From Bradyrhizobium genosp. L (GTDB taxonomy: Bacteria > Pseudomonadota > Alphaproteobacteria > Rhizobiales > Xanthobacteraceae), in assembly GCF_015624485.1 (NCBI RefSeq), contig NZ_CP061378.1, positions 4,340,001-4,404,000 on the forward strand: DNA of 64,000 nucleotides, in the 5' to 3' direction. The position numbers were made by a program, and so were the translations under genes. Below, one piece after another: positions 1 through 64,000 of the stretch. Numbering within the stretch: the first letter of the stretch is position 1; every line of letters starts with the position of its first letter. Under the pieces are notes generated by a model that was not told the DNA's origin, searched no databases, and was given only the letters and a program-made list of their open reading frames with translations.

Positions 1-1478
1 AAGAATTTGAGATCCTGGTTATAGGCCGCAAACAGCACCAGCGCGCCGAGACCGGCGGAGCCGATCGCGTAGCCCTTGGTCACCGCCTTGGTGGTGTTGC
101 CGACCGCGTCCAGCGCGTCGGTCGATTTGCGCACTTCCTTCGGCAGCCCGGCCATTTCGGCGATGCCGCCGGCGTTGTCGGTGACCGGGCCGAAGGCGTC
201 GAGCGCCACGATCATGCCGGCCAGCGCCAGCATGGTCGCGGTCGCGATCGCGATGCCGAACAGGCCGGCCAGGCTGTAGGTGACCAGGATGCCGGCGATG
301 ATGACGATCGCGGGCAGCGCGGTCGCCTCCATCGAGACCGCGAGGCCCTGGATCACGTTGGTGCCGTGACCGGTGACCGAGGCCGCCGCGATCGACTTCA
401 CCGGGCGATAGTCGGTGCCGGTGTAGTATTCGGTGATCCAGATGATCAGGCCGGTGACGATGAGACCGACCACGCCGCATTCGAACAGCGCCATGCCGGT
501 AAAGTCGACGCCGTCGAGCTTGCCGAAGCCGATCAGCCAGTTGATGACGACCGCGACGCCGACCAGCGACAGGATGCCGGTGGCGATCAGGCCCTTGTAC
601 AGCGCACCCATGATGGACTGGCTGGCGCCGAGCTTGACGAAGAAGGTGCCGATGATCGAGGTGATGATGCAGATGCCGCCGATCGCGAGCGGCAAGGTCA
701 TCATGTTGACTAGGATCGGGGTCTTGGCGAAGAAGATCGCCGCCAGCACCATGGTGGCGACCGCGGTCACCGCATAGGTCTCGAACAGGTCGGCCGCCAT
801 GCCGGCGCAATCGCCGACATTGTCGCCGACGTTGTCGGCGATGGTCGCCGGGTTGCGCGGATCGTCCTCGGGAATGCCGGCCTCGACCTTGCCGACGAGG
901 TCGCCGCCGACGTCGGCACCCTTGGTGAAGATGCCGCCGCCGAGTCGGGCGAAGATCGAAATCAGCGAGGCGCCGAAGCCGAGCGCCACCATGGCGTCGA
1001 TCACGGTGCGGCTGCCGGCTTCCAGCCCCATGAACTTGACCAGCACCATGAAGTAGATGGTCACGCCGAGCAGTGCGAGACCTGCGACCAGCATGCCGGT
1101 GATCGCGCCCGCCTTGAAGGCGAGCTCGAGGCCGCCGGCGAGCGAGGTGGTCGCCGCCTGCGCGGTGCGGACGTTGGCGCGCACCGAGACGTTCATGCCG
1201 ATGAAGCCGGCCGCGCCGGACAGGATGGCGCCGATCGCAAATCCGATCGCAACCAGCACGCCGAGGAAGTAGGCCAGCACCACAAAGATCACGATGCCGA
1301 CGATGCCGATCGTGGTGTATTGCCGGCGCAGATAGGCCTGCGCGCCTTCGGCGACGGCCCCTGCGATTTCCTGCATGCGTGCACTGCCCGCATCCGCACT
1401 CAGAACCGATTGCGTCGCCCAGATCGCGTAAACGATGGAAAGCGCTCCGCAGAGCACGATCACCCATAATGCTGTCAT
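1..1478 (-). CDS. hppA: K+-independent H+-translocating membrane pyrophosphatase (3' end outside window)
   Basis: Integral inner-membrane pump that couples pyrophosphate hydrolysis to proton export. About 492 residues are present, starting at ATG 1478; the C-terminal third lies beyond the window edge. The translation is strongly hydrophobic with many membrane helices. It carries the substrate loop [20 protein letters not shown] near residue 190, followed by [20 protein letters not shown], both diagnostic of the family. Near residue 460 it reads GNTTKA. A Lys at this position marks the K+-independent subfamily, whereas K+-dependent enzymes have Ala. It is last in a run of minus-strand genes but sits about 220 bases after thiL, so it probably has its own promoter. 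A long frame overlapping it in another phase is a GC-driven shadow. Confidence 0.96.
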
Positions 1479-1698
1479 GTGAATTTTGCCTCAGATCCTT
1501 GATGTAACCCCCGCGCCTTTTGTCCCGCCTGAAGCGGCTGGCGCTTATTCGCTGAGGACCCTCCCTGCCCACAGGGACTGCCTCAAATCGGGCGCGACCT
1601 TGCCAAAATCGTCCCCCCCGCGCAACGGCACCAACGGCTGAAAACGCCGCTATCGGCAGCTAATTAGAGGGAAAATCGTCGGCCCCTCGCCCGCAGTT

Positions 1699-2700
1699 CT
1701 AGAAATGGCTGTAGGACAGCCGCTCCAACGCCAGTTCCTGGCCCTGCCCGTCCACGAAACGGGGGCCGGTGCGGCCGGCAACGACACGGCCGATCTCGGT
1801 GGCGGCGACGCCGGCCCGCTGCGCCATCAGCGCAAACGCCTCGGCGCGATCCTCCGGCACAGCGCAGAGAATCTCGTAGTCGTCGCCACCGGCGATGAGC
1901 ACCTCAACACCGACCGTGCTGCGGGCCAGCAGCGCGGCAGCCGCCGGCGAATGCGGGACACGCGGCAGCTCGATCTCGGCCGAGACGCCGGAAGCCGCGC
2001 ACAGTTTGGCGAGATCGCCCGCCAGCCCGTCCGAAACATCCATCGCGGCGCTGGCATGGTCGCGCACCGCCGGCGCCAGCGCATTGCGCGGCTGCGGCAC
2101 GCGATACCGGCCGGCGAGGAAATCCCGCGCGGCGGAATCATCAGCCAATGCCTGGGCGGCCGGCCCGCCCCGGAGCACGTCGAGGCCGAGCGCGGCATCG
2201 CCGATCGAGCCCGTCACGAACACGCGGTCGCCGACTTTTGCGCCGGCGCGATGCACCATCCGCCCCTCCGGCACGCGCCCGAACGCCGTGATCGAGATCA
2301 TCAGCGGCCCCGGCGTCGAGACGGTATCGCCGCCAAGCAGCGGGCAGCCGAAATGGACGGCATCCTCACCAAGCGCCTGCGCGAACGGTTTCAGCCAGGT
2401 CTCATCCGCCCCGCGCAGCGCCAGCGTCAGCACGAAGCCCGCGGGCGTGGCGCCCTTGGCCGCGATGTCGGACAGGTTCACCCGCAGCGCCTTGCGCGCC
2501 AGCGTGTCGGGCGGATCGTTGGGCAGGAAGTGCACGCCTTCGACAATGGCGTCGGTGGTGACGACGATATCCTCGCCCGCGGCCTTCAGGGCGGCGGCGT
2601 CGTCGTCGAGATTGAATGCGCCGGGATCGGTCGCGAGCGGCCTGAAATAGCGCGCGATCAGGGAGTCTTCGCCGGATACTCGGTCATTGTCCTGCGTCAC
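1699..2700 (-). CDS. thiL: Thiamine-monophosphate kinase
   Basis: Phosphorylates thiamine monophosphate to thiamine diphosphate with ATP, the last step of cofactor synthesis. The 333-residue protein shows the PurM/ThiL fold motifs in order: DSLIARYF at the N-terminus, an LDDDAA metal site, DAIVEGVHF, GGDTVSTPG, DVSDGLAGDL and GGDDYEIL. The start is set at GTG 2700. The frame stays open 19 codons further upstream, but that extension is encoded by an intergenic palindromic repeat and is unlike ThiL N-termini. The Shine-Dalgarno sequence is weak. The gene follows nusB after a 150-base gap filled by that repeat, an order common in alphaproteobacteria. Confidence 0.95.
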   Translation of the reverse strand: MTQDNDRVSGEDSLIARYFRPLATDPGAFNLDDDAAALKAAGEDIVVTTDAIVEGVHFLPNDPPDTLARKALRVNLSDIAAKGATPAGFVLTLALRGADETWLKPFAQALGEDAVHFGCPLLGGDTVSTPGPLMISITAFGRVPEGRMVHRAGAKVGDRVFVTGSIGDAALGLDVLRGGPAAQALADDSAARDFLAGRYRVPQPRNALAPAVRDHASAAMDVSDGLAGDLAKLCAASGVSAEIELPRVPHSPAAAALLARSTVGVEVLIAGGDDYEILCAVPEDRAEAFALMAQRAGVAATEIGRVVAGRTGPRFVDGQGQELALERLSYSHF

Positions 2701-2712
2701 GCTACCAGTCCC

Positions 2713-2828
2713 GTCATCCTGAGGTGCGAGCCTTTTGGCGAGCCTCGAAGGATGCACGGCCCGGATGCAGCCTCCACGTCACGCCGCCGCCCTTCGAGGC
2801 TCGCAAGAGCTCGCACCTCAGGGTGACG
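2713..2828. repeat. Intergenic palindromic repeat between nusB and thiL
   Basis: Two arms of about 40 bases (2713-2753 and 2790-2828) are near-perfect inverted copies, sharing CCTGAGGTGCGAG and GCGAGCCTCGAAGG, separated by a 36-base loop. It is noncoding and could fold into a long stem in the nusB-thiL transcript. It belongs to the REP-like repeats scattered through this genome. Confidence 0.85.
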
Positions 2829-2852
2829 GCTACGGAGAGGCAAGGCTTACCC

Positions 2853-3344
2853 TTACCCCCGCACAAACTCGTCGCCGCGGAATTGGCGCGCGATCTGGTC
2901 GAGCACGGCATTGACCATGCCGGTCTCGTCCTTCTCGACGAAGGCGTGGGCGACGTCGACATATTCCGACACCACCACCCGGCCCGGCACGTCCTTGCGA
3001 TGCTCAAGCTCGTAGGACCCGGCGCGCAGCACCGCGCGCAAAATCGCGTCGATCCGTTTCAGCGGCCAGCCCTTCGCCAGCGCGTCGTCGATCAGGGGAT
3101 CGAGCCTCGCCTGGTCGCGCACCACGCCGGAGACGACGTCGCGGAAGAACGCGGCCTCCGCCGGCAAGTACTTCTCGCCCTCGACCTCGTTGCCGAGCCA
3201 ATGGCTCTCGAACTCGGCGAAGATGTCGTTCAGGCCGGCGCCGCCGATGTCCATCTGGTACAGCGCCTGCACGGCCGCGAGCCGCGCCGCGCCGCGCCGG
3301 TTGGCTTTCCTCTCGGGCGGTTTGCCGGGCTTGCTCTCTGCCAT
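2853..3344 (-). CDS. nusB: Transcription antitermination factor NusB
   Basis: All-helical RNA-binding protein that, with NusE (S10), binds boxA of rRNA leader transcripts to promote antitermination. The 163-residue protein has a basic N-terminus followed by the NusB signature RRGAARLAAVQALYQMD near residue 20 and the C-terminal VVSEYVDVAHAFVEKDETGMVN. The start at ATG 3344 lies two bases after the ribH stop, so the genes are translationally coupled. A GTG two codons upstream is possible but would not change the conserved part. Confidence 0.96.
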   Translation of the reverse strand: MAESKPGKPPERKANRRGAARLAAVQALYQMDIGGAGLNDIFAEFESHWLGNEVEGEKYLPAEAAFFRDVVSGVVRDQARLDPLIDDALAKGWPLKRIDAILRAVLRAGSYELEHRKDVPGRVVVSEYVDVAHAFVEKDETGMVNAVLDQIARQFRGDEFVRG

Positions 3345-3346
3345 GA

Positions 3347-3838
3347 TCACGCCTTCGCCAAACGGCGCTTGATGCGCAGCATCGCCAGCGCCGCGCGCGC
3401 GGCATCGCCGCCCTTGTTCAGTTCGCTGGCGCGCGCCCGCGCCCAGGCCTGCGCCTCGTTATTCACGGTCAGGATGCCGTTGCCGAGCGGAAATTTGCGG
3501 GCGACCGCCAGATCCATCAGCCCGCGCGAGGATTCCTGCGAGACGATCTCGAAATGGATGGTGTCGCCGCGCACCACGCAGCCGAGCGCGATCGCCGCAT
3601 CATAAGGCTTGCCGTTGGTTTCAGCCGCATCGATCGCGATCGCGATCGCCGCCGGGATTTCCAGCGCGCCCGGCACGGTGAGGATGTCGTGGGTGACGCC
3701 GGCGGCCTTCAGCTCGGCCAGCGCGCCCTCGAGCAGCGCATCCTGGATGTCGTCATAGAACCGCGCCTCGACGATCAGGACGCGCGCGCCCGTGATGTCG
3801 GTGTGGTCCTTGAGAGGTGCGCGCCTCGCGTCAGCCAT
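3347..3838 (-). CDS. ribH: 6,7-dimethyl-8-ribityllumazine synthase
   Basis: Condenses 5-amino-6-ribitylaminouracil with dihydroxybutanone phosphate to give lumazine, the penultimate step to riboflavin. The 163-residue protein contains [20 protein letters not shown], the turn [15 protein letters not shown], the phosphate-binding [16 protein letters not shown] and the C-terminal [15 protein letters not shown]. The start is ATG 3838 because GAAGG stands about seven bases upstream. A further in-frame ATG at 3853 lacks a ribosome site and begins inside repeat sequence. It lies between ribE and nusB in the operon. Confidence 0.96.
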
Positions 3839-3848
3839 GGTTACCTTC

Positions 3849-3937
3849 GTCATTTGCCGGGCTTGACCCGGCAATCCATCGTGCCGGAGGCCCACCTTGT
3901 TAAGAGGATGGATACGCGGGTCAAGCCCGCGTATGAC
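3849..3937. repeat. Palindromic repeat between ribE and ribH
   Basis: About 89 bases with inverted arms built around GGGCTTGACCCGGCA and CGGGTCAAGCCCGCG, flanked by GTCAT and ATGAC ends. It is the same family as the elements at 4579-4666 and 7821-7908. Its 5' edge overlaps a few bases upstream of the ribH start. Confidence 0.85.
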
Positions 3938-3950
3938 ACATTTGTGGTCG

Positions 3951-4559
3951 CTACTTCATCTCCGACAGCCGCGCGGCGTAGCGGGCCATCAAATCGACCT
4001 CGATATTGACCTCGGTGCCGGCCTTCCAGCCGCTCAGCGTGGTCACCGAAAGCGTATGCGGGATGATCAGCACCGAAAAGGTCACGTCGTCGACGGTGTT
4101 CACGGTCAGCGACACGCCGTCCAGGGTCACCGAGCCCTTTGCCGCGATGAAACGCGCCAGCTCGCGGCTGGTTTTGAGCGTGAAGCGCGCCATGTCGGGC
4201 AGATCGTCGCGCGTCACGATGGTGGCGATGCCGTCGGCGTGGCCGGCCACGATATGGCCGCCGAGTTCGTCGCCGATCTTCAGCGCGCGCTCGAGATTGA
4301 GCCTGCCGCCCTCACCCCAGTGCTTCGCCGTGGTCATGCCGAGCGTCTCGGCCGCGGCGTCGACGTCGAACCAGGTCTTGCCATCAGACGTGCCGGAGGC
4401 GACCACCGTGAGGCAGACGCCGTTGCAGGCGATCGAGGCGCCGTCGGCGATCGTGGCCTGGTCGTAGTCGCAGGCGATCCGCATCCGGTGCAGCTGCCCC
4501 TGCGCGACCGGCTTCAGGTTGATGATCTCACCGATATCGGTGACAATTCCGGTAAACAC
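3951..4559 (-). CDS. ribE: Riboflavin synthase (alpha subunit)
   Basis: Dismutates two lumazine molecules into riboflavin and the pyrimidine precursor. The 202-residue protein has two lumazine-binding repeats: [11 protein letters not shown] to about residue 97, then [21 protein letters not shown] onward. The motifs [11 protein letters not shown] and [12 protein letters not shown] mark the two halves. The start is GTG 4559, giving the canonical first residues (M/V)FTGIV, with GAGG eight bases upstream. The open frame upstream is encoded by a palindromic repeat and is not family-like. Confidence 0.96.
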
Positions 4560-4578
4560 GACAAACCTCACACTATTC

Positions 4579-4666
4579 GTCATGGCCGGGCTTGACCCGG
4601 CCATCCACGGCTTTCTTCATTAATTGCGGTCAAGACGTGGATGCCCGGGTCAAGCCCGGGCATGAC
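4579..4666. repeat. Palindromic repeat between ribD and ribE
   Basis: About 88 bases. The arms GTCATGGCCGGGCTTGACCC and CGGGTCAAGCCCGGGCATGA are inverted copies around a short AT-richer centre. It occupies nearly the whole ribD-ribE gap. Confidence 0.88.
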
Positions 4667-4670
4667 GACC

Positions 4671-5819
4671 TCAAGACCTATCGTAGATCGTCAGACTGTC
4701 CTTGCCGAGCGCCTCGCTAGCACGAAGGGCGAAGGCCTGCGACTGCGTGATTGCGGCCAGCGGCAATGCGTGCAGCGCGGGAACCCCGTCGGCGCCCACC
4801 GTATCAGGCCCGCGCAACAGCCAGATTTCGTCGACCAGCCCGGCTGCGACGAAAGATCCTGCCACCCGCGCGCCGCCCTCGACCATGAGCCGCGTGATGC
4901 CTTTGTCCGCCAGCGCATGCAGCACGGCCGGCAGATCGAGCCCGGGCGCCGCCGATGAGCCGACGCGGATCACCTGCGCTCCGGCAGCGCCGAGCTTCGT
5001 CGCGGCCGGCGCGTCGGCCAGATCTGACGTGACCACCCAGAGCGGCGTCTCGCGTGCGGAATGCACAAGGCGGCCGGTGCCCGGCAGCCGCAGCGCGCGG
5101 TCCAGCACGATGCGGACCGGCGAGCGCTGTGCCATGCCCGGCAGCCGGCAGGTGAGAAGCGGATCGTCCGCCAAAACCGTTCCGATCCCGACCAGGATCG
5201 CATCGCACTGCGCGCGCAACAGATGCACGCGCGTTCGCGCAATTTCGCCCGTGATCGCAACCGGCTCGTGACCGGCGGCGGCGATCTTGTCGTCGGCCGA
5301 GACCGCAAGCTTGAGGATGACATGCGGACGCTTGTCCCGGATGCGCCGGAAGTGCCCGGCATGATCGTGCGCCGCTTCCGCCGCGCAGAGCCCGACATCG
5401 ACCGCGATGCCGGCCGCGCGCAGCCTGGCGTGCCCCTTCCCCGCGACCTCCGGATTGGGATCCTCGATCGCCGACACGACGCGCGCGAGCCCGGCCGCGA
5501 CCACGGCATCGGCGCAGGGCGGCGAGCGTCCGAAATGCGAGCAGGGTTCGAGCGTCACGTAGAGCGTGGCGCCGCGGGCGGCCGCGCCGGCGCGGCTGAG
5601 TGCCTCGACCTCGGCATGCGGACGTCCGCCCGGCTGGGTCCAGCCGCGGCCGACGATCACGCCGTCCTTGACGATGACGGCGCCGACCGCCGGATTGGGC
5701 CAGGTCCGCCCCAGCCCGCGCCGGCCAAGCGAAAGCGCGAGCTGCATGAAGCGCTGGTCCGCCGCCTTCGCATCCCGGGATTTCTGCGCGAACTGGTCTT
5801 CCAGGATCCGGAAGATCAT
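4671..5819 (-). CDS. ribD: Bifunctional pyrimidine deaminase/reductase RibD
   Basis: Carries out two consecutive riboflavin steps: deamination of the 2,5-diaminopyrimidine, then NADPH-dependent reduction of the ribosyl side chain. The 382-residue protein has an N-terminal cytidine-deaminase-like domain (about 20-165) with zinc motifs [11 protein letters not shown] and [15 protein letters not shown]. The C-terminal reductase domain (about 170-380) contains [12 protein letters not shown] and [16 protein letters not shown] 5819 overlaps the nrdR stop by four bases (ATGA), so the two are co-translated. Confidence 0.96.
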
Positions 5820-6298
5820 TTTCGCAACGTCGCGACCCGCGGATCGTCTTCGCCGGACAATTCGCCGAGCACGGCCTCGAAATCCCTGGCCTCGCGAAAG
5901 TTGCGATAGACCGAGGCGAAGCGGACGTAGGCGACATCGTCGAGCCCGCGCAGATGCTCCATCACGATCTCGCCGATCGCCTCCGAGGAGACCTCGGCCT
6001 CGCCGCCGCTTTCGAGCTCGCGCACGATGGTCGAGACCATCTTCTCCAGCCGCTCCGAATCCACCGGACGCTTGCGCAAGGAGATCTGCAGCGAGCGCAC
6101 CAGCTTGTCGCGGTCGAACGGCACGCGGCGGCCGTTGCGCTTGATCACCGTGAGCTCGCGCAGCTGCACCCGCTCGAAGGTGGTGAAACGGAAGTTGCAG
6201 GCCATGCAGACCCGCCGTCGGCGGATCACGGCGGAATCCTCGGTCGGACGCGAGTCTTTCACCTGCGTATCGAGAGAGTTGCAGCTCGGGCAGCGCAT
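5816..6298 (-). CDS. nrdR: Transcriptional repressor NrdR
   Basis: ATP/dATP-sensing repressor of ribonucleotide reductase genes. The 160-residue protein begins with a four-cysteine zinc ribbon (MRCPSCNS and [13 protein letters not shown]). An ATP-cone follows (about 48-140), starting [20 protein letters not shown]. It sits 26 bases after glyA and overlaps ribD by four bases. The glyA-nrdR-ribD order is typical of alphaproteobacteria. Confidence 0.97.
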
Positions 6299-6324
6299 CC
6301 GACGGAAACCTTTGAAAGCGAACC

Positions 6325-7626
6325 TTACTGATAGATCGGGAAGCGATCGGTCAGCGCCTTGACGCGCTCCTTGATCGCGGCCTCGACCAGCGGCGCCTTG
6401 CCGTCCGGCGACTGCGCCAGCGCGGTCAGCACCTCCGCGATCATGCCGCCGACCTGCTTGAACTCGGCGACGCCGAAGCCGCGCGTGGTCGCCGCCGGCG
6501 TGCCGAGACGAAGACCCGAGGTGACGAACGGCTTCTCGGGATCGAACGGGATGCCGTTCTTGTTGCAGGTGATGGCGGCGCGCACCAGCGCCTTCTCGGA
6601 GACGTTGCCCTTCAGCCCCTTCGGGCGGAGGTCGACCAGCATCAAATGATTGTCAGTGCCGCCGGAGACGATATCGAGGCCGTGGCCGCGCAGCGTCTCG
6701 GCCAGCGCCTTGGCATTCTCGACCACGTTCCTGGCATAGACCTTGAAGTCCGGCCGCAGCGCCTCGGCGAACGCCACCGCCTTGGCCGCGATCACATGCA
6801 TCAGCGGACCGCCCTGCAGACCCGGGAAGATCGCCGAGTTCAGCTTCTTGGCCAGCGTCTCGTCATTGCTGAGGATCAGGCCGCCGCGCGGGCCGCGCAG
6901 CGACTTGTGCGTCGTGGTGGTGGTGACGTGGGCGTGCGGCACCGGCGAAGCATGCACGCCGCCGGCGACGAGGCCCGCGAAATGCGCCATGTCGACCAGC
7001 AGATACGCGCCGACGGAATCGGCAATCTCGCGAAAACGCTTGAAATCCCAGGCCCGCGAATAGGCCGAGCCGCCGGCGATGATCAGCTTCGGCTTGACCT
7101 GCTCGGCCTGCCTCGCGACTTCGTCCATGTCGATCAGATGATCGTCGCGGCGCACGGTGTAATGCGCGGCCTTGAACCACTTGCCGGACATGTTGACCGG
7201 CGAGCCGTGGGTGAGATGGCCGCCGGCGGCGAGATCGAGACCCATGAAGGTATCGCCGGGCTGCAGCAGCGCCAGGAACACCGCCTGGTTCATCTGGCTG
7301 CCGGAGTTCGGTTGCACGTTGGCAAAGCCGGCGCCGAACAGCTTCTTGGCGCGATCGATCGCGAGGTTCTCGGCGACGTCGACCCACTCGCAACCGCCAT
7401 AGTAGCGCGCGCCCGGATAACCCTCAGCGTATTTGTTGGTCATCACCGAGCCCTGCGCCTCCAGCACGGCGCGGCTGACGATGTTTTCCGAGGCGATCAG
7501 CTCGATCTCATGGCGCTGCCGGCCGAGCTCGCCCTTGATTGCGGCGGCGATTTCGGGATCGGCCTCGGCAAGGCCGGCCGTGAAGAAGGAATCGGGCGCG
7601 GATGCGGTCTTGGTCGAAGAGGTCAT
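6325..7626 (-). CDS. glyA: Serine hydroxymethyltransferase
   Basis: PLP enzyme interconverting serine and glycine while charging tetrahydrofolate with a one-carbon unit. The 433-residue length is standard. Visible landmarks are the N-terminal [20 protein letters not shown], the active-site strand [16 protein letters not shown], the PLP lysine in [16 protein letters not shown] and the C-terminal [15 protein letters not shown]. As first gene of the minus-strand block its promoter should lie within 7627-7820. Confidence 0.97.
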
Positions 7627-8239
7627 CGGCGAAATATCTCCACCGCCACAAGCCTTTAACAGGGGATGCGGACGGTCACGAGTGGCGATCGAGCTGGTTG
7701 CAGAGCGTTACCACATTGCCCCAAAATGGCCAAGCGGTTGCGGTCCCCTGTCGCCAATTATGCCAGATATGGTGGGGATGGCGGGGATTGCGAGGGTTCC
7801 CTCTGCTCGCCCCACGCGTCGTCATGGCCGGGCTTGTCCCGGCCATTCCACGTCGTTCCCACACAGAGACCAACGTCGTGGATGCCCGGGGCCAAGCCCG
7901 GGCATGGCGAATTTACTGACCGCGCATCCAATGGATGCATTTTATAATAGGCACAACCCGCATCTCCACGCTGAAGAAATCTAAGCGCGCGTGGTTCACG
8001 TTCATCGAGCCGTGCTGCGTGAACCAATGAGACGATTTGGAATCCTTCCACACTGGACCGATTCAAAACATGCGCGTCAGGCGCGACAATACTTCGCACT
8101 TCTCGCGACAAATCGTTGTCGATCGATCACACACGCGAGCTTCGTGCGCGCCTTGAAGAGGTTCTAAGCGCGCATCGCCGGTTTCTGAAAATCACCGTGA
8201 TAACGACTCGCTCAACTAAATTTGACGGAGCGTGGATTA
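7627..8239. other. Intergenic region between glyA and TonB receptor
   Basis: About 610 bases with no supported gene. It should hold the divergent promoters of glyA (minus) and the TonB receptor (plus), plus the palindromic repeat at 7821-7908. I looked for Fur/Irr/RirA-type iron boxes by eye upstream of the receptor and saw none I could defend. Confidence 0.6.
7821..7908. repeat. Palindromic repeat (rib-operon family copy)
   Basis: Arms GTCATGGCCGGGCTTGTCCC and CGGGGCCAAGCCCGGGCATG form an imperfect inverted repeat, the same family as 4579-4666. Confidence 0.85.
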
Positions 8240-10510
8240 ATGTCGTTCAGGTGGATGCGGACGAAGCGGCTTGCCGCTTCGAGTGTGGTGGTGCTTTGCG
8301 CGATCGGCGCAGACGATGCGTTCGCGCAGTCGCAGTTGCCGCCCGTCACCGTCGATGCGCCGAAGCGGCAAGCGGCGAAACCGCAGCAGACGGCAACACA
8401 GCAGGCCACGCGCGCACGAACTGCGGCGCGGCACGCTGCGGCAACGCCGGCGAACACACAGAGCGCTGCACAGCCGACTGCCGGCAGCGGACGCGAGCAT
8501 GCGGGCGGTCCGGTGAACGGCTACATGGCGCGGCTCAGCGCGAGCGGCACCAAGACCAGCACGCCGATCATCCAGACGCCGCAATCGATCACCGTGATCG
8601 GCGCCGAGCAGATCCGCGACCAGAAGATTGTCAGCAAGTTCGACGAGGTGCTGCGCTACACGCCCGGCGTGGTCGGCGGCACCTATGGCTCCGACTTCCG
8701 CAACGACTGGTTCCTGATCCGCGGCTTCCCGGCGCAGAACGAGGCGCTGTTCCTCGACGGCCTGCAGCTGTTCTACACCTCCTATGCGAGCTGGAAGCTG
8801 CAACCCTTCAATCTCGAACGGGTCGAGGTGCTGCGCGGGCCGTCCAGCATTCTCTATGGCGGCTCGGCGCCGGGCGGCATGGTCAATGCCGTGAGCAAGC
8901 TGCCGCAGGCCGAGCCGGTTCGCTATCTCGAGACCGGCGTCAACAATTTCGGCAATGCTTACACCGCGTTCGACATCGGCGGCGCGGTGCCGCAGCCCGG
9001 CAACGCACAGCTCTTGTATCGCTTCGTCGGCCAGGTCCAGGGCGGCGGCACCCAGACCGACTACACCTACGACAACAATTTCTTCTTCGCGCCCTCGGTG
9101 ACCTACAAGCCCGACGCCGACACCCGCCTCACCGTGTACGCCACAGCCGCCAAGAACAACACGCGGGCGGAGAACTTCCTGCCCTATGTCGGCACCGTCA
9201 CCAACGCGCCGTTCGGCCGCATCCCAACCAGCCTGTTCATCGGCGATCCCAGCGCCGATCAGTTCAAGCGCGAGCAGGAGACGCTCGGCTACCAGTTCGA
9301 AAAGAACATCACCAGCGATCTCGACTTCCGCCAGAACGCGCGCTTCGGACATGTCGACGTTTACTATACCGGCCTCTACGGCCTGGGCTGGGCGACGACG
9401 CCTTCGGCCGGCGATATCGCACGCGGCAACTTCTATGCCCGCGGGGTCGCCGACCAGTTCAACCTCGACAATCAGCTCGAATACCGCTTCGCCACCGGCG
9501 CGCTGCAGCACACCGCGCTCGTCGGCGTCGACCTCAAGCACTACGGCATCGATGACCGGCAGGGTTTTGGCACCGGCACCAGTCTCAACGTGTTCAATCC
9601 GGTCTACGGCACCAACGCACCCTTTAGCGGCGCGCTGTACCAGGACACGTATCTCACCCAGAAGATGGCCGGCCTCTATCTGCAGGATCAAGTCAAGCTC
9701 GACCGGCTGACCGTGGTGCTGTCGGGTCGCCAGGATTGGGTCGATCTCGACAACCAGAACCGGATCGGTGCCGATCAGAGCCGCCAGGACAGCAAGTTCT
9801 CCGGCCGCGTCGGCGCGATCTACAATTTCGACAACGGCGTCGCGCCCTACGCTTCCTACATGACCGGCTACAATCCGATCATCGGCGTCAACGCGGCCGG
9901 GCAATTGCTGTTGCCGGAAACCTCGCAGCAGACCGAGGTCGGCGTGAAGTATGAGCCGGTCGGGCTCAACGCACGATTCAGCGTCGCCTGGTTCGACCTG
10001 AAGCGCCAGAATGCGCTGACCACCGATCCGAACAACGTCATGTTCCAGACCCAGAACGGCGAAGTCACCTCGCGCGGCATCGAGCTCGAGGCGGTCGCGA
10101 ACATCACGCGCGACTTCAAGCTGGTGGCGAGCTACACCAATTACGATCTGTTCGTCAGCAAGGACCTCAATCCCGCGCTGATCGGCACCGTCCCGACCAA
10201 CACGCCGCGCGAGATGGCCTCGGCGTGGGCCGACTACACCTTCCGCGAGGGCCCGCTGAACGGCTTCGGCCTCGGCGGCGGCGTGCGCTATGTCGGCTCG
10301 TCATTTGCCGATACCGCCAACACCGCACCGGTGCCGTCGGTCGTGCTGGGTGACCTCGCTTTGCACTACGAATGGGACAACCACTGGCGCGCCGCGCTCA
10401 ACGTCGTCAACGTGACGGACAAGATCTACGTCGCGAGCTGCGCGGTGATCACCTCCTGCTACTACGGCGACCGCCGCCGCATCACGGCGAGCCTCGCCTA
10501 TAAATGGTGA
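8240..10510 (+). CDS. TonB-dependent siderophore receptor
   Basis: Outer-membrane gated beta-barrel for ferric-siderophore import. The 756-residue protein has a signal peptide (about 1-29, cleavage after DDAFA) and a Pro/Gln/Ala-rich linker. The plug domain (about 85-230) contains TPQSITVIGAEQIRDQ, WFLIRGFPAQNEALFLDG and VEVLRGPSSILYGGSAPGG. A barrel follows and ends in the aromatic residue of ASLAYKW, as outer-membrane barrels do. ATG 8240 is preferred over an upstream TTG because GGAG lies 11 bases before it. The plug motif set matches the FhuA/FpvA-type siderophore receptors, but the ligand cannot be read from sequence. No siderophore ABC genes are adjacent. Confidence 0.93.
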   Translation: MSFRWMRTKRLAASSVVVLCAIGADDAFAQSQLPPVTVDAPKRQAAKPQQTATQQATRARTAARHAAATPANTQSAAQPTAGSGREHAGGPVNGYMARLSASGTKTSTPIIQTPQSITVIGAEQIRDQKIVSKFDEVLRYTPGVVGGTYGSDFRNDWFLIRGFPAQNEALFLDGLQLFYTSYASWKLQPFNLERVEVLRGPSSILYGGSAPGGMVNAVSKLPQAEPVRYLETGVNNFGNAYTAFDIGGAVPQPGNAQLLYRFVGQVQGGGTQTDYTYDNNFFFAPSVTYKPDADTRLTVYATAAKNNTRAENFLPYVGTVTNAPFGRIPTSLFIGDPSADQFKREQETLGYQFEKNITSDLDFRQNARFGHVDVYYTGLYGLGWATTPSAGDIARGNFYARGVADQFNLDNQLEYRFATGALQHTALVGVDLKHYGIDDRQGFGTGTSLNVFNPVYGTNAPFSGALYQDTYLTQKMAGLYLQDQVKLDRLTVVLSGRQDWVDLDNQNRIGADQSRQDSKFSGRVGAIYNFDNGVAPYASYMTGYNPIIGVNAAGQLLLPETSQQTEVGVKYEPVGLNARFSVAWFDLKRQNALTTDPNNVMFQTQNGEVTSRGIELEAVANITRDFKLVASYTNYDLFVSKDLNPALIGTVPTNTPREMASAWADYTFREGPLNGFGLGGGVRYVGSSFADTANTAPVPSVVLGDLALHYEWDNHWRAALNVVNVTDKIYVASCAVITSCYYGDRRRITASLAYKW

Positions 10511-10537
10511 CGCGCGGACCATGACGCTTCGTTCAAG

Positions 10538-10565
10538 GAGGGGCTGCCCCGGCCGCCCCTCTTTT
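10538..10565 (+). terminator. Rho-independent terminator after TonB receptor
   Basis: GAGGGGC (10538-10544) pairs with GCCCCTC (10555-10561) around a 10-base loop, followed by TTTT. It lies 28 bases after the receptor stop. Confidence 0.85.
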
Positions 10566-10736
10566 GCGTGCAAGGTCGCGCCGCATCTGAAATTCCCGAC
10601 CTCACCCAACCGGGTGATGTAATCATCCCAAAGATTCAGCCAAATACCGGCGCCATTTTGCGGTGCGTGCGGTGGCATTCCATTGCCGCGACCGGATTGA
10701 AGATGCCGATGCATTTCGGGAACGGGGGCTGTTCAG

Positions 10737-12182
10737 ATGCCGGTGATGATCAATTCGCTTGATGGTAATGGTGGCTTTTCAGGATCGCCACCGTCGTCCT
10801 TCAATCATGATTATATCGTGCTGTACAATTCGGAGCCGAGGCCGATCGATTTGACCGGATGGTCAATCCAATACGCTACGGCGACCGGAACCAGTTGGCA
10901 GGTCACCGATCTTTCCGGAACGATAGATGTGTATGGCTACTTCCTGATTGAAGAGGGAAGCAGCGGCAGCGGCGGAACCGCCCTGCCAACCCCGGACCTG
11001 ATCGGGACCATCAATCTGGGGGCGTTTGCCGGCAAGGTCGCGCTTGTCACGGACACCACGCCGCTGTCCGGTGCGAAGCCAGTCAGCTTCGACATCCTCG
11101 ACCTCGTCGGCTACGGCTCGACGGCAAGTGATTTCGAGGGCGCCGGCCCAGCGCCCGGTCAAACGAACGCCGGCGATGCCGCTACGGTACGCCAACAAAT
11201 CGGCGGGGATACCGATCAGAATGCGTCGGATTTCTCTCTCGGCACGCTCACGCCGCAAAATTCACGCAGCCCAGGCATGTTCCCCTCCTTGCCTGCCACC
11301 GCGAACGACTTCGGCGCCAATGGCCACGCCGACATTGTCTGGGTCAACGATGACGGCCGAGTGTCGATGTGGGACAGCGGGATGGTCGCCGCCGCTCACA
11401 TCACGGCTCCCACCGGCACCATTGCCGATGGCTGGCACTTCGCGGCCACCGGCAACTTCGGTGGCGGCAGCGACATCCTCTGGGTCAATGACAACGGCAA
11501 GGTGTCGGTCTGGGATGGTGGCCAAATCGGCGACGCTCATATCGTCGCTGACCTCGGCAGCAACATCCAGGGTTGGCACGTCGCCGGCACCGGCGATTTC
11601 AACGGCAACGGCAAGAGCGACATCCTCTGGGTCAACGACAACGGAACGGTGTCGGTCTGGGATGACGGCCAACTCAGCGGCGCGCATGTGATCGCGCCTG
11701 TCGGCACCGTCGCCAACAATGGCTGGCATTTTGCCGGCACTGGCGATTTCGCCGGCGATGGCAAGAGCGACATTGCCTGGGTCAACGACGACGGCAAGGT
11801 GTCGATCTGGAACGACGGCCAGCTCAGCGGCGCGCACATCACGGCCGACATCGGCAGCCAGATCAACGGCTGGCACTTCGCCGGCACCGGCGATTTCGCG
11901 GGCGACGGCAAGAGCGATTTCCTCTGGGTCAACGACAACGGCTCGGTTTCGATCTGGGATAACGGCCAGCTCGCCGGCGCGCATGTCGTTGCGCCCGCGG
12001 GCACCATCGCGGGTGGCTGGCATTTTGCCGGCACCAGCGACTTCAACGGCGACGGCAAGAGCGACATTCTCTGGGTCAACGCCAACGGCATGACGTCGAT
12101 CTGGAACAGCGGCCAGCTCAGCGCCGCACACATCACCGCCCCTGCCGGCACCGTCGCCGACGGCTGGCATTTTGCGGCGTAG
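10737..12182 (+). CDS. Lamin-tail-like / FG-GAP-type repeat protein, probably secreted
   Basis: The 481-residue acidic protein has no signal peptide. Residues 1 to about 150 resemble a lamin-tail domain (DYIVLYNSEPRPIDLTGWSIQY, then IDVYGYFLIEEG and ILDLVGYGSTASDFEG). Residues 190-481 hold six near-identical units of about 49 residues with the pattern GDGKSDILWVNDNG, then VSIWDNGQLAGAH, then a GWHFAGTGDF link. The D-x-D-x-D-G-like loops suggest calcium-bound beta-propeller blades of the FG-GAP/VCBS class. GGGGG stands about 10 bases before ATG 10737. Secretion without a Sec signal, for example by a type I system, is inferred. The function is unknown. Confidence 0.85.
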   Translation: MPVMINSLDGNGGFSGSPPSSFNHDYIVLYNSEPRPIDLTGWSIQYATATGTSWQVTDLSGTIDVYGYFLIEEGSSGSGGTALPTPDLIGTINLGAFAGKVALVTDTTPLSGAKPVSFDILDLVGYGSTASDFEGAGPAPGQTNAGDAATVRQQIGGDTDQNASDFSLGTLTPQNSRSPGMFPSLPATANDFGANGHADIVWVNDDGRVSMWDSGMVAAAHITAPTGTIADGWHFAATGNFGGGSDILWVNDNGKVSVWDGGQIGDAHIVADLGSNIQGWHVAGTGDFNGNGKSDILWVNDNGTVSVWDDGQLSGAHVIAPVGTVANNGWHFAGTGDFAGDGKSDIAWVNDDGKVSIWNDGQLSGAHITADIGSQINGWHFAGTGDFAGDGKSDFLWVNDNGSVSIWDNGQLAGAHVVAPAGTIAGGWHFAGTSDFNGDGKSDILWVNANGMTSIWNSGQLSAAHITAPAGTVADGWHFAA

Positions 12183-12204
12183 CGAGATCTGGTGGCAAAC
12201 TCCT

Positions 12205-12232
12205 CGTCGTCCCGGCCTTCGCCGGGACGACG
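12205..12232. terminator. Strong hairpin after repeat protein (possible terminator)
   Basis: Perfect 12-bp arms CGTCGTCCCGGC / GCCGGGACGACG enclose a CTTC loop, 22 bases after the stop codon. There is no T-run, so it could be a REP element or mRNA stabiliser rather than an intrinsic terminator. Confidence 0.55.
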
Positions 12233-12243
12233 GTAGAGGAATC

Positions 12244-12331
12244 GTAGGGTGGGCAAAGCGAAGCGTGCCCACCATTACGAGCACAGCGTGAAAGGTGGGC
12301 ACGTCGCTTACGCTCCTTTGCCCACCCTACG
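12244..12331. repeat. Palindromic repeat, GTAGGGTGGGC family
   Basis: Outer arms CGTAGGGTGGGCAAAG and CTTTGCCCACCCTACG are exact inverted copies, with inner imperfect pairing around GTGCCCACC/GGTGGGCAC. A second copy lies at 42978-43066. Confidence 0.9.
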
Positions 12332-12479
12332 CGGTGTCATCGTCCGGGGTGCCGTCTCCGCTAAAGCTCCGGCGCGCCGGAGCGACGACACCGAGTGTTT
12401 GCTGTTTGAAAATTGAATCAGAATCTACGTCGTCCTGGCAACAGACAGGACGACGGATGAATTGGGCAACGCGCGAGCC

Positions 12480-12701
12480 CTACAGCCCGGTATACCCGGC
12501 CTTCACATGGTCGGTGCTGCCGTCGAGCTGGCGCAGATAGGTCAGGCCGCACACGGTCAGCCGATGCGGATCGGTCTCGCCGGCCTCGAACAGCATCCGC
12601 ACATACTCGGTCACCTTGGTGCGGGCTTCGTCGCTCGCGGCGGCCGTGCGGTTTACCAGCAGATCATAGGTCTGCATGATCCGATCGATAGCGGCTTCCA
12701 T
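12480..12701 (-). CDS. Small conserved-looking hypothetical protein
   Basis: A 73-residue, probably cytoplasmic and mostly helical protein (MEAAIDRIMQTYDLL at the N-terminus, then TDPHRLTVCGLTYLRQLDG). ATG 12701 has GGAG seven bases upstream. An upstream TTG in frame would add eight residues. It lies 20 bases after another small gene on the same strand, so the two probably form an operon. No function is recognised. Confidence 0.75.
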   Translation of the reverse strand: MEAAIDRIMQTYDLLVNRTAAASDEARTKVTEYVRMLFEAGETDPHRLTVCGLTYLRQLDGSTDHVKAGYTGL

Positions 12702-12721
12702 TGATGTCTCCGGATTGGCGC

Positions 12722-12952
12722 TCAAGCAACGACCAGCGTCTCGGCCTCGAACTTCGCGATCGCCTTGTTGGCGAGGCGGATCCTGTTCATCTCGCCGCGC
12801 TGGAACAGCTTGACGATGATGCTGAGCAGGCGCTCATTGGTGGCGAAATTGTCGGGGATCGCGCCGGATTTGCGCAGGTAGTTGGACGCGATGGCGTAGG
12901 CATCGCCCACCACCTCGACATTCACCACCTCAATACCGCGCTCGACCAGCAT
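12722..12952 (-). CDS. Small hypothetical protein
   Basis: A 76-residue protein rich in short helices (VVGDAYAIASNYLRKSGAIP and LLSIIVKLFQRGEMNRIRLA). ATG 12952 is chosen because GGAGG is placed six bases upstream. A longer in-frame reading to 13078 is low-complexity and lacks a ribosome site. It is upstream partner of the 73-residue gene. No function is recognised. Confidence 0.75.
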   Translation of the reverse strand: MLVERGIEVVNVEVVGDAYAIASNYLRKSGAIPDNFATNERLLSIIVKLFQRGEMNRIRLANKAIAKFEAETLVVA

Positions 12953-13155
12953 CCCGCGCCTCCATTGGTCGATGGATAAGTCGCAGGGAACAAGTTGGTT
13001 CCTGGTGGCGCTCGGTTTTTTTCGCAGGTGCAGCAGAACGGCTGCGGCAAAACGCGACAAAGCGCATCGGCCGGGCACAGCCGATGCGCTGTCTGGAGGT
13101 TGGCTGCCGGTCTTCTGAAGCGGCCGGCTTGGCCATCAGGCGAAGAAGGCTGATT

Positions 13156-13674
13156 TCAGAGGCGATAGAGGATCTGGTCGGTCCAGAACCGCTCGAGGCG
13201 ATGCAGCGACTTGTTGAGGCTGGCGAACTCCTCGTTGGAGATGCCACCGACCTGCTCCACCGTCTTGACGTGCTTCTGATAGAGCGCATCGACGATCTTG
13301 CGGACTTCCTGGCCCTGCGCGGTCAGACGAATGCGAACAGAACGCCGATCGACGCGGGAGCGCTGATGATCGAGGAAGCCGAGCTCGACGAGCTTCTTCA
13401 GATTGTAGGAGACGTTGGAGCCGAGATAGTAGCCGCGGGTGCGCAGCTCGCCGGCGGTCAATTCCTTATCGCCGATGTTGTACAGGAGCAGTGCCTGCAC
13501 CGAGTTGATGTCGGCGCGGCCGCGGCGGTCGAACTCGTCCTTGATGACGTCGAGCAGCCGGCGATGCAGCCGCTCCACCAAAGTCAATGCTTCCAGATAG
13601 AGCGGCTGCACCGGAGCCTGACCGGCAGCGCGATCGGCGGCATCCGCCGCCGTTGTCGCAACGGCTTTCATCAT
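13156..13674 (-). CDS. ldtR: MarR-family regulator, LdtR-like
   Basis: A 172-residue winged-helix dimer protein. The DNA-binding core runs from about residue 45 to 125: SVQALLLYNIGDKELTAGEL, the recognition helix region GSNVSYNLKKLVELGFL, and the wing DHQRSRVDRRSVRIRLT. From memory it closely resembles LdtR of Liberibacter and other Hyphomicrobiales, a regulator of L,D-transpeptidase/cell-wall and osmotic-stress genes. That assignment rests on recall rather than a search. ATG 13674 has GGGGAAG upstream; an earlier in-frame start would add an unsupported 23 residues. The gene is followed by a long noncoding stretch on its upstream side, likely holding its regulated promoter. Confidence 0.88.
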   Translation of the reverse strand: MMKAVATTAADAADRAAGQAPVQPLYLEALTLVERLHRRLLDVIKDEFDRRGRADINSVQALLLYNIGDKELTAGELRTRGYYLGSNVSYNLKKLVELGFLDHQRSRVDRRSVRIRLTAQGQEVRKIVDALYQKHVKTVEQVGGISNEEFASLNKSLHRLERFWTDQILYRL

Positions 13675-14427
13675 GACACTTCCCCTGTTTGTCGTTTTTA
13701 TCGACTTATTCGACGAAACTTGTGTCCCGCCTGATAGCCACAACTTAGTGGGGTCGTTTGAAGATCAGCTTAAATAAGACAATAAAGAGATCATGAATTT
13801 AAGACAGTGAATGGCGGATTAAGCCCATGGATCAAGCACTTCTCGCAACTTTTCATTGACGGTAGATGGCCCCTGTTCACGCTTCGTCTGCCTCCCCTGT
13901 CGCATTCGGAAACAGCGGCGTTCGATTTCGAAACGGTGGCGTAACCGGTGTGAGGGAACCCTTTACGGTGACCGAATGGTGACCGGAAAATTCTCAGAAG
14001 ATTCTCGGAAAATTTTCGGGATCGCAGCCCGAAGCCTGCGCGATGGCGAGCAGGATCGCGTCCTGCCTGCCTAGAGCCTTTCCCGTTCCGATGGAATCGG
14101 AACGGGGCTCTAGATTTTGTTTTGACGCGTTTTCTTCACGCGAACCGGTTTCCACTTCGCTCGAAAACGCTCTAAGAGGTCCCGCCGCCGGCCAGCGCAA
14201 AGCCGACTGGCACATATGCCGAGATCCGGTAATCGACCCCGACGGCGGTACCGCAGAGACGCGCGCCGCGACGGGGTGCGCCGGGGTGTGCACGATCTGT
14301 GTGGTTCACTTAGCAGACGCAGCAATGCTGTCTTCTCACTGCGTGCACGCACACCATGATGTCAGCGCTTATGGTTTAGATTGATCGCAGTGTCGCCGCG
14401 CCGCCACAGTGAGGATCCCGGCACCGC
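13675..14427. other. Noncoding region between ldtR-like gene and DUF6163 gene
   Basis: About 750 bases without a supported gene. It contains an AT-rich promoter-like stretch next to the regulator (13680-13860), a run of GAAAATTCTC-type half repeats near 13985-14020, and a 106-base palindromic repeat at 14070-14175. Confidence 0.6.
14070..14175. repeat. RPE-like palindromic repeat (CTAGAGCC family)
   Basis: Contains the hairpin CCGTTCCGATGGAATCGGAACGG bounded by TAGAGC/GCTCTA. An AT-rich block follows, and then a second imperfect arm set (GACGCGTTTTCTTCACGCG, CGAAAACGCTCTAA). I recognise this composite element as common in rhizobial and Bradyrhizobium genomes. It is noncoding. Confidence 0.85.
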
Positions 14428-14889
14428 CTATGGCGGCCGTTCGCGCGCCGCCATCCAGGCGAGCGCGAGATAGGCGGCGAGCATCACGGCCTCGAACCCG
14501 ACCACGGTGAGGCTGCCGCCATAGATGCCGGGAAACATCAGCTCGATCACCGCCATCGACACCACGGTGGTGAGCCACACCACGGCGCCCCACGGCGTCG
14601 CCAGCCACAGCCCGACCGCGGCGACGAGCTCGATAACGGCGAAATAGATCGTGGCGGTCTGCCAGGCCATCGACTGGTTCTCGAACGCCTCCTCCTCGCC
14701 GCCGACGAAGCCGGTGACCTGGGCCCAGTGGTAGAGACCCTTGGCGATCGAGACCACCGCCATGATGCGCAGGAAGATGACGAGCCGCCGCGTCCACGCA
14801 TTATCGTCAGGCTCGATGCGGTCGGACGAGATCCCGCCGACCGTCATGGCGCTGTCCCGCGCAGAATCGCGTGCAGAGGTGTCAGACAT
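14428..14889 (-). CDS. DUF6163 family membrane protein
   Basis: A 153-residue inner-membrane protein of unknown function. After a polar N-terminus of about 35 residues there are four predicted membrane helices: LVIFLRIMAVVSIAKGLYHW, TATIYFAVIELVAAVGLWLA, AVVWLTTVVSMAVIELMFPG and the C-terminal FEAVMLAAYLALAWM. It is divergent from hemB across a 203-base gap. The family name is from memory. Confidence 0.85.
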   Translation of the reverse strand: MSDTSARDSARDSAMTVGGISSDRIEPDDNAWTRRLVIFLRIMAVVSIAKGLYHWAQVTGFVGGEEEAFENQSMAWQTATIYFAVIELVAAVGLWLATPWGAVVWLTTVVSMAVIELMFPGIYGGSLTVVGFEAVMLAAYLALAWMAARERPP

Positions 14890-15014
14890 CCGAATCGCCG
14901 CGCAATGGCTGCAGAGAGGTATTCATGGCCGCAGTCTTGGCCCGCCAAGCCCGCAAAATCAATTGCCGTTGCGGCAAATCCGGGGCGCCAAAGGATCCAA
15001 TCGGGGCGCAATGA

Positions 15015-16157
<1,143 letters not shown>

Positions 16158-16173
16158 CGGTTTCCTCCCCTTC

Positions 16174-16293
16174 GTCATTGCGAGGAGCGCAGCGACGAAG
16201 CAATCCATCCATCCGAGCATGCGGCGGGATGGATTGCTTCGCGGAGCCTGTCATCGGGCGGCGCTACGCGCCGACCCGTTGGCTCGCAATGAC
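16174..16293. repeat. Palindromic repeat, GTCATTGCGAGGAGC family
   Basis: The end sequences GTCATTGCGAG and CTCGCAATGAC are inverted. Inner arms GAAGCAATCCATC and GATGGATTGCTTC are also inverted. A shorter copy lies at 24299-24380. Confidence 0.88.
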
Positions 16294-16424
16294 GGATGGA
16301 GGCGGCAGCGGTCAATCCGGCCGCGGAATCGCCGGAATATTTCGGTGAGTTAATGCTTGCCCCCGCTTGGCAGGCGAGCCCCCGGTTCCCATCTCCTGCG
16401 CGGGATATCAATCGGAGGTTGGTC

Positions 16425-16979
16425 ATGTCCTACGGCAATGACGGCGGCACGCGGAGCGGCGCGACCTGGCGCAATGACGGCGGCGTTCCCCCGCATGCGT
16501 TCGATCCGTACGCGCAGCCGGACCTGTTTCGCGGCGTGCTGACCCGACGCGTGTTCGCCTTCCTGATCGACCTCCTGGTGCTGTCGGTACCGGTGATCCT
16601 CGGCGTGATCTTCATCGCCATCTTCGGCGTGGTGACGCTCGGCCTCGGCTGGGCGCTGTTCTGGCTGGTGTCGCCGGCCTCGATCATCTGGGCGATCGTC
16701 TATTACGGCGCCTCGATCGGCGGCCCGCATTCGGCCACGCCAGGCATGCGCATGATGGATCTGGAACTGCGCACCTGGTACGGCGCCCCCGGCTACTTCG
16801 TGCTCGGCGCCGTCCATGCGGTATTATTCTGGGCGACGATCTCGTTCCTGTCGCCGCTGGTCCTGCTGGTCGGGCTGTTCAACGGCCGCCGCCGGCTGCT
16901 GCACGACGTCATCCTGGGAACCGTTGTTATCAACAGCTCGGTCCGCACCGAGATCACACCCGCGGCACGGGCCTATTAG
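16425..16979 (+). CDS. RDD family membrane protein
   Basis: A 184-residue inner-membrane protein of the RDD family, whose members are poorly characterised and some act in ion transport. A polar N-terminus precedes TRRVFAFLIDLLVLSVPVIL, the RDD-type Arg-Asp helix. Further hydrophobic segments run at about 75-105 and 125-160. ATG 16425 follows CGGAGG at seven bases. The frame is open to 16296 upstream, but that part is repeat sequence. Confidence 0.9.
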   Translation: MSYGNDGGTRSGATWRNDGGVPPHAFDPYAQPDLFRGVLTRRVFAFLIDLLVLSVPVILGVIFIAIFGVVTLGLGWALFWLVSPASIIWAIVYYGASIGGPHSATPGMRMMDLELRTWYGAPGYFVLGAVHAVLFWATISFLSPLVLLVGLFNGRRRLLHDVILGTVVINSSVRTEITPAARAY

Positions 16980-17064
16980 GTCCGCTTAAACCAATTGACC
17001 GTTAGCCTTCAGGGGGCGATGCTGAGTTGGCTGCCTGTATTGTTGTGGAGCCCGATTATCCGAC

Positions 17065-17841
17065 GTGACCCAGCACTCGCGTGACACCCCGCAGTTTTAT
17101 CTGACGGCGCCCTCGCCCTGCCCCTACCTGCCGGGCCGACACGAGCGCAAGGTGTTCACGCATCTGGTCGGCGAAAAGGCCGGCGATCTCAATGATCTGC
17201 TCACCCATGGCGGCTTCCGCCGCAGCCAGTCGATTGCCTACCGGCCGGCCTGCGACCAGTGCCGGGCCTGCGTCTCGGTCCGGGTGGTCGCCAACGAATT
17301 CCGCCCCTCCCGCAATTTCCGCAAGGTGCTGGCCCGCAACGCCGACATCATCGGCGAGCAGCGCAGCGCGGTGCCGACCTCGGAGCAGTATTCCGTCTTC
17401 CGCGCCTATCTCGACCGCCGCCACCGCAATGGCGGCATGGCCGACATGACGGTGCTGGACTATGCGATGATGGTCGAGGACAGCCATGTCGAGACCCGGA
17501 TCATCGAGTACCGCCGGCGCAATATCGACAGCGGCATCACCGGGCGCGGCGACGAGCTGCTGGCGGTGGCGCTGACCGACGTGCTCAGCGACGGGCTGTC
17601 GATGGTCTATTCGTTCTTCGAGCCGTCGCAGCAGCACCGCTCGCTCGGCACCTTCATGATTCTCGACCACATCGCCCGCGCCCGCCGGCAGGGCCTGCCT
17701 TACGTCTATCTCGGCTACTGGATCGAGGGCTCCAAGAAGATGGACTATAAGGGCCGCTTCCTGCCGCAGCAGCGCCTCGCCCCGAGCGGCTGGCTGCGCG
17801 TCGACGCCTCGGGCGAGGTCCTCGCGGAGCCGCAGGACTGA
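17065..17841 (+). CDS. bpt: Aspartate/glutamate leucyltransferase
   Basis: Transfers leucine from Leu-tRNA to N-terminal Asp or Glu, making substrates for ClpS/ClpAP degradation (N-degron pathway). The 258-residue protein has the N-terminal Cys cluster [16 protein letters not shown] (about 54-70). Its acyltransferase core includes [19 protein letters not shown] and [18 protein letters not shown]. It starts at GTG 17065 with only a weak distant GGAG. It is convergent with mntH, nine bases apart. Confidence 0.94.
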
Positions 17842-17850
17842 AGATCGAGA

Positions 17851-19230
17851 CTAGCTGCCGAACAAGGTATCGATCAACAGCTTCACGTTCAGGATCAGGA
17901 TCAGCCCGGCGACGATCCATGCCGCCGCGGCGACCGGCCACGAGATCGCAAACTTCCCCATCTTGCGCTTGTCGGACACGAACCGCACCAGCGGGATCAC
18001 CGCAAACGGCAGCTGCATCGACAGCACGACCTGACTGAACACCAAAAGCTGCGCGGTGCCGCTGTCGCCATACAGCGCGGCGACCACGACGACCGGAACG
18101 ATCGCGATGCCGCGGGTCAGCAGCCGCTGTGCCCAATCGGGCAGCCGCAGATCGAGGAAGCCCTGCATCACGATCTGGCCGGCCAGGGTCGCCGTCACAG
18201 TCGAATTGAGTCCGGACGCCAGCAGCGCCACGGCGAACAGCGTCGAGGCGATGCCGAGGCCGAGCAGCGGCGACAGCAATTCAAAGGCCTGGTCGATTTC
18301 GGCGACGTCGGAATGGCCGCTCTTGTGGAAGGTCGCAGCGGCCACGACCAGGATCGCGGCGTTGATGAACAGCGCCAGCATCAGCGCGATGGTGGAATCG
18401 GCCGTCGCCCATTTGATCGCATCGCGCCGTCCCTCCTCGGTGCGCGGATAGGCGCGGGTCTGCACGATCGAGGAGTGCAGATAGAGGTTATGCGGCATCA
18501 CGGTGGCGCCGATGATGCCGATCGCGATGTAGAGCATCTCAGGATTGGTGACGATCTCGCCCGTCGGCACGAAGCCGCCGATCACGGCCGCAACCGGCGG
18601 CGCGGCGGCGGCGATCTGCACCACGAAGCACACCGCGATCACGATCAAGAGCGCGATCACGAAGGCCTCGAGGAAGCGGAAGCCGCGGTTCATCAGGAGC
18701 AGCAGCAGGAACGCGTCGAGCGCCGCCAGCAGCGCGCCGCCGACCAGGGGAATGCCGAACAGCAGCTTCAGCGCGATCGCGGTGCCGATCACCTCCGCAA
18801 GGTCGCAGGCGATGATGGCGGCCTCGCAGGCCAGCCACAGCATCAGATTGACCGGGCGCGAATAGGTCGCCCGGCAGGCCTGCGCCAGATCGCGATCGGT
18901 GGCGATGCCGAGCCGCGCCGACAGCGCCTGCAGCAGGATCGCCATCAGATTCGAGAGCAGGATGACCGACAGCAGCGTGTAGCCGAACTTCGATCCACCG
19001 GCGATGTCGGTTGCCCAGTTGCCGGGGTCCATGTAGCCGACCGACACCAGATAGCCGGGACCGGCGAACGCCAGCAGCCGCCGCCACCACAACCCGCCGG
19101 TCGGCACGGCGACGGTCGAATTGACCTCCGGGAGGCTGCGCGCATGCCCGGCGTCGCCGCGCCAGCCCGAGGTGGCGGGGACGGCGGTAGAGAGCGAAAC
19201 GGGAGGCATTTCAGGCGTTCGGGCGTCCAT
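17851..19230 (-). CDS. mntH: Nramp-family Mn2+ transporter MntH
   Basis: Proton-coupled divalent metal importer, chiefly Mn2+. The 459-residue inner-membrane protein shows the metal-binding DPGN in helix 1 ([18 protein letters not shown]) and MPHN in helix 6 ([14 protein letters not shown]). About 11 membrane segments are present. A soluble N-terminus of about 45 residues precedes the first helix. ATG 19230 is used; a GTG at 19251 in frame is an alternative, and neither has a strong ribosome site. The upstream TGCAA inverted repeat suggests Mur-type manganese repression. Confidence 0.95.
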
Positions 19231-19260
19231 GCGACCAACATGGCTGATCACGGGCCTTAA

Positions 19261-19275
19261 TGCAACTCATTTGCA
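19261..19275 (-). promoter_or_regulatory. Candidate Mur (manganese) box upstream of mntH
   Basis: TGCAA-CTCAT-TTGCA, a perfect 5-5-5 inverted repeat, with a further ATGCA/TGCAT outer symmetry nearby. It lies about 30 bases upstream of the mntH start. TGCAA-type repeats are the recognised targets of alphaproteobacterial Mur at mntH/sitA promoters. The match to that motif is from memory. Confidence 0.6.
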
Positions 19276-19317
19276 ACTGCATCTAGCCTCACGAAGATGC
19301 TACCGCCGCCGGCATTG

Positions 19318-19340
19318 TAAAGCACTGAGGAAGTGCTTTA
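19318..19340. promoter_or_regulatory. Perfect 9-bp hairpin upstream of the TnpB-PspA gene
   Basis: TAAAGCACT (19318-19326) and AGTGCTTTA (19332-19340) enclose a five-base GAGGA loop, ending 10 bases before the ATG at 19351. It could be an operator or a leader hairpin hiding the GAGGA sequence. Confidence 0.6.
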
Positions 19341-19350
19341 GTCTCTAATC

Positions 19351-20481
19351 ATGATCAAGCTTCCCCTCGAGACGCCGACCGCAACCCTGCGCTACGCCCT
19401 CGCCCCCGACCAGGCGAGCACCGATGCGATCGAGGCGACCTTTGCGGCCTATGATCGGATGATGGCGATCCTTGCCGAGGTGGCTCCCGTCGGCGCCAAT
19501 CTGGTTTCGCTGCACGCCCAGGCCTATGAGCGGATCCGCAAGGAGACCGGCCTGCCGGCGCGGCTGGTGACGCTCGGCCTGCGCGACCGCGCCAGCTACG
19601 TCGCCGAGACGGCCATCCGCCGGATACCGCTCGACGACAAGTTGTTCGCGATCAAGGGTCCAACTTCACTGACCATTAGCACTGTCAGCGGACGCGTCTT
19701 GGTGCCGTTCGACGTGCCGGGATATGTCTCGGGCTGGGAAAGCCCCTTCCCGGCGCATTTGGTCTCGGATGGACGCGGCTACGAAATCCACATCGCCGTC
19801 AAATCCAAATCAGCTCAACCGGAGGAGAAGACCATGCTTCACGAAGGCATCCTTGCGCGCATGGGCCGGCTGCTTGCCGCCATCGCGAGCCAGACCATCG
19901 ACAACGCCGAGAACGCCAACAAGGTGGCGCTGGTCAAGCAGGCGATCCGCGAGATCGACGCCGGCGCCGACGAGGCGCGCTACGCGCTCGGCAAGTCGCG
20001 CGCCGAAGAATTCCGGCTCAAGCGGCGGCGTGAGGAACTGGATACCGAAACGGCTGCTCTCAACGACAAGATCCGTCTCGCACTTGCGGAAAATCGCGAC
20101 GACCTCGCGCGCGCCGGCGTCGCACGGCAAATTGATCTGGAATCGCAGATGATCGCGCTGGAACGCGCGATGGATTTCATCGAGCTCGAAATCGACGAGC
20201 AGACCAAGGCGTTGCAGGCCATGCTCGGCGCGCGGCGCGAGGCTGAGAATAGATTAACCGATCTCGAACAAAGCCTGCTCCGCGAGGCCAAGCATGAAAC
20301 CAGCCGGGCGCCAGCCGCGACCAATACATTGAGTGCCGATCGCGCCATGGCGGCGATCGCCCGGGTCACCGGCGTTCACGCTTCCAGCGTGCTCGGCGAC
20401 AAGGAGCTTGACGAACTCGACCGCCTGCACCGCGAAAAGGAAATCGCGGCGCGGCTTGAAAGGATCAAGTCACAGCAATGA
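19351..20481 (+). CDS. PspA/IM30 protein with N-terminal TnpB-like segment
   Basis: A 376-codon frame with two unrelated halves. Residues 1 to about 155 read like the N-terminal half of an IS605-type TnpB/OrfB: a helical part ending AYERIRKETGLPARLVTLGL, then DDKLFAIKGPTSLTISTVSG and GRVLVPFDVPGYV, ending GRGYEIHIAVKSK. The RuvC nuclease and zinc finger are absent. Residues 162 to about 320 are a long charged coiled coil of the PspA/IM30 class (ESCRT-III-like membrane-stress proteins), followed by a tail rich in Glu, Arg and Lys. An internal ATG at 19834 has an excellent ribosome site, so a short PspA may also or instead be made. The first ATG lacks one. The stop overlaps the next gene by ATGA, giving a pspA-yqiJ-yqiK-like operon. 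The TnpB likeness is by eye; PspA membership is firmer. Confidence 0.8.
   Translation: MIKLPLETPTATLRYALAPDQASTDAIEATFAAYDRMMAILAEVAPVGANLVSLHAQAYERIRKETGLPARLVTLGLRDRASYVAETAIRRIPLDDKLFAIKGPTSLTISTVSGRVLVPFDVPGYVSGWESPFPAHLVSDGRGYEIHIAVKSKSAQPEEKTMLHEGILARMGRLLAAIASQTIDNAENANKVALVKQAIREIDAGADEARYALGKSRAEEFRLKRRREELDTETAALNDKIRLALAENRDDLARAGVARQIDLESQMIALERAMDFIELEIDEQTKALQAMLGARREAENRLTDLEQSLLREAKHETSRAPAATNTLSADRAMAAIARVTGVHASSVLGDKELDELDRLHREKEIAARLERIKSQQ
19821..19836 (+). promoter_or_regulatory. Strong internal ribosome-binding site before ATG 19834
   Basis: GGAGGAG at 19821-19827 stands six bases before an in-frame ATG at 19834 (codon 162 of the long frame, product beginning MLHEGILARMGRLLAAIAS). 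This is exactly where PspA homology begins, so it either decides the true start or provides a second, PspA-only product. Confidence 0.75.
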
Positions 20482-21140
20482 GTGCAGTTGGCGACATTCT
20501 GCTCGCCCCCGACGTGCGGCCGTTCGCGGTCGCGGCTGCGATCATGGTGACGCTCGGCGGCATCGAGCTGCTGACCACCATGGTCGGACTTTCGATCAGC
20601 GAATTCATCGGCAAGGATTTCGCGGTCGAGGCCGAGAGCCACAACGCTCTCAGCGGCCTGTTTCTCTGGATCAACGCCGGGCGGCTTCCCCTCCTGATCC
20701 TGATCATCCTGATTCTCGGCATCTTCTCGATCGGAGGCTTTCTGTTGCAGGGCCTCGCGCATGCCACAGGCACCGCCCTTCCCGTCTCGATCGCTGCGGC
20801 GGTGACTGCTGCCGGCAGCATCCCCGTGATCAGGAAAGCCAGCCGCGGCCTCGCGCGCATCATTCCGCGCGACGAGAGCTACGCGGTCAGCGAGGACGAG
20901 TTCGTCGGCAAGGTCGCGACCGTCGCGGTCGGCCCGCTCGATCAGGGGCTACCCGGCCGCGTCCGTCTCAAGGATGTCTTCGGCAACTGGCACACCGTGT
21001 CGGCGCGTGCCGGCGCTGAGTCTGCGGCACTGCCGGTCGGCGCCAGCGTCTTGCTGGTCGATCGCGACGCCAAAAGCTTCATCGCGATTGCCGCTCCCGC
21101 CGATCTCATTGAACAACACCAATCTTCCAACAGGGCATAA
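20478..21140 (+). CDS. YqiJ/NfeD-like membrane protein with OB-fold
   Basis: A 220-residue protein. Hydrophobic segments lie at about 15-40, 65-90 and 95-115. A soluble C-terminal OB-like domain (about 135-205) contains FVGKVATVAVGPLDQGLPGR and VLLVDRD. It resembles E. coli YqiJ and the NfeD-type partners that sit beside flotillins. It overlaps the preceding gene by four bases and lies three bases before the flotillin gene, implying one transcript and a joint membrane complex. Confidence 0.85.
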   Translation: MSAVGDILLAPDVRPFAVAAAIMVTLGGIELLTTMVGLSISEFIGKDFAVEAESHNALSGLFLWINAGRLPLLILIILILGIFSIGGFLLQGLAHATGTALPVSIAAAVTAAGSIPVIRKASRGLARIIPRDESYAVSEDEFVGKVATVAVGPLDQGLPGRVRLKDVFGNWHTVSARAGAESAALPVGASVLLVDRDAKSFIAIAAPADLIEQHQSSNRA

Positions 21141-21143
21141 CAT

Positions 21144-22898
21144 ATGTGGGAACTTGCTGTACCCGTCGTCATTGGCGTCGTCGTCATCCTCGTCATCGGC
21201 CTGCTGTTCGCGAAACTCTACAAGCGCTCGACCCGCGACGAGGCCTATGTGCGCACCGGCCTCGGCGGCCAGAAGGTGGTGCTCGACGGCGGCTCGCTGG
21301 TGCTGCCGATCTTCCATTCCACCGCCGCAGTGAATTTGAAGACGCTGCGGCTCGAGGTCGCGCGCGGCGGCCCGGATTCGCTGATCACCAAGGACCGCAT
21401 GCGCGTCGACATCGGCGCCGAGTTCTATCTGCGGGTCAAACCCGACTCGTCCTCGATCGCGCTCGCGGCGCAGACGCTCGGCAACCGCACCAATGACGCG
21501 GCCGAATTGCGCGAGCTGGTCGAAGCCAAATTCGTCGACGGCCTGCGTTCGGTCGCAGCCACCATGAACCTCGAGGAGCTGCAGGAGCAGCGCGCGACCT
21601 TCGTCAAGGCGGTGCAGGACGCGGTCGGCGCCGACATCCAGAACAACGGCCTCGAGCTGGAATCGGTGTCGCTGACCAGGCTCGACCAGAGCGACATCAA
21701 GCACTTCAACCCGAGCAACTTCTTCGACGCCCACGGTCTCACCACCCTGACCAAGATCACCAAGGAGCGTGAGCAGGAGCGCAACCAGATCGTCCGCACC
21801 ACCGAGGTCAACATCGCGCAGCAGGACCTGGTGGCGCGGCAGACCACGTTGACGATCGAGACCACCAAGCGCGACGCGGAGCTTGCCCAGCAGCGCGACA
21901 TCGCCAACAAGACCGCCGCGATGCGCGCGCAGACCGCGCAGGTCGAGCAGACCGCGTTGCAGAACGAGGCCGAATACCGCATCCAGCAGGAACTCGCGGT
22001 CGCCAACAAGCAGACCGAGGCCAACCAGGCCCGCGACACCCGCAAGATCGAGGCCGATCTCGCGGTGAAACGGCGCAATACCGAAATGGAGCGCGACCTT
22101 CAGATCGTGGCGCAGGAAAGCGCGATCACGGTCGCCAACAAGAGCAAGGAGCAGTCCGAGGCGCAGACCGTCGCCGAGACCGCACGCGCGCTGGCGATCG
22201 CAGCCGAGGAAAAGGTCACAACCGCCAAGGCCACCGAAATTGCCGAGCGCGACAAGATCATCAACGTGATCGCGGCGCGCAAGGCTGCCGAAACCAACGC
22301 GATGCCGATCACCGTGATGGCGGAAGCCGAGAAGCAGGCTGCCGCCAACAAGGCCGAGGCCACCAACGTGCTTGCGAAGGCAGATGCCAATGCCGCAACC
22401 ACCCGCGCTGCCGGCGTCAAGGCGCTCGGCCAGGCCGAGGCCGAAGTCGCGACGTTGAAGGCCGAAGCGCGCAACAAGCTCAGCCCCTCGATGATCGATT
22501 ACGATCTGAACCTCGCGCGCATCAACATCATCCCGAACGCGCTGGCCGAAGCGGTGAAGCCGATCGAGAAGATCTCCGACATCCGGATCTTCGACACCGG
22601 TAGCCTGCTCGGCCGCGGCAGCGGCAACGGCCATGCCCAAGGCAATGGTAGCGGCAACGGCGGTCTTGGGCTCGGCGACGGCCTCGCTGCGCAGCTGCTG
22701 TCGGTCTCGGCGTTCAAGCCGATGATCGACAAGATCCTCTCCGAAGCCGGCTTCCCCGCCGGACCGGACGCGCTCACCAGCCTGACCAGCGCGCTCGCAC
22801 AGCGCAAGGCCGAGGCTGCCGCAAGCGACGGAAGCCAGCCCACGGCACTCGTTGGCACGATCACGGGCCAGCTTGCGAGCAGCCCCAATACGCAGTGA
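21144..22898 (+). CDS. Flotillin-like SPFH protein (YqiK type)
   Basis: A 584-residue membrane scaffold protein. It has an N-terminal membrane helix (MWELAVPVVIGVVVILVIGL), an SPFH/band-7 domain (about 45-210), and a very long Ala/Glu/Lys/Thr-rich coiled coil (about 215-450). A Gly/Asn/Ser linker (about 490-515) and a short C-terminal domain follow. Family members organise membrane microdomains and support envelope-stress responses. This is the last gene of the PspA-OB-flotillin operon and is followed by a terminator. Confidence 0.92.
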   Translation: MWELAVPVVIGVVVILVIGLLFAKLYKRSTRDEAYVRTGLGGQKVVLDGGSLVLPIFHSTAAVNLKTLRLEVARGGPDSLITKDRMRVDIGAEFYLRVKPDSSSIALAAQTLGNRTNDAAELRELVEAKFVDGLRSVAATMNLEELQEQRATFVKAVQDAVGADIQNNGLELESVSLTRLDQSDIKHFNPSNFFDAHGLTTLTKITKEREQERNQIVRTTEVNIAQQDLVARQTTLTIETTKRDAELAQQRDIANKTAAMRAQTAQVEQTALQNEAEYRIQQELAVANKQTEANQARDTRKIEADLAVKRRNTEMERDLQIVAQESAITVANKSKEQSEAQTVAETARALAIAAEEKVTTAKATEIAERDKIINVIAARKAAETNAMPITVMAEAEKQAAANKAEATNVLAKADANAATTRAAGVKALGQAEAEVATLKAEARNKLSPSMIDYDLNLARINIIPNALAEAVKPIEKISDIRIFDTGSLLGRGSGNGHAQGNGSGNGGLGLGDGLAAQLLSVSAFKPMIDKILSEAGFPAGPDALTSLTSALAQRKAEAAASDGSQPTALVGTITGQLASSPNTQ

Positions 22899-22930
22899 CG
22901 ACCTGATCAGAGATCAGGAACAACAACGCA

Positions 22931-22960
22931 AAGGCCCGCCGAATTCCCGGTGGGCCTTTT
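22931..22960 (+). terminator. Terminator after the flotillin operon
   Basis: AAGGCCCGCC (22931-22940) pairs with GGTGGGCCTT (22949-22958), and the T-run continues to 22960. It lies 33 bases after the flotillin stop. Confidence 0.9.
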
Positions 22961-23045
22961 GCTTGGCGTTGTCGGGAAACGGGTGGGATCGGACGTCTTC
23001 CAACCACACACTATGGCCAGATCGAAATTCTTACAGGATTCTGCC

Positions 23046-24287
23046 ATGTCGTCCGATACACCTCGGCTGCCCGCAACCTTCAACCGCCTGGCCTGGTCCA
23101 ACCTCGCCGCGCAATCCGCCGAGCAGATCGCGCTCGCAGCGGCTCCGATCGTCGCCGTGCTGCTGCTCGGGGTCGGCGAAGGCCAGACCGGCCTGCTGCA
23201 GACCGCGCTGACGCTGCCCTTCATCCTGTTCGCGATTCCGGCAGGGCTGCTCGCCGACCGCGTGTCGCGGCGCTGGGTGATGGCCGGCGCGGAGGCGCTG
23301 CGCGCGGCGGCGCTGGTCGCGATCCTGCTCTTGCTCTGGCTCGGTGCGATGACGCTGCCGCTGCTCGCGCTGCTCGGCTTCATCGCAGTCTGCGGCACGG
23401 TGGCATACAGCGTCGCCGCGCCGGCGCTGGTGCCGTCGCTGGTCACCGCCCAGCAATTGCCGGCGGCGAATGCGCGCATCGAGCTCGCGCGCACCATCGC
23501 CTTCGCCAGCGGCCCGGCGCTCGGCGGCGTGTTGGTCGGCTGGGTCGGCGCGGCCCCTGCCTTCGGCTTCGCCGCGGCGCTGTCGGCGATCGCGGTCGTG
23601 CTGCTGGCCGGCATCTATGAGCCGGCGCGTCCGTCGGTGCCGCAGCGCCATCCGCTGCAGGACATCAAGGAAGGCGCCGCCTTCGTGTTCCATCACGCGC
23701 TGCTGCGGCCGGTGTTCGTCACCCAGTTCATCTTCAACACCGCATCGTTCCTGGTGCTCGCCGTGTTCGTACCCTATGCGGTGCGTCATCTCGGGCTCAG
23801 TGCCACCGGCGTCGGCACCACCCTCGCAATGTATGGCGTCGGCATGGTGGTCGGTGCGCTGTTCGCGACCCGGGTGATGAAGCGGCTGGCATTCGGCACC
23901 GTGATCGGGCTCGGCCCGGTGACCGGCTTCGTTGCGGCGGTCGTGATGGCGCTGACCACCTGGATTCCGTCGCCGCTGCTGGCGGGCCTGAGCTACTTCC
24001 TGCTCGGCGTCGGCCCGATCCTGTGGGTGATCTCGACCACCACGCTGCGGCAGTCGGTGACCCCACCCTCGCTGCTCGGCCGGGTCTCGGCGATCAACAT
24101 CATGAGCTACGGCGCCCGTCCGCTCGGCTCCGCGCTCGGCGCCGTCGTCGGCGGCCTCTACGGCGCAGAGACCTGCCTCTACCTCGCGGCCGCGATCTTC
24201 GCAGCCCAGGCGCTGGTGATCCTGATGTCGCCCGCGGTCTCGCTGACGCGGCAGCCCGACATGGTCGGCGAGCCGGCGCGGTGCTAA
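23046..24287 (+). CDS. MFS transporter (EntS/MFS_3-like)
   Basis: A 413-residue, 12-helix inner-membrane major-facilitator protein. The loop between helices 2 and 3 has the signature GLLADRVSRRWVM. A second-half repeat follows after the central loop IYEPARPSVPQRHPLQDIKE. The layout matches multidrug or siderophore exporters such as EntS; the substrate is not predictable. ATG 23046 is used, with a weak AGGA upstream. The frame is open into the preceding terminator, which cannot be coding. Confidence 0.9.
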   Translation: MSSDTPRLPATFNRLAWSNLAAQSAEQIALAAAPIVAVLLLGVGEGQTGLLQTALTLPFILFAIPAGLLADRVSRRWVMAGAEALRAAALVAILLLLWLGAMTLPLLALLGFIAVCGTVAYSVAAPALVPSLVTAQQLPAANARIELARTIAFASGPALGGVLVGWVGAAPAFGFAAALSAIAVVLLAGIYEPARPSVPQRHPLQDIKEGAAFVFHHALLRPVFVTQFIFNTASFLVLAVFVPYAVRHLGLSATGVGTTLAMYGVGMVVGALFATRVMKRLAFGTVIGLGPVTGFVAAVVMALTTWIPSPLLAGLSYFLLGVGPILWVISTTTLRQSVTPPSLLGRVSAINIMSYGARPLGSALGAVVGGLYGAETCLYLAAAIFAAQALVILMSPAVSLTRQPDMVGEPARC

Positions 24288-24298
24288 CCACACCCGCC

Positions 24299-24380
24299 GT
24301 CATTGCGAGCGAAGCGAAGCAATCCATTCCTTCGCAAGCGGGGAAATGGATTGCTTCGTCGCTTCGCTCCTCGCAATGAC
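24299..24380. repeat. Palindromic repeat, GTCATTGCGAG family
   Basis: Ends GTCATTGCGAGCGAAGCGAAG and CTTCGCTCCTCGCAATGAC are inverted, as are AAGCAATCCATT and AATGGATTGCTT. It fills the gap between the convergent MFS and cyclase genes. Confidence 0.9.
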
Positions 24381-24392
24381 AGTAGAGAAACC

Positions 24393-25652
24393 TCAGCTCG
24401 CCAGATACCGCTCATACTTGCCGCCGACCACCTCGTCGGCGGCGACTGCCGGATCCAACGTATACAAATCCTGCGCGTGGCTGATACCGCGCAGCACGAA
24501 GCGGCCGGTCGAGACCAGGTAGTTGCGCCCCATCGCATCGAGGCCGGTGCGGAAAGCGGTAGAGGTCAGCAGCTCGCGGCTGACCGATGCGCACATCGAG
24601 GCGATCCTGGAGACCTCGTTGACGGCGGGACCGACCACCGTGAAATCGAGCCGGTCCTCGCTGCCGATATTGCCGTAAAAGACCTCGCCGACATGGAGAC
24701 CGACATAGGCCGACGTGGTCGGCCGCTCCTCGTTCTCGCGGCGATCGTTCAGGACACGAATGTTGTGCCTGAACGTGTGCTCGGCGCGCAGGGCCGCACG
24801 CTTGGCAACGGCCATGTTCTCGCTGGTGAACATCGCCAGCACGCCATCGCCGATCAGTTTCAGCACCTCGCCGCCGGCATCGTGGACGGCATCGATGGAG
24901 GCCTGCGCATAGTCGTTGAGGAACGGGATGATCTCGTCCGGCCCGATGCGCTCGCTGATCGCGGTCGAACCGCGGACGTCGGAGTACCACAGCACGGCCT
25001 TGATCTTCTCGGTGACGCCGCGCGTCATGCGTCCGCGCAACACCTGCTCGGCCGTGTCGCGGCCGAGATAAACCCGTCCCAGCGTCCGGGCGATCTCGGC
25101 CTGCGCGGCGGATTTGATCGCAAGCCCGAGCACCGGCACCAGGTCACGCAGCGCCGCCAGCCCCTGCTCGCCAAACCCATCGTCGCGCCGGGTCGTCCAG
25201 TAGGAATAAACGCAGTCCATCAGCCCGATCGTCCCGGCTTCGCCGAAATGGTGCACATGGGCCACGAGATGCTTGTGACCGCGATCGACGAGATCGCCGG
25301 TGAACTTGAATCTGCGGGAGTCCTCTTCTTCCAGCGCCAGCGGCAATTCGTGATGGCCACTTTCGAGCATGTGATAGAAGATCGACTGCCGCCAGGCATC
25401 CGCGGCTTCGCCTTCATTGGTCGGGCCATATTCGAACGCGACGCTTTCGTTGGTCTCGGCGTCGTTCCAGCGAAAGCCGCGGCCCTCGAAAATCGGATGC
25501 AGCGTATCGATGAACACCATCGCGCGCGCCACATCGAGCCCCTCGGCGCGACAGCGCTCGCAGAAGCCACGCAGCAGGTCGTTTTCAGGCAGGCCGGTCA
25601 GGCCCTGGCGGACCAGCCAATTCATCAGGCGCAGACGGGGGGTCAGTTCCAT
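24393..25652 (-). CDS. Class III adenylate/guanylate cyclase
   Basis: A 419-residue soluble protein. The N-terminal 200 residues form an uncharacterised sensory region common to rhizobial cyclases. The catalytic domain (about 215-400) carries the metal aspartates in LWYSDVRGST (about D225) and LKLIGDGVLAMF (about D269), with Lys before GD as in adenylate cyclases. It also has the transition-state pair in VGPAVNEVSRI. The complete site predicts an active cAMP-producing enzyme; the input signal is unknown. Confidence 0.9.
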   Translation of the reverse strand: MELTPRLRLMNWLVRQGLTGLPENDLLRGFCERCRAEGLDVARAMVFIDTLHPIFEGRGFRWNDAETNESVAFEYGPTNEGEAADAWRQSIFYHMLESGHHELPLALEEEDSRRFKFTGDLVDRGHKHLVAHVHHFGEAGTIGLMDCVYSYWTTRRDDGFGEQGLAALRDLVPVLGLAIKSAAQAEIARTLGRVYLGRDTAEQVLRGRMTRGVTEKIKAVLWYSDVRGSTAISERIGPDEIIPFLNDYAQASIDAVHDAGGEVLKLIGDGVLAMFTSENMAVAKRAALRAEHTFRHNIRVLNDRRENEERPTTSAYVGLHVGEVFYGNIGSEDRLDFTVVGPAVNEVSRIASMCASVSRELLTSTAFRTGLDAMGRNYLVSTGRFVLRGISHAQDLYTLDPAVAADEVVGGKYERYLAS

Positions 25653-25721
25653 CGACTAATTATGCCGGGCAATCGGTGCGGGAGGAAGGGCTGGCGAACA
25701 GATGCGGACGCGAATGCGACA

Positions 25722-25776
25722 TTGCAAGGGAGGCTTGGCAAGGGAGCCTTGGCAAGGGAGCCTTGGCAAGAGCGCC
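25722..25776. repeat. Short tandem repeat, 14-base unit
   Basis: Three tandem units: TTGGCAAGGGAGCC twice exactly (25735-25748, 25749-25762) and once with changes (25763-25776), preceded by a degenerate fourth (25722-25734). It lies upstream of a small membrane-protein gene. There are no spacers, so it is not a CRISPR. Confidence 0.85.
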
Positions 25777-25843
25777 TTTCCGACCATGCCCGCGATCGGC
25801 GATTCCGCTTCCCTTTGGTTCCTCCTTCGCGCACAAACACCGC

Positions 25844-26032
25844 ATGGACAACACCGGCCCAGCCAATCCCATCCGCCGTTTTCTGCAATGGGCGACGACC
25901 CCGCCGCAGGCCTACGGGGTCTACCTCGTCGCCCTGTTCCTGGCCTTCACTCTGTCGTTCTATGCCGGCTCGCTGAAGCCGAAGCAGGCGCCCGCCCCGT
26001 CCGTGAGCACGCCGACCTCGCCGCGCAATTGA
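25844..26032 (+). CDS. Small single-span membrane protein
   Basis: A 62-residue protein with a polar N-terminus (MDNTGPANPIRRFLQWATTP), one membrane helix (GVYLVALFLAFTLSFYAG) and a Pro/Ser-rich tail. No good ribosome site precedes ATG 25844. The compact architecture and the exact abutment to the convergent EamA stop support a real gene. Function unknown. Confidence 0.6.
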   Translation: MDNTGPANPIRRFLQWATTPPQAYGVYLVALFLAFTLSFYAGSLKPKQAPAPSVSTPTSPRN

Positions 26033-26911
26033 TCAGGCCGGTTTGGGCTCCGAGGTCGCGATCCAGATCCCGGCGAACACCGCGACCAGGCCGACCACCA
26101 AATTGGGCGTGATCGGCTCGCCGACCAGCTGGGTCGCGAGCAGCCCGGCGGCGATCGGGTTCACCGTCATGGTGTTGGCGACGCGGGTCGGCGACGCCCG
26201 CTCCAGTGCCAATACCCACAGGATGAAGGCGAGCGCGCCGCCGGCGATGCCGAGATAGAGACCGGCGATCCATTGCGGCGTGCCGAAATCGCGCAATGTC
26301 GCCAGGCTGCCCGTGAACAGCCCCACGATGATCAGCGCGGCCGCGCCCGTACCCATGCCGACGGCGAGGAAACCGAGTGCGCTGGAGCGGCGGATGAACG
26401 GCCGCGACAGCACGTTGTAGAACGCCATGCAGAGCACCGCGCCGGCCATGATCAATTCGCCGCGCCAGGCACCGACCGGCGCCGCCGAGAGCCCGTAGGC
26501 AAGCGCGGCCGCGACGCCGAGCACCGCGATCGAAACGCCGACCGATTTGCGCAGCGTCAGCGGCTCGACGCCGAGCACGGCGCCGACCACCATGGTCGAG
26601 AGCGGCAGCGTCGCCAGCGCGAGGCTGGCGCGCGCCGCCGTCGTGTAGGACATCGCGATGTTGTAGAGCACGAAGAACACGCCGAAGAAGGCCAGGCCGA
26701 GGGCCGCTACCGCAAGCCAATCCTCGCGCCGCGGCCATTTTGCGCGCAGCAGCACCGCCGCGGGCAGCACGCAGAGGAAGCCGGTCGCCCAGCGCAGGAT
26801 CGCCAGCGTCACCGGGTCGGCCGTGCCTGCGAGATAGCGGGTGATCGCCGCCGCGGTGCCGCCGAGGCAGCTCGACACCAATGCGATCGCAACGCCGATC
26901 CACTCGCCCAT
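26033..26911 (-). CDS. EamA/DMT-family transporter
   Basis: A 292-residue protein of about ten membrane helices arranged as two EamA repeats (about 5-135 and 150-285). Typical pieces are RWATGFLCVLPAAVLLRAKW and the C-terminal TVNPIAAGLLATQLVGEPIT. Members export amino acids and other metabolites; the substrate is not evident. It is divergent from an XRE regulator 79 bases away, which may control it. Confidence 0.92.
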   Translation of the reverse strand: MGEWIGVAIALVSSCLGGTAAAITRYLAGTADPVTLAILRWATGFLCVLPAAVLLRAKWPRREDWLAVAALGLAFFGVFFVLYNIAMSYTTAARASLALATLPLSTMVVGAVLGVEPLTLRKSVGVSIAVLGVAAALAYGLSAAPVGAWRGELIMAGAVLCMAFYNVLSRPFIRRSSALGFLAVGMGTGAAALIIVGLFTGSLATLRDFGTPQWIAGLYLGIAGGALAFILWVLALERASPTRVANTMTVNPIAAGLLATQLVGEPITPNLVVGLVAVFAGIWIATSEPKPA

Positions 26912-26974
26912 CCCTGCCCCGCTGCATTTCGAGCTGCCTTATGGCATCTTGCCGACCCGGATCATTCCGGCAAC

Positions 26975-26987
26975 TACCTGGCAGGTA
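26975..26987 (+). promoter_or_regulatory. Palindrome at the XRE gene start (candidate operator)
   Basis: TACCTG-G-CAGGTA is a perfect inverted repeat, three bases before ATG 26991 and inside the divergent EamA/XRE promoter region. It overlaps the AGG ribosome site. A helix-turn-helix dimer bound here could block both genes. Confidence 0.55.
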
Positions 26988-26990
26988 CTC

Positions 26991-27812
26991 ATGTTGCAGC
27001 AGCGCGATTTCGCGGCGAGCCTGCGCTGGTGGCGCCAGCGCAAGGGCATTTCCCAGCTCGAGCTCGCCTTGCGCGCGGATATCTCGCAGCGCCATCTCAG
27101 CTTCCTCGAGCTCGGACGCGCTGCGCCGAGCCGCGACATGGTGATCCGGCTGGCCGCGGCGCTCGACGTGCCGCTGCGGCAGCAAAATGCGCTGCTGGTC
27201 GCGGCCGGTTTTGCGCCGGTCTGGCGGCAGACCGATCTCGCCGCGCCCGAGCTCGCCCAGATCCGTCACGCACTCGACTTCATGCTGGCGCAGCAGGAGC
27301 CGTATCCCGCGGTCGCGGTCGACCGGCACTGGAATCTGTTGCTGGCGAATTCCGGCGCCGCGCGGCTGGTGGAATTCCTGGTCGGGGCGCTTGCTCCTGG
27401 TACTCCCATCAATCTCGCGGACGCGCTGGTCGCCCCCGATGTGCTGCGGCCCTATCTCGCCAACTGGACCGAGGTCGCCGGCTATTTCGTCCGCAGCGTC
27501 GAGGCCGATGCGGCCGCCGACGGCACCGCGGCGACGGCGGAATTGCTGCAGCGGCTGCTGGCCTATGACGGCGTCGAGGCCGCACTGGCCGCACCGCTTT
27601 CGGAGCCGGCCCCCGGGCCGGTGCTGCCGATGCAATTCCACAAAGGCGACGTCCGGTTGCAGCTGTTCACGACCATCGCGACGCTCGGCATCCCGCAGGA
27701 CGTGACTTTGCAGGAATTACGGATCGAGAGCTTCTTCCCGCTGGACGAGGAGACCGCCCAGGTCTTCAGAACCTGGGCCGAAGCGCAGCCCGCCGAAGCG
27801 GCTCAGTCATAG
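26991..27812 (+). CDS. XRE-family regulator with MmyB-like ligand domain
   Basis: A 273-residue protein. The N-terminal helix-turn-helix (about 5-70) reads ASLRWWRQRKGISQLELALR and ISQRHLSFLELGRAAPSRDM. The remaining residues match the MmyB-like ligand-binding region (VAVDRHWNLLLANSGAARL and ATLGIPQDVTLQELRIESFF). ATG 26991 follows AGG at five bases. Members usually regulate the adjacent divergent gene, here an EamA transporter. Its 3' end overlaps the convergent hydrolase gene by ten bases. Confidence 0.9.
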   Translation: MLQQRDFAASLRWWRQRKGISQLELALRADISQRHLSFLELGRAAPSRDMVIRLAAALDVPLRQQNALLVAAGFAPVWRQTDLAAPELAQIRHALDFMLAQQEPYPAVAVDRHWNLLLANSGAARLVEFLVGALAPGTPINLADALVAPDVLRPYLANWTEVAGYFVRSVEADAAADGTAATAELLQRLLAYDGVEAALAAPLSEPAPGPVLPMQFHKGDVRLQLFTTIATLGIPQDVTLQELRIESFFPLDEETAQVFRTWAEAQPAEAAQS

Positions 27813-28624
27813 AACTCCGGCGATAGTTTCAGGCCGTCGCGCTGCGCCTTGTCGTGGTTGATCCAGAGCTGCGCCTTCTCCTTCGTCAGCGTGTCCGCGA
27901 TCTTCTGCATCGAAGCCAGCGTCTCGTCCTTGCTGAAATTGGCGCTCGGCACCCGCCGATTGTCCCAATTATCCCTGAAATGGGCGGCATCGCCTGAGAG
28001 CACGATGGCGCCAGTGTGCGGCAGTTTCACCAGCAGCGATTGGTGACCGGGCGTGTGGCCCGGCGTCGACAGGATGGTGACGCTGCCGTCGCCGAACACG
28101 TCGCGGTCACCCTCGAGCTTCGTTACCGGATGCTCGGACTTGAAACGCGGCGCGTTGTTGGTGCCGGGCCAGTCATACTCGGCCTTCTGCACATAAAGCA
28201 TCGCGGTCGGGAACAGCTCGACATTGCCGATGTGATCGGGATGGGTATGCGAGACCGCGATCGCCTTGATGTCGGACGGCTTCACGCCGAGCTGGTCGAG
28301 CTGCGCCGCGAGCGTCTTCGGCCGCCGCCAGGTGATCGCCTTGGGATCGGCGGGCGCAAGGCCGTTCGGCATCGCAGCGACCGCGTCGGGGATGCCGGTG
28401 TCCCACAGGAACCAGCCCTGCGCGTGCTTGATCAAATAGCAATTGTCGACGAAGTCCATCGACTTGCCCTCGTTCACGCCGGGCGACCAGCGTGAAATGT
28501 CACCTGCAACGCCCTCGCCGCAGTTGAGGATATAGAGCTTCTCGACGCCCGCCGCCTCAGCGTCCGCCCACGGCATCACGCCCGCGACCGCGAGCAACAA
28601 CGCAAGACCGATGACGTTCTTCAT
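27803..28624 (-). CDS. Periplasmic metallo-beta-lactamase-fold hydrolase, AHL-lactonase-like
   Basis: A 273-residue protein with a Sec signal peptide (about 1-25, ending ADAEAAG). The dinuclear zinc motif is SHTHPDHIGNV (HxHxDH), with later ligands in TPGHTPGHQSLL and LSGDAAHF. The order and spacing fit the AttM/AiiA class of N-acyl-homoserine lactonases. Other lactone or ester substrates are equally possible. ATG 28624 follows GGAGG closely; an earlier frame start is unsupported. Confidence 0.88.
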   Translation of the reverse strand: MKNVIGLALLLAVAGVMPWADAEAAGVEKLYILNCGEGVAGDISRWSPGVNEGKSMDFVDNCYLIKHAQGWFLWDTGIPDAVAAMPNGLAPADPKAITWRRPKTLAAQLDQLGVKPSDIKAIAVSHTHPDHIGNVELFPTAMLYVQKAEYDWPGTNNAPRFKSEHPVTKLEGDRDVFGDGSVTILSTPGHTPGHQSLLVKLPHTGAIVLSGDAAHFRDNWDNRRVPSANFSKDETLASMQKIADTLTKEKAQLWINHDKAQRDGLKLSPEFYD

Positions 28625-28641
28625 GTGACCTCCGTTGCGCG

Positions 28642-29604
28642 TCAATGCGCGTGCTCGTGATCCGGACAAGTCTCGACCTCGACCGTGACGTGGCTAAGAC
28701 CGCGCAGCCCGCCGAGCCGGCGCTTGTAGGTCGCGGGCGGCAGCGGATGATCAGACACGACCGAAATCACGGCGGCGCGATGGCCGGGGCCGACCTGCCA
28801 CAGATGCAGATCGGTGATGCGGTCGCCCTTGGTCTCGATGCGTTCGCGAATGGTGGTTTGCAGGTGATCGTCGGCGTTGACGTCGAGCAGTACGGCACCG
28901 GCGGCGCGGATCAGGCCGTAGGCCCAGCTCGCGATCACGATGCTGCCGATGATGCCGACCAGCGGGTCGGCCCAGACCCAGTTCGCGACCATCGCAACCA
29001 GCAGCGCGCCGATCGCCAGCAGCGAGGTCGCAGCGTCGGCGAGCACGTGGACATAGGCGGCGCGCAGATTGTTGTCGTGGCGATGATGGTGATCATCATG
29101 GTCATCATGATCGTGGCCGTGCGCATGGCCGTGATGATGGTGGTCATGGTCGGCGCGCAGCAGCCAGGCGCTGGTCAGGTTGACGACGAGGCCGAGCGCC
29201 GCAACCGCGATCGCTTCCTGATAGGCAATCGCCACCGGATGCAGCAGCCGGTCGATGCTCTCCCAGGCGACCTGGATGGCGACCATGGCGAGGATGATCG
29301 CGCTGGAGAACGCGGCGAGATCGCCGAATTTGCCGGTGCCGAACGAGAAGCGTGCGTTGCGCGCCTGCCGCCGCGCCAGCAGATAGGCCAGCCCCGCGAT
29401 CCCGAGCGCGGCCGCATGCGTCGCCATGTGCCAGCCGTCGGCCAGGAGCGCCATCGATCCGGACAACCATCCGGCGACGATCTCGCCCGTCATCATCACG
29501 GCGGTGAGCGCGACCACGATCCAGGTGCGGCGCTCGTTATGAGCATGTTCGGTGCCGAGGAAGACGTGATCGTGGGTCCATTGGTCGATCGAATGGGAAT
29601 GCAT
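28642..29604 (-). CDS. dmeF: CDF-family Co2+/Ni2+ efflux protein DmeF
   Basis: A 320-residue cation diffusion facilitator. It has the DmeF-type N-terminus HSHSIDQWTHDHVFLGTEHA, six membrane helices with metal ligands in MALLADGWHMATHAAALG and YVHVLADAATSLLAIGA, and a cytoplasmic C-terminal domain. The loop after helix 4 is extremely His/Asp-rich (about 155-180), likely a metal-sensing region. GGAG precedes ATG 29604. It lies 24 bases after a second CDF gene, so the two are probably co-transcribed. Confidence 0.92.
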   Translation of the reverse strand: MHSHSIDQWTHDHVFLGTEHAHNERRTWIVVALTAVMMTGEIVAGWLSGSMALLADGWHMATHAAALGIAGLAYLLARRQARNARFSFGTGKFGDLAAFSSAIILAMVAIQVAWESIDRLLHPVAIAYQEAIAVAALGLVVNLTSAWLLRADHDHHHHGHAHGHDHDDHDDHHHRHDNNLRAAYVHVLADAATSLLAIGALLVAMVANWVWADPLVGIIGSIVIASWAYGLIRAAGAVLLDVNADDHLQTTIRERIETKGDRITDLHLWQVGPGHRAAVISVVSDHPLPPATYKRRLGGLRGLSHVTVEVETCPDHEHAH

Positions 29605-29628
29605 GGCACGTCTCCGAAGGGGTTTCCG

Positions 29629-30582
29629 CTAGACCGTTTCCGCCGGCGCCAGCCGGCAGGTGTCGCTGCTGATCTCGACCTGCAAGGTCGCATGATGGAT
29701 CTGGAACCGGTGCGAGAGCTCCGCACAGACCCCGTGCAGGAAGGCGTCGTCATGGCCGCCCGGCCGCACCAGATGCGCGGTCAGCGCGGTCTCGCTCGTG
29801 CTCATCGCCCAGATGTGCAAATCGTGAACCTCGGTGACGCCCGCGATGGTGACAAGATAGTCCCTCACCTCTTTGAGATCGATGCCCTTTGGCACGGCGT
29901 CGAGTGCCAGATTCACGCTGTCGCGCGCCAGTTCCCAGCCGCTGATGAGCACGACCACGGCGATGGCGAGGCTGATCGCCGGATCGAGCCACTGCCAGCC
30001 GGTCGCCATGATCAGGAGCGCCGCGACGACGACGCCGAACGAGACGCCGGCATCGGCCGCCATGTGCAGATAGGCGCCGCGGACGTTGAGGTCGGAGTCG
30101 CGGCCGCGCATGAACAACAGCGCGGTGCCGCCATTGATCAGGATGCCGAGCGCGGCGACCCAGACCACGGTCCAGCTTGCGACCTCGGCCGGCTCGCGAA
30201 ACCGGTTGACCGCCTCGACGGCGATGCCGCCGACCGCGATCAGGAGCAGCCCGGCATTGAACAGCGCGGCCAGGATCGAGGCCCGGCGATAGCCATAGGT
30301 GTGGGTGTCGGTCGGCCGCTTGCCGGCGAGCCACGCCCCGGCCCAGGCCAGCAGCAGCGCGATCACGTCGGAGAGATTGTGGACGGCATCGGAGACCAGC
30401 GCCAGCGAGTTGGCGCTATAGCCGAAGACCAGCTCGGCGACGACGAACGCGGTGTTCAGCGAGGCGCCGATCGCAAAGGCAGCGCCGAAACTGTCGGGCG
30501 CGTGGCTGTGCCCGGCATGGGAATGCGAGTGAGCGTGAGAATGCGAGTGACCGCTGTGGTCATGGTCGTGATTGTGCGCCAT
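29629..30582 (-). CDS. CDF-family cation exporter, CzcD/ZitB-like
   Basis: A 317-residue six-helix efflux protein, probably for Zn2+ and possibly Cd2+ or Co2+. The N-terminus is a His-rich string (MAHNHDHDHSGHSHSHA). Metal sites appear in SLALVSDAVHNLSDVIALLL and AYLHMAADAGVSFGVV. The C-terminal cytoplasmic domain includes VTEVHDLHIWAMSTSETALT. It leads a two-gene metal-efflux operon with dmeF. Confidence 0.93.
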   Translation of the reverse strand: MAHNHDHDHSGHSHSHAHSHSHAGHSHAPDSFGAAFAIGASLNTAFVVAELVFGYSANSLALVSDAVHNLSDVIALLLAWAGAWLAGKRPTDTHTYGYRRASILAALFNAGLLLIAVGGIAVEAVNRFREPAEVASWTVVWVAALGILINGGTALLFMRGRDSDLNVRGAYLHMAADAGVSFGVVVAALLIMATGWQWLDPAISLAIAVVVLISGWELARDSVNLALDAVPKGIDLKEVRDYLVTIAGVTEVHDLHIWAMSTSETALTAHLVRPGGHDDAFLHGVCAELSHRFQIHHATLQVEISSDTCRLAPAETV

Positions 30583-30766
30583 GGCAGCGTTATAGCGCGG
30601 TCAAATGTGGATACTATCACACAGCCGCGCGCCGGACGTTTGCAAAAATTCGGAATAATGAAAAAGTACGACTGATTTGCCCGACGCGTCAAGCCGCTTT
30701 TTTGAATGCTACCGGCCGCCCGCTCCTTTGCATGGGGTTGTTTTCGACAATTTGAGAGCGCGTGCC

Positions 30767-30803
30767 CGTAGCCCGGACGGAGCGCAGCGCCATCCGGGCT
30801 GCC
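30767..30803. repeat. Short palindromic repeat, GTAGCCCGGA type
   Basis: Half-size element: GCCCGGACGGAGCGC and GCGCCATCCGGGC are inverted around AGC. It lies just after the parC stop and could help 3' end formation. Confidence 0.7.
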
Positions 30804-30810
30804 GATGCGC

Positions 30811-33075
30811 TTACTCCACGCCGCGGCTGAACTTGTTCGACTTCGGCAGGCCGTGGGCGAGCCGGCCGGCGTCGGCGCGGTTGCCGCGCCAGTCGGCCAG
30901 TTCCTTGATGGTCATGGAGTGCTCGCGGCCGGCGGAATCCTTCCAGGTCAGGCCGACCTTAGAGTCGAACACTGCGACGTCGGAGAGCTCAGCGCTGGTG
31001 TATTTCTGCAACCGCACGCCGCGGCCGCGCGCCATCTCCGGCACCTGGTCAAGGCCAAAGAGCACCATCTTGTGATTGGTGCCGATGACAGCGACGGTGT
31101 CGCCGATCACGGTCGCGATCGCGCGGGCTTCATTGGGCATCTCGACATTGAGCACCTGCTTGCCTTTGCGGGTATTGCCGACGCAATCCTCTTCCTTGAC
31201 GACGAAGCCCTGGCCTTCGCTGCTCGCGATCAGGAACTTGCGTTCGCCCTTGTTGACGAACAGCGAGATGATCGCGGCGTCCTGCTCGAGGTCGATGAAC
31301 ATGCGGATCGGCTCGCCATGGCCGCGGCCACCCGGCAGTTTCGCCACGTCAAGCGAGTAGAACTTGCCGTTGGTGGCGAACAGCAGCAGCTTCGACGTCG
31401 TCTCGGCGAAGAACGAATGCTCGAGCTTGTCGTCGGTCTTGAAGGCCAGGCCCGAGAGATCCTCGACGTGCCCCTTCAAGGTGCGCACCCAGCCCTTCTC
31501 GGAGATCACGACGGTGCACGGCTCGCGCTCGACGAAGGCCTCCTCGATCGCGGCGAGATCATGCTCGGGCGCGTCGGCAAAGGTGGTGCGGCGCTTGCCG
31601 AGCTCGGTCTTGGGACCGAACATGTCGCGGACCTTGGTGACCTGCTCGCCGACCTTGACCCATTGCTTGGCCTCCGATCCGAGCAGCCCCTCGATGCCCT
31701 TCAGCTCCTTGCGCAGCTCGGCATCTTCCTCGCGGATCTTCATTTCCTCGAGCCGGCGCAGATTGCGCAGCCGCATGTTGAGGATCGACTCGGCCTGGAT
31801 GTCGGAGAGCTTGAAGGTCTTCATCAAGACCGGCTTCGGCTCGTCCTCGGTGCGGATGATCTTGATCACCTTGTCGATGTTCAGATAGGCGATCAGCTGT
31901 CCGCCGAGCACCTCGAGCCGGTGCTCGATCTCGCCTTTACGGAAATTGGAGCGGCGGATCAGCACGTCGCGCAGATGGTCGAGCCATTCGCGCAGGCATT
32001 CGGCGAGGCCCACGACCTTGGGAATGCGCCCCTTGATCAGCACGTTCAGGTTCAGCGGGATCTTGCTTTCCAGCTCGGTCAACCGGAACAGCGATTCCAT
32101 CATCAGCGCCGGGTCGACGGCGCGCGACTTCGGTTCGATGACGAGACGGATGTCCTCGGCCGATTCGTCGCGAACATCGCCGACCAGCGGCAATTTCTTC
32201 TGGTCGAGCAGCTCGGCGATCTTCTCGACCAGCCGCGACTTCTGCACCAGCCACGGGATCTCGGTGACGACGATGATCCAGGTGCCGCGGGCACCCTCTT
32301 CCTGGCTCCAGCGGGCGCGGGTGCGGAACGAGCCGCGACCGGTGGTGTAGGCCTCGATGATCGATTCCTTTGAATCGACGACGATGCCGCCGGTCGGGAA
32401 GTCCGGTCCTTTCACCCACTTCAAGAGCGCCTTCGACTTGGCGTCGGGCTTCTCGATCAGATGCAGCGCGGCGTCGCAAAGCTCGGCGGCATTATGTGGC
32501 GGGATCGAGGTGGCCATGCCGACCGCGATCCCCTGCGCACCGTTGGCGAGCAGGTTCGGGAAACCGCCGGGCAGCACGATCGGCTCTTTCGACTGGCCGT
32601 CGTAATTGGCGCGAAACTCGACGCCGTCCTCGTCGATGCCCTCGAGCAGGAGGCGCGCGACGTCGGTCATGCGCGCTTCGGTGTAGCGGTAGGCAGCCGG
32701 GTTGTCGCCGTCGATATTGCCGAAATTGCCCTGGCCGTCGACCAGCGGGTAGCGCGAGGAGAAATCCTGCGCCAGGCGCACCATCGCGTCATAAATCGCC
32801 TGGTCGCCGTGCGGATGGAACGAGCCCATCACGTCGCCGACGATCTTGGCGGATTTCTTGAAGGCAGTGCCCGGGTCGAGCCGCAGCAGCCGCATCCCGT
32901 ACAGGATGCGCCGGTGCACCGGCTTCAGCCCGTCGCGGGCGTCCGGCAAGGCGCGGTGCATGATCGTCGAGAGCGCATAGGCGAGATAGCGCTCCTCGAG
33001 CGCATCACGCAGCGGCACCTCGTGGATTTCGGCCGGCTTTTCCGGCGGCTTTGGCGGTTTCGGTCGTTTTACCAT
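30811..33075 (-). CDS. parC: DNA topoisomerase IV subunit A
   Basis: Cleavage/religation subunit that decatenates daughter chromosomes together with ParE. The 754-residue protein has the type IIA core (about 30-480) with the catalytic tyrosine in [20 protein letters not shown] and the conserved [20 protein letters not shown]. The C-terminal domain has degenerate beta-pinwheel blades. A Pro/Lys-rich N-terminus precedes [18 protein letters not shown]. Its length and the lack of a full GyrA box favour ParC over GyrA. Confidence 0.95.
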
Positions 33076-33150
33076 GGGGAGAGGCGTTAAACCCTGGCGG
33101 TGAATCGGGCAAGCCGCGAATCAGCAGGAATTTAGGCTGTGGATTGCGAT

Positions 33151-33900
33151 CTAGGTCCCGACCGCGCGGGTCCGTCGCCTGGTCACCGCGTTGATAAATC
33201 CGTCACGCGCATCGGAATGGCCCTGCCCGCGCGGCTCCAGCACGTGGCGGAGCAGAAACAGGCCGGTGATCGCAAAGCCGGCGCGCAGGTCCTCGTCCGA
33301 CCAGCTGTTAGAGCCGCCCTCGCCTTCGCGCAGGAAGGCCGGCAATGGCAGCAGGCGATCGGCCCACGGCTCGCCGGCCGCCCGCGACACCGCGCCGCCG
33401 GATTTCGGCGACACATAGACCAGGTCGGTGGTCGCCCCTGTCGCGGCGCAGTTTCCGAGATCGAGGCCGAAGCCGAGCTCGGTCAGCATCGCGAGCTCGA
33501 ACCGGATCAAATGCACGGCGGCAACGCCGGCGTCCTCGAAATCATCCAGCGTCCCCTGCAGCATCTCGTAGATGTCTTCATGCGGGTCGCGCTCGGGCAA
33601 CAGCCGCGCGAGCGCGGCGAGATGGGTGACGCCATAGACCGCATGCGACGCGCCGAGCAAGCTGGCCGCGCGCAGCCGCGTGCCTTCCACCGTGTACATG
33701 CCGAGATGCTCGTCGAGCCGCGCGCGCCATACCGCCGTGACGTCATTGCCGGGCTGCAGGATCGGCCGCATCCGCGAGCTGGCGCCGCCGCGCACCAGGC
33801 CGAGATGGCGGCCATGCTCGCGGGTCAAGAGCTCGACGATGGCGGAAGATTCGCCATGCCGTCGCACGCCCAGAACGATGCCTTCGTCGGTCCATTCCAT
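33151..33900 (-). CDS. recO: DNA repair protein RecO
   Basis: Mediator of RecF-pathway repair that helps load RecA. The 249-residue protein has an N-terminal OB-fold ([20 protein letters not shown], to about 80) followed by a helical domain. The phrase [22 protein letters not shown] is typical, though the Cys pattern is incomplete compared with zinc-bearing RecO proteins. It lies in the usual era-recO-parC neighbourhood. Confidence 0.94.
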
Positions 33901-33917
33901 GGCGGAGAACGTATCAC

Positions 33918-34004
33918 CGTAGGGCGGATTAGCGCAGCGTAATCCGCCGATATATCCCCGAGACGTGAGATGGCGGGTTACGCCTTCAGCTAACCCGCCC
34001 TACG
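33918..34004. repeat. Palindromic repeat, CGTAGGGCGGATTAGC family
   Basis: Outer ends CGTAGGGCGG and CCGCCCTACG are inverted, with inner imperfect arms. The last bases supply the TAG stop of the neighbouring minus-strand gene. Confidence 0.85.
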
Positions 34005-34392
34005 CGTTGAACCAGCCCTGCGCATCGCCGGTGAAGGAGAAATACAGCCCGGCCGAGGTCAGGATGCACGACACCACCTCGATGCCGCTGTCGAGCTCGA
34101 CGCCGCGCTCCCCGATCACCTGCAGCAGCGAGATCACCGAGAGCGCCAATGCAGCAACCAGCGCCCAGCGCGGCCAGTTCTTGTGGTGCTGGGCCGCAAG
34201 CCAGACGAAATACATCAGCAGCAGGATCATGCCGCCCGCCATCAGGGTGGCCACCATGATCATCTGCTCGGTCATCTCGCCGGTCGGCGTGCGGTCCTGG
34301 AACGCCACCGACAACGCATCCAGCGTCAGCGAGAGATAAAGCAGCACCTCAAACCACAGCACGTTCTCGGGCACATTCTTGGGCACGTTCAT
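34000..34392 (-). CDS. Hypothetical four-helix membrane protein
   Basis: A 130-residue protein with four predicted membrane helices (about 13-30, 45-68, 75-93 and 105-122). Its N-terminus is MNVPKNVPENVLWFEVLLYL. It starts 14 bases after the era stop and probably belongs to the lepB-rnc-era operon. The ribosome site is weak. Its stop codon comes from a palindromic repeat. No function is recognised. Confidence 0.75.
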   Translation of the reverse strand: MNVPKNVPENVLWFEVLLYLSLTLDALSVAFQDRTPTGEMTEQMIMVATLMAGGMILLLMYFVWLAAQHHKNWPRWALVAALALSVISLLQVIGERGVELDSGIEVVSCILTSAGLYFSFTGDAQGWFNA

Positions 34393-34405
34393 CGCAACGC
34401 CAGCT

Positions 34406-35329
34406 CTATTCCTTGGGGAATTCCAGACCCATTTCCCGGTAGCGGTCCGGATCGTCGCCCCAGTTCTCGCGCACCTTGACGAACAGGAACAGATGCACCG
34501 GCACCTCCATGATCTCGGCGATCTCCTTGCGCGCCTGCGCGCCGATCGACTTGATGGTGGCGCCGCCCTTGCCGAGCACGATCTTGCGCTGGCTCTCGCG
34601 CTCGACAAAGATCGTCTGCTCGATCCGGATCGAGCCGTCCTTGCGGTCGGTCCAGCTGTCGGTCTCGACCGTCGACTGGTAGGGCAATTCCTGATGCAGA
34701 TGGCTGTAGATCTTCTCGCGGGTGATCTCGGCCGCCAGATGCCGCATCGGCGCATCCGACATCTGATCCTCGGGATAGAGGAACGGTCCCTCCGGCACCA
34801 GTTTTGCGAGTGTCTGGCGCAAATCGGCGACGCCGTCGCCCGACAGCGCTGAAATCATGAAGGTCTGCTCGAAGCGGATCCGCTCGTTGGCGGCCTGCGC
34901 CAGTGCCAGCAGCTTTTCGCGCTGGACGAGGTCGACCTTGTTGAGCACCAGGATTTTCGGATGCGCGACGGTCTCGAGCTTGCTCAGAATCGCATTGGCT
35001 TCCTCGTCGATGCCCGCCTTGGCGTCGAGCAGCACGCAAACGAGGTCGGCATCGTGGGCGCCGCTCCATGCGGTCGACACCATGGCGCGGTCGAGCCTTC
35101 GCCTCGGTGCGAAAATGCCGGGCGTATCGACCAGGATGATCTGGGCGTTGCCCTCGATCGCGATGCCGCGGATCAGCGCGCGCGTGGTCTGCACCTTGCG
35201 CGAGACGATCGTGACCTTGGAGCCGACCAGCGCGTTGACCAGCGTCGACTTGCCGACATTGGGGGCGCCGATCAGCGCGACGAAGCCGCAGCGCGTTGCG
35301 GTGGGCTCGGCTTTGGCCTCGTCAGTCAT
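34406..35329 (-). CDS. era: GTPase Era
   Basis: Essential small-subunit assembly GTPase that binds the 3' end of 16S rRNA. The 307-residue protein shows G1 GAPNVGKSTLVNAL, the G3 region LVDTPGIFAPRRRL, G4 VLNKVDLV, and a C-terminal KH domain around VLGKGGATIKSIGAQARKEI. ATG 35329 overlaps the rnc stop by eight bases, giving coupled translation. Confidence 0.97.
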   Translation of the reverse strand: MTDEAKAEPTATRCGFVALIGAPNVGKSTLVNALVGSKVTIVSRKVQTTRALIRGIAIEGNAQIILVDTPGIFAPRRRLDRAMVSTAWSGAHDADLVCVLLDAKAGIDEEANAILSKLETVAHPKILVLNKVDLVQREKLLALAQAANERIRFEQTFMISALSGDGVADLRQTLAKLVPEGPFLYPEDQMSDAPMRHLAAEITREKIYSHLHQELPYQSTVETDSWTDRKDGSIRIEQTIFVERESQRKIVLGKGGATIKSIGAQARKEIAEIMEVPVHLFLFVKVRENWGDDPDRYREMGLEFPKE

Positions 35330-36143
35330 TGGTGCCGACGCCCTCACGCTCGATCATCACGGATGCCGCAGCCTTCTCGGCCGCGCGCTTGTTGCCGCCG
35401 AGCCCCTCGGCGGAGGCCAGTCCCGGCAGGTCGACGGCGACGCGGAACTGCGGATCGTGGTGCGGGCCGGTGCGCTCGACCTCGCGATAGACCGGCGTCG
35501 GCAATCCTTTGCCCTGCGCCCATTCCTGCAGCACGGTCTTGGGATCGCGCAACGGACGGCGCGGCTTGTTCATCCGTTCGGTCCAGTTGCGCTCGACGAA
35601 CTGGCGCGCGGCCTCATGGCCGCCGTCGAGAAAGATCGCGCCGATCACCGCCTCGCAGATGTCGCCGAGCACGGATTTGCGCAACCGCGCGCCCTCGACC
35701 GCCTTCACCGCGCCGAGCTTGATGTCGTCGACCAGCCCGAGCGATTTGGCGACGTCGGCGCAGCTCTCCTTGCGCACGAGGTCGGCGAGCCGCTTCGACA
35801 GCTCGCCCTCATCGGCCTTCGGAAAGGCCCGGAACAGCATGTCGGAGACGATCAGCCCGAGCACGTGGTCGCCGAGGAATTCAAGCCGCTGGTAGCTGTC
35901 GGCGCGGTTGCGGGTGGCGGGCTTCAGCGCGGAGACGTGGGTGAACGCGGTGGTCAGCAGCGCGGGATCGGCGAACGTATAGCCGATGCGTCCCTCGGTG
36001 CCGGCGATCGCAGCCTTTGCTTCCGCGGCCTTGACGGCCTTGCTGCGTCGCTTTTTCGGCGCAGCCGGGCCTTCGGCCGCGGGCATCTGGCTCGGCTCGC
36101 CGGGAGGGGCAGGATCCTTGATGGCTCGCGTCTCGTCGGTCAT
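35322..36143 (-). CDS. rnc: Ribonuclease III
   Basis: Endonuclease for structured RNA, processing rRNA and some mRNAs. The 273-residue protein has the catalytic signature QRLEFLGDHVLGLIVSDMLF, the second metal site in LGDICEAVIGAIFLDGG, and a C-terminal double-stranded RNA-binding domain (from about 200). A basic Ala/Pro/Lys-rich extension of roughly 50 residues precedes the nuclease domain, longer than in E. coli. ATG 36143 overlaps the lepB stop as ATGA. Confidence 0.96.
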   Translation of the reverse strand: MTDETRAIKDPAPPGEPSQMPAAEGPAAPKKRRSKAVKAAEAKAAIAGTEGRIGYTFADPALLTTAFTHVSALKPATRNRADSYQRLEFLGDHVLGLIVSDMLFRAFPKADEGELSKRLADLVRKESCADVAKSLGLVDDIKLGAVKAVEGARLRKSVLGDICEAVIGAIFLDGGHEAARQFVERNWTERMNKPRRPLRDPKTVLQEWAQGKGLPTPVYREVERTGPHHDPQFRVAVDLPGLASAEGLGGNKRAAEKAAASVMIEREGVGTND

Positions 36144-36898
36144 CGCACGATGGAGAATATGCGATTCCACCGCACGGCGGTGGGCCAGCGCCAGAACATC
36201 CAGGCCTGTTCACCCTCGGCGATCGAGAAGAAAATCATCTGGGCCCGGCCGACGATGTTCTCGAACGGCACGTAGCCGACCGCCGACAGCACCCGGCTGT
36301 CGGTCGAATTATCGCGGTTGTCCCCCATCATGAAGAAGTTGCCTTCGGGCACGGTGTAGACGTTGGTGTTGTCGTAAAAGCCGTTGTCGACGCAATCGAG
36401 CGTCTCATAGCTGACGCCGTTCGGCAGCGTCTCCTTCCAGCGCTTGACGCGCGCGGTGGCATCCGAGCCGCACGGGTCCTCCCCGACGAAATCGCTCAGC
36501 CTCTCGCGCTTGACCGGCGTGTCGTTGATGTAGAGCAGCCCCTCCTTCATCTGGATGCGGTCGCCCGGCAGGCCGATCACGCGCTTGATGTAGTCGGTGG
36601 TGTCGTCCTTGGGCAGCCGGAACACGACGATGTCGCCGCGATTCGGGTTGGAGCCGAAGATCCGCCCCGAGAACAACGGCGGCGACAGCGGGATCGAGTA
36701 ATGGCTGTAGCCGTAGGAGTATTTGGAGACGAACAGATAGTCGCCGACCAGTAGCGTCGCCTTCATCGATCCCGAGGGGATGTTGAACGGCTGGAACAGG
36801 AAGGTGCGGATGACGAGCGCGATCAGCAGAGCGTGGATGACGACGCGGATGGTCTCGCCCAAGCCGCTCTCAGATTTGGTCCCGGTGGTCGCGCTCAT
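36140..36898 (-). CDS. lepB: Signal peptidase I
   Basis: Inner-membrane serine protease that removes Sec and Tat signal peptides. The 252-residue protein has one N-terminal membrane helix (VVIHALLIALVIRTFLF), the catalytic Ser (about S44) in NIPSGSMKATLL, and the general-base Lys (about K105) in DYIKRVIGLPGD. The box GNFFMMGDNRDNSTDSR also matches the family. ATG 36898 is preceded by GGGAAAG; a longer reading is unsupported. Confidence 0.96.
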   Translation of the reverse strand: MSATTGTKSESGLGETIRVVIHALLIALVIRTFLFQPFNIPSGSMKATLLVGDYLFVSKYSYGYSHYSIPLSPPLFSGRIFGSNPNRGDIVVFRLPKDDTTDYIKRVIGLPGDRIQMKEGLLYINDTPVKRERLSDFVGEDPCGSDATARVKRWKETLPNGVSYETLDCVDNGFYDNTNVYTVPEGNFFMMGDNRDNSTDSRVLSAVGYVPFENIVGRAQMIFFSIAEGEQAWMFWRWPTAVRWNRIFSIVR

Positions 36899-37186
36899 TG
36901 CTTTCCCAATTCCCGTGAGCCAGACGCCCACGCGGTGACAGAACGTTCTCTCCACGCCAAAGCGCACGGACGCTGGCGTGAGGAAAATGGCCTTGATTCT
37001 GATCTTGAGGGCAAATTCCGGCGCAAACCCGAATCCGCGTCTCGCTCGATGTCCTAACCCTGCGGCGTTTTAGACGGTTGTTCGCAGGGGCGCAATCAAT
37101 GGCCGCGTAAAATCTTCGCAATCCATTGAAATAACTCGGATATTTTAGTTTTCTGAAGTTTTCTGGCGATTCTCGCGCCCGCCGGT

Positions 37187-37603
37187 CTATTTGGCCGGAA
37201 TGACGGCCGAAATGATGACGAAGGCCTGCGCCAACGGCCAATCATCCGTGATCGACAGGTCGATCCGGGCTTCCATGCCCTCAGGCGTCAATTCCCTGAG
37301 CCGCGCCAGCGCCCCGCCGGTCAATTGCATGGTCGGCCGCCCGCCCGGCAGGTTGACCACACCCATGTCCTTCCACCACACCCCGCGCCGGATACCGGTG
37401 CCGAGCGCCTTGGAGCAGGCCTCCTTGGCCGCAAAACGCTTGGCATAGGTCGCCACCACCATCTTCTCGTTGTTGGCGCGGCGCATCGCCTTGGCGCGCT
37501 CGGCGTCGGTGAAGACGCGCTCCAGGAACCGCTCGCCGTGGCGACCGATCACCTTGGCGACCCGGGTGATGTCGATCAGGTCGGAGCCGATGCCGATGAT
37601 CAT
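37187..37603 (-). CDS. acpS: Holo-[acyl-carrier-protein] synthase
   Basis: Attaches 4'-phosphopantetheine from CoA to the serine of acyl carrier protein. The 138-residue protein has the Mg site in [15 protein letters not shown] and the partner motif [17 protein letters not shown]. It overlaps pdxJ by four bases (ATGA). About 290 bases of noncoding sequence, AT-rich near 37080-37160, separate it from lepB and could hold the lepB operon promoter. Confidence 0.96.
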
Positions 37604-38379
37604 GCGCGGCCCAGGCCTTCAGCCTTGGCGCGACCGCGCTCCATCGCCGCGCGCATCGCACGCACGGTCTCGGCGATGCCGACGAACAGCGCCTCGCCCA
37701 TCATGAAGTAGCCGATATTGAGCTCGCGGATATCCGGCAGCGCGGAGATCACCTCAGCGGTCTCGTAGTCGAGGCCGTGGCCGGCATGAACCTCGAGACC
37801 CGCGGCATGCGCGAGCTTCGTGCCCTCGACAATGCGCGTCCATTCGGCGTCGGCCTTGTCCTTGTGGCTGTCGACCACGGCATCGCACCAGCCGCCGGTG
37901 TGAAGCTCGATCACCGGCGCCTTGAGCTTGGCGGCCATCTCGATCTGCCTGGGATCGGCGGCGATGAACAGCGACACCCTGATGCCGGCATCGCTCAGCT
38001 TCGCGATGAACGGCGCCAGCGCATTGTGCTGGCCGACGACGTCGAGGCCGCCTTCGGTGGTGAGCTCCTGGCGCCGCTCCGGCACCAGGCAGACCGCGTG
38101 CGGCTTGGTCTTGAGCGAGATCCGCAGCATGTCGTCGGTCGCCGCCATCTCGAAATTCAGGGGCTTCGAGATCTCGGCCTTCAGCCGCGCCATGTCCTCG
38201 TCACGGATATGGCGGCGATCCTCGCGCAGATGCGCGGTGATGCCGTCGGCCCCCGCCGCGATCGCGGCCAGCGCCAGCCGCACCGGATCGGGCCGCGCCC
38301 CGCCGCGCGCATTGCGCAGGGTCGCGACATGATCGACATTGACGCCGAGGCGCAGCGGAGCAGCTTTTGGCATTTTCAT
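37600..38379 (-). CDS. pdxJ: Pyridoxine 5'-phosphate synthase
   Basis: Condenses 1-deoxyxylulose 5-phosphate with 3-amino-2-oxopropyl phosphate to make pyridoxine phosphate (DXP-dependent vitamin B6 route). The 259-residue TIM barrel shows [41 protein letters not shown] and [12 protein letters not shown]. The start at ATG 38379 has AAGAGAA upstream. It is co-translated with acpS. Confidence 0.97.
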
Positions 38380-38427
38380 TTCTCTTGAAGACTGAATTGC
38401 CGGCTCAAGCCCGGCAACGACAAAAGT

Positions 38428-40719
38428 TCACCCATTGACGCGCTCGACCCGTGCGACCACGGCCTTGGCGCGCAACTGCGCGATGATAGCGCTGAGATGC
38501 TTGAGGTCATAGACCTCGAGATCGATGGTCAGCTCGGTGAAATCGGGCGACTGGCGCGACATGTGGATGTTGTCGATATTGCCGTCGTGCTCGGCGATCA
38601 CGGTGGCGATCTGCGCAAGGCTGCCGGGCTCGTTGACATTGTGGACCAGGATGCGCGCCGGGAAGCGCTGCGGCATGGTCTCGTCGATGTCCCAGCGCAC
38701 GTCGAGCCAGCGCTCCGGCTCTTCCTCGAAATCCTTCAGCGCCGGCGACTGGATCGGATAGATCGTGATGCCCTCGCCCGGCGTCACGATGCCGACGATG
38801 CGATCGCCGGGCACCGCGCCGCCGTTCGGCGCGAACTTCACTGGCAGGTCGGAATTGATGCCGCGCACCGGGATCACCGAAGCGGCACGCGCCGGGTGCG
38901 GCGTCGCCTGCGTCTTCAGCTTGGCGACGAGCCCCTTCTTGGCGCCATAGCGCACCAGCCGCTCTTCCTTGTAGTCGGGATACATCGCGCGCGCGACGTC
39001 GGAGGCCTTGATCTCGCCGCGCCCGACCGACGCCATCACATCTTCGATCGAGGTGCGCGCCAGCCGCGGCAGCGCGCCCTTCAGCTTGTCGTCGGCATAT
39101 TCGATCTTGGCGCGGGCAAACAGGCGGTCGACGATGCGGCGGCCGAGGCCGGCATATTGGTCGCGCACGGCGTCGCGGGTGGCGCGCCGGATCGCCGCGC
39201 GCGCCTTGCCGGTGACGGCGAGGACCTCCCATGCCGAGGGCGGCGCCGATTGCGCCTTGGAGGTGATGACCTCGACCTCGTCACCGTTCTGCAGCTCGGA
39301 CGACAGCGGCGCGAACTTGCCGTTGATCTTGCAGCCGACTGCGCTGTGGCCGACGGCGGTGTGCACCGCATAGGCGAAGTCGATCACATTGGCCTTGCGC
39401 GGCAGCGCGATCAGCTTGCCCTTCGGCGTGAAGCAGAACACCTGGTCGTGGAACAGCTCGAGCTTGGTGTGCTCGAGAAATTCTTCCGGGTTGGCGCTCT
39501 CCGAGAGGATGCCGATGGTGTGGCGCAGCCAGGCGAAGGCGTTGGATTCGTGCTTCAACCGCTCGTTCGGCGAGCCCATGCCTTCCTTGTAGAACGCGTG
39601 CGCCGCGATGCCGAACTCGGCGATCTGGTTCATCTCCTCGGTGCGGATCTGCAGCTCGACGCGCTGCTTGCCCGGTCCAATCACGGTGGTGTGGATCGAA
39701 CGGTAGTCGTTCTGTTTCGGCGTCGAGATGTAGTCCTTGAAGCGGCCCGGCACCACCGGCCAGGTGGTGTGCACGATGCCCAATGCACGGTAGCATGCAC
39801 CGACATCGTCGAGGACGATGCGGAAGCCGTAGATGTCGGACAGCTGCTCGAAGCCGACCGATTTGCGCTCCATCTTGGTCCAGATCGAAAAAGGCTGCTT
39901 GCGGCGGCCGAACACCCGCGCCGTGATGCCGTTCTTCTGCAAGTTCTTCGAGAGTTGGGTTTCGATCTCGCCGATCAGATTGCGGTTGCGGTCGGCCAGC
40001 GCATCGAGGCGCTGCTTGACCACCGCATAGGCCTCCGGATCGAGCACGAAGAACGAGAGGTCCTCGAGCTCCTCGCGCATTTCCTGCATGCCCATGCGGC
40101 CGGCGAGCGGCGCATAGATGTCGAGCGTCTCGTCGGCGATGCGGCGGCGCGACGCCGGCGGCATGAACTCCATGGTCCGCATGTTGTGCAGGCGGTCGGC
40201 GAGCTTGATCAGGAGCACGCGGACGTCGTCGGCGATCGCCAGCAGCAGCTTGCGTAAATTCTCGGCCTGCTTGGCCTCGCGCGACACCAGCTCCAGCCGC
40301 TTCAGCTTGGTCAGGCCCTCGACCAGCGCGCCGATCTCGTGGCCGAAGACGTTGTCGATCTCGGCCCGCGTCGCCTCGGTATCCTCGATCGTGTCGTGCA
40401 GCAGGGCCGCGACGATCGTGGCGTCGTCGAGCTTGAGGTTGGTGAGGATCGCGGCGACCTCGAGCGGATGCGAGAAATAGGGATCGCCGGACGCGCGCGT
40501 CTGGGTGCCGTGCGCCTTCATCGCGTAGACGTAGGCGCGATTGAGCAGGTCTTCGTTGGTGTCGGGGTTATAGGAGCGCACGCGCTCGACGAGGTCATAT
40601 TGTCGCATCATTCGCGCCCGCGGCCGCGCCGGCTTCTCACCGGTGGACGAGGCCGGTGCCACCGCGACCGTCTCGGTCGCAGCCTGCATCTGGCTGGAGC
40701 TGCGGCGTCGATACGCCAT
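38428..40719 (-). CDS. rsh: Bifunctional (p)ppGpp synthetase/hydrolase (RelA/SpoT family)
   Basis: Controls the stringent-response alarmone. The 763-residue protein has an HD hydrolase domain (about 60-200; YFSHPLEVAAIL, LLHDTIEDTEAT, DRLHNMRTMEFM) and a synthetase domain (about 250-380; SDIYGFRIVLDD, NDYRSIHTTVIGP). A TGS domain follows (about 425-485), with a helical region and a C-terminal ACT domain (about 685-760). The synthetase loop reads GRFKDYIS; the basic RxKD form is typical of bifunctional enzymes. The intact HD motif supports hydrolase activity. It lies downstream of rpoZ, as is usual. Confidence 0.96.
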   Translation of the reverse strand: MAYRRRSSSQMQAATETVAVAPASSTGEKPARPRARMMRQYDLVERVRSYNPDTNEDLLNRAYVYAMKAHGTQTRASGDPYFSHPLEVAAILTNLKLDDATIVAALLHDTIEDTEATRAEIDNVFGHEIGALVEGLTKLKRLELVSREAKQAENLRKLLLAIADDVRVLLIKLADRLHNMRTMEFMPPASRRRIADETLDIYAPLAGRMGMQEMREELEDLSFFVLDPEAYAVVKQRLDALADRNRNLIGEIETQLSKNLQKNGITARVFGRRKQPFSIWTKMERKSVGFEQLSDIYGFRIVLDDVGACYRALGIVHTTWPVVPGRFKDYISTPKQNDYRSIHTTVIGPGKQRVELQIRTEEMNQIAEFGIAAHAFYKEGMGSPNERLKHESNAFAWLRHTIGILSESANPEEFLEHTKLELFHDQVFCFTPKGKLIALPRKANVIDFAYAVHTAVGHSAVGCKINGKFAPLSSELQNGDEVEVITSKAQSAPPSAWEVLAVTGKARAAIRRATRDAVRDQYAGLGRRIVDRLFARAKIEYADDKLKGALPRLARTSIEDVMASVGRGEIKASDVARAMYPDYKEERLVRYGAKKGLVAKLKTQATPHPARAASVIPVRGINSDLPVKFAPNGGAVPGDRIVGIVTPGEGITIYPIQSPALKDFEEEPERWLDVRWDIDETMPQRFPARILVHNVNEPGSLAQIATVIAEHDGNIDNIHMSRQSPDFTELTIDLEVYDLKHLSAIIAQLRAKAVVARVERVNG

Positions 40720-40861
40720 GGACTAGATGCCTCTCACGGGGCCGAACGGCCCTCCCTTTCTCAATCTAGTGTGCTTTCCAATCAAGCAGCACCCCGCGCG
40801 GGAGCCGGAAACGTTCAATTTCCCGCGTCCCCATAGGACGCATCGTAACTGCAAAATTGTC

Positions 40862-40897
40862 AACAAAAGCAAAGGCCCGGAGCGATGTCCGGGCCTT
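40862..40897 (-). terminator. Terminator between rpoZ and rsh
   Basis: AAGGCCCGGA (40872-40881) and TCCGGGCCTT (40888-40897) form a 10-bp stem with a 6-base loop. On the minus strand it is followed by a TTTT tract. It lies 40 bases after rpoZ, so rsh probably has its own promoter or depends on read-through. Confidence 0.88.
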
Positions 40898-40937
40898 CTG
40901 GCAAATCTGTCCGAAATGATGAGCTGGGAAGCGAGGC

Positions 40938-41330
40938 TTACTCGTCTTCCTCGGGCTGCTCCTCCGGGGGCGCCAGCCCCTCAAGGCCCTTCAGCAGCTC
41001 TTCCTCGGTCATCCGCTCGGGCGCGACCTCGGTGTCGTCGGCATCGACGCTGGCGCCGGCGGAACCGATCAGCGGCACCGTGTCCGGCTCGGGCTCGTCG
41101 ACCTCGACGAACTTCTGCAGCGAGTGCACCAGTTCCTCGCGCAGATCTTCCGGCGAGATCGTGGAGTCGGCAATCTCCCGCAACGAAACGACCGGATTCT
41201 TGTCGTTGTCGCGATCAACCGTGAGTTGAGAGCCAGACGAGATCATCCGGGCGCGATGTGCTGCGAGCAGGACGAGGTCGAAACGATTATCGACCTTATC
41301 AATGCAATCTTCGACGGTGACGCGAGCCAT
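40938..41330 (-). CDS. rpoZ: RNA polymerase omega subunit
   Basis: Small subunit that helps fold and assemble the beta-prime subunit. The 130-residue protein begins [20 protein letters not shown] and continues with the conserved [14 protein letters not shown] and [12 protein letters not shown] long acidic tail (Glu/Asp/Pro) fills the last 50 residues, as in other rhizobia. A terminator follows. Confidence 0.96.
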
Positions 41331-41689
41331 CTCGAGGCGCTCCGTGGTAAAAGGGACCGAACATGTTGGTTATGAGGGTTAGTTATAGGGCTGGCACCCG
41401 TTTCGCAAGGCAAAATTTGTGATTTGCCTTCCGAACAGGCTCTGATAACCCGGTGCGCCGGGGCCAGAATGGCCGGAGCGTCTGGCTATACTGGCCTGGT
41501 TGCCGCGTCAGACAAGTAAATCTCTCATTGCAATGTCAAAAGTCTAGGCTTTTTGCCCTCGCCTCACCATAATTGCGTTGGTGACTGTCGTGGGGAAGAT
41601 TCACCGAACTTTAGACAGCAACGCAGAAAATTGCGCGCGGTCGGTTGCCGCTGCGCTAAGAACACTAACAACCACGCGAGAACCCTTTG
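41331..41689. other. Divergent promoter region rpoZ / NYN gene
   Basis: About 360 noncoding bases that should hold both promoters. It contains the exact inverted repeat AAGGCAAA (41407-41414) / TTTGCCTT (41423-41430), eight bases apart and about 77 bases upstream of rpoZ. No RNA gene is recognised. Confidence 0.6.
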
Positions 41690-42334
41690 ATGTCGTCACC
41701 TGTTTCCAACAAGATCGCGCTCTTCATCGACGGAGCCAATCTTTACGCAACCGCAAAGACGCTGGGCTTCGACATCGACTACAAGCGCCTTCTCAAGGAA
41801 TTCCAGGGCCGCGGCACGCTGCTGCGCGCGTTCTACTACACGGCGATCATCGAGGATCAGGAGTACTCGTCGATCCGTCCGCTGATCGACTGGCTCGACT
41901 ACAACGGCTACACCGTCGTCACCAAGGCCACCAAGGAATTCATCGACGCCAGCGGCCGCCGCAAGGTGAAGGGCAACATGGATATCGAGCTTGCCGTCGA
42001 TGCCATGGAACTGGCTGAGCATATCGACCAGATGATCCTGTTCTCCGGCGACGGTGACTTCCGCTCGCTGGTGGAAGCCGTGCAGCGCCGCGGCGTCCGC
42101 GTCACCGTGATCTCCACCATCGCCAGCCAGCCGCCGATGATCGCCGACGAACTGCGCCGCCAGGCCGATGTCTTCACCGACCTCGTCGAGCTGCAATCCA
42201 AGCTCGGCCGCGATCCTTCCGAGCGTCCGGCGCCGCGCGAGCCGCGTGAACCGCGGCACCACTCGCCGCAATTCCTGCAGCGCGCGCCCACCACCGTGGC
42301 GTCCCGGGCCGCCGATGACGATTTCGACGAGTAA
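41690..42334 (+). CDS. NYN-domain (LabA/DUF88-like) putative RNase
   Basis: A 214-residue protein. The PIN-like NYN domain (about 5-165) has conserved acidic residues in IALFIDGANLYATAK, KVKGNMDIELAVDAMELAE and ILFSGDGDFRSLVEAVQRRG. The tail is Arg/Pro-rich and disordered. The acidic site suggests metal-dependent RNA cleavage, but substrates are unknown. ATG 41690 immediately follows an in-frame TTG, with GAGAA about eight bases upstream. It overlaps the next gene by 20 bases. Confidence 0.9.
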   Translation: MSSPVSNKIALFIDGANLYATAKTLGFDIDYKRLLKEFQGRGTLLRAFYYTAIIEDQEYSSIRPLIDWLDYNGYTVVTKATKEFIDASGRRKVKGNMDIELAVDAMELAEHIDQMILFSGDGDFRSLVEAVQRRGVRVTVISTIASQPPMIADELRRQADVFTDLVELQSKLGRDPSERPAPREPREPRHHSPQFLQRAPTTVASRAADDDFDE

Positions 42335-42974
42335 TCTCGTCACCGCCGCCACCCGTCCCGACAGCAACTGTCAGCTCTGTCCAAGGCTGGCCGAGTTTCG
42401 TGCGCAGACCCGCGCGCGCCAGCCGGACTGGTTCAACGCGCCGGTGGAGTCGTTCGGCGATCCGAACGCGCGGCTGCTGATCGTCGGCCTTGCGCCTGGC
42501 ATGCAAGGCGCCAACCGCACCGGCCGTCCCTTCACCGGCGATTACGCCGGTGATTTGCTGTATGCGACGTTGCTCGAATATGGCTTCGCCAGCGGCGTCT
42601 ATCAGGCACGGCCGGACGACGGCCTCAAGCTGGTCGACAGCCGGATCAGCAATGCGGTGCGCTGCGTGCCGCCGCAGAACAAGCCGCTGCCGGCCGAGAT
42701 CAACACCTGCCGGCAGTTTCTCAGTGCAACGATCGCCGCAATGCCGAAGGTACGCGCGATCGTGCTGCTCGGTCGCATCGCCCACGAATCAACATTGAAG
42801 GCATTGGGGCATCGCCTGGCTGCCGCGCCCTTTAAGCACGGTGCCGTGCATAGCGTCGACAAATACAGGCTCTACGACAGCTATCACTGCTCGCGCTACA
42901 ACACGAATACGGGCGTGCTGACGACCGACATGTTCCGCGCGGTGTTCGCGCATGTACGGAAGGATCTCGGTTAG
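42315..42974 (+). CDS. Uracil-DNA glycosylase, family 5 (UdgB-like)
   Basis: Removes uracil, and in family 5 also some deaminated purines, from DNA. The 219-residue protein has iron-sulfur cysteines starting NCQLCPRLAEFR and the motif-1 region LIVGLAPGMQGANRTGRPFT. The C-terminal motif HGAVHSVDKYRLYDSYHCSR matches the family. The Ala-Pro-Gly form of motif 1, without a catalytic Asp or Asn at the usual place, argues for family 5 over family 4. ATG 42315 lies inside the end of the NYN gene. Confidence 0.88.
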   Translation: MTISTSNLVTAATRPDSNCQLCPRLAEFRAQTRARQPDWFNAPVESFGDPNARLLIVGLAPGMQGANRTGRPFTGDYAGDLLYATLLEYGFASGVYQARPDDGLKLVDSRISNAVRCVPPQNKPLPAEINTCRQFLSATIAAMPKVRAIVLLGRIAHESTLKALGHRLAAAPFKHGAVHSVDKYRLYDSYHCSRYNTNTGVLTTDMFRAVFAHVRKDLG

Positions 42975-42977
42975 TGT

Positions 42978-43066
42978 CGTAGGGTGGGCAAAGGAGCGTA
43001 AGCGACGTGCCCACCCTCCGCATTGTGCTCGTGATGGTGGGCACGCTTCGCTTTGCCCACCCTACG
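42978..43066. repeat. Palindromic repeat, GTAGGGTGGGC family
   Basis: Second copy of the element at 12244-12331 in the opposite orientation. Outer arms CGTAGGGTGGGCAAAG and CTTTGCCCACCCTACG are exact inverted copies. It fills the gap between convergent genes. Confidence 0.92.
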
Positions 43067-43080
43067 ACCTACCACGCCCG

Positions 43081-43656
43081 CTATCTTTGGTTGTCCCTCA
43101 GCCACGCCAGGACATCGCCTGCGTTCCGGTCGGGCGGGAACACCGGATAGAACACATGCGTGATGCGCCCGTCGTCGATGATCAGCGCGAGCCGCTTGAT
43201 CAGCGTCAGCCCCGCGACCGACATCGTCGGCAGCTGCAACGCCTGCGTCAGCTGAAGCTCCTCGTCCGACAGCACCGGGAACGGCAGATGCAGCCGTGAG
43301 GCCATCTCGGTCTGGTATGCATTGCTCTGGGTCGACAGGCCGAACACGTTGGCCGCACCCGCCCCCTTCAGCTCGGCGAACAGGTCGCGGAACGCGCAGG
43401 TCTGCGGCGTGCAGCCGCGTGCGCCGGGGATCATGTCCCAGTCCTCGACCAGCCCGATCTTGCCGGGCTCGCCGGTTCGGGGATAGCCGAACACCACCGT
43501 GCGCCCTGCCAGCGCCGACAGCATCACCGAGGTGTCGTTGGTGGCGCGCAGGCTGACCGGCGGGAGCGGCAGACCGGCCAGATGCGCTGCGGCGCCATCG
43601 TCTTGCGGCGCCGGGATCTTGCTCCAGTCGACGTCAGTCAGGCTCGATTGAGTCAT
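43081..43656 (-). CDS. Peroxiredoxin-like redoxin
   Basis: A 191-residue thioredoxin-fold protein of the AhpC/BCP group, probably reducing peroxides. The core has TVVFGYPRTGEPGK, IPGARGCTPQTCAFRDLFAE and VFGLSTQSNAYQTEMASRL. The Thr-x-x-Cys pattern in CTPQTCAF provides the peroxidatic cysteine, with a second Cys five residues before it. A divergent tail reads GRITHVFYPVFPPDRN. The family is clear; the physiological oxidant is not. Confidence 0.88.
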   Translation of the reverse strand: MTQSSLTDVDWSKIPAPQDDGAAAHLAGLPLPPVSLRATNDTSVMLSALAGRTVVFGYPRTGEPGKIGLVEDWDMIPGARGCTPQTCAFRDLFAELKGAGAANVFGLSTQSNAYQTEMASRLHLPFPVLSDEELQLTQALQLPTMSVAGLTLIKRLALIIDDGRITHVFYPVFPPDRNAGDVLAWLRDNQR

Positions 43657-43671
43657 GTCGTGCTCCGGTGC

Positions 43672-43758
43672 CGTAGGATGGGTGGAGCGAAGCGATACCC
43701 ATCGGATCTTGCGCGTGCGGCCAGATGATGGGTATCGTTTCGCTCAACCCATCCTACG
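43672..43758. repeat. Palindromic repeat, CGTAGGATGGGT family
   Basis: CGTAGGATGGGTGGAGCGAAG and the inverted CGCTCAACCCATCCTACG frame a 45-base centre that includes the pair ATACCCATC/GATGGGTAT. It separates smpB from the peroxiredoxin gene. Confidence 0.9.
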
Positions 43759-43775
43759 ATCTCCCCTGTTCGCGG

Positions 43776-44249
43776 CTATCCCCGCGCCCGCATCAGGCGG
43801 CCCTTCTCGCGGCTCCAGTCGCGCTTCTTCTCGGTCTCGCGCTTGTCGTGCAGCTTCTTGCCCTTGGCGACCGCGAGCAGCAGCTTGGCACGGCCGCGCT
43901 CGTTGAAATACAGCTTTAGCGGAATGAGCGTCATGCCCTCGCGGTCGACGGCGCCGAGCAGCTTGTTGATCTGCTTGCGATGCAGCAGCAGTTTCCGCGG
44001 CCGCTTCGGCTCGTGGTTGAAGCGGTTGGCCTGCAGATATTCCGGGATATTGGCGTTGATTAGCCAAATCTCGCCGTTCTTGGAATCCGCATAGGATTCC
44101 GCGATCGTGCTCTTGCCGTTGCGGATCGATTTGACCTCGGTGCCGGTCAGCGAAATGCCGGCCTCGATGGTGTCCTCGATGGCGTAGTTGAAGCGGGCCT
44201 TCCGGTTTTCAGCGACAACCTTGATCGGGCGTTCGTTCTTGTCGGCCAC
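43776..44249 (-). CDS. smpB: SsrA-binding protein SmpB
   Basis: Partner of tmRNA in rescue of stalled ribosomes. The 157-residue protein has the beta-barrel core ([60 protein letters not shown]) and the basic C-terminal tail [20 protein letters not shown]. It starts with GTG 44249, one base after the mscL stop. The tmRNA gene itself is not in this window. Confidence 0.96.
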
Positions 44250-44250
44250 T

Positions 44251-44667
44251 TTAGCTCTTCTTGAGGAGGTCGCGGATTTCCGTCAGCAGCACGACCTCGG
44301 CCGACGGCTTCGGAGGCTCGGCGGGCGCGGCTGCTTCCTTGCGCTTGAACTTGTTCATGGTGCGAACGACCATGAACAGCACGAAGGCGACGATGATAAA
44401 GTTCACGACCAGGGTGAGGAAGCTGCCATAGGCCAGCACCGCCCCCTGCTTCTTGGCGTCGGCGAGGTTAGTCGCGTCCACCCCATGCTTGAGGCCGACG
44501 AAGTAGTTGGAGAAATCAAGGCCGCCGGTGACTGCGCCAACGATCGGCATGATGATGTCGTTGACCATCGAAGTCACGATGGCGCCGAAGGCGGCGCCGA
44601 TAATGACCGCGACGGCGAGGTCGACGACATTGCCTTTCATGGCGAATTCGCGGAAATCCTTCAGCAT
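44251..44667 (-). CDS. mscL: Large-conductance mechanosensitive channel
   Basis: Pentameric inner-membrane safety valve that opens on hypo-osmotic shock. The 138-residue protein starts [22 protein letters not shown]1 follows ([20 protein letters not shown]), then a periplasmic loop and TM2 ([20 protein letters not shown]). It ends in a charged bundle. It lies between dapA and smpB on one strand, tightly coupled to smpB. Confidence 0.96.
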
Positions 44668-44724
44668 ACCTGTCCCCTTCCTTCGACGTCACGCACCGGA
44701 CTGCCCGGCGCGAATCCCCGGATC

Positions 44725-45615
44725 TCAGTTGATCAGCCCAGCATGGACCATGGCGCTGCGTACCGCGGCACGGGTCGATTCCGCGACCGGCACCATCGGC
44801 AGCCGCAGCTTCTCGTCCAGCTTGCCGAGCAGCGACATCGCATATTTCACCGGCGCCGGATTGCTCTCGATGAAGAGATTGGTGTGCAACGGCATCAGCT
44901 TGTCGTGGATCGCGAGCGCGGCCGTGGCGTCGCCCTTCTGCCAGGCGGCCTGGAACTCCGAGCACAGCCGGGGCGCGACGTTCGAGGTCACCGAGATGCA
45001 GCCATGGCCGCCATGCGCCATGTAGCCCAGGATCGTCGCGTCTTCGCCCGACAGCTGGTTGAAGTCCTCGCCCATCGCGGCGCGCTGCTGCGAGACCCGC
45101 ACCATGCTCGCGGTCGCATCCTTGACGCCGGCAATGTTCTTCAGCTCGAACAGCCGCTTCATGGTGTCGACCGACATGTCGATCACCGAGCGCGGCGGGA
45201 TGTTGTAGATGATGATCGGAATGCCGATCGCATCGTTGATCGCCTTGAAGTGCTGGTAGAGGCCTTCCTGGGTCGGCTTGTTGTAATATGGCGTCACCAC
45301 CAGCACCGCGGTGGCGCCCGCCTGCTCGGCATGCTCGGCGAGCTCGATCGCTTCCTTGGTCGAGTTCGAGCCGGCGCCGGCGATCACGGGCACCCGGCCG
45401 TTGGCCTCGGCGATGCACCACTCGACGACGCGCTTGTGCTCGTCATGGCTCAGCGTCGGGCTCTCGCCAGTGGTGCCGACCGGCACCAGGCCGTGCGTGC
45501 CCTCGCTGATCTGCCAGTTCACGAGGCTGCGGAACGCGGCCTCATCCACCGAGCCGTTCTTGAAGGGCGTCACCAAGGCAGTGAATGACCCCCGGAATTT
45601 TGTCTTGGCTGCCAT
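44725..45615 (-). CDS. dapA: 4-hydroxy-tetrahydrodipicolinate synthase
   Basis: First committed enzyme of lysine and diaminopimelate synthesis, condensing pyruvate with aspartate semialdehyde. The 296-residue TIM barrel shows [18 protein letters not shown], the tyrosine in [15 protein letters not shown], and the Schiff-base lysine in [19 protein letters not shown] precedes ATG 45615. It is divergent from the lytic transglycosylase gene, both being murein-related. Confidence 0.96.
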
Positions 45616-45943
45616 GGACTTCCTCCAAACGCTTCAGGCTTCGTGCTAGGTCGCTCGACCCGGATATTGGCGTGCTTCTGTTGGCGTGCTTCCGTTCGCG
45701 CCAGCGGCCCCATACCGCGGAAAAATGCCACCAAAGGCGATTCATACCGGGTCTGGCCCGGCGGCGAAAGGGCCGCATCGTACCTATCCCGGCCCCGATT
45801 TCGGTCCAGCCGCGATTTTGCCGCGGTGCTGGCGCAAAGAGCCGCAGGCCGGCGACGCCTTTTTAGCATTTTGTGCACATATTCAATCAAATAAGAACTG
45901 ATGGCCCTGATGACCAGATGATTCGGCGCCGCAGAGGACCTCC
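45616..45943. other. Divergent promoter region dapA / slt
   Basis: About 330 noncoding bases between divergent genes. An AT-rich segment near 45860-45900 could serve the transglycosylase promoter. No hairpin, repeat or RNA gene was identified. Confidence 0.5.
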
Positions 45944-48409
45944 GTGATCCCTTTCAGCCGCGCAGGCACATTGCGATCGACCGCACTGGCGACCAGCCTG
46001 GCGCTGGTGGTCGGATTCGCCGCGATCACGGCCGGTGCCCGGGCGGCGGAGGATGCTCCAGCAGCGAAGCCCGCAGCCGAAAGCGCGGCTGCCAAGGCCA
46101 CCGCCAAGACGACCGCGGCCAAGCACGCTGCTCCCAAGAGCACATCTGCGAAGGCGAGCGAGACCAAGGGCAGCGCTGCCAGATCCGACGCCGCAAAGAC
46201 AACGTCTTCCAAGACGAGTGCTGACAAGACGAGCGCTTCCAAGGCTGGCGTTTCCAAGGCTGGCGCCGTCAAGCCTGAAAGTTCCAGGACTGGTAACGCC
46301 AAGGCTGACAGCACCAAGACGACCGCCGCGAAGACCGGCAAGACGACCTCATCCAAAACCGCTGCGCCCGTCGCGACCGGAGCCTTGCCGCACAAGCCAG
46401 CCGCCGTGAGCACCGTCGCACCCGCACTGGTCCCCGCGACCCGCCAGCATGCTGCACCGGCAGTGCGCAAGCCGATCACGCCTGCCGCGGTGGCAGCGAC
46501 CTCGTCGACCTCGCAAGCCGACAAGGATGCGCTGGAGAACGTCATCGAGCTCCTGCGCAAGCGCAAGGCTTCGGATGCCACCGAGGCCGAGGCCTCGATC
46601 TCCGATCCGGTGGCGCGCAAGCTCGCCGAATGGCTGATCCTGCGCAGCGAGGACAATGGCGCCTCGGTCGAGCGGTACCGCGCCTTCCTCGACGCCAATC
46701 CGAGCTGGCCGTCGCAGACCTTCCTGCGCCGCCGCATCGAGGCTTCGCTGTGGGATGACAAGCGCGACGACTCCGCCGTCTGGGCCTGGTTCCAGAATGA
46801 ATCGCCGGTCTCCGCCAAGGGCCGCTTCGCGCTGGCGAAGGCGATGATCGCGCGCGGCGACCGCGGCAATGCCGAGCGTCTCGTGCGTGAGGCCTGGCGC
46901 AATGACGGAATGAGCGAGGACACCGAGAACACCGCGCTCGATCTGTTCGGATCGTTCCTGTCCGGCGGCGACCACAAGGCGCGCATGGACGCGATGCTCT
47001 ACGGCACCGACAATGAGGCCGCAGGGCTGCGTGAGGCCAAGCGGCTCGGCTCCGGCTATGTCGCGCTGGCCAGGGCGCGCATCGCCGCCAACCGCAAGGG
47101 CGGAAACCTGCGCGCGCTGCTGGAGGCCGTGCCGCGCGAGCTCTCCGGCGACACCGGCTATCTGTTCGCCAAGATCCAGCTGCTCCGCCGCGAGGAGAAA
47201 TTTGCCGAGGCCGCGCAGCTGATGCTGGGCGCGCCGCGCGAGCCGGCCCGGATCTTCAACGTCGACGAATGGTGGGTCGAGCGCCGGCTGCTCGCGCGCA
47301 AGATGATCGACGTCAACGAATTCCGCACCGCCTATCTGATCGCCCGCGACGCGGCGCTGCCGGCCCGCGACATCTACAAGACCGAGCAGGAATTCACCTC
47401 GGGCTGGATCGCGCTGCGCTTCCTCAACGACCCCGCATTGGCCGCGCAGCACTTCGCGCGGATCGGCGTCGGCAGCGCCAACCCGACGGCGCTGGCGCGG
47501 GCCGGCTACTGGCAGGGCCGCGCCGCGGAAGCCGCCGGCCGCAGCCAGGAGGCGCGCGCCGCCTATTCGCGCGCGGCCGAGCAATCCACCAGCTATTACG
47601 GCCAGCTCGCGCGCGCCAAACTCGGCCTGCCGCAGATCGAATTGAACGGCGCGCCGCGCGGCCGCAGCGCCGAGCGGCTCGAGATCGTCCGCGCCACCAC
47701 GCTGCTCTACGAGCTCGGCGAGCGCGAGCTGGCGATCCCGATCCTCGCCGACATGGGCGACAATGGCGATCCCGAAGCGCTGGCCGGCCTCGGCGAATTG
47801 ACCGCGCGCGCCGGCGATGCCCGCGGCATGCTCCTGATGGGCAAGGCCGCGCTCAATCGCGGTCTGCCGTTCGACCACTACGCCTACCCGGTCAACGGCA
47901 TTCCCTCGTTCCGCCAGGTCGGGCCCGAGGTCGAGCCGAGCATCGTCTACGCCATCGCCCGCCAGGAGAGCGCGTTCAATCCGGCGGTGGTGTCGCCGGC
48001 CCAGGCCTACGGCCTGATGCAGGTAACGCCGGAAGCCGGCCGCTATGTCTGCAAGCGCGCCGGCATCGGCTTCGACCTCAGCCGGATGAAGACCGATCCG
48101 GTCTACAACGCGACCCTCGGCGCGGCCGAGCTCGGCGGCCTGCTCGAGGACTATCGCGGCTCCTACATCCTCACCTTCGCCGCCTACAATGCCGGCCGCG
48201 GCAGCGTGAAGAAGTGGATCGAGCGCTACGGCGATCCGCGCGATCCCAAGGTCGACGCCGTCGACTGGGTCGAGCTGATTCCGTTCTCGGAGACGCGGAA
48301 CTACGTCCAGCGCATCATGGAGAACCTGCAGGTCTACCGCGCCCGCTTCGGCGGCGGCACCAAATTGCAGATCGAGGCCGATCTGCGCCGCGGCGGCAGC
48401 GTCGAGTAA
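45944..48409 (+). CDS. slt: Soluble lytic murein transglycosylase
   Basis: Periplasmic enzyme cleaving the MurNAc-GlcNAc bond with 1,6-anhydro product. The 821-residue protein has a signal peptide (about 1-34, ending TAGARA). Residues 35 to about 185 are a low-complexity Lys/Ala/Ser/Thr segment of SKT- and AKA-like units. A superhelical U-domain (about 190-630) follows. The SLT domain (about 655-800) has the catalytic Glu in YAIARQESAFNPAVVSPAQA, plus AYGLMQVTPEAG and ILTFAAYNAGRGSVKKW. The start is GTG 45944 with GAGGA six bases before. Confidence 0.94.
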   Translation: MIPFSRAGTLRSTALATSLALVVGFAAITAGARAAEDAPAAKPAAESAAAKATAKTTAAKHAAPKSTSAKASETKGSAARSDAAKTTSSKTSADKTSASKAGVSKAGAVKPESSRTGNAKADSTKTTAAKTGKTTSSKTAAPVATGALPHKPAAVSTVAPALVPATRQHAAPAVRKPITPAAVAATSSTSQADKDALENVIELLRKRKASDATEAEASISDPVARKLAEWLILRSEDNGASVERYRAFLDANPSWPSQTFLRRRIEASLWDDKRDDSAVWAWFQNESPVSAKGRFALAKAMIARGDRGNAERLVREAWRNDGMSEDTENTALDLFGSFLSGGDHKARMDAMLYGTDNEAAGLREAKRLGSGYVALARARIAANRKGGNLRALLEAVPRELSGDTGYLFAKIQLLRREEKFAEAAQLMLGAPREPARIFNVDEWWVERRLLARKMIDVNEFRTAYLIARDAALPARDIYKTEQEFTSGWIALRFLNDPALAAQHFARIGVGSANPTALARAGYWQGRAAEAAGRSQEARAAYSRAAEQSTSYYGQLARAKLGLPQIELNGAPRGRSAERLEIVRATTLLYELGERELAIPILADMGDNGDPEALAGLGELTARAGDARGMLLMGKAALNRGLPFDHYAYPVNGIPSFRQVGPEVEPSIVYAIARQESAFNPAVVSPAQAYGLMQVTPEAGRYVCKRAGIGFDLSRMKTDPVYNATLGAAELGGLLEDYRGSYILTFAAYNAGRGSVKKWIERYGDPRDPKVDAVDWVELIPFSETRNYVQRIMENLQVYRARFGGGTKLQIEADLRRGGSVE

Positions 48410-48653
48410 TCCGGCACGGCACGATTTATCCGAATTCAATCAATATCTTGAGCCAATCCAAGACGGCTGCGCGCGCCGAACCGTCCCTGCGGTGATGTGC
48501 CGGGGGATCTCGTTCCACGTCCGTTCTTTCTCAGTCCGAGAGCATGCCGTTGTGATGGACCCCCACCACCGCAGCATGGCTGAGAATAATCGAGCACAAA
48601 CACGCCCTTCCAAATTGACCGTGCCGACAAAATCGATGCATAAGGCTCGCACC

Positions 48654-48746
48654 GGAGAGGTGGCCGAGTGGCTGAAGGCAACGCTTTGCTAAAGCGTCAT
48701 ACGGTCTCAAGCTGTATCGAGGGTTCGAATCCCTCCCTCTCCGCCA
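48654..48746 (+). tRNA. tRNA-Ser (anticodon GCT), CCA encoded
   Basis: Acceptor GGAGAGG (48654-48660) pairs with CCTCTCC (48736-48742). The discriminator is G, and CCA is encoded at 48744-48746. The anticodon stem ACGCT/AGCGT holds loop TTGCTAA with anticodon GCT at 48688-48690, reading AGC and AGU. There is a long variable arm typical of type II serine tRNA, and the T-loop reads GGTTCGAATCC. Confidence 0.97.
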
Positions 48747-48879
48747 AAATGTTTCAAATCACCTTCCGTCGGGGCAAGGCACGGTCTGCTGCATCGGCGC
48801 CGCCAGGCCGAACTGCGACATCTTTCCTGCACGCAACATGGCTATCGTCGCTGTTTCGGAGCCGCCGAGGAGCCAGGCC

Positions 48880-49611
48880 ATGAAGCAATATGTGACGGTC
48901 GGACTGGCGATCATCGCGGGAGCCGCGCTGATCGAGGTGGCGCTCGTTCCGGGGCTGCTGATCGGCGGCGCGGCGGTGCTCGCACCGAGCTACGTGCCGG
49001 GCCTGCGGCGCCGGAAGCGAAAATCTGCGACGGCGTCGCGTCGCGCGACGGCGCCCGCAGCCTCTCTTCTGCGCCAGTTGCCCGTGAGCCTGCCGCGCGC
49101 GCTGCTGCCGAAGCTCGTGCTCGGGCGAACCGTCGCCAAGACCATCACGTTCCGGATCATCGTCACGAGCCTCGACTTCACCACCAACTATCTGGTGATT
49201 GGCGAACTCGGCACCGCGGCTGGTCTGTCTTCCTTCAACCTGGTGGCTGGCCCCCTCTTCTATCTCGTCCACGAAACCGCCTGGAATTACTTCAGGTCCT
49301 CCGCGCTCGCCTCGCCCGCAGCGGACGCCCAATCCGCCGATGACAGCGGCATCGAGGTCGGCGGCATCAAGATCAGCCGCGCACTGGCCAAGACCATCAC
49401 CTACCGAACCATCGCAACTGTGGTCGACTTCACCACCAACTATGTGGTGGTGCGCAACGTCACCGAAGCGGCGATCCTCTCGGCCAGCGGCTTCATCCTC
49501 GGACCCTTCGTCTATTTCGGCCACGAGAAGGCCTGGGACTATTTCACAGCACGTGCCGAGCGCGCCGCTGAGTTGCCGATCGAGACCCGCCTCCTGCCCG
49601 CGCCGGGTTGA
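48880..49611 (+). CDS. Tandem DUF2061 membrane protein
   Basis: A 243-residue protein with an N-terminal hydrophobic helix (VGLAIIAGAALIEVALVPGL), an Arg/Lys/Ala-rich linker, and two copies of the DUF2061 motif. These are KTITFRIIVTSLDFTTNYLV to HETAWNYF (about 86-140) and KTITYRTIATVVDFTTNYVV to HEKAWDYF (about 170-225). Each copy is a predicted membrane hairpin. ATG 48880 follows GGAG. No biochemical role is known for the family; the duplication is unusual because many members are single-copy. Confidence 0.85.
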   Translation: MKQYVTVGLAIIAGAALIEVALVPGLLIGGAAVLAPSYVPGLRRRKRKSATASRRATAPAASLLRQLPVSLPRALLPKLVLGRTVAKTITFRIIVTSLDFTTNYLVIGELGTAAGLSSFNLVAGPLFYLVHETAWNYFRSSALASPAADAQSADDSGIEVGGIKISRALAKTITYRTIATVVDFTTNYVVVRNVTEAAILSASGFILGPFVYFGHEKAWDYFTARAERAAELPIETRLLPAPG

Positions 49612-49631
49612 TCGCAGCCTGTGGCTTTCCG

Positions 49632-50531
49632 CTATTTCGCTGGCGCCGCCTGCGTAGCCGCCTCCAACATCCACTCCCTGAACGCTGCGATCTTCGGCAG
49701 CCCCTGCCTGTTGTCGGGACAGACGAGATAATAGGCGAACTCCTCCATATGCACGGTGTCGAGCAGTTGAACCAACCGTCCGCTGCGCAATTCCTGCTCG
49801 ACCATCGCCGCCGGCAGCAGGCCTGCGCCCTGCCCCGACAGCACGGCCTTCAGCAACAGGCTTGAATCGTCGAACGACGGCCCGCGCGGCGCGCGCACCT
49901 CTTCGACGCCCTGGCTCTGAAACCACAGGCTCCATCCCTTGCGATCGGCATCGTGCACCTGCGGCCAGCGCGCGAGATCGGCTGGTGCCTTCGGGCGACC
50001 GAGGCGCGCCAGCAGCTCTGGCGCCGCGATCGCCACCATCTCGACCGTGACGACGCGGTCGCTGCGCAGGCCCGGGTAGCGGCCGAGACCGTGGCGCACC
50101 GCGACGTCGATGCCGCTGCGGGAAAAATCCACCAGCGTGTTGCTCGTGATGATCTGCAGATCGACCTCGGGATGCGCGCGCTGAAACGACGCCATGCGCG
50201 GCACCAGCCAGGCCGATGCGAAGAACGGCGTGACGCTCACAGTCAACGTGCCGACGTCGGCCGATGCCGCGACACGGCGCGAGGCCTCAGCGATCTGACG
50301 AAACGCATTGCGCACCGACGGCAGATAGTCGCGGCCGGCATCGGTGAGATAGATGCCGCGTGGCACGCGCTCGAACAACTTCACACCGAGATGCGCCTCG
50401 AGCGTCTTCAGCATCTGGCTCACGGCGCCCGGCGTGACGCAAAGCTCCTCGGCCGCGAGCTTCACCGAGAGATGGCGGGCCGCGGACTCGAAGGCCTTCA
50501 GGGCATTCAAAGGCGGAAGCTTCTGCTCCAT
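49632..50531 (-). CDS. LysR-family regulator, GcvA-like
   Basis: A 299-residue protein. The N-terminal winged helix (PPLNALKAFESAARHLSVKL and LCVTPGAVSQMLKTLEAHLG) matches the GcvA subgroup. A periplasmic-binding-like effector domain runs from about 95 to 295. It is divergent from an amidase-thioesterase-MFS operon, and the shared 153-base gap has two copies of a TTAGATTTTCTA motif, so it very probably controls that operon. The effector is unknown. Confidence 0.93.
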   Translation of the reverse strand: MEQKLPPLNALKAFESAARHLSVKLAAEELCVTPGAVSQMLKTLEAHLGVKLFERVPRGIYLTDAGRDYLPSVRNAFRQIAEASRRVAASADVGTLTVSVTPFFASAWLVPRMASFQRAHPEVDLQIITSNTLVDFSRSGIDVAVRHGLGRYPGLRSDRVVTVEMVAIAAPELLARLGRPKAPADLARWPQVHDADRKGWSLWFQSQGVEEVRAPRGPSFDDSSLLLKAVLSGQGAGLLPAAMVEQELRSGRLVQLLDTVHMEEFAYYLVCPDNRQGLPKIAAFREWMLEAATQAAPAK

Positions 50532-50534
50532 GAT

Positions 50535-50547
50535 TTAGATTTTCTAA
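50535..50547. promoter_or_regulatory. Candidate LysR operator, proximal copy
   Basis: TTAGA-TTT-TCTAA, a perfect inverted repeat three bases upstream of the LysR start codon, placed for autorepression. It matches the copy at 50646-50657. Confidence 0.65.
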
Positions 50548-50645
50548 TCTGAATTGGCCAGCAATTCTGGTTTGTTACGGCGGCATTTCAGCATCATATT
50601 TCGCAAACAGCCTGAACGTCAACGCAACCCAACACGTAGCCTAGA

Positions 50646-50657
50646 TTAGATTTTCTA
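50646..50657. promoter_or_regulatory. Candidate LysR operator, amidase-side copy
   Basis: TTAGATTTTCTA, extended as AGATTAGATTTTCTATCT, repeats the motif found beside the LysR start. It ends 27 bases before the amidase ATG. Confidence 0.65.
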
Positions 50658-50684
50658 TCTGATTGAACGCGATGGAATGAGACA

Positions 50685-52124
50685 ATGCTCGACCACCCGG
50701 ACGGCTTCGCCTTTCACGGTCTGATCGAAACGGGAACGCAGATCAAAAGCGGGTCCATCTCCTCGCGCGCCGTGACCGAACAACAGCTCCAACGCATCGC
50801 GACGCTGGACCAGCGCTTAGGTGCCTTTGTGTACGTGCTCGAGGAAAGCGCGCTTGCGCAAGCCGACGCCGCCGATCGAGAGATCGCGAACGGACATGAT
50901 CGGGGACCGCTCCATGGCGTCCCCATCGCGGTCAAGGATCTGTGCTGGACCGAAGGTGTGGCGACGGCGGCAGGAACGCTGGTGTGTCGCGACTTCGTCC
51001 CGACGCAAGACGCCACGGTCGTTCGACGCCTGAAGGAAGCCGGCGCGATCCTGATCGGCAAGACCCAACTCACCGAAGGCGCGTATTCGGATTACCACCC
51101 CTCGATCACGCCGGCAGTCAACCCGTGGAACTCCGATTATTGGACCGGGATTTCGTCGAGCGGTTCAGCCGTTGCCACTGCGGCAGGGCTTTGCTTCGGC
51201 TCGATCGCGTCTGATACCGGCGGCTCCATTCGATGGCCCTCCGCGGCAAACGGCGTTACCGGTCTGAAGCCGACCTGGGGACGCGTGAGCCGCCATGGCG
51301 TGTTCGAGTTGGCGGCTTCGCTCGATCATGTCGGCACCATCGCGCGCAGTGCGGCCGACAACGGGGCGATCCTCGCAGTTATCTCTGGAAGCGACCCGAG
51401 CGATCCGACAGCCAGTCATCTTCCCGTACCGGACTATCTTGCGGCCGCAGAGGCCGGCGCAGACCGGCTGCGTATCGGCATCGACCCGCAATGGAATGCG
51501 ATTGACGTCGACATGGAGACGCAATCCGCGCTTTCCACTGCGATCGCGGTGTTCGCTCAGCTCGGCGCCGACATCGTCGAGATTACGTTTCCGGACGTTA
51601 CGCAGATCATCGCCGATTGGGTGCCGAATTGCGCGGTGGAAGCCGCCGTCGCCCACGAGGCCGATTACGCCGCACACAAGGACCTCTACGGCCCAATCCT
51701 GTCATCGGTGATCAAGACCGGCGCCTCCATCTCGGGGGTGGAGTATCAGAAGATCCTGTTGCGGCGTGCAGCGTTCCGCGGACAGGTCGAGGCGCTCTTT
51801 CAGACCATCGACGTGATCCTGACGCCGATCCAACCGTTCGCGCCCCTGACACTGGCAAAGATCGCCACCCTGGGAGAGCAGCCCGACCTCATTGCCAAGC
51901 TGCAGCGCTATGCGTGTCCGTTCGACATGAGCGGCCACCCGACGCTGTCCTTCCCGGGCGGTGTAATGCGCGAGGGCATGCCGATCGGACTGCAATTGGT
52001 GGCCGGCCACTTCCAGGAGACGGCCCTGCTACGTGCGGGCTGTGCCTTCCAGGACTCAACGACATGGCATCGACGGCATCCGGTTGTTTTGGCGGCAACC
52101 ACTTCCGAGGAGGCCACGGCATGA
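50685..52124 (+). CDS. Amidase-signature hydrolase
   Basis: A 479-residue hydrolase of the Ser-cisSer-Lys amidase family. The catalytic Lys is in GVPIAVKDLCWTEG (about 86). The cis-Ser lies in WTGISSSGSAVATAAG and the nucleophile Ser in IASDTGGSIRWPSAANGVTG. The Ser-rich loop reads GISSSGSA rather than the usual GGSSGGSA. It starts an operon with a thioesterase-fold protein and an MFS transporter, suggesting uptake and hydrolysis of an amide. It is not GatA, which lies at 59431-60903. Confidence 0.92.
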   Translation: MLDHPDGFAFHGLIETGTQIKSGSISSRAVTEQQLQRIATLDQRLGAFVYVLEESALAQADAADREIANGHDRGPLHGVPIAVKDLCWTEGVATAAGTLVCRDFVPTQDATVVRRLKEAGAILIGKTQLTEGAYSDYHPSITPAVNPWNSDYWTGISSSGSAVATAAGLCFGSIASDTGGSIRWPSAANGVTGLKPTWGRVSRHGVFELAASLDHVGTIARSAADNGAILAVISGSDPSDPTASHLPVPDYLAAAEAGADRLRIGIDPQWNAIDVDMETQSALSTAIAVFAQLGADIVEITFPDVTQIIADWVPNCAVEAAVAHEADYAAHKDLYGPILSSVIKTGASISGVEYQKILLRRAAFRGQVEALFQTIDVILTPIQPFAPLTLAKIATLGEQPDLIAKLQRYACPFDMSGHPTLSFPGGVMREGMPIGLQLVAGHFQETALLRAGCAFQDSTTWHRRHPVVLAATTSEEATA

Positions 52125-52552
52125 CAGCGACGGTCGATCGGATCAACGCCACCCAAGCCGGAAGCCTGCCCGGCGAGCTGGCCTTTCAATGGATTGAAGT
52201 CGAGCAGAGTTTTGTGCGCGGCCGCTTCGACATCGGGACAAAACACTTCTCCCCTCATGGACCGCTGCACGGCGCGAGCATCGTCGCCTTGGCAGACTCC
52301 GCCTGCGGCTTCGGCTGTCTCGCTTCGTTGCCGGAAGGCGCAAGCGGCTTCGCCACCTCCGAGCTGAAGACCAACTTCATCGGCACCGCGCGCGAAGGCG
52401 GCGTGAGCTGTGAGGCGCGGCTCGTGCATGCCGGGCGCACGACACAGGTTTGGGACGCCGTGGTCCGCAGCGAGGTCACGGGGAAGACCATCGCGCTGTT
52501 CCGCTGCACCCAGATGCTGCTCACCGCATCGGCGCCCGCTGCCAACCGCTGA
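52121..52552 (+). CDS. PaaI-type hotdog thioesterase
   Basis: A 143-residue hotdog-fold protein probably hydrolysing an acyl-CoA. The core motif FSPHGPLHGASIVALADSAC has the conserved His-Gly-Gly/Ala region of PaaI. FATSELKTNFIGTAREGGVS forms the following strands. It overlaps the amidase stop by ATGA, so the two proteins are made together. The acyl group is unknown. Confidence 0.88.
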   Translation: MTATVDRINATQAGSLPGELAFQWIEVEQSFVRGRFDIGTKHFSPHGPLHGASIVALADSACGFGCLASLPEGASGFATSELKTNFIGTAREGGVSCEARLVHAGRTTQVWDAVVRSEVTGKTIALFRCTQMLLTASAPAANR

Positions 52553-52578
52553 TCGGACCAATCACAGGGAATGCCACC

Positions 52579-53835
52579 ATGATCATCGAGCAAACCAGAG
52601 CGAGGCCGTTCTACGGCTGGTTCGTCGTCGCGGCCGCCTTCGTCATCACCTTCATCGGCTTCGGCAGCGCCTACACTTTCTCGTCGTTCGTGGAGTCGCT
52701 GCAGCACGAGTTCGGCGCCTCGCGCGGCGCGGTGTCGCTGGTGTTCTCCTTTGCGGGCTTCCTCTATTTCGGCCTCGGCGTGATCTCGGGCCCACTGGCC
52801 GATCGTTGGGGCGCGCGCAATCTCGCGGCGTTTGGCATGGTGCTGATCGGCGTCGGCCTGCTGCTGGCCGGCCGCGCCCGGACCATCATGCAGGTCTATG
52901 CCGCCTACAGCATCGGCATCGGCGCCGGCGTCGGCTGCGCCTATGTGCCGACGCTCGGCGCAGTGCAGCGCTGGTTCGTCCGGCGGCGCGGCTTCGTCTC
53001 GGGGCTCGCGGTAAGCGGGATCGGCGTCGGGACGCTGGTGATGCCGCCGCTCGCGACCTGGCTGATCGCAAGCCTCGGCTGGCGCGACGCCTATGTCGTG
53101 CTCGGCATCGTGGCGGCGGTCACCGGCATCGGCGCAGCGCTGCTGATCGCCGACGATCCGCGCAGGCACGGCACCGGCCCGGACGGCGATCCGCTCGAGG
53201 CCGTCACGAGCTCACCGGCCCGCCGCGGCGTCGCGGTCGGCGATGCCGTGCGCACGCCCCGCTTCATTGGCCTCTATGCGGCGTGCCTGATCAGCGCATT
53301 CGGCGTGTTCGTGCCTTTCGTGCATCTGGTGCCGTTCGCGCTCGACCATCAGGTGGCGTCCGGCCTCGCAGTGCTGCTGCTCGGCATGATCGGCGTCGGC
53401 TCGACCGCCGGACGCTTCTTCCTCGGCGGCATCGCCGACCGCGTCGGTCGCGATGCGTTCCTGGTCGCGATGTATGTCGGGATGGCCATATCACTGGCGA
53501 TATGGGCGATCGCCGGCGGATTCTGGTCGCTGATATCATTCGCGCTGCTGTTCGGCCTGTTCTATGGCGGTTGGGTCGCGATCCTGCCTGCCGTCGTCAC
53601 CGACCATTTCGGCGGCCGCCATGTCAGCGGCATCATCGGCATCCTCTACACCAGCGTCGCCGTCGGCACGCTGCTGGGACCGAGCGCGGCAGGCTTCGTG
53701 TTCGACATCAGCCACAGCTATGTGATTCCGATCGCGATCAGCGCAGCCGCCAATCTCGTCGCCGCCGTCATCGCAAGGGCCACGATGCGAACCGCATCGC
53801 CGATCGCCGCACCGGGCGGCAAAGGCCCCCAATGA
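52579..53835 (+). CDS. MFS transporter (monocarboxylate/oxalate-formate type)
   Basis: A 418-residue, 12-helix transporter. Its N-terminus FYGWFVVAAAFVITFIGFGS and the loop GPLADRWGARNLAAFGMVL are typical of the monocarboxylate and oxalate/formate antiporter group. A central loop (about 195-215) separates the two halves. It lies 26 bases after the thioesterase gene in the LysR-controlled operon and is the likely importer of its substrate. Confidence 0.9.
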   Translation: MIIEQTRARPFYGWFVVAAAFVITFIGFGSAYTFSSFVESLQHEFGASRGAVSLVFSFAGFLYFGLGVISGPLADRWGARNLAAFGMVLIGVGLLLAGRARTIMQVYAAYSIGIGAGVGCAYVPTLGAVQRWFVRRRGFVSGLAVSGIGVGTLVMPPLATWLIASLGWRDAYVVLGIVAAVTGIGAALLIADDPRRHGTGPDGDPLEAVTSSPARRGVAVGDAVRTPRFIGLYAACLISAFGVFVPFVHLVPFALDHQVASGLAVLLLGMIGVGSTAGRFFLGGIADRVGRDAFLVAMYVGMAISLAIWAIAGGFWSLISFALLFGLFYGGWVAILPAVVTDHFGGRHVSGIIGILYTSVAVGTLLGPSAAGFVFDISHSYVIPIAISAAANLVAAVIARATMRTASPIAAPGGKGPQ

Positions 53836-53914
53836 CCTCAGAGGTAATCGATCCGGTTGGCGGCCGCGCGCATCATTGCCTCGTGGCTGCGAGCCGTGAG
53901 GGAAATCAATCGCG

Positions 53915-54232
53915 ATGGCTGTTACTTATCTGATCAAGTTCAATGTCTTGCAGGATCGGCGGGAGCGCTTCCTTGCGCTTCTCGAAGGCGTGCTCGATGC
54001 GATGCGCTCGGAGCCCATGTTCCGGGAAGCGATGCTGCATCAAGATCCGGCATCTGATAGCCGTTTCATGCTCTACGAGACCTGGGACAATCACGACGAC
54101 GTCGTGAACGTGCAGCTTCACCGGCCCTATCGACGGGCCTGGCACGAGGCATTGCCTGCGCTGCTCGCGGAAGATCGCGACATCACCATCTGGCAACCGT
54201 TACGCGCCGATCGCGCGCAGCCAAAGGCCTGA
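53915..54232 (+). CDS. ABM-fold quinol monooxygenase-like protein
   Basis: A 105-residue ferredoxin-like protein of the antibiotic-biosynthesis-monooxygenase family (AVTYLIKFNVLQDRRERFLA, MFREAMLHQDPASDSRFMLY, ETWDNHDDV). Homologues such as YgiN act on quinols without a cofactor, or degrade haem; neither can be chosen here. It follows the MFS gene after 79 bases and may be the fourth gene of that operon. Confidence 0.83.
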   Translation: MAVTYLIKFNVLQDRRERFLALLEGVLDAMRSEPMFREAMLHQDPASDSRFMLYETWDNHDDVVNVQLHRPYRRAWHEALPALLAEDRDITIWQPLRADRAQPKA

Positions 54233-54299
54233 AGGATTCTTGGGGCGGCGCCCTCGGGCACCGCGCGACTGTTGAGTGCCCGCGCAGCGGGCGATCGCG

Positions 54300-54566
54300 T
54301 CAGTTCGTCGTCATCCAGGCGCGGGCTTCGCGCTGGGCAACGGCGATCTCGCTATCCGACATCTGCTCGGCGACTTCACGGCGCAGCGCGATCGCCTCGA
54401 CGCGTCCCTTCAACGCCGCCAGGTTGAACCATTTGTGCGCCGCGACGAGGTTGACCACGCCGGAGCGGCCGCTCGCCCAGTACAGGCCGCGCTCGAACAG
54501 CACGTCCTGGATCGCGGTCGCCGCAACCGGAATGGCGCTGTCCTGATCGATGAAACCCTGAAACAT
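54300..54566 (-). CDS. Sel1-like repeat fragment protein
   Basis: An 88-residue helical protein. The segment SGVVNLVAAHKWFNLAALKG resembles a Sel1/TPR-like unit, and the tail EVAEQMSDSEIAVAQREARA resembles conserved C-termini of Sel1 proteins. It is a stand-alone single unit. GGGGAG stands eight bases before ATG 54566. The role is unknown; a scaffold or binding function would be a guess. Confidence 0.75.
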   Translation of the reverse strand: MFQGFIDQDSAIPVAATAIQDVLFERGLYWASGRSGVVNLVAAHKWFNLAALKGRVEAIALRREVAEQMSDSEIAVAQREARAWMTTN

Positions 54567-55368
54567 GGTCTAACTCCCCTTTTTGTTGTTGCCGCCCTCC
54601 CCCGAGCGCGGCCCCCGTCCACTGTCAAAACGCCTTGAAGTCCCCTGCACGATCCGCTGGATCATGTGCTCGCCGTTTGCCGGCTTGTTGGGATGAATAT
54701 GACCCGGCAAATTTGAAGAGCGGTTTAAGTATCGCGATGAACGGGATGTAAATCGGCTGCCTGCGGCGCGATCGCTGGAATCGCAGAAGTGCCTGTGCCG
54801 CAGGCACTTCTCTGCATTCGTGAACGCCGGTTTACCCTTGCTTTTGGGAAGACGATAACCATCGCGGACAATGCCGGCATGGCGCGATCGATGTCGTGCC
54901 CGGCATCGCGGGCGATCGGTCTCGGGGCTGACGGAAGGACCGCTTGGGCCGGCTGGCGGTCCACGACCACAGGCCGATGGCGTGGTCAACACGCGCAAGC
55001 GCGGTCAGACGAAGCGACGATAATGGACGGGATGTCGGAAAACGGGTGCCGGGGGCGCGGGCTGCGCGAACTGCCGGAACGAGGGGGTCGGCGAACACGT
55101 CAGGGCCAGATTTCAACGCGGCATTGGCGCCGGTGAAATTGCGGAACCAAGCGGGCTCCGCACCGAACGAAGAAATCTCGTTTCTTCTGCCGGATCGGTT
55201 TTGGAAAGGGGCCCTCTCCGAAATTCGATCCAGCCGTTTGACCTGATGTCTCGCCGACACCCTCTTTCGTCGACCAGGGCTTTTGGAAGGACGTGCCTCT
55301 CAGCAATCCGTCCGGCCCTCGCGACGTGCCGGCGTCAAGCCGCCGGCAAGCCTCTCGAGGTGAGAAGC
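54567..55368. other. Gene-poor region, first half
   Basis: About 800 bases with no frame that has both a ribosome site and protein-like composition. Open frames here are Arg/Ser-rich shadows. It contains the perfect hairpin at 54785-54811. It may be decayed sequence or hold an unannotated RNA. Confidence 0.5.
54785..54811. repeat. Perfect 11-bp hairpin, copy 1
   Basis: AGAAGTGCCTG (54785-54795) and CAGGCACTTCT (54801-54811) enclose TGCCG. The same hairpin recurs with one arm mismatch at 55697-55721, on the other side of the small peptide gene. Confidence 0.85.
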
Positions 55369-55461
55369 TTACTTCTTCTTCTTGGCGACCTTGCGGGTCT
55401 TCTTCGCAGTCTTCTTAACTGCCGACTTCGCCTTCTTCGCCTTCTTTGCCTTCTTAGCCAT
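55369..55461 (-). CDS. 30-residue Lys/Ala-rich histone-H1-like peptide
   Basis: The reading MAKKAKKAKKAKSAVKKTAK followed by KTRKVAKKKK and a TAA stop gives a peptide of about half lysine and no acidic residues. GGAGGG stands about six bases before ATG 55461, a strong start. Composition resembles the C-terminal tails of bacterial H1-like/AlgP proteins and predicts nucleic-acid binding. The in-frame stop and ribosome site argue for a real gene despite its length. It lies alone in a gene-poor region. Confidence 0.7.
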   Translation of the reverse strand: MAKKAKKAKKAKSAVKKTAKKTRKVAKKKK

Positions 55462-55696
55462 GTTGCCCTCCAGTGTGTGTGAGATGGCTCTAGTTCGCTG
55501 CGTGCACTCGGGAATCGATATGCACTACTTCCCGAATACACCAACAGACCGAAAAAAACAGTGTCCCGCTTAAGGAAGTGTTGACGCAGCGGTGTGCCTG
55601 CGCGCAGCGCGCGTCGTCGAACACATCGTCGCCGCATCGATGCGCTGATGCGAGAAGTGCAACAGCCGCCGACATCGGCATTTGTCAACAGTGCAG

Positions 55697-55721
55697 GAAA
55701 TGCCTGCACCGCAGGCACTTC
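55697..55721. repeat. 11-bp hairpin, copy 2
   Basis: GAAATGCCTG (55697-55706) and CAGGCACTTC (55712-55721) enclose CACCG, with one mismatch. It shares the CCGCAGGCACTTCT arm with copy 1 at 54785-54811. Confidence 0.8.
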
Positions 55722-56011
55722 TTGAATTCGCATTCGATCGATCAACGCGCGATCGCCGTCGCGTCGAGTCGCGCGCGATGACGAAAAGCGGTACGTCGCG
55801 ATCGCCGAGTCGCAACTTTTGGCAACGAAAAAATTTTCGTGGGTAAGCTCGCTTTTGCCTCGTCTGAGGTCGTCCGAGGTCGATTCCCGGACGAATCGCG
55901 CCTCGGCGATTCGATGCTCGCGGGCGCCGTCGCGGCGATGAATGGACGCTGTGAGGCGAGATCACGTCGCGCTCACGCCGGCGCGACGAGGCTTGGCGAC
56001 ACCCAAAACGA

Positions 56012-56043
56012 CACGAGAGCATGATCCGTCGGGATCATGCTCT
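56012..56043. terminator. 14-bp perfect hairpin downstream of gatB
   Basis: CGAGAGCATGATCC (56012-56025) and GGATCATGCTCTCG (56030-56043) enclose GTCG, 28 bases after the gatB stop. The GAGCATGATCC core also occurs in rhizobial REP elements. A TTTT follows on the minus strand after a few bases, so it may terminate gatB. Confidence 0.7.
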
Positions 56044-56071
56044 CGCAGAAAACGTCGTCGCTGTTGTCGGT

Positions 56072-57556
56072 TCAGATGCCGAGCTTTGACTTCAGAAGAT
56101 CGTTCACCGCCTGCGGGTTCGCCTTGCCGCCGGATGACTTCATCACCTGGCCGACGAACCAGCCGACCAGTTGCGGCTTCGCCTTGGCTTGCTCGACCTT
56201 GTCGGGATTGGCCGCGATGATGTCGTCGACCACCTTCTCGATCGCGCCGAGATCGGTGACCTGCTTCATGCCGCGCGTCTCGACGAGCGCGCGCGGATCG
56301 CCGCCCTCCTGCCAGACGATCTCGAACAAGTCCTTGGCGATCTTGCCGGAAATCGTTCCCTCGCCGATCAGATCGACGATCGCGGTAAGTTGCGCGGCCG
56401 ACACCGGCGACGCTGCGATGTCGACGCCTTCCTTGTTCAGCCGACCGAACAACTCGTTGATCACCCAGTTGGCGGCGAGCTTGCCGTCGCGCGCCTTGTC
56501 CGCGAGACCGGACAGCACGGTCTCGTAGAACTCGGCGCTCTCGCGCTCGGCCACCAGCACGCTCGCATCGTAGGGCGACAGCCCGAAGCCCGTAATAAAC
56601 CGGGACTTCTTCTCATCAGGCAGTTCCGGCAGCTGCGCCTTCAACTCGTCGACAAAAGCCTGGCTGAACTCGAGCGGCAACAAGTCGGGATCGGGGAAGT
56701 AACGGTAGTCGTGCGCCTCTTCCTTGGAGCGCATCGAGCGCGTCTCGCCCTTGTTCGGATCGAACAGCCGGGTCTCCTGGTCGATCGCACCGCCGTCCTC
56801 GATGATCTCGATCTGGCGCCGCGCTTCGTACTCGATCGCCTGGCCGATGAAATTGACCGAGTTCATGTTCTTGATTTCGCAGCGGGTGCCGAGCGGTCCG
56901 CCCGGCTTGCGCACGGAGACGTTGACGTCGGCGCGCAGGCTGCCCTTCTCCATGTCGCCGTCGCAGGTGCCGAGGTAGCGCAGGATCGCGCGCACTTTGG
57001 TGACGTAAGCCTTGGCCTGCTCGGCATCGCGGATGTCGGGCTTGGAAACGATTTCCATCAAGCCGACGCCTGAGCGGTTGAGATCGACATAGGACATGGT
57101 CGGTGACTGATCATGCAGCAGCTTGCCGGCGTCCTGCTCCAGATGCAGCCGTTCGATGCCGACCGTGGCGATGCGGCCGCCGTCGAGCTCGAGCACGACC
57201 TCGCCCTCGCCGACGATCGGCGACTTGTACTGGCTGATCTGGTAGCCCTGCGGCAGATCCGGATAGAAATAGTTCTTCCGGTCGAACACCGAACGCAGAT
57301 TGATCTTCGCGTTCAGTCCAAGGCCGGTGCGCACCGCCTGGCGGACGCATTCCTCGTTGATCACGGGCAGCATGCCCGGCATCGCGGCATCGACCAGCGA
57401 GACATGGGTATTGGGCTCGCCGCCGAACGCGGTGGAGGCGCCCGAGAACAGCTTTGCGTTCGAGCTGACCTGGGCATGGATCTCCATGCCGATCACGACT
57501 TCCCAGTCGCCGGTGGCGCCTTTGATCAGTTTATGGGGTGCGGCTGATGCAGTCAT
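56072..57556 (-). CDS. gatB: Asp-tRNA(Asn)/Glu-tRNA(Gln) amidotransferase subunit B
   Basis: Kinase/tRNA-binding subunit of GatCAB, which amidates mischarged Glu-tRNA(Gln) and Asp-tRNA(Asn). The 494-residue protein has the catalytic cradle ([55 protein letters not shown]) and the C-terminal YqeY-like tail domain (about 400-494). It lies apart from gatA and gatC, separated by a patatin gene and a small gene. Confidence 0.97.
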
Positions 57557-57629
57557 GCTCGTTTTCCGGACAAAGCTATATCTGGGACCGATTGGGCTTC
57601 GCGCAACGGGCCGCGTCAGTCAAGCGGGC

Positions 57630-59027
57630 TTACAGCCCGCGGCGGAACGACTGATACGCCTTGCTCGTCCGCAGCGCGTCCGCACCGCCGGCGATCAGCT
57701 GGTCGACCTGCTCCGGTGGCAGCGAGAACCGCGTCGGGATGGCATTGAGGATGCCGGCACGCTCCGGGCCGAGCTGGTCGAAGCTGAGCCGCTCGATGTA
57801 GAAGCTGACATCGCCGCATTTCCAGTTGCCGCCGACGCCAAGCCGGGCGCGATCCGCCGCCGACAGGCCGCAGCGCCAGCGCTTCAGCTTGCCGTTCCAG
57901 TCATTGGCCAGTGCCGAGAACGCGGCATAGCTCGACCGCACGCTGGAATCGATCGCGGTATCGGCCGCTGCCGATACCAGTTCGACACCGCTCGGTCCTT
58001 CCAGTGTCTGCACGAAGTTGCCGGAGATGCCGCGGCCGGCGTCGACCACCAGGAACAGGAGCCGCCGCAGCTTCACCGCCTGACGCTCGGTGAGCGGCTC
58101 ATAGGGTCGTTGCGCCGCCAGCAGCCCGATGGTGATGCCTGACAGGCCGTAATTGTCGACCAGGCCGCCGTCGAGCAGCTTGACGTACTTCATCGAGCCG
58201 TCGCGGTAGCGCGTTTGTGCCTCGGCATAGGAGCGCAGCAGCGGCTGCGCGTTGGGATCGTTGCGCACCCGGTCGAGCCAGGCCGGCAACGGCGCGTTGC
58301 AGCCGCCGGGATAGGTTTCCAGCACGATCGGCGCGAAGGCCAGCGGCACGGCGGCGGACGCTGCCACGGCTTCGGCGACACGATAGGAGCGGATGTCGCT
58401 GCACAGCGCGTCGAAGGCGGTCTTGCCGAACACGAAGGGCGTGCGGTTGTAGATGTCGGAGGCGTTGATCCAGACCCGCGGCCGGTGGTCGTCCGGCAGC
58501 TCGCCGAAGCGCGCGCCGTCGAACAGATTGCGGTCGAGCCAATTGGTGAACTGGCTGTCGTTGACGCCGCCGCTCAGCGCGCGTCCGATATTGCCGAGCG
58601 AGATCTGGGTCTTCAGCCCCTCCTCGGCGTTGCGGAGCAGGAAGCGCTCGCGGAAATCGTCGAGCGCGGCGCGCCGCTTGAGACCGAAATAGGCGGCGGT
58701 AACCGATCCGCCCGACACGCCGGAGACGAAGTCGACACGGTCGAGCAGCGTTTTCGCGCCGGCGACGCCGGAATGCACCCGGTCGAGCTCCTGCAGCACG
58801 CCGAACGAGAACGCTGCCGCACGCGTGCCGCCGCCGGAGAACGACAGCGCCAGCAGATCATCGTCTTCGTAGTTCGGAATGTCGCGCGCGACATTGTTGT
58901 CGGCGAGCGCAGCACCAAGCGGCATATTGCCGGGCAGGTTGTAGACGGTCGCGCAGCCGGCCAAGGCCACCGCCGTCACGGCTGCCAGCAGCGCCGACAG
59001 CCATCTCCCCCTGCCCAAGCTACGCAC
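57630..59027 (-). CDS. Patatin-like phospholipase lipoprotein
   Basis: A 465-residue protein with a lipoprotein signal (WLSALLAAVTAVALAGCATV; lipobox Cys about residue 24). The patatin domain (about 55-350) has the oxyanion loop FSGGGTRAAAFSFGVLQEL, the nucleophile Ser in VSGVSGGSVTAAYFG, and the partner Asp in LLDGGLVDNYGLSG. It is thus a complete catalytic dyad on a probably membrane-anchored lipase or phospholipase. It starts at GTG 59027. It is placed between gatB and gatA without obvious functional link. Confidence 0.92.
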   Translation of the reverse strand: MRSLGRGRWLSALLAAVTAVALAGCATVYNLPGNMPLGAALADNNVARDIPNYEDDDLLALSFSGGGTRAAAFSFGVLQELDRVHSGVAGAKTLLDRVDFVSGVSGGSVTAAYFGLKRRAALDDFRERFLLRNAEEGLKTQISLGNIGRALSGGVNDSQFTNWLDRNLFDGARFGELPDDHRPRVWINASDIYNRTPFVFGKTAFDALCSDIRSYRVAEAVAASAAVPLAFAPIVLETYPGGCNAPLPAWLDRVRNDPNAQPLLRSYAEAQTRYRDGSMKYVKLLDGGLVDNYGLSGITIGLLAAQRPYEPLTERQAVKLRRLLFLVVDAGRGISGNFVQTLEGPSGVELVSAAADTAIDSSVRSSYAAFSALANDWNGKLKRWRCGLSAADRARLGVGGNWKCGDVSFYIERLSFDQLGPERAGILNAIPTRFSLPPEQVDQLIAGGADALRTSKAYQSFRRGL

Positions 59028-59142
59028 GATACTCTCTTGCCCGCTGGCCCCCGCCCCGGTTGCACCAGCCTATCACGGCCAATCTGGGCGGCGGCATGGC
59101 GGGCGAAACAGGGTTAATTGACGCGGTGCGCCGGCACCACCA

Positions 59143-59427
59143 CTACGCCGCCGAAAGTGCCGCGACGATCCGCTCCCACTCCGCCTCGAGCGTATCCTTC
59201 GCAGCCGGCTGGTTGGCTCTGCGATACCAGTAGCCGGCATTGCCGAGATCACCCTCGACGCGATGCAGATAGGCGTGCACCCAGGCCGAGCTGGCGTCGT
59301 CCTCGTCTTGCACGATCCTGTGCGCCTGGTCCCAATCGCCCTTCGCCGCCCACCACAACGCCCTCAGCGGCGGCGACAGCATCGCATCCGGCGCTGTGTC
59401 AGTGAGACTGGCGCGGAAATCGGCCAT
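59143..59427 (-). CDS. Small conserved-looking hypothetical protein
   Basis: A 94-residue Trp-rich helical protein (LRALWWAAKGDWDQAHRIVQ, WVHAYLHRVEGDLGNAGYWY). The pattern suggests a TPR/Sel1-like helical repeat. It lies three bases after the gatA stop on the same strand and is probably co-transcribed. Function unknown. Confidence 0.8.
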   Translation of the reverse strand: MADFRASLTDTAPDAMLSPPLRALWWAAKGDWDQAHRIVQDEDDASSAWVHAYLHRVEGDLGNAGYWYRRANQPAAKDTLEAEWERIVAALSAA

Positions 59428-59430
59428 CGC

Positions 59431-60903
59431 TCACCACCATTTCGGCGGGGTGAAGCGGCCGGCGGCCTGCTCGATCACTCCGCCGAGCGAGAACAGCGTC
59501 TCCTCGTCGAAGGCACGACCGATCAGTTGCAGGCCGAGCGGCAGCCCCTGCGCATCCATGCCCGCCGGCACCGCGATGCCGGGCAATCCCGCCATGTTCA
59601 CGGTCACCGTGAAGATGTCGTTGAGATACATCTCGACGGGATCGTCGCCCTTCTCGCCGACGCCGAACGCCGCCGACGGCGTCGCCGGCGTCAGGATCGC
59701 GGTGACCCCCTTGGCGAAGCAGTCCTCGAAATCCTTCTTGATCAGCGTGCGCACCTTCTGCGCGCGGAGGTAATACGCATCGTAATAGCCGGCCGACAGC
59801 ACATAGGTGCCGATCAGCACGCGGCGGCGCACCTCGGCGCCAAAACCCTCGGCACGGGTGTTCTCGTACATCTCGATGATGTTCTTGGCCTGCTCGCGCA
59901 GTCCGTAGCGCACGCCGTCATAGCGCGCGAGATTCGAGGACGCTTCCGCCGGCGCCACGATGTAATAGGCCGGCAGCGCGTATTTGGTGTGCGGCAGCGA
60001 CACCTCGACGAGCTCGGCGCCCGCCGCCTTCAGCCATGCCGCGCCATCGCTCCAGAGTTTTTCGATCTCCGCCGGCATGCCGTCGAGCCGATACTCCTTG
60101 GGGATGCCGATCTTCATGCCCTTGACCGACTTGCCGACCGCGGCTTCGTAATCGGGCACCGCGATATCGACCGACGTGGTGTCTTTCGGATCATGCCCTG
60201 CCATCGAGCGCATCAGGATCGCGGTGTCGCGCACGTCACGCGCGATCGGGCCGGCCTGGTCGAGCGAGGATGCGAACGCGACGATGCCCCAGCGCGAGCA
60301 GCGGCCATAGGTCGGCTTGATGCCGACGGTCGCAGTGAACGCGGCGGGCTGGCGGATCGAGCCGCCGGTGTCGGTCGCGGTCGCGCCCATGCAGAGCTGC
60401 GCCGCCACTGCCGACGCCGAGCCGCCGGACGAGCCGCCCGGCACCAGCGTGGTATTGCTGCCCTCGCGCCGCCACGGATTGGTGACCGGGCCGAAGCACG
60501 AGGTCTCGTTCGACGAGCCCATCGCGAACTCGTCATTGTTGAGCTTGCCGAGCAGCACGGCGCCGTCGCGCCACAGCTGCGAGGTAATCGTCGACTCGTA
60601 GGGCGGAATGAAATTGCCGAGGATCTTCGAGCACGCCGTGGTGCGGATGTCGCGGGTCGCGAACAGGTCCTTGATGCCGAGCGGGATGCCGGCGAGCGGG
60701 CCGCCCTCGCCCTTGGCGATCCTGGCGTCGGCTTCGGCCGCCATCTCGCGGGCGAGGTCCGGCGTCTCCAGCACATAGGCATTGAGCGCGCGCGCGGCTT
60801 CGATCGCGGCGAGATGCGCGTCGGTCAGTTCGCGCGCGGTGAAGGACTTTTTCGCCAGGCCTGCGCGGGCCTCGGCGATCGTCATCGATGTCAAATCGGT
60901 CAT
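59431..60903 (-). CDS. gatA: Asp-tRNA(Asn)/Glu-tRNA(Gln) amidotransferase subunit A
   Basis: Glutaminase subunit of GatCAB, releasing ammonia for transamidation. The 490-residue amidase-signature protein has the catalytic Lys in [13 protein letters not shown], the cis-Ser in [15 protein letters not shown], and the nucleophile Ser in [23 protein letters not shown] 60903 overlaps the stop of the preceding 75-residue gene by ATGA. Confidence 0.97.
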
Positions 60904-61127
60904 TTATTGATCGGGCTGCAGAAGAAGGGAGACAGGGTCTTGTCATTGGCGGGATCTTCGAGCCGCGCCTTGTTGGCCTTGGCACGCTCGGCGTCGAGCG
61001 CCTCGAGATGATCGAGCACGGCGTCCATCGCCGCATTGGGATCGGCGACCTTCCCCTTGCGCTCCATCGCATCGAGGAAATCCATATAGGCCTTGTAGGC
61101 CTTCTCGTCGTCGCAGAGCAGACACAT
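60900..61127 (-). CDS. Small Cys-containing protein inserted in the gat operon
   Basis: A 75-residue charged helical protein ([20 protein letters not shown] to [12 protein letters not shown]). It has an N-terminal Cys-x-x-Cys and one Cys near the end, suggesting metal or disulfide binding. It lies between gatC (24 bases upstream) and gatA (four-base overlap), so it is co-translated with gatA. No family is recognised. Confidence 0.82.
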
Positions 61128-61151
61128 GGACGTGGCTTCCAGAAAATAGAG

Positions 61152-61439
61152 TTACTCGACCACCTTCGGCACCAGGAAGAAATGATCGGTCGTATCGGGC
61201 GCGTTGCCGACGATCTCGTCGGCGATCTCGCCGTCATTGACGACGTCGGCGCGCTTCTTCATCTCCATCGGCGTCACCGAGGTCATCGGCTCGACGCCCT
61301 CGATATTCACCTCCGACAACTGCTCGACAAAGGCCAGGATCGCGTTCAATTCCCCCTGGAGCGCGGGAACTTCGGCGTCGCTGACCGCGATCCGCGCCAG
61401 ATGCGCGATGCGGCGGACGGTCGTGGCGTCAACAGACAT
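61152..61439 (-). CDS. gatC: Asp-tRNA(Asn)/Glu-tRNA(Gln) amidotransferase subunit C
   Basis: Small structural subunit wrapping the GatA-GatB interface. The 95-residue protein begins [20 protein letters not shown] and ends with the typical [20 protein letters not shown] and a FFLVPKVVE tail. It is first gene of the gatC-(small)-gatA unit. Confidence 0.96.
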
Positions 61440-61521
61440 TATATAGAGCCTCGGGCTGAAAGGTCAGCCCGCCGTATAGCAGAGCCCGGTTTTGCGCCGC
61501 AACCGCGGCGCATACCCCGAT

Positions 61522-62598
61522 TCAGCCCGCCAACTGGCCCATTCGCGCCAGTGCTGCCCCGGCCAGCGCCCTTGTCAGCTCGGCGGCGGGCATTTCCTTG
61601 CCCATCCGCACCGCCTGCCCGGCCCAGAGATTGGTGAAATCGACCTTGCCCTGTTTTTCGGCAGCCGCCTTCAGCGGGCCGAGCGCAGTGGCTGAGTGAG
61701 GAAATGCCGGCGCGTCCGGCGAGATCGGGCCGACCTCGCGCATCACGCGGTTGGCGACGCCGCGCGCCGGGCGGCCGGTCATCACATTGGTGATGACCGT
61801 CGATTCGTCACTGGCCTGCGCCAGCACGATCCGGGCCGCCGCGCTCACCTTGGATTCCGGGCAGCGCAGATAGGCCGAACCGATCTGCACGGCGGACGCG
61901 CCGAGCGCAAATGCCGCAGCGATCCCGCGCCCGTCGGCGATGCCGCCCGCCGCGACCACCGGCACCTTCACCGCATCGACCACCTGCGGCAGCAGCGAGA
62001 ACGTTCCGGGTTGCTCGGCGATATTGTCGGTCAGGAACATGCCGCGATGGCCGCCGGCATCGGCGCCTTGCGCGATCACGACATCGGCGCCGGTCTCTTC
62101 CAGCCAGATCGCCTCCTTCACCGTCGTCGCCGACGCCATCACGATGGCACCCACCGCCTTCACGCGCCGCAGCAGCTTGGGCTCCGGCAGGCCGAAATGG
62201 AAGCTGACGACCTCCGGCTTCAGCTCCTCGACCACCTCGCACAATGCGGCATCAAACGGCGCGCGGTTGGCGGCATTGATCGACGCATCCGGATTGAGGC
62301 CGTGCTCGCGATAGTAAGGCGCCAGCCGCTGCCGCCATTTTGCCTCACGTGCGGGATCCGCATCGACGGCCTTGTGGCAGAAGAAATTCAGATTGACCGG
62401 CGCGGAGACGCGCTGGCGGATGATGTTGACCTGCTCGCGCGTCTTCTCCGGCGACAGCATCGCGCATGGCAGCGAGCCGAGACCGCCGCCCTGCGCCACC
62501 GCGATCACCAGCTCCGCATCCATCACGCCGGCCATCGGCGCCAGCACGATCGGGAATTCAGTCTTGAAGCGATCGATCAATCGACGGTCCGGCCACAT
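61522..62598 (-). CDS. Nitronate monooxygenase-like FMN enzyme (copy 1)
   Basis: A 358-residue FMN TIM barrel of the NMO/2-nitropropane dioxygenase family, which oxidises alkyl nitronates. Visible pieces are FPIVLAPMAGVMDAELVIAV, the loop SAPVNLNFFCHKAV, the phosphate-binding VVIAQGADAGGHRGMF, and VVAAGGIADGRGIAAAFALG. The second copy at 62704-63720 is only moderately similar, so they are paralogues rather than a recent duplication. The substrate is unproven, as some family members reduce or isomerise other compounds. Confidence 0.88.
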   Translation of the reverse strand: MWPDRRLIDRFKTEFPIVLAPMAGVMDAELVIAVAQGGGLGSLPCAMLSPEKTREQVNIIRQRVSAPVNLNFFCHKAVDADPAREAKWRQRLAPYYREHGLNPDASINAANRAPFDAALCEVVEELKPEVVSFHFGLPEPKLLRRVKAVGAIVMASATTVKEAIWLEETGADVVIAQGADAGGHRGMFLTDNIAEQPGTFSLLPQVVDAVKVPVVAAGGIADGRGIAAAFALGASAVQIGSAYLRCPESKVSAAARIVLAQASDESTVITNVMTGRPARGVANRVMREVGPISPDAPAFPHSATALGPLKAAAEKQGKVDFTNLWAGQAVRMGKEMPAAELTRALAGAALARMGQLAG

Positions 62599-62630
62599 GG
62601 TGCGTCTCTTTCAAGGCTTGCTCGGAAATC

Positions 62631-62754
62631 CCCTCTCCCCTTGCGGGAGAGGGTGGCGCTGAAGGCGCCGGGTAAGGCGTTTGTCTCCGCGGAGAGAAAC
62701 CCCTCATCCGTCGCGGACTGCGTCCGCGCCACCTTCTCCCACAAGGGGAGAAGG
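62631..62754. repeat. Palindromic repeat between the two NMO genes
   Basis: CCCTCTCCCCTTGCGGGAGAGGGTGG and the inverted CCACCTTCTCCCACAAGGGG-AGAAGG frame the element, a widespread rhizobial REP type. Its right part encodes the last 17 or so residues of NMO copy 2. Confidence 0.85.
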
Positions 62755-63720
62755 AAGAAAGTTGCGCCGCCCCAGCAGCGATTGCTCAGCTTCGGCGACG
62801 ATGCGGCCGACGATCTCGGCGGCGGGAACGATATCATGGATCAGGCCGGCGGATTCCCCGGCGAACACCGCGGCGACGTCGAAATTCCCGGCGGCCCTCG
62901 CCGCGGCATAGTCGACCGCGATCTCGTCCGCCCGCTGCATCAGCTCGATCTCGCGTCCGCTCCAGCGCGTCAGATGGTCGTTGACCAGCGAGCGTGCGGT
63001 GAACGGCGCTGGCCACATCAGTCTGCGCGACCAGTCGAACACGACACCGCGCACCGTCTCCCCGCTCTTCGCCGCGCAGATCAGCTGCTTCGCCTTGTCG
63101 GCGCCGTCAGCCTCGACGCTGGCATAGAAGCGCGTGCCGAGCAGCACGCCGGATGCGCCGAGCATCAGCATCGCGGCGAGCCCGCGTCCGTCGGCGATGC
63201 CGCCCGCGGCAACCACCGGCACGCGGCCCGCCGCGAAATCGATGATCGCGGGCACGATGTCGAGCGTGGTGCGCGCGGCGCCGTGGCCGCCCGCCTCGGT
63301 GCCCTGCGCGATCAGGATGTCGGCGCCGCAATCGAGCGCCTGCTTTGCCATCTCCTCACTCTGCACCTGGCAGATCATGAGCCCGCCCGCGGCCTTGATC
63401 TTTGGTGCGAACGGCGCCGGATCGCCGAAACTCAGCATGATCCCGCGCGGTCGGACGTCGAGCGCGATATCGAGCAGCTCGGGTTGCTTCGCCAGGCTCC
63501 AGGTGATGAAGCCAATGCCGAACGGTTTTGCAAAGCCGTTCAGCTTCGCGGTCTCGGTCTCGAGCCGGGTCCTGTCGCCATAACCGCCGCCCAGAATGCC
63601 AAAGCCGCCGGCCTCGCTGACCGCTCTGACCAGCCTGCTCCCGGAAATCGTATCCATCGGCGCGAGCAGGATCGGATGTTCGATGCAGAGCCGCGTCGTC
63701 AATCCGGTCGAGATCGCCAT
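62704..63720 (-). CDS. Nitronate monooxygenase-like FMN enzyme (copy 2)
   Basis: A 338-residue NMO-family flavoprotein. It shows HPILLAPMDTISGSRLVRAV, ILIAQGTEAGGHGAARTTLD and VVAAGGIADGRGLAAMLMLG. ATG 63720 follows AGGGAG. The C-terminus (FLPSPLVGEGGADAVRDG) is encoded by the intergenic palindromic repeat, so the ancestral stop seems to have been lost and replaced. It is divergent from a LysR gene that probably regulates it. Confidence 0.88.
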   Translation of the reverse strand: MAISTGLTTRLCIEHPILLAPMDTISGSRLVRAVSEAGGFGILGGGYGDRTRLETETAKLNGFAKPFGIGFITWSLAKQPELLDIALDVRPRGIMLSFGDPAPFAPKIKAAGGLMICQVQSEEMAKQALDCGADILIAQGTEAGGHGAARTTLDIVPAIIDFAAGRVPVVAAGGIADGRGLAAMLMLGASGVLLGTRFYASVEADGADKAKQLICAAKSGETVRGVVFDWSRRLMWPAPFTARSLVNDHLTRWSGREIELMQRADEIAVDYAAARAAGNFDVAAVFAGESAGLIHDIVPAAEIVGRIVAEAEQSLLGRRNFLPSPLVGEGGADAVRDG

Positions 63721-63765
63721 GGGTTTGCTCCCTGTTCTGGACACCGAGCCTAAGCGGGCCTAACA

Positions 63766-63804
63766 TTCTCTGAAAATGAATACTAGAGAACGCTACCATC
63801 TCTA
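63766..63804. promoter_or_regulatory. Overlapping inverted repeats in the NMO/LysR divergent promoter
   Basis: TTCTCT (63766-63771) with AGAGAA (63785-63790), and TAGAGA (63784-63789) with TCTCTA (63799-63804), share the AGAGA half-site. This arrangement, two overlapping dyads between divergent genes, fits a LysR recognition and activation site. Confidence 0.6.
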
Positions 63805-63824
63805 AAATGGAACGGTGGTCCCAG

Positions 63825-64000
63825 ATGGAATTGACCGACCTCCTCACCTTCTCCACCGTCGCCCGGCTCGGCGGCATCACCCGCGCCGCCGACGAGCTGC
63901 ACACGGTGCAGTCCAATGTCACGCAGCGCATCAAGGCGCTGGAGGCCGAGATCGGCACCGCGCTGTTCGAGCGCCACAGCCGCGGCATGACCTTGACCGG
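63825..64000 (+). CDS. LysR-family regulator (5' part only)
   Basis: The first 58 residues are present, a LysR winged helix ([40 protein letters not shown], then [13 protein letters not shown]). ATG 63825 follows GGTGG at seven bases; an in-frame ATG at 63807 would add six residues. It is divergent from nitronate monooxygenase copy 2, its likely target. Confidence 0.9.

Follow-up and report, generated by a model that had tools for sequence, protein, structure and literature searches.

The gene at positions 19351..20481 (forward strand) of the window, by which we mean the whole 64,000-nucleotide stretch of Bradyrhizobium genosp. L DNA that was analysed, encodes a 376-residue protein in which a TnpB-derived REC lobe is joined to PspA/IM30, and this fusion is real and in frame. 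It is the first gene of an operon with a YqiJ-like membrane protein and a flotillin, and its TnpB-derived part may have become a DNA-binding regulator of that operon.

The 376 codons of this frame run without a stop, and their translation contains the motifs from which the original prediction had read a single frame passing from a TnpB-like N-terminal segment into PspA; PspA_IM30 (PF04012) indeed covers residues 166-300, with an E-value of about 7e-11 to 8e-11 and 42.5 bits against a cut-off of 33.9. In each of the 97 loci that differ in their upstream sequence, a single open frame covers the two parts (the shortest protein has 368 residues), and the stop between the two parts that would have spoken against the prediction occurs in none of them. 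A search with residues 1-165 returned 462 relatives at E<=1e-3; the best 120 of these 462 are 83-92% identical and mostly about 376 residues long with PF04012, and those among them that are named to species are Bradyrhizobium. Nine sequences were compared with the N-terminal part; its dN/dS is 0.08-0.12 for the three closest and 0.28-0.61 for the other, more distant six, whose values are rough given the dS of 0.65-1.37 in this comparison. These ratios indicate purifying selection on the N-terminal part. That the fusion might be an artefact of assembly or frame was considered and rejected, as the relatives, the open frames in 97 of 97 loci and the dN/dS values all speak against it. The fusion is present once in the window's genome.

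Residues 11-150 are, with near certainty, a TnpB/Cas12 REC lobe (WED plus REC). When compared by hhalign with a TnpB alignment, the domain reached a probability of 98.8 (E 6e-17), to be set against 0.34 for the reversed TnpB alignment and at most 2.13 for 20 column-shuffled ones, and judged by these decoys the order of its motifs agrees with TnpB beyond chance. Given that this first TnpB alignment had been built from matches of the query itself, the comparison was redone minus the five query-chosen rows and gave a probability of 97.5 (E 6e-12), with the remaining 15 rows still chosen by likeness to a TnpB found by the domain profile. The AlphaFold2 model of the domain (pLDDT 84.5) leads to the same family, since all 50 structural matches listed by the fold search are TnpB, Cas12, TranC or Fanzor, and the model aligns with residues 2-183 of ISDra2 TnpB, which make up its REC lobe, and with nothing of the nuclease lobe; Foldseek alone returned nothing at E<=0.001 (best match E 5e-3, probability 1.00). 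The TnpB origin first proposed for residues 1-160 was thus recovered both by alignment and by fold.

In Pfam, residues 1-160 have no match at E<=1, and in NCBIfam none that comes near the cut-off; Pfam gave nothing convincing on 32 members of the domain (best E 0.012), and the domain profile, run against the sequences of solved structures, returned no TnpB (best E-values 0.19 and 0.32, both AAA ATPases). ISDra2 TnpB itself was reached only by fold, and nine ISDra2-like TnpBs were not reached by sequence (hhalign probability 2.5). Mariprofundus ferrinatatus has a TnpB (P0236) of a kind that is closer by sequence than ISDra2. The intact TnpB found by the domain profile is the 374-residue protein of an IS200/IS605-like pair in this species (L117:775-2316), whose 137-residue TnpA-like partner takes its name from sequence only. 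Among eight sub-threshold plasmid matches, four are not annotated as TnpB, including the best by E-value (Thermobacillus, 0.1).

A WED domain with the REC helices inserted after its first strand is what residues 11-150 contain. WED strand 1 (residues 11-17, positions 19381..19401, forward strand) was assigned by DSSP on the AlphaFold2 model, where residues 11-20 have a mean pLDDT of 93; it is followed, as in TnpB, by the REC bundle of three helices (residues 21-81, 19411..19593, forward) and then, based on the model and the fold search, by the remaining WED strands (residues 90-150, 19618..19800, forward). The RuvC nuclease and the zinc finger are missing, as the original prediction stated: no RuvC/OrfB or zinc-ribbon (PF07282) model matches the 376-residue protein, in which the PspA part comes straight after the domain, and the genome of the window yields none to PF01385 at E<=0.001. 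According to the portion of the structural report on ISDra2 TnpB that we drew on, WED comprises residues 1-12 and 117-176 and REC residues 13-116, the cleft between them holds the TAM duplex (contacted by Y52, S56, K76, F77, Q80, T123 and N124), and the RNA scaffold lies on WED and RuvC (PMC10097598). The aligned range of ISDra2 (2-183) takes in all seven TAM-contact residues reported there and none of RuvC/TNB, a comparison made at the level of the range.

The PspA part (19834..20481, forward strand, 215 residues, PF04012) seems to have a start of its own, with an ATG at 19834 (codon 162) preceded by the Shine-Dalgarno sequence GGAGGAG at 19821..19827 (forward). In 97 of 97 distinct loci, a Met at the junction with PspA has a Shine-Dalgarno tetramer before it, any Met at most 22 residues before the PspA motif being accepted in this count; the same holds for 16 of the 491 other Met codons of these frames. 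The residues encoded at this site vary by clade (PEEKT, MEEN, EEENA, QKETT, KKEAS, EGEHT), and in one locus (L098) the site sits in another codon phase; that it is kept while the residues change, together with this phase shift, points to selection acting on the RNA. A synonymous-codon test of the site was not significant alone (p about 0.4-0.5 in most of 50 rows), because Glu and Lys codons force a purine run; the case for the site is built on its retention, the phase shift and the contrast with the other Met codons. PspA alone is probably also made from this internal start.

Downstream of the fusion, on the same strand, the operon continues with a YqiJ-like OB-fold membrane protein (20478..21140; PF21001 E 7e-19, PF07290 E 2e-10), whose ATG overlaps the fusion stop by 4 nt (ATGA), and with a YqiK-like flotillin (21144..22898; PF15975 E 6e-25, PF01145 E 8e-18), which begins 3 nt after yqiJ. 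The same order on one strand is found in the window and in five annotated plasmid loci, among which the neighbours outside the operon vary and no conserved neighbouring regulator gene was seen. YqiJ occurs in 16 of 199 genomes of the order, namely all 11 with the fusion and five without it; the predicted conservation of the fusion beside yqiJ/yqiK-like genes agrees with these counts and with the plasmid loci. The REC lobe is the sole obvious nucleic-acid-related domain of the operon. In the window (15093-25652), Pfam identifies ALAD (hemB), RDD, arginine-tRNA-protein transferase and Nramp (divergent from the operon) before it, and MFS and then a guanylate/adenylate cyclase domain after it; none of these neighbours accompanies the operon in the annotations of the five plasmid loci. 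PADLOC found nothing.

The fusion was found in Bradyrhizobium, Rhizobium, Agrobacterium, Shinella, Bosea and a Xanthobacteraceae MAG, and its spread is patchy (11 of 199 order, 9 of 198 family and 6 of 385 class genomes). One further candidate, L012 (37% over 92 residues, E 2e-4), was rejected as a chance match beside an unrelated regulator frame, which leaves the order count at 11, not 12. In a tree of 31 PspA parts, the rows of which were picked by hand, the 23 fused and eight plain rows are split by one branch with 100/100 support, a topology compatible with a single fusion event. The clade of the window lies with Rhizobium copies and not with the other Bradyrhizobium type, at a weak support of 82/68, and transfer of the operon between genera is possible on this pattern. 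The two Bradyrhizobium types of fusion (window-like and japonicum-like) are about 55-59% identical N-terminally and differ in the loops of the inverted repeat described below. A record titled Frankia sp. RB7 (L075, JAUEPE010000003.1) carries a fusion locus of the Bradyrhizobium japonicum type by inverted repeat and start region, and may be misnamed or contaminated.

A different first gene is found in some of the relatives that have a plain pspA. Five order loci have YqiJ without the TnpB part, and in three of them (L191, L192, L195) a protein of about 175 residues with a ribbon-helix-helix-like start precedes pspA; in L194 no such gene of at least 150 residues was seen before pspA, and L193 stops inside yqiJ. 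Searched by itself, this protein lies upstream of pspA in four of four matches (one plasmid record and 3 of 299 phylum genomes), with the gene of L199 about 0.3 kb upstream. The family comprises L191:2845-3399, L192:2915-3451, L195:2861-3385, L196:5031-5564, L197:1495-2016, L198:1005-1520 and L199:1402-1950, and TGCATACATT-like repeats precede some of its genes. The two members scanned (L191, L192) have no Pfam or NCBIfam match above cut-off, and a fold search with a model of the protein (pLDDT 72.5) gave no ribbon-helix-helix fold; the ribbon-helix-helix reading is a sequence intuition. If this protein were a DNA-binding autoregulator, the TnpB lobe would have replaced it.

Before the start codon of the fusion lies an inverted repeat, TAAAGCACT-GAGGA-AGTGCTTTA (19318..19340), which we regard as a putative operator over a putative promoter; this dyad and the internal PspA start had both been missed by the original prediction. 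Apart from a block before the ATG, AAAGCAC-n7-GTGCTTTA, which TTGw often precedes, the upstream regions of the fusion loci are dissimilar. Of 110 such loci (some of which were fetched twice), 107 have the dyad as their best 8-5-8 inverted repeat ahead of the start codon, at a distance of 10-14 nt; as to the exceptions, L010 and L083 have imperfect copies by eye and L098 has no recognisable dyad. Sixty-six of the best repeats in these 110 loci are perfect and 37 have one mismatch, compared with two and 37, respectively, in 3000 base-shuffled regions. Additionally, the two arms change together, as in L011 (AAAACACC/GGTGTTTT), L007 (AAAGGAC/GTCCTTT) and L040 (AAAGTACT/AGTACTTT).

The exact pattern AAAGCACn7GTGCTTT occurs as a single copy in the 7.4-Mb genome, at the fusion operon, with no site at one mismatch and six further sites at two; the reversed control pattern has four sites in all in the same genome, one of them exact. 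Among 38 chosen genomes, the exact dyad was found in 8 of 19 with the fusion, each time single and beside the operon, and in none of the 19 without it, which is the chance expectation; 11 of the 19 fusion genomes lack the exact dyad because the arms vary. The single copy is less telling than it looks, so specific a pattern being rare anyway and the reversed control having one exact site as well. A trans-acting regulator with the dyad as its single target is possible. No dyad was found in the five loci without the domain, one of which (L193) ends inside yqiJ, while another (L192) offers no more than about 50 bases ahead of the first gene.

A putative -35 element, TTGTAA (19315..19320, forward), and a putative -10 element, TAGTCT (19339..19344, forward), 6 nt before the ATG, overlap the dyad at its two ends. 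TTGwAA is present in 58 of 97 distinct upstream regions, and the complete pattern TTGwAA-N16..18-TAnnnT in 37 of 97 (shuffled mean 0.065, maximum 1), with 6 nt between the end of the -10 element and the ATG in 31 of these 37. The main ATG is preceded by a Shine-Dalgarno-like tetramer in 1 of 97 loci, and a generic sigma-70 scan gave no site in 19200-23000 of the window. As the promoter pattern ends mostly 6 nt from the ATG and the main start lacks a Shine-Dalgarno sequence in 96 of 97 loci, the mRNA is likely leaderless, and we infer an operator placed over the core promoter.

We propose, with somewhat less than even confidence, that the guide-free TnpB-derived REC lobe autorepresses the operon through the dyad and that this repression is relieved when PspA goes to the membrane; we infer every binding step in this scheme. 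The lobe, a TAM reader of double-stranded DNA in TnpB, would now act as a DNA-binding domain without guide RNA, and the PspA oligomer would present it in two or more copies. Bound to the dyad (half-site AAAGCAC) over the promoter, these lobes would repress their own operon, and upon membrane damage PspA would be drawn to the membrane, taking the fusion off the promoter and allowing the fusion, PspA, YqiJ and flotillin to be made. The internal start would add PspA without the DNA-binding part, so that some subunits only would carry the REC lobe. In enterobacteria, PspA controls a separate activator, PspF, by holding it; the arrangement proposed here would be the one-piece counterpart. In favour of the scheme are the retained TAM-contacting range, the single exact dyad with its paired arm changes, the other type of first gene in relatives, the internal start in 97 of 97 loci and the well-supported branch of fused PspAs; the lost charge, the variable dyad arms and the promoter pattern in no more than 37 of 97 regions weigh against it.

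It is possible, if on the whole rather improbable, that the REC lobe is a protein- or lipid-contact module only, a stable OB-like fold docking PspA to YqiJ, flotillin or the membrane, and that an unrelated regulator encoded elsewhere reads the dyad. The charge of the domain fits such a role, being near neutral or negative in most members: 27 domains carry net charges between -6 and +4, compared with 20 N-terminal stretches of TnpB in which the values are +7 to +16 for 18 and -9 and -13 for the two haloarchaeal ones, negative charge being expected of the proteins of halophiles. The loss of the usual positive charge of TnpB would weaken a role with nucleic acids of any kind, DNA among them. Wherever checked, the three genes of the operon occur together, and a separate regulator is compatible with the dyad counts, since the absence of the dyad from non-fusion genomes equals the chance expectation. 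Nevertheless, that regulator would need the dyad as its one clear target, and the five listed neighbourhoods hold no conserved gene for it.

Much less probable, in our judgement, is that the domain has kept the ability to bind a small RNA, guide-like or other, as the original prediction supposed, with an RNA signal or RNA-guided targeting controlling PspA or flotillin in the manner of TldR. The WED strands of ISDra2 TnpB do touch part of the RNA scaffold in the section of the report used here (PMC10097598), and TldRs, as the consulted part of their description has it, show that TnpB can turn into an RNA-guided repressor (PMC13418256). Against this, an RNA-guided role is unlikely because the RNA scaffold surface needs the lost RuvC, its main component, and because the positive charge is gone; with the TAM-gripping half kept, DNA contact is the natural reading. 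The Rfam scan of the window gives a tRNA only, in a database that may not cover every omega RNA, and the room between open reading frames is about 99 bp before the fusion gene and 51 bp after the flotillin gene, so that the operon leaves little intergenic space for a guide RNA not overlapping genes. The supposed RNA-holding function was consequently not sustained.

We consider it equally doubtful that the dyad acts on translation as an RNA hairpin within a 5' leader (via the REC lobe or alone): its seven- to nine-base arms with compensating changes and its position 10-14 nt from the start codon would suit one, but transcription would begin at the ATG and leave the dyad untranscribed if the promoter hexamers are right, and the main start lacks a Shine-Dalgarno tetramer in 96 of 97 loci, as expected of a leaderless mRNA.

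Compared with the TnpBs of IS200/IS605 elements (e.g. ISDra2), the fusion lacks RuvC and zinc finger, has no TnpA in its operon, has lost the charge and carries PspA. It resembles TldRs, some of which are also shortened at the C-terminus, in being TnpB-derived and domesticated beside non-transposon genes, and TldRs act on transcription. Their RuvC is inactivated by mutation and they use a guide RNA, as described in the part of the source drawn on (PMC13418256), whereas the RuvC of the fusion is wholly absent and not mutated, and Rfam found no guide RNA in the window. For PspA, the consulted part of a survey reports little variation of architecture in more than 98% of about 2,500 homologues and gives as exceptions tandem PspA_IM30 repeats and fusions including NlpC/P60 and PspAA (PMC11237479); the fusion is like PspA/IM30 in having PF04012 above cut-off, and a TnpB lobe is not among the exceptions named in that part. 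The same survey, again in the part used, describes CesT/Tir-PspA operons with flotillin and YqiJ, and an RHH factor that ends some PspA operons (PMC11237479). The present operon likewise combines PspA with YqiJ and a band-7/flotillin protein, and differs from the CesT/Tir-PspA operons described there in what occupies the slot before PspA: the TnpB REC lobe in the fusion, and the RHH-like protein of about 175 residues in some relatives lacking that lobe. Literature searches, mostly judged by title, found no account of a TnpB-PspA fusion.

More tentatively than the autorepression itself, we suggest that TnpB was here cut back to its TAM-reading REC lobe, which could have become a guide-free, sequence-specific DNA-binding domain within an ESCRT-III-like PspA, giving a protein that would sense the membrane and switch the promoter from which it is expressed, while the internal start would yield a second isoform free of the DNA-binding part. 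The known domestications of TnpB have led to nucleases (Cas12, Fanzor) and to an RNA-guided repressor (TldR); if true, the present case would be a third route, by which an RNA-guided enzyme ends as a DNA-binding domain of the ordinary kind. PspA, whose known regulators are, to our knowledge, separate proteins, would moreover have gained a built-in one, and the coupling of membrane state to gene expression by PspA would become testable with one polypeptide and one predicted operator.
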